NCBI GenBank assembly: GCA_026987995.1
Contig: JALSMC010000230.1
Coordinates: 1-10,824 of the forward strand
From: Sulfurimonas sp.
GTDB lineage: Bacteria; Campylobacterota; Campylobacteria; Campylobacterales; Sulfurimonadaceae
Reading direction: 5' to 3'
Length of the DNA stretch: 10,824 bases
Positions 1 through 10,824 of this stretch are shown here, piece by piece. Made by a program: the position numbers and the translations under genes. Positions within the stretch are counted from its first letter, which is position 1. Each line of letters starts with the position of its first letter. Below the pieces are notes generated by a model. The model was not told the origin of the DNA. It saw only the letters and a program-made list of their open reading frames with translations, and made no database searches.

Positions 1-41
1 ACTGATAAAAATACCCTTTTGAAGTTATCCACTAGTTTGAT

Positions 42-500
42 TTAAGATAGCAATATCGGCTCTTTAAGGTGTGATTTATAGGTGATGTTTTCTTTATATT
101 TTTGAATCTTTTCTGCGACTTTAAAGAGTTCCGTATTGAGTACATTATAATCAAAAGGTTTGATAATATATCCATCTACATGAGACTTAATAGCTTCCAT
201 TAGGTAGTTTGAGTCAATATGTGCAGTAGTGATAACAATAGGAACTTCACTATCTACTTCTCTTATTTTACTTATCATGTCCGACCCATTCATCTTAGGC
301 ATTGAGATATCTGTAAGAACAATATCAAAATTGTTTTTATTAAATAGCTCTAAACCTTCTAAACCATTTGAGGCGAGAGTAACGGAGGCAAAAAGCTTTT
401 GTAGATAAAGTCCCATAGACTTTTGAATATCAAGTTCATCTTCTACATAAAGTATATTTAAATCTGTAGTAAACTTTTTTAATTCTTTAATATTGACCAT
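42..500 (-). CDS. Single-domain response regulator (REC only)
   Basis: A 152-residue CheY-like receiver that takes a phosphoryl group from a histidine kinase. The acidic pocket is E20-D21, the phosphoacceptor is D64 (LTDISMP), the switch Thr is T92 and the conserved Lys is K114 (IIKPFD), so it looks competent for phosphotransfer. After the receiver (about residues 12-130) there is only a short helical tail, residues 131-152, and no DNA-binding or enzymatic output domain. It starts 2 nt after the stop of the histidine kinase gene, which makes that kinase its likely partner and translational coupling likely; a weak AAAGG lies about 12 nt upstream, inside the kinase gene. The N-terminal half is close to that of the REC-PAS-PilZ protein at 3068-4567, about half identical over the first 72 residues by eye. 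It may act as a CheY-like protein-binding output or as a phosphate sink. The frame stays open after the stop codon to the window edge (13 codons), so a longer ancestral protein cannot be excluded. Confidence 0.9.
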   Translation of the reverse strand: MVNIKELKKFTTDLNILYVEDELDIQKSMGLYLQKLFASVTLASNGLEGLELFNKNNFDIVLTDISMPKMNGSDMISKIREVDSEVPIVITTAHIDSNYLMEAIKSHVDGYIIKPFDYNVLNTELFKVAEKIQKYKENITYKSHLKEPILLS

Positions 501-502
501 AT

Positions 503-2308
503 TTATTTATTGCCTTTTTTTTCAAAATCATAAGGTAATTTTATCTCAAAACAGACACCACTATTTTTATTAAATGCTATTATAGTACCCTTTAAGTGTT
601 TTTCTATGATTGTTTTACTCATATACAGACCTAAACCTGTACCATTTTTTTCATCTTTAGTAGTAAAATATGGATTAAATATTTCATCCATGATCTCCTT
701 ATTTATACCACCTGCATTGTCACAAACAGTAATTTTTATACTATTTTCATAAGATATAAGTTGAATTTTTATCTCTTGCTTATCTATATCTTTATCTATA
801 AATGCTTCTTTAGCATTTTTTATTATATTGATTAAAACTTGCATTAACTCTCTAGAAAAAGTTTTTATTTTTACCGAAACATCAATATCTAGTGCTAAAC
901 TTATATTATTGTTCTTTAATGACTTACCAATTATGGCTAAAGTTTCATCAATCACTCTTTTAATGTGTACTTCATCAGGATGTCTGTTTGGCTTAAAGAA
1001 CTCTCTAAAATCATCTATAGTTTGAGAGAGCTCTTGTGTTTGCTTGATTATATCTTTAGATATCTCTACAAGCTCATCATTATCAAGCAGGTCAAGCTCT
1101 ATATCTGCTTGTATATTATTAGCATCCATCGCAATAACACTGATGGGTTGGCGCCATTGATGCGCTATCATACTTATCATCTCACCCATTGCAGCATGAC
1201 GAGACTGTGCTATCATTATCTCTTCTTGTTCATGTAGTTCTGCTGCTTGTGTTTTTTCCTTTGTTATATCTGTATGAAAACCAACCATACGAATAGCCTC
1301 GCCTTTCTCATTAAAAAAAGTTTTCCCACGATCAAGTACCCATACCCAAGAGCCGTTCTTATGTCGAAGACGGTGTACTGTATGGTACTCATACTCAGGA
1401 TTTGCATGTGCCTTAGCAACTTCTTCAAGTGCATCTTCCAAATCATCAGGATGCACTCTACTCTCCCAAGTCTCAAACTCATTTTTTAGTTCATCATCTT
1501 TATATCCAAGCATCTCTTTCCAGCGAGGGGAGAAGTAAATGGTGCCCTCGGCTATATTCCAATCCCAAAGACCATCATTTGTTCCTTCTATAGCTAATGC
1601 ATACTGTTTGTTAAACTCTCTAAGTCTTCGCTCATTTTTACGAATCACATTCAAATACTTCTTAATCCTATTGCGAATATATAACATGAAAAGTATGAAA
1701 AAAGCAACAGTAAAAACACTTAGACTAATAATAACTCTATTAAAACTTAAAAATGTTTCATGAGCATTTTTTTGAAAAGTATTTGCCTTTGTGTGTGCAT
1801 ATTTGTAAAGTAAGCCTGCTGATTCTTCAAGGCTTTTTACATGTTCAGCACCTTTGTTTTTTGTTATAAACTCTGCCTCTTCAAATCTATTTTCTTCTAT
1901 AAGCCTTATAACCTCATCACGAATTGGCTTCCATTGATGAAAAAGTTCTTTTGTTTCTTTCTCTAGTGCTACACCCTTATCTCCTAAAATATCATTTTCT
2001 ATACTTTGAAGAGTTTTATAAACTACTTTTTCCTCTGTGTCTACTTTATCTATAAAAATGTGTCTCTCTTTTACTGTTGATGAAAGTACAATATCCTTCA
2101 TATCTCTATGTATCTTAATAACACTTTTTTGCACTAGTAAAGCGGCATTAGAGACTTTGAGTGGATGGTCATAAATACTTTCAACTGTTATATGTAACTT
2201 ATCTATAGTATAAAGACTTACTATATTTACTAGAAGGACAAACACTACACTAACTATCGCGAATATAGTTATTATTTTTCCTTCATTGTTTGGATTCATA
2301 TATTTCAT
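503..2308 (-). CDS. Membrane sensor histidine kinase, 4HB-MCP sensor plus PAS domain
   Basis: A 601-residue inner-membrane histidine kinase. Visible parts are TM1 (about 11-34), a mostly helical extracytoplasmic region (about 35-188) resembling the four-helix-bundle ligand domain of chemoreceptors (note YDHPLKVSNAAL near 46-57), TM2 (about 190-212), a PAS_3-type domain with PAC end (about 235-350), a dimerisation/phosphoacceptor segment with H383 in AHQWRQP, and a HATPase domain. The HATPase shows the N box (N493, N497), G1 box (DNAGG, 530-534), F box (NPYFTT, 545-550) and G2 box (GTGLGLYMSK, 556-565), so it should be active. It has no receiver of its own. The start used has AAGGAG about 5 nt upstream, overlapping the stop of the preceding di-iron gene (TAAGGAG); Met4 is a possible alternative start. 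The REC gene follows 2 nt after the stop. What it senses is not shown by the sequence; the neighbouring ODP-type protein is a candidate input through the cytoplasmic PAS or kinase core. Confidence 0.93.
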   Translation of the reverse strand: MKYMNPNNEGKIITIFAIVSVVFVLLVNIVSLYTIDKLHITVESIYDHPLKVSNAALLVQKSVIKIHRDMKDIVLSSTVKERHIFIDKVDTEEKVVYKTLQSIENDILGDKGVALEKETKELFHQWKPIRDEVIRLIEENRFEEAEFITKNKGAEHVKSLEESAGLLYKYAHTKANTFQKNAHETFLSFNRVIISLSVFTVAFFILFMLYIRNRIKKYLNVIRKNERRLREFNKQYALAIEGTNDGLWDWNIAEGTIYFSPRWKEMLGYKDDELKNEFETWESRVHPDDLEDALEEVAKAHANPEYEYHTVHRLRHKNGSWVWVLDRGKTFFNEKGEAIRMVGFHTDITKEKTQAAELHEQEEIMIAQSRHAAMGEMISMIAHQWRQPISVIAMDANNIQADIELDLLDNDELVEISKDIIKQTQELSQTIDDFREFFKPNRHPDEVHIKRVIDETLAIIGKSLKNNNISLALDIDVSVKIKTFSRELMQVLINIIKNAKEAFIDKDIDKQEIKIQLISYENSIKITVCDNAGGINKEIMDEIFNPYFTTKDEKNGTGLGLYMSKTIIEKHLKGTIIAFNKNSGVCFEIKLPYDFEKKGNK

Positions 2309-2316
2309 GTATCTCC

Positions 2317-3075
2317 TTAATACAACTCATCTAGTAAATCACTTCCACATTCTAACTCATCCAACCACTCTAAAAATAGCTCAATATTATCATCTTTAAA
2401 AACAAATCCATGCTGAGGGACTATCATACTAATGTTGAGTTGTCTCATCTCTCTCACCCAAGCTCTACATAATTTGTTTGAGCCCATATAGCGTTTATGA
2501 AAACCTGCTAAATGCTCTTTATGCTCTTCAAAGTTCTCTACCTGTTTGTGTTCAGGAGATGAAACTATAGCGGCTCCTATATCTCCCGAGAAAACTATTT
2601 TAGATTTTGTATCATAAAGGGAGAAGTTACCAGGAGAGTGTAAAAAGTGTGCAGGAATAAACTTTATATAATCCTCCCCGAACTTCAACTGTGCACCCTT
2701 ATCTGCCAAAGGCATCACCCGACTCATCTCCGTAAAACCATAGTGACTCATAAACCTAATCCAGATAGAGCTCATAATAAACTTCGCTTTAGTACTGATG
2801 GACCACTGCCCGATAGAGCCTGCCACATCAGGGTCTTGATGAGAAAAGAAGATATATTTAATATTTTCTATCTCTACATGCTCACTTACAGCCTCATACA
2901 TCTCATCAAAAATAGCCTCACTTCCTGGATCTATCAAAAAACCAGCACCATTTTTTACTATAAGGTATTGATTTACAGAGAGATAAGCATCTTCATGTGA
3001 CTCATCATCAAAACTAAACATAATATACTTGTGTGATTCATCCTCATATAGTATTTCATAATTTTTATTATCCAT
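2317..3075 (-). CDS. Oxygen-binding di-iron protein (ODP-like), flavodiiron-type MBL fold
   Basis: A 252-residue cytoplasmic metallo-beta-lactamase-fold protein of the flavodiiron class without the C-terminal flavodoxin domain of true flavodiiron NO/O2 reductases (about 400 residues). Metal-ligand positions follow the flavodiiron pattern closely: H79-x-D81-x-D83 (SHQDPDV), H146 (HSPGN), D165 (FSGDIG) and H222 (VPQHG). Glu at position 81 is replaced by Asp, and His at 84 by Val, compared with classical flavodiiron proteins. Stand-alone proteins of this shape in Treponema denticola and Thermotoga maritima (ODP) bind O2 as a stable di-iron peroxo species and modulate the chemotaxis kinase CheA; that is family knowledge. 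The gene lies between a REC-PAS-PilZ gene (8-nt overlap) and a histidine kinase gene (8-nt gap), which supports a sensor role rather than catalysis. A good SD (AAGGGG, 7 nt before ATG) sits inside the upstream gene. A catalytic role with a separate electron donor remains possible. Confidence 0.85.
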   Translation of the reverse strand: MDNKNYEILYEDESHKYIMFSFDDESHEDAYLSVNQYLIVKNGAGFLIDPGSEAIFDEMYEAVSEHVEIENIKYIFFSHQDPDVAGSIGQWSISTKAKFIMSSIWIRFMSHYGFTEMSRVMPLADKGAQLKFGEDYIKFIPAHFLHSPGNFSLYDTKSKIVFSGDIGAAIVSSPEHKQVENFEEHKEHLAGFHKRYMGSNKLCRAWVREMRQLNISMIVPQHGFVFKDDNIELFLEWLDELECGSDLLDELY

Positions 3076-4567
3076 TTTGCATCCCCTTAATTTCTCGAAT
3101 GAGTTCCATCTGTCTTTTTGTGATGTACTTCACTAAAGCACTCTTTTTTAAATCTTTAAACATAAAAACAAGACTAAAACTACGTTTTGACTCTTGCTTT
3201 CTAAATAGTGTCGCTTTTGTGTTAATGATGAGAGGTTTCTTATCTAACTCTAAAACCATATCTAAGACCACTTCACTCTCTTTATCTAAACCAGGAGGCA
3301 ACATTCCTAACTTTAATTTTACTGCATCAAGTGATATATCTTCTATCTCTGTGTCACCCTGATATTTTCTCTCATCTACAAAAAGAGAGACTGTCTGCTT
3401 TCCACTAGGAACTACACGAATAGTTTTTCTTGTAATAGGAGAAGTAGGTACAAACTTGAGTGTTTTAAAAGATATACTCTGCGTCTCAAAACTTATTCTG
3501 TCTATATTTGATGCTTCTATTGCATGAGGCAGAGCATCTGAAACTATGAGTGTTTTTTGCTCTATCTGTACTGCTTTTTGTTGCATATATGTTGTTTTTA
3601 TATCTAAGATACCATCTTCGATACTAGCTATTAAACTGTCATTTGTAATACTCAGACCTTTATAGTAGTTATGTAACTCTATCTTGGCATGATTGCGTTG
3701 TATAATCTCTAAAAACTTATATATAGCTGCTGTGTTAGAAGCCACATCATCTTTTTCACTCTCTCTTGCATCAAACAACTTGAGTAAATTTAGCTCTGTA
3801 ATGTCGTCAAATGATAAAACACCATAACCCTCTTTTTCAGGTATTGGCTGATACTTGATGATAAAGTGACAAGTTTTATCTTCTTTATTTTTCATCTTAA
3901 TGTTATAGAGTTTATTTGGATTGTTTTTCACTACTTCTAGTGCATCAGTCTCATCATGGTTATACAAAAAGTCTTGATGCTCTAAAAACCTATCTCCAAG
4001 CAGTGCTAAATGTTCTTTACACTCATCTACTGACTCAAAACCAAAGAACTCCAAGAAAGTGTCATTTGCTAAGACTACATTTGATTTTTGAAGTAAAACG
4101 ACCATAGAACTTTGGTATTCAAAGATATTTTTGAGATGCATTTGAAACATTCTTTCATGCTGCTCTTGCTTTATTTTCATTACTGTTTCATAGAGTACTT
4201 CTGAAAGTTCTGCGACATTTACAGGTTTTTTTAAAAAGCGAAATATCCCAAGCTCAATCCCCTCTAAAAGATACTCTTTATCATCATAGGCTGACATTAT
4301 TATGATTTTTGTCTCAGGATGAATCTTATGAATATGCCGACTCAGTTCCATCCCATCCATATTAGGCATTTTTATATCCGTAATAACTATAGGAAAGTGT
4401 TGTTTTTTAAAGAGGTCTAAACCTTTCTTCCCATCCTCCGCTAAAGAAACATGTGCAAAAAACTTTTTTAATAATTTTACAGCATTATTTCGCAGTGCTG
4501 TGTTATCTTCTACATAGAGGATACTGAGATGTTTGGTTAGGCTTTGTAGCTCTTTTAAGTTCGTCAT
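3068..4567 (-). CDS. Response regulator with REC, PAS and PilZ-type domains
   Basis: A 499-residue soluble protein. The N-terminal receiver (about 12-130) has E20-D21, phosphoacceptor D64 (ITDIKMP), S92 and K114-P115, all expected for phosphorylation. Residues about 145-258 look like a PAS domain, ending in LSFDDITELN. Residues about 298-375 (starting YYKGLSI) resemble the YcgR-like N-terminal domain that precedes PilZ in many proteins. The C-terminal part (about 377-490) resembles PilZ, the c-di-GMP receptor domain: R380-x3-R384 (RKTIR) followed by D410-x-S412-x2-A415. The last position is Gly in the usual D/NxSxxG motif, so c-di-GMP binding is likely but not certain. It overlaps the diguanylate cyclase gene by 4 nt (ATGA) and the ODP-like gene by 8 nt. 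Inference: it joins phosphorelay and c-di-GMP signals, perhaps acting on flagella or surface structures. The SD is weak (AGAGA), as expected for a start coupled to the upstream stop. Confidence 0.88.
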   Translation of the reverse strand: MTNLKELQSLTKHLSILYVEDNTALRNNAVKLLKKFFAHVSLAEDGKKGLDLFKKQHFPIVITDIKMPNMDGMELSRHIHKIHPETKIIIMSAYDDKEYLLEGIELGIFRFLKKPVNVAELSEVLYETVMKIKQEQHERMFQMHLKNIFEYQSSMVVLLQKSNVVLANDTFLEFFGFESVDECKEHLALLGDRFLEHQDFLYNHDETDALEVVKNNPNKLYNIKMKNKEDKTCHFIIKYQPIPEKEGYGVLSFDDITELNLLKLFDARESEKDDVASNTAAIYKFLEIIQRNHAKIELHNYYKGLSITNDSLIASIEDGILDIKTTYMQQKAVQIEQKTLIVSDALPHAIEASNIDRISFETQSISFKTLKFVPTSPITRKTIRVVPSGKQTVSLFVDERKYQGDTEIEDISLDAVKLKLGMLPPGLDKESEVVLDMVLELDKKPLIINTKATLFRKQESKRSFSLVFMFKDLKKSALVKYITKRQMELIREIKGMQNG

Positions 4568-5625
4568 GACATCTCTGCATCATTACTAATGAAAACATCA
4601 GAAACACGATTTTTACCTTTTGATTTTGCATCATACATTGCAGCATCTGCATTAGCGATTAAATGTTCTGTACTATTGTCACACTCCCACAGTGTTGCAA
4701 CACCAAAACTACAAGTAAACCTGTGAATAGGTTCGAGCTTCATAGATTCAACCGTAACTCTTAATTTCTCAGCTAACCGCAGTGCTCCTTCTTTATCAAG
4801 CATAGGAGTCACAATAATAAATTCCTCACCTCCCCATCTTGCCACACTATCACTGCCACGTACTTCACTTTGTACTTTGTGTGCTAATGCTTGGAGTACT
4901 TTATCTCCTATCTCATGCCCATAGTAATCATTTATTTTTTTAAAATCATCTATGTCAAAGAGGATTAAAGAGAGCGGGGTTTTATATCTATTTGCTTTAC
5001 TTGCTTCTTCTTTGAGTATTTCATTTATTTTTCTTCTATTGTACAAAGATGTGAGTGGATCTGTGTTTGAGAGTAGTTCTAAACTTTGATAGGAGTGTTC
5101 TAGTGCTATCTCCATACTAACAATCATCGCAGCTATAGTAAGTGAAGCAAAAACAAGTCTAAAAAAGGCTATCATATCCCACATACCATGATTCCATACC
5201 CCAATATTTATATATGCCAAGGTAAAAATGATTCCCAAATATATAGCACTGAGTAGTGTTCCCTTTTTTAGTCCAAGAAGAGTAATAGAAACTATAGGAA
5301 ACAACTGACTCCAAATAAGTCCAAAACTCGTATTTTGATTCACATATACAAAGGCGATGAAGAATACAAAAAACTCAACTATAACAGCATTACGAACCCG
5401 CCCGATTTTTTTGTTATATCGTAAATCTATAAGTAAAAGAGTAGAAACCAATGCTCCTGCAAAGTTTAAATATGCAGTAGTATGATGTCCCACAGCATAA
5501 TTAAATGCGATAAAAATAAGAAAAATAAAAGTGGAAACAGATAAAAAGATATTTAAAAGCACTAAATGTCGTATTAAACGGCTATCGTTTGTCTCTATAT
5601 CTGAAGTAAGTATATTCTTTAACAA
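4564..5625 (-). CDS. Membrane diguanylate cyclase (GGDEF), TTG start
   Basis: A 353-residue inner-membrane diguanylate cyclase that makes c-di-GMP from two GTP. The N-terminal part holds about six hydrophobic helices (near 20-42, 51-68, 78-96, 101-118, 122-142 and 152-175) with no recognised extracytoplasmic ligand domain. The catalytic domain starts at DPLTSLYNRR (189-198), with metal-binding D224 (LFDIDDF) and active site GGEEF (265-269). An intact inhibitory I-site, R256-x2-D259, lies five residues before GGEEF, so product feedback is expected. The start is TTG at 5623-5625: it has AGGAG 5 nt upstream, and the first in-frame ATG would be residue 148, inside the membrane region. It is the first gene of the signalling operon and its stop overlaps the next start in ATGA. 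A C-terminal tail of about 14 residues follows the cyclase domain. Confidence 0.93.
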   Translation of the reverse strand: MLKNILTSDIETNDSRLIRHLVLLNIFLSVSTFIFLIFIAFNYAVGHHTTAYLNFAGALVSTLLLIDLRYNKKIGRVRNAVIVEFFVFFIAFVYVNQNTSFGLIWSQLFPIVSITLLGLKKGTLLSAIYLGIIFTLAYINIGVWNHGMWDMIAFFRLVFASLTIAAMIVSMEIALEHSYQSLELLSNTDPLTSLYNRRKINEILKEEASKANRYKTPLSLILFDIDDFKKINDYYGHEIGDKVLQALAHKVQSEVRGSDSVARWGGEEFIIVTPMLDKEGALRLAEKLRVTVESMKLEPIHRFTCSFGVATLWECDNSTEHLIANADAAMYDAKSKGKNRVSDVFISNDAEMS

Positions 5626-5651
5626 GTATGCTCCTATAGAACTTCTACTTC

Positions 5652-5657
5652 ATTATA
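5652..5657 (-). promoter_or_regulatory. Candidate -10 element of the signalling operon
   Basis: A perfect TATAAT, read on the minus strand within TTTTATAATG, lies 26 bases before the TTG start of the diguanylate cyclase gene. It would give a leader of roughly 20 nt containing the AGGAG at 5631-5635. No good -35 box is present at 17 bp (TTACTT), but upstream sequence is T-rich, as is usual for sigma70 promoters of Campylobacterota. It sits in the 55-bp gap after selO, so the operon may be transcribed from here as well as by read-through from selO. Sequence-only prediction. Confidence 0.5.
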
Positions 5658-5680
5658 AAACCTTCTGTATTAAAAAGTAA

Positions 5681-7120
5681 TTAAGAAGAACAAGAAAGTT
5701 TGATGTTTTTAGACGAGAGGGGTACTGCTTTGCATAAATATTCTAGTCCTTCATGTTCATCAAATGGTTTATATGCCACCTTGAGTAAGTCATTTACCAT
5801 ACTAAAGTCATCAGCTTGTGCTTTTTCTATGGCTTCTTGAAGTATATGGTTTTTTAATATATATTTCGGATTTATAGCTAACATATTCTCATGGCGTTTC
5901 TCTGTTGACACATCTTCTTTTTCTAAACGCGACTCATACATATTTAACCACTTCTCTAGATGCTCTGTATTTATACAGATATCTAGTAAGGGAAATTTAT
6001 TGCCCTTATATCGTGAGAGTATTCTAAAAAAGAGTGTGTAGTCAACACTTGCCATCTCTAAAGAGCGAAACAGCTGGTAAATAAGATTTTCATCCTCTGC
6101 ATCTTGCATCTGTAAACCCAGTTTTTTTTGCATTATTTCACTATACTCTCTCTCTAGCAGTGGGCGAAAGAGATCATCTAAAATCTCATCCATCTCATCA
6201 TAGTTTATAATGGGTGAGAGTGCTACGGCTAAACGCTCTAAGTTCCACTGTGCTGTTGCTGGTTGGTTTGAAAATCTATACTGCCCATCTACATCCGTAT
6301 GGTTGCAAATATACTCTTTTTTATAGTCATCTAAAAAAGCAAAAGGTCCGTAGTCTATTGTTCTACCATCGATGGACATGTTGTCTGTGTTCATAACGCC
6401 ATGGTTAAAACCTACACTCTGCCATTTTGCTATTGTTAAAGCTGTGTTTTTTACTATCTCAGCATACATTTTCAAGTATGCATTCTCTTCACCTTTGAGA
6501 TGAGGAAATGATTCAGCTATAACATAATCAGCTAAAGTTTGAAGTTTTGAATGCTCCCCTGTAGAGTTAAAGTACTCAAATGTTCCAAAACGCACCCATG
6601 TAGGAGAAAGCCTTAAGACTAATGCCCCTTTCTCCCATCTAGCACGTGCTACATCTGTATCACTTCCTATAAGGGCTAAAGCACGAGTAGTACTTATACC
6701 CAAACCATGCATAGCCTCACTCACAAGGTACTCACGTATAGATGAGCGAAGAACTGCACGTCCATCACCTTGACGAGAGTACTCTGTAAGCCCTGCCCCT
6801 TTTACTTGCAAGTTCCAGCCATTAACTTTACCAAGATTTATAGCACGACCATCGCCTAAACGCCCTGCAAAATGCCCAAACTGATGTCCAGAGTAACACA
6901 TAGCAAAAGTTTCACTGCCCTCTAGTTTTTCACTTCCATTTATAATGCACAAGAGTTTATCATCAAGGTTTAAATCTTCATCGACTCCGAGAAGTTTTGC
7001 AGCATCCTGCGAAGTAGAGATAATAAAAGGTTTATCAAGTGGTGTTGGCTCTACTTTTGTATAAAAAGGAGCTTCTAGTTCTAGGTATGGGGTGGTAAGT
7101 TTTAGGTTTGAGAATTTCAT
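5681..7120 (-). CDS. selO: Protein adenylyltransferase SelO (YdiU family)
   Basis: A 479-residue member of the SelO/YdiU (UPF0061) pseudokinase family, which moves AMP from ATP onto Ser/Thr/Tyr of target proteins and is linked to redox stress. The family pattern is clear: CYSGHQFGHFAGRLGDGRA (75-93), nucleotide-contacting K107 in LQVKGAG, QGDGRAVLRSS (117-127), and metal or catalytic-loop residues D246-N247 (MNTDN) and D256 (TIDYGPF). Length matches bacterial SelO. The protein ends C477-S478-S479, encoded TGT-TCT-TCT, matching the place of the C-terminal selenocysteine (USS) of eukaryotic SelO; here it is a normal Cys codon. The start is chosen by alignment of the early FYTKVEPTPL segment with the family; no Shine-Dalgarno is visible before it. 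It is transcribed away from the nitroreductase-like gene and toward the signalling operon, 55 bp ahead of the diguanylate cyclase. Confidence 0.95.
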   Translation of the reverse strand: MKFSNLKLTTPYLELEAPFYTKVEPTPLDKPFIISTSQDAAKLLGVDEDLNLDDKLLCIINGSEKLEGSETFAMCYSGHQFGHFAGRLGDGRAINLGKVNGWNLQVKGAGLTEYSRQGDGRAVLRSSIREYLVSEAMHGLGISTTRALALIGSDTDVARARWEKGALVLRLSPTWVRFGTFEYFNSTGEHSKLQTLADYVIAESFPHLKGEENAYLKMYAEIVKNTALTIAKWQSVGFNHGVMNTDNMSIDGRTIDYGPFAFLDDYKKEYICNHTDVDGQYRFSNQPATAQWNLERLAVALSPIINYDEMDEILDDLFRPLLEREYSEIMQKKLGLQMQDAEDENLIYQLFRSLEMASVDYTLFFRILSRYKGNKFPLLDICINTEHLEKWLNMYESRLEKEDVSTEKRHENMLAINPKYILKNHILQEAIEKAQADDFSMVNDLLKVAYKPFDEHEGLEYLCKAVPLSSKNIKLSCSS

Positions 7121-7143
7121 ATTATGGTTTTATCAAAAGTGAG

Positions 7144-7149
7144 ATTAAA
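7144..7149 (-). promoter_or_regulatory. Possible -10 element for selO
   Basis: Minus-strand TTTAAT, five of six matches to TATAAT, lies 24 bases upstream of the selO ATG and would leave a leader of about 17 nt. No convincing -35 box is seen. The leader lacks a purine-rich SD. Such hexamers are common in AT-rich DNA, so this is tentative. Confidence 0.25.
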
Positions 7150-7185
7150 CATAACTACAATAATTTTTTAGCTTCTCTTTTAGAG

Positions 7186-7191
7186 GATAAT
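7186..7191 (+). promoter_or_regulatory. Possible -10 element for the nitroreductase-like gene
   Basis: GATAAT, five of six matches to TATAAT, lies 28 bases before the ATG at 7220, with a run of T residues (7164-7169) about 16 bases further upstream, as in Campylobacterota promoters. Because the adjoining genes diverge, each needs its own promoter in this 99-bp gap, which supports the general location but not the exact hexamer. Confidence 0.3.
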
Positions 7192-7219
7192 TTTAAGATA
7201 AATTAACTAAAATCACCTT

Positions 7220-8779
7220 ATGAATAAAAACCTACAAACAGTATTTAATTACCATCAAACTACAAAACACTCCCAACAGAGATATGCCCGTTCTCTTGGA
7301 TATATGGACTGGCAAACGCAGCCTAACCCTTTTAGAAGTTATAATGGAGCGGAGAGTTTTCTTCTACCTTTAGCCTTAGAAAACTCTACTCTTCCCTATC
7401 ATTTACTTGATTCTGACCTGCCCTCTGCTCCACTTCTCAAAGAATCACTCTCTCAACTTTTACAGTTTTCTATGGCAATTGCTGCTTGGAAGGTTTCAGG
7501 TGAGAGTTCATGGGCTGTTAGATGTAATGCTTCTAGTGGTAACTTGCATCCAACAGAGACTTATCTTATTTTACCACCTACTTTAGAAGAACAAAAAAAT
7601 AAAACATCTGTCTTTCACTACACAGCTAAAAATCATGGGCTTGAGATATTAAGTTCATTTGATACAGGTTTTTGGGATACCTTACCCAAAGGAAGTTTCC
7701 TTATGGGACTCTCTGGTATCTCATGGAGAGAAGCTTGGAAATATGGTGAGCGTGCGTTTAGATATGTAAACCTTGATGCGGGGCATGCTTGGCAATCCAT
7801 AAATGTATCTTCAAAGATGCTCGGATGGAAAGTCACACCTCTTAGCAATGTAAGTGACTCAGATATTGCAACTCTTTTAGGCTTAAACCAAGAGAAAAGA
7901 TTTTTTGAGAGGGAACATGCAGATATGCTTTTTGTAGTCTCCCCTGAAGTTGTAGACAATGCTTTAAGTATTGAGAGTTTACTTGGAGATGTTCCACTAG
8001 CCTTTGATGGTATAGCAAATAAACTCAGTCCAACAATGGAAAACTGGGAGATAATAGCAGAGGTAGAAAATGCCACTTCTGTGATGCAGGTAGCACAAAA
8101 AAATGTAGCCAAGAGTAAAGTTACACCCGAACCCACACAAGAGTCTAAAAAAGTAATCATGCAAAGAAGAAGTATCCATGTTATGGATAAGGTTCGTTCT
8201 GTTATCACTAAAGATGAGTTTCATACACTTTTAGCAGGTTGTGCAAATTCTCTCGATGGCAAAGAAAATGCAGCCCACTTGGCTATTTTTGTACATCGTG
8301 TAACAGGGTACGAGTCAGGTATTTACATACTAGTTCGTAACGAGAGAGATAAAGTTGCACTTCAAGAGCAGATGTTCACTGCGTTTAAGTGGGAAGAGTG
8401 TGAGTTTGATGGTCTGTATCTTTTAGATGAAAGAGATGCGATGGTAACAAGTCAAACAATTAGCTGTTCTCAAGAGATAGCAAGTGATGGTGCGTTTAGT
8501 CTAGGAATGTTATGTAACTTTTCAGAGCAGTTAAACACTTATGGGGCCCATAGATACAAAGAACTCTACTGGGAATGTGGTGCTATAGGGCAACAGCTTT
8601 ATCTTGACGCAACTTCAATGGGTCTTAGTGGAACAGGAATAGGATGCTTCTTAGATGATATGATGCACTCTGTTTTAGGTTTAGAGTCAAATGAGTTTCA
8701 AGTGCTGTATCACTTTACTGTTGGAAGAGGTTATGTTGATAGTCGTATTCAAACGCAAGTGGCGTATGAAGAAAGATAA
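7220..8779 (+). CDS. Tandem nitroreductase-fold (SagB/ThcOx-type) flavoprotein
   Basis: A 519-residue cytoplasmic protein with two nitroreductase-fold halves, probably FMN-binding. The N-terminal half shows RCNASSGNLHPTETY (101-115), typical of SagB/ThcOx dehydrogenases, and the helix RYVNLDAGHAWQSI (181-194). The C-terminal half starts after a Pro/Gln/Lys-rich linker (about 290-312) with MQRRSIHVMD (314-323), then HRVTGYESGIYIL (359-371) and ELYWECGAIGQQLYLDATSM (448-467) followed by GLSGTGIG, matching the same fold. It is therefore a fused, pseudo-symmetric pair; SagB proteins alone usually contain one domain. SagB homologues oxidise azolines in peptide natural products, but no YcaO, E1-like or precursor gene is present here, so the substrate is unknown and a general oxidoreductase role is likely. 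It stands as a single gene, divergent from selO, and ends before a strong hairpin. No Shine-Dalgarno precedes the ATG. Confidence 0.85.
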   Translation: MNKNLQTVFNYHQTTKHSQQRYARSLGYMDWQTQPNPFRSYNGAESFLLPLALENSTLPYHLLDSDLPSAPLLKESLSQLLQFSMAIAAWKVSGESSWAVRCNASSGNLHPTETYLILPPTLEEQKNKTSVFHYTAKNHGLEILSSFDTGFWDTLPKGSFLMGLSGISWREAWKYGERAFRYVNLDAGHAWQSINVSSKMLGWKVTPLSNVSDSDIATLLGLNQEKRFFEREHADMLFVVSPEVVDNALSIESLLGDVPLAFDGIANKLSPTMENWEIIAEVENATSVMQVAQKNVAKSKVTPEPTQESKKVIMQRRSIHVMDKVRSVITKDEFHTLLAGCANSLDGKENAAHLAIFVHRVTGYESGIYILVRNERDKVALQEQMFTAFKWEECEFDGLYLLDERDAMVTSQTISCSQEIASDGAFSLGMLCNFSEQLNTYGAHRYKELYWECGAIGQQLYLDATSMGLSGTGIGCFLDDMMHSVLGLESNEFQVLYHFTVGRGYVDSRIQTQVAYEER

Positions 8780-8789
8780 CTAAGAAAGG

Positions 8790-8821
8790 AATAAAGTAAG
8801 TTTGTAACTTACTTTATTTTT
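8790..8821. terminator. Bidirectional terminator between convergent genes
   Basis: A perfect 13-bp inverted repeat: left arm AATAAAGTAAGTT (8790-8802), loop TGT (8803-8805), right arm 8806-8818, followed on the plus strand by T residues to 8821. It lies 10 nt after the stop of the plus-strand nitroreductase-like gene and includes the last two codons and stop of the minus-strand transketolase gene. The T-tract is good for plus-strand transcripts; in the minus direction the stem is followed by a CCTTTCTTA tract, a weaker tail. The stem is AT-rich, which lowers its stability, but its perfection and position between convergent genes make a shared terminator likely. Confidence 0.8.
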
Positions 8822-10725
8822 GCTACGATAGATTCCGCTGTAAAACCAAACTTCTCAAAAAGTAGTCCCGCAGGTGCTGAAGCACCAAATGTATCCATAG
8901 CTATCACAGTGTCTGCAAGTCTATACCACTCTAAACCACGAGCGGCTTCAATAGCTACAGTTTTAGTACCTTCTAGAATAATCGAGTCCATATATCCCTT
9001 ATCTTGTTCAATGAAAAGGTCGTAACAAGGAACTGAGACAACATTAGCTTTTACACCCTCCGCATTAAGTGTCTCTTTTACTTTAAGAGCTAACTCAACT
9101 TCACTTCCTGAAGCCATAAGAGTAACAGTTGCATTTTTATCTTGAGCTAGTAAGTATCCACCGCGAGAAGCTTCACCTCTTATTGCTTTTGGTAAAACAG
9201 AGAGGTTTTGACGTGAACATACAAATGCAGATGGAGATTTTCTCATCTCTAAGGCTGTTTGCCATGCTTGAATATTTTCTGCTCCATCAGCTGGACGCCA
9301 TACATAGAAGTTTGGTAATGCACGAAACTGTGAAAGGTGTTCTATTGGTTGGTGTGTTGGTCCATCTTCACCTACACCTATACTATCGTGAGTCCAGATA
9401 AAGAACTGCTGTATTCCCGTAAGGGCGGCTATACGAGCTGCTGGTTTTAAGTAGTCGGAGAAGACAAAAAACGTAGCTGAAAACGGCATAAGTGGACCAT
9501 AAAGTGCCATCGCATTTACTATAGAAGCCATAGCATGCTCACGAATACCAAAGTAGATATTTCTACCTTTAGGATAAATACCCATATCATTGAGGTTTGT
9601 TTTGTTAGAGGGGCTAAGGTCAGCACTTCCACCTAAGAAAGATGGAATCCCTCTTGCAATAGCATTCATGATTTTACCATTTGTCCCACGTGTCGCTTCT
9701 GCTTTATCAAATGTTGGATAGTTGATACGAGAAAAATCAGGATTTTGCAGTGCACTTAATGCTTCATTTTGCTCCATTAGCGGAAGAGTTTTTTGTCTAT
9801 GAATCCACTCGCGTTCAAGTAAGTCTCCATGCTCTATAGCACAACGAAATCTCGCCATGATATCTTCAGGAACAAAAAACTTTTTCTCTGGATCAAAGCC
9901 AGCATCAGTTTTTGCTTTAGCAATAATAGCATCACCTAAAGGAGCACCATGAGCATGATGTGAACCCTCTAGCTCTCCTGCACCTTTAGCTATAATTGTG
10001 TGAGCAATAATAATTGTTGGTTTTGTATTTGATTTTGCTTCGAGGATAGCATCATTTATCTCATCGTAATTATGTCCATCTATCTCTAAAACATCCCACT
10101 CTTGTGATTCAAAACGCATACGAATATTTTCAGAAATACTTAAATCAGTACTCCCTTCAATAGTAATATTATTCGAATCATAAATAAGGATTAAGTTGTC
10201 AAGTTTGTTGTGACCAGCGATAGAACAAGCTTCATAAGAAAGACCCTCTTCTAAATCACCATCACCACATAAACAATAAACTGTGTGGTCAATCAACTCA
10301 GCAGTATCAGAGTTCACTTGAGCACCTACAAACTTAGAAGCCATTGAAAAACCAACTGCATTTGCTACACCCTGACCAAGTGGACCAGTGGTAATCTCGA
10401 TACCTTTAGTATGACCGTATTCTGGGTGACCTGGAGTAAGAGAATCCAGTTGACGGAAGTTTTTTAAGTCTTCTATCTCTAAACCGTATCCCCATAAATA
10501 ATAAAGAGAATAGATAAGACCCGTTGCATGTCCACCTGAGAACACTAACCTATCACGGTTTAACCAGTCTGGATTTTTAGGGTTATGGTTTAAGTGCTCA
10601 CCTAAAACGACAGCGATATCTGCTAATCCCATCGGTGCACCTGGGTGACCTGAATTAGCCGCTTGAACCATATCTGCTGCTAAAAATCTAATGCTATCGG
10701 CCATTCTTTTGCGTGTATCATTCAT
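8809..10725 (-). CDS. tkt: Transketolase
   Basis: A complete 638-residue thiamine-diphosphate enzyme that moves two-carbon ketol units between sugar phosphates in the non-oxidative pentose phosphate pathway, providing ribose-5-phosphate and erythrose-4-phosphate. Visible family marks are H27 (NSGHPGAP), H66 (SGGHATG), TTGPLGQG (112-119), the ThDP/Mg motif beginning GDGDLEEG (154-161) and ending NN (185-186), H256-H257 near AKGAGELEGSHHAHG, catalytic E396 (GIREHAM), and THDSIGVGEDGPTHQP (445-460) with H458. The pyrimidine-binding domain (about 335-500) and C-terminal domain (about 515-638) are both intact. The start has AGGAT about 10 nt upstream. A reading frame from upstream ends only 22 nt before the ATG, so tkt is probably in an operon with it. 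Its stop codon lies inside the terminator hairpin. Confidence 0.97.
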   Translation of the reverse strand: MNDTRKRMADSIRFLAADMVQAANSGHPGAPMGLADIAVVLGEHLNHNPKNPDWLNRDRLVFSGGHATGLIYSLYYLWGYGLEIEDLKNFRQLDSLTPGHPEYGHTKGIEITTGPLGQGVANAVGFSMASKFVGAQVNSDTAELIDHTVYCLCGDGDLEEGLSYEACSIAGHNKLDNLILIYDSNNITIEGSTDLSISENIRMRFESQEWDVLEIDGHNYDEINDAILEAKSNTKPTIIIAHTIIAKGAGELEGSHHAHGAPLGDAIIAKAKTDAGFDPEKKFFVPEDIMARFRCAIEHGDLLEREWIHRQKTLPLMEQNEALSALQNPDFSRINYPTFDKAEATRGTNGKIMNAIARGIPSFLGGSADLSPSNKTNLNDMGIYPKGRNIYFGIREHAMASIVNAMALYGPLMPFSATFFVFSDYLKPAARIAALTGIQQFFIWTHDSIGVGEDGPTHQPIEHLSQFRALPNFYVWRPADGAENIQAWQTALEMRKSPSAFVCSRQNLSVLPKAIRGEASRGGYLLAQDKNATVTLMASGSEVELALKVKETLNAEGVKANVVSVPCYDLFIEQDKGYMDSIILEGTKTVAIEAARGLEWYRLADTVIAMDTFGASAPAGLLFEKFGFTAESIVAKIK

Positions 10726-10747
10726 CTTTTTATATCCTGTTTTTGTT

Positions 10748-10824
10748 TTATTTATGTCGGTTAATGTATTTTGTTAGTAAAGAAGACAACTCACTTTGTA
10801 AGCTCTCATCAAAACTAAGCATCT
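10748..10824 (-). CDS. 3' end of an unidentified upstream gene (partial)
   Basis: A minus-strand frame open from the window edge to TAA at 10748-10750, coding 24 residues in view, ending SLLTKYINRHK. Composition and amphipathic pattern look like a natural protein end, and its 22-nt spacing to tkt fits an operon. There is an ATG at 10820-10822, so a 24-residue small ORF is formally possible, but a truncated larger gene is more likely. In Campylobacter jejuni a polyprenyl synthase gene (ispA) neighbours tkt; that is a hint from synteny only, as too little protein is visible here to identify it. Confidence 0.5.
   Translation of the reverse strand, partial: MLSFDESLQSELSSLLTKYINRHK

Follow-up and report, generated by a model that had tools for sequence, protein, structure and literature searches.

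An oxygen-binding di-iron protein is mostly encoded beside a REC-PAS-PilZ response regulator in Campylobacterota

Gene order across Campylobacterota indicates that the unit conserved around the oxygen-binding di-iron protein (ODP) of a Sulfurimonas species is a pair of genes, the ODP gene and that of a REC-PAS-PilZ regulator (here, RPP), and not an operon of five genes. The RPP gene lies directly upstream of the ODP gene in 54 of 59 Campylobacterota-type ODP loci, where the two genes mostly overlap by 8 or 11 nt. A survey of gene order, whose sample overlaps those 59 loci, finds the pair in 20 of 24 strong matches. Sulfuricurvum kujiense, at locus L170, is one of the species that carry it. This pairing suggests that oxygen or iron may be read out through c-di-GMP signalling, and not through the usual chemotaxis receptor.

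Sulfurimonas, Sulfuricurvum, and Sulfurospirillum are Campylobacterota that inhabit zones where O2 meets reduced compounds. Such organisms must choose between swimming and attaching, and the RPP-ODP pair offers a concrete, testable candidate for making that choice. Here, a conserved two-gene unit joins a non-haem sensor of O2 or iron to a likely c-di-GMP effector. One sensor protein thus has chemoreceptors as its neighbours in several phyla and, in another phylum, a regulator of c-di-GMP type.

The window, the 10,824-nt stretch of DNA analysed here, is an entire contig of a draft genome (in 334 contigs, 81.6% complete), and for this reason the region beyond base 1 is not visible. An earlier, sequence-only reading had described five linked genes on one strand. 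All five were found on the minus strand (Table 1), and their successive junctions are overlaps of 4 and 8 nt, followed by gaps of 8 and 2 nt. In gene order, Pfam assigns to their products MASE6 and GGDEF; REC and PAS; ODP; 4HB_MCP_1, PAS_3, HisKA, and HATPase_c; and REC. The GGEEF and RxxD motifs of the first product were read by eye. The same reading had named conservation of the order of all five as a check, and comparison does not support such conservation. The MASE6-GGDEF gene is found upstream of RPP in none of the 59 ODP loci and in none of 28 further RPP loci; by this measure of gene order, it falls outside the conserved cluster. Among the relatives' loci seen, none keeps all four genes other than that of the ODP, which leaves the refuting condition of the earlier reading, worded for relatives with those four genes, without a case to apply to.

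Table 1. Features of the window, with positions and strand
Feature	Position	Strand	Remarks
End of multi-copy repeat (insertion-sequence-like terminus)	1..55	.	Contig tip; eight other copies
REC stump of REC-HD-GYP phosphodiesterase	42..500	-	152 aa; stop and roughly four codons before it inside the repeat
Membrane histidine kinase	503..2308	-	4HB_MCP_1 sensor, PAS_3, HisKA, HATPase_c
ODP	2317..3075	-	252 aa, oxygen-binding di-iron family; PF19583, PDB 6qnm and 6qrq matches
RPP	3068..4567	-	499 aa; REC, PAS, PilZN-PilZ (YcgR-like); last 8 nt overlap ODP start
MASE6-GGDEF diguanylate cyclase	4564..5625	-	GGEEF; RxxD five residues before; 4-nt overlap with RPP

Judged from its sequence, the third open reading frame encodes a true ODP-family protein that keeps all six iron-ligand positions, as the earlier di-iron assignment had it. 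Its match to PF19583 (E 1.7e-73) scores 247.1 bits against a cut-off of 27.2, and its best matches among solved structures are two ODPs, PDB 6qnm (E 2.1e-74) and 6qrq (E 8.3e-71). The residues that we take to be the iron ligands, H79, D81, D83, H146, D165, and H222, are all present, and the alignments with the two solved ODPs show the same residues there. An alignment of 26 ODPs has no exception at these positions, and they are kept in all 24 members of a set made of the window ODP and 23 distant or fused ODPs. The ODPs of four Treponema loci are 43-45% identical to that of the window.

The REC domain of the RPP carries D64 and K114. Its PilZ domain is less easily recognized, scoring 13.2 bits in Pfam, under the cut-off of 22.5. 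Because a fold search with the whole protein returned almost only REC matches, a separate structure prediction and fold search was run on the C-terminal 228 residues. Here, the predicted structure of the C-terminal half shows a YcgR/MotI-like fold, PilZN followed by PilZ, and this predicted fold supports the PilZ assignment despite the sub-threshold score. Of the two PilZ motifs, RxxxR is present as RKTIR (from residue 380), while the second, [D/N]xSxxG, reads DISLDA (from residue 410), with A415 in place of the G. Both RxxxR and [DN]xS are retained in 48 of the 55 linked RPPs, of which just 9 have the G as well.

With regard to the flagellar motor, the analysis covered co-occurrence with FliG, which is present in 41 of 41 counted genomes with a full-length RPP. 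That count left out G021, a FliG-positive genome whose RPP match is nearly full length and 27% identical, and G178, a genome 60% complete with a partial RPP-like match beside its ODP and no FliG match; adding both gives 42 of 43. FliG is, however, common in the order, which limits the weight of the co-occurrence.

RPPs without an ODP outnumber those with one, and the ODP is therefore not essential to the RPP. No RPP-ODP fusion protein was seen. The possibility that ODP-linked RPPs form a single clade was rejected, since the RPP tree needs 10 label changes, of which at least 7 are forced by well-supported branches. Eleven alignment columns mark the linked RPPs at a frequency difference above 0.5: three in PAS, three in PilZN, three in PilZ, one in REC, and one in the helix between. 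Read as sequence signatures, these columns indicate no single docking domain, and those near the C-terminus may be a by-product of the overlap between the RPP and ODP genes.

Downstream of the ODP, the membrane kinase is likely to be the cognate kinase of the RPP and also of the product of the last gene. This last product had been taken for a lone REC. It is instead the stump of a REC-HD-GYP phosphodiesterase, cut off by a 55-nt repeat. REC-HD-GYP proteins of 492-495 aa align with it over their first ~147 residues (65-69% identity in four of the nearest relatives, L136, L137, L138, and L141; 52-57% in L139, L142, and L143), and in all seven of these loci the longer protein, with its HD-GYP part, comes after the kinase. 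In the window, the gene holds the REC part only and then the repeat, with no HD-GYP domain; the lost part has no strong match elsewhere in the draft genome, the best being 31% identical. These relatives, together with a stop codon lying inside the repeat at the contig tip, led us to drop the idea of a genuine single-domain REC regulator.

How might the pair work? We propose that the RPP has the ODP as its own sensor subunit for O2 or Fe(II) inside the cell, and that the neighbouring kinase phosphorylates the RPP as well; we put the chances of this at about even. The elements come from sequence or prediction: a di-iron site with six ligands, a REC-PAS-PilZN-PilZ regulator with Asp64 as the acceptor, and adjacent, overlapping genes. 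One state of the ODP (apo, reduced, or peroxo) would bind the RPP through PAS or PilZN, and binding would change how the RPP acts, most probably at the flagellar motor. The RPP would also be phosphorylated by the neighbouring kinase and would bind c-di-GMP. In relatives where the gene is intact, the same kinase probably controls the REC-HD-GYP phosphodiesterase as well, an enzyme that lowers c-di-GMP. A single decision on motility would then combine O2 or Fe(II), the signal from the kinase, and c-di-GMP. The RPPs without an ODP, the scatter of linked RPPs over the tree, the missing fusion, the imperfect second PilZ motif, the dispersed marker columns, and the FliG caveats given above weigh against this proposal. 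The earlier reading had offered the PilZ regulator as one of two recipients of the ODP signal, and the retention of the pair across loci favours that option.

A more specific version of this proposal makes the RPP a flagellar brake of the YcgR kind with three gates: phosphate at REC, c-di-GMP at PilZ, and the O2 or iron state of an ODP bound to PAS or PilZN. Stated in that detail, it is tentative, and on the whole somewhat unlikely. Were it true, the ODP would directly regulate a c-di-GMP receptor, without a chemoreceptor, kinase, or cyclase in between, and oxygen sensing would take place where the pathway reaches its effector.

The other recipient offered was the kinase. Here, the ODP would act on the PAS domain of the histidine kinase, and the RPP and REC-HD-GYP proteins would merely take phosphate. 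The analogy is with Treponema, whose ODP probably signals to CheA via a receptor. In 21 of the 59 loci the gene next after the ODP encodes a similar kinase part, and in 26 such a gene lies within four genes; at least one of these kinases, in L148, is short (382 aa, PAS and kinase domains only) and could need a separate sensor. Further, of 23 distant loci, 7 encode an ODP domain joined to a kinase, and 3 more have it within longer hybrid-kinase-type proteins (called by Pfam for L067, L068, and L129, and by similarity for the remainder). Yet in 33 of the 59 loci the next four genes on that strand include no such kinase, at a 40-bit threshold and with 3 of these loci ending at a contig edge and others running out early. 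A kinase is also the gene next after RPP in 9 of 27 RPP loci that lack an ODP, which implies that kinases pair with RPP irrespective of the ODP. The kinase is the less supported of the two recipients, and in our view an unlikely one.

That the ODP signals at all can be questioned. It shares ancestry with the flavodiiron reductases of NO and O2 (4dik, 1vme, and 4d02 are among its structure matches), and might be a metabolic or protective di-iron enzyme, handling O2, NO, or peroxide, that is simply co-transcribed with regulators. This is improbable, however, as neither the ODP nor the other window genes show a flavodoxin or rubredoxin domain in Pfam, the ODP of Treponema senses oxygen (PMC7666581), and there are fusions of related ODPs with kinases and with GGDEF cyclases. 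Alternatively, the ODP might serve the chemotaxis array of the cell, its place beside RPP reflecting shared regulation of motility genes. Outside Campylobacterota, ODP genes adjoin those of soluble chemoreceptors (MCPs) instead, and the host genome encodes, beyond the window, 10 MCP-signalling, 6 CheW-domain, and 2 flagellin matches. The earlier statement that CheA, CheW, and MCPs are absent therefore holds for the window, where Pfam finds no MCP gene among eight annotated open reading frames and the ODP has the RPP and the kinase as neighbours, and fails for the genome. Against service to the array, the motif that we take to mark MCPs appears within two genes downstream of the ODP in only one of the 59 loci (L178), the other 58 being read with a motif that misses some MCPs: outside Campylobacterota it picked up 8 of 21 loci, and L196, where Pfam finds MCPsignal, was among those it passed over. 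The conserved overlap of 8 or 11 nt likewise suggests that the ODP is made jointly with the RPP. We regard the array as a very improbable destination.

Earlier publications already describe ODPs that adjoin other signalling proteins or form fusions with them, and the RPP-ODP pair represents one conserved variant of such arrangements. The window ODP belongs to the same family, with the same ligand positions, as TDE2498 of Treponema denticola and the ODP of Thermotoga maritima. In the available part of PMC7666581, TDE2498 (with TDE2496) is an oxygen sensor encoded beside its presumed signalling partner, and it too stands alone as a protein. In those systems the neighbour is a soluble MCP downstream; here, it is an upstream response regulator with a YcgR-like half. 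Operons and fusions with other signal-transduction proteins were reported by Muok et al. (2019), as summarised in the TREND paper (PMC7319448), and the ODP-kinase and ODP-GGDEF fusions belong among these cases of recruitment to several signalling routes. Within the accessible text of that summary, no PilZ partner is named, although the pairing may already be listed in Muok et al. (2019). It is not described in titles or abstract openings among the matches listed from the open-licence literature.

The RPP shares with the flagellar brakes YcgR, MotI (DgrA), and FlgZ its PilZN-PilZ architecture and predicted fold, and the RxxxR and DxS positions (from what could be consulted of PMC11800159). It differs from them in the REC and PAS domains ahead, in the A that replaces the motif G in the window, and in the pairing of its gene with an ODP. 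A parallel in sensing is offered by the hemerythrin enzymes VcBhr-DGC and Bhr-HD-GYP, in which a non-haem di-iron site reports O2 or redox state into c-di-GMP signalling, as proposed for the ODP. There, a different domain, hemerythrin, is fused to an enzyme of c-di-GMP synthesis or breakdown, whereas the ODP comes from a separate gene paired with that of a putative c-di-GMP receptor. The available portion of the sensory census that describes them (PMC8846402) gives hemerythrin, protoglobin, and PAS as O2 sensors; in that portion the word "lactamase" is absent, and the sole "di-iron" passage concerns hemerythrin.

As for the repeat that interrupts the phosphodiesterase gene, it recurs at seven other places in the genome with 100% identity over 55-57 nt, and at an eighth with 94% over 68 nt. 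All eight copies lie within 71 nt of contig ends, and the sequences diverge just after base 55.

Judged by gene order, the conserved unit around the oxygen-binding di-iron protein (ODP) is the pair that it forms with the REC-PAS-PilZ regulator (RPP), and not the five-gene operon proposed by the sequence-only reading. The five minus-strand reading frames of that proposal are all present; the first two junctions are overlaps (4 and 8 nt) and the last two are gaps (8 and 2 nt). An ODP alignment was used to scan one genome per species, and of 478 stretches encoding a match the best 80 were retained. Of these loci, 59 are treated as Campylobacterota: the titles say so for 57, and for L145 and L154, titled only "bacterium", the sequence does. 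RPP lies directly upstream of ODP on the same strand in 54 of the 59. The two genes overlap by 8 nt in 21 of these pairs and by 11 nt in 15; larger overlaps in a few loci may be an effect of mechanical start choice. The remaining five loci have RPP a few genes off (L184, L192), are cut by a contig end (L137, L151), or have no RPP beside ODP (L163). A MASE6-GGDEF gene stands directly upstream of RPP in 0/59, and a GGDEF gene of any kind in 2/59. A REC-HD-GYP gene follows ODP in 19/59 and precedes it in two more; the order ODP, kinase, REC-HD-GYP is found in ten (L136-L139, L141-L143, L160, L172, L175).

Genes of the window, with the basis of each assignment or its place
Gene	Position	Strand	Basis or place
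MASE6+GGDEF gene	5625-4564	-	Pfam
RPP: REC+PAS	4567-3068	-	Pfam
ODP	3075-2317	-	Pfam PF19583
Kinase: 4HB_MCP_1+PAS_3+HisKA+HATPase_c	2308-503	-	Pfam
REC gene, 152 aa	500-42	-	Pfam
SelO/YdiU-family gene	5681-7120	-	directly upstream of signalling cluster, same strand
SagB-like protein, 519 aa, two matched stretches	7220-8779	+	TIGR03605, 110.6 bits, cut-off 78.4
Transketolase gene			upstream of signalling cluster

The window makes up one entire contig (C230, 10,824 bases) of a draft genome (334 contigs, 2.02 Mb, 81.6% complete). By its proteins it comes from a Sulfurimonas-like member of Campylobacterota, and its closest named loci belong to Sulfurimonas MAGs. Among the window's scanned reading frames, the SagB-like gene has no other peptide-maturation gene for company.

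The assignment of ODP itself is borne out (PF19583, E 1.7e-73). Two solved ODPs, 6qnm (E 2.1e-74) and 6qrq (E 8.3e-71), match it over nearly its full length, and both alignments preserve H79, D81, D83, H146, D165 and H222, which we take to be the iron ligands of the family. These six positions are invariant in 26/26 aligned ODPs and retained in 23/23 more distant ones, fused proteins included.

A second route, through 398 genomes of the order, a sample that overlaps the first because both contain species representatives, gave 24 strong ODP matches (>260 bits, the window's own left out). RPP adjoins ODP in 20 of them and lies nearby in 3; in the last one it is not beside ODP. Conversely, of 50 full-length matches to RPP in genomes other than the window's, 19 adjoin ODP and 3 lie near it. 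The other 28 were fetched because they lie away from any ODP match; the stretch holds no ODP in 27 of them and only a remnant in L106. Co-occurrence is thus asymmetric: ODP of this type is seldom without RPP, while RPP is often without ODP. A kinase is the next downstream gene in 9 of the 27 ODP-less loci, two of which have no downstream gene at all in the stretch. In a tree of 84 RPPs, linkage to ODP is strongly clustered (10 changes, versus 24.2 when shuffled) but does not form one clade. This can be read, with the direction of change tentative, as a kinase-RPP pair that would have gained ODP and then lost it several times. At L106, an 85-aa piece of ODP (5432-5689) sits at the expected place beside an intact RPP, and at L188, from 9998, ODP is split over two reading frames. 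Some lineages may be in the course of losing ODP, or these may be sequencing errors.

Outside Campylobacterota, the wiring is different. The other 21 of the best 80 of 478 loci (Thermodesulfobacterium, Aquificales, Spirochaetes, Mesoaciditoga, Athalassotoga and others) have RPP upstream of ODP in 0/21. In 19/21, a gene of 277-319 aa lies directly downstream, with MCPsignal in 5/5 tested by Pfam; this is the known ODP-receptor layout. A single change in the ODP tree splits these 21 from the rest (support 93; quick method, SH-aLRT only). On this evidence there is one sensor with two wirings, beside RPP in Campylobacterota and beside an MCPsignal gene in other phyla.

The ODP family and PilZ effectors are known already, as is the recruitment of ODP to signalling of diverse kinds. 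According to the TREND paper (PMC7319448), a 2019 study of ODPs had already found them sharing operons with signalling genes of other kinds and fused to signalling domains. Among the literature matches listed, no description was found of ODP and the YcgR-like regulator RPP as a conserved pair.

More distant ODPs are found within the order as well. A selection of 23 loci from the weaker matches holds 7 ODP-kinase fusions, 3 proteins of an ODP-GAF-kinase-REC-REC type (~960 aa), 3 ODP-GGDEF fusions, 8 unfused ODPs that neighbour GGDEF or kinase genes, and 2 that adjoin no gene of those kinds. Domains were assigned by Pfam on L064, L067, L068 and L129, and otherwise by similarity to those of the window. 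Going by these fusions and neighbours, it looks common in the order for ODP to feed into kinases and into c-di-GMP enzymes. In four of the histidine kinase fusions (L067, L069, L070, L135), a response regulator of 229-231 aa lies directly downstream, which in L067 carries a Trans_reg_C output domain (Pfam). The ~960-aa proteins (L129, L130, L131) have REC and kinase genes alongside; Pfam gives ODP-GAF-HisKA-HATPase-REC-REC for L129. The ODP-GGDEF fusions (L064, L132, L133; 548-587 aa, Pfam on L064 only) are apparently an O2/Fe sensor built onto a diguanylate cyclase.

The C-terminal half of RPP has a YcgR/MotI-like predicted fold. PMC11800159 describes YcgR as acting on the flagellar motor and expects the same of MotI. 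All 41 genomes counted with a full-length RPP are FliG-positive, versus 331/398 of the order (Fisher p 6e-4, relatedness ignored). Outside this count stand G021, a FliG-positive genome with a weak, nearly full-length RPP match, and G178, a 60% complete genome with a partial RPP match beside ODP and without a FliG match; adding both gives 42/43. Within family f6, a single genome (G295) is FliG-positive, and it alone has a full-length RPP, which adjoins ODP; eleven others with ODP matches of the distant kind are FliG-positive in 0/11. Both f6 ODP-kinase fusions inspected come from FliG-negative genomes (L069 in G151, L135 in G205), so such fusions do not need flagella. RPP-ODP, unlike these fusions, has so far been found together with flagella.

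How might the pair work? From family knowledge, ODP would bind O2 or Fe(II), the adjacent kinase would phosphorylate RPP, and the PilZ part of RPP would bind c-di-GMP. ODP might act on RPP itself, and RPP on the flagellar motor as its putative target; we give action of ODP on RPP an even chance. ODP could act instead on the kinase, which we consider unlikely. A kinase gene like the window's (kinase part, >40 bits) lies directly after ODP in 21/59 loci and within four same-strand genes in 26/59; three of the 59 reach no further than ODP, and others give out early.

That ODP is an enzyme with no signalling role is more doubtful still. Action of ODP on the chemotaxis array, for which the window's genome encodes MCPs and CheW-domain proteins, along with flagellin, seems slightly less probable again than the enzyme.

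The last gene of the cluster is not the lone REC that it had been taken for. It aligns with the N-terminal ~147 residues of REC-HD-GYP proteins that are intact in relatives (65-69% identity in L136, L137, L138, L141); its 152 aa then end in a few unrelated residues, with the stop at 42-44. Elsewhere in the genome, window bases 1-57 have seven further matches (100% over 55-57 nt) and an eighth that covers 68 nt at 94%. Each of the eight sits no more than 71 nt from a contig end, and just after base 55 their sequences part both from the window and from one another. A search of the draft genome with a homolog of 51% identity in its REC part did not find the missing half, so that half may be absent from the assembly or lost. 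The phosphodiesterase may be lacking in this organism altogether, or in some cells only. The simplest reading is that the repeat would be an insertion-sequence end, interrupting the REC-HD-GYP gene and breaking the contig. On the inner side of the repeat (window 1-55), the end of a reading frame can be read in other copies, and by eye it resembles a transposase terminus.
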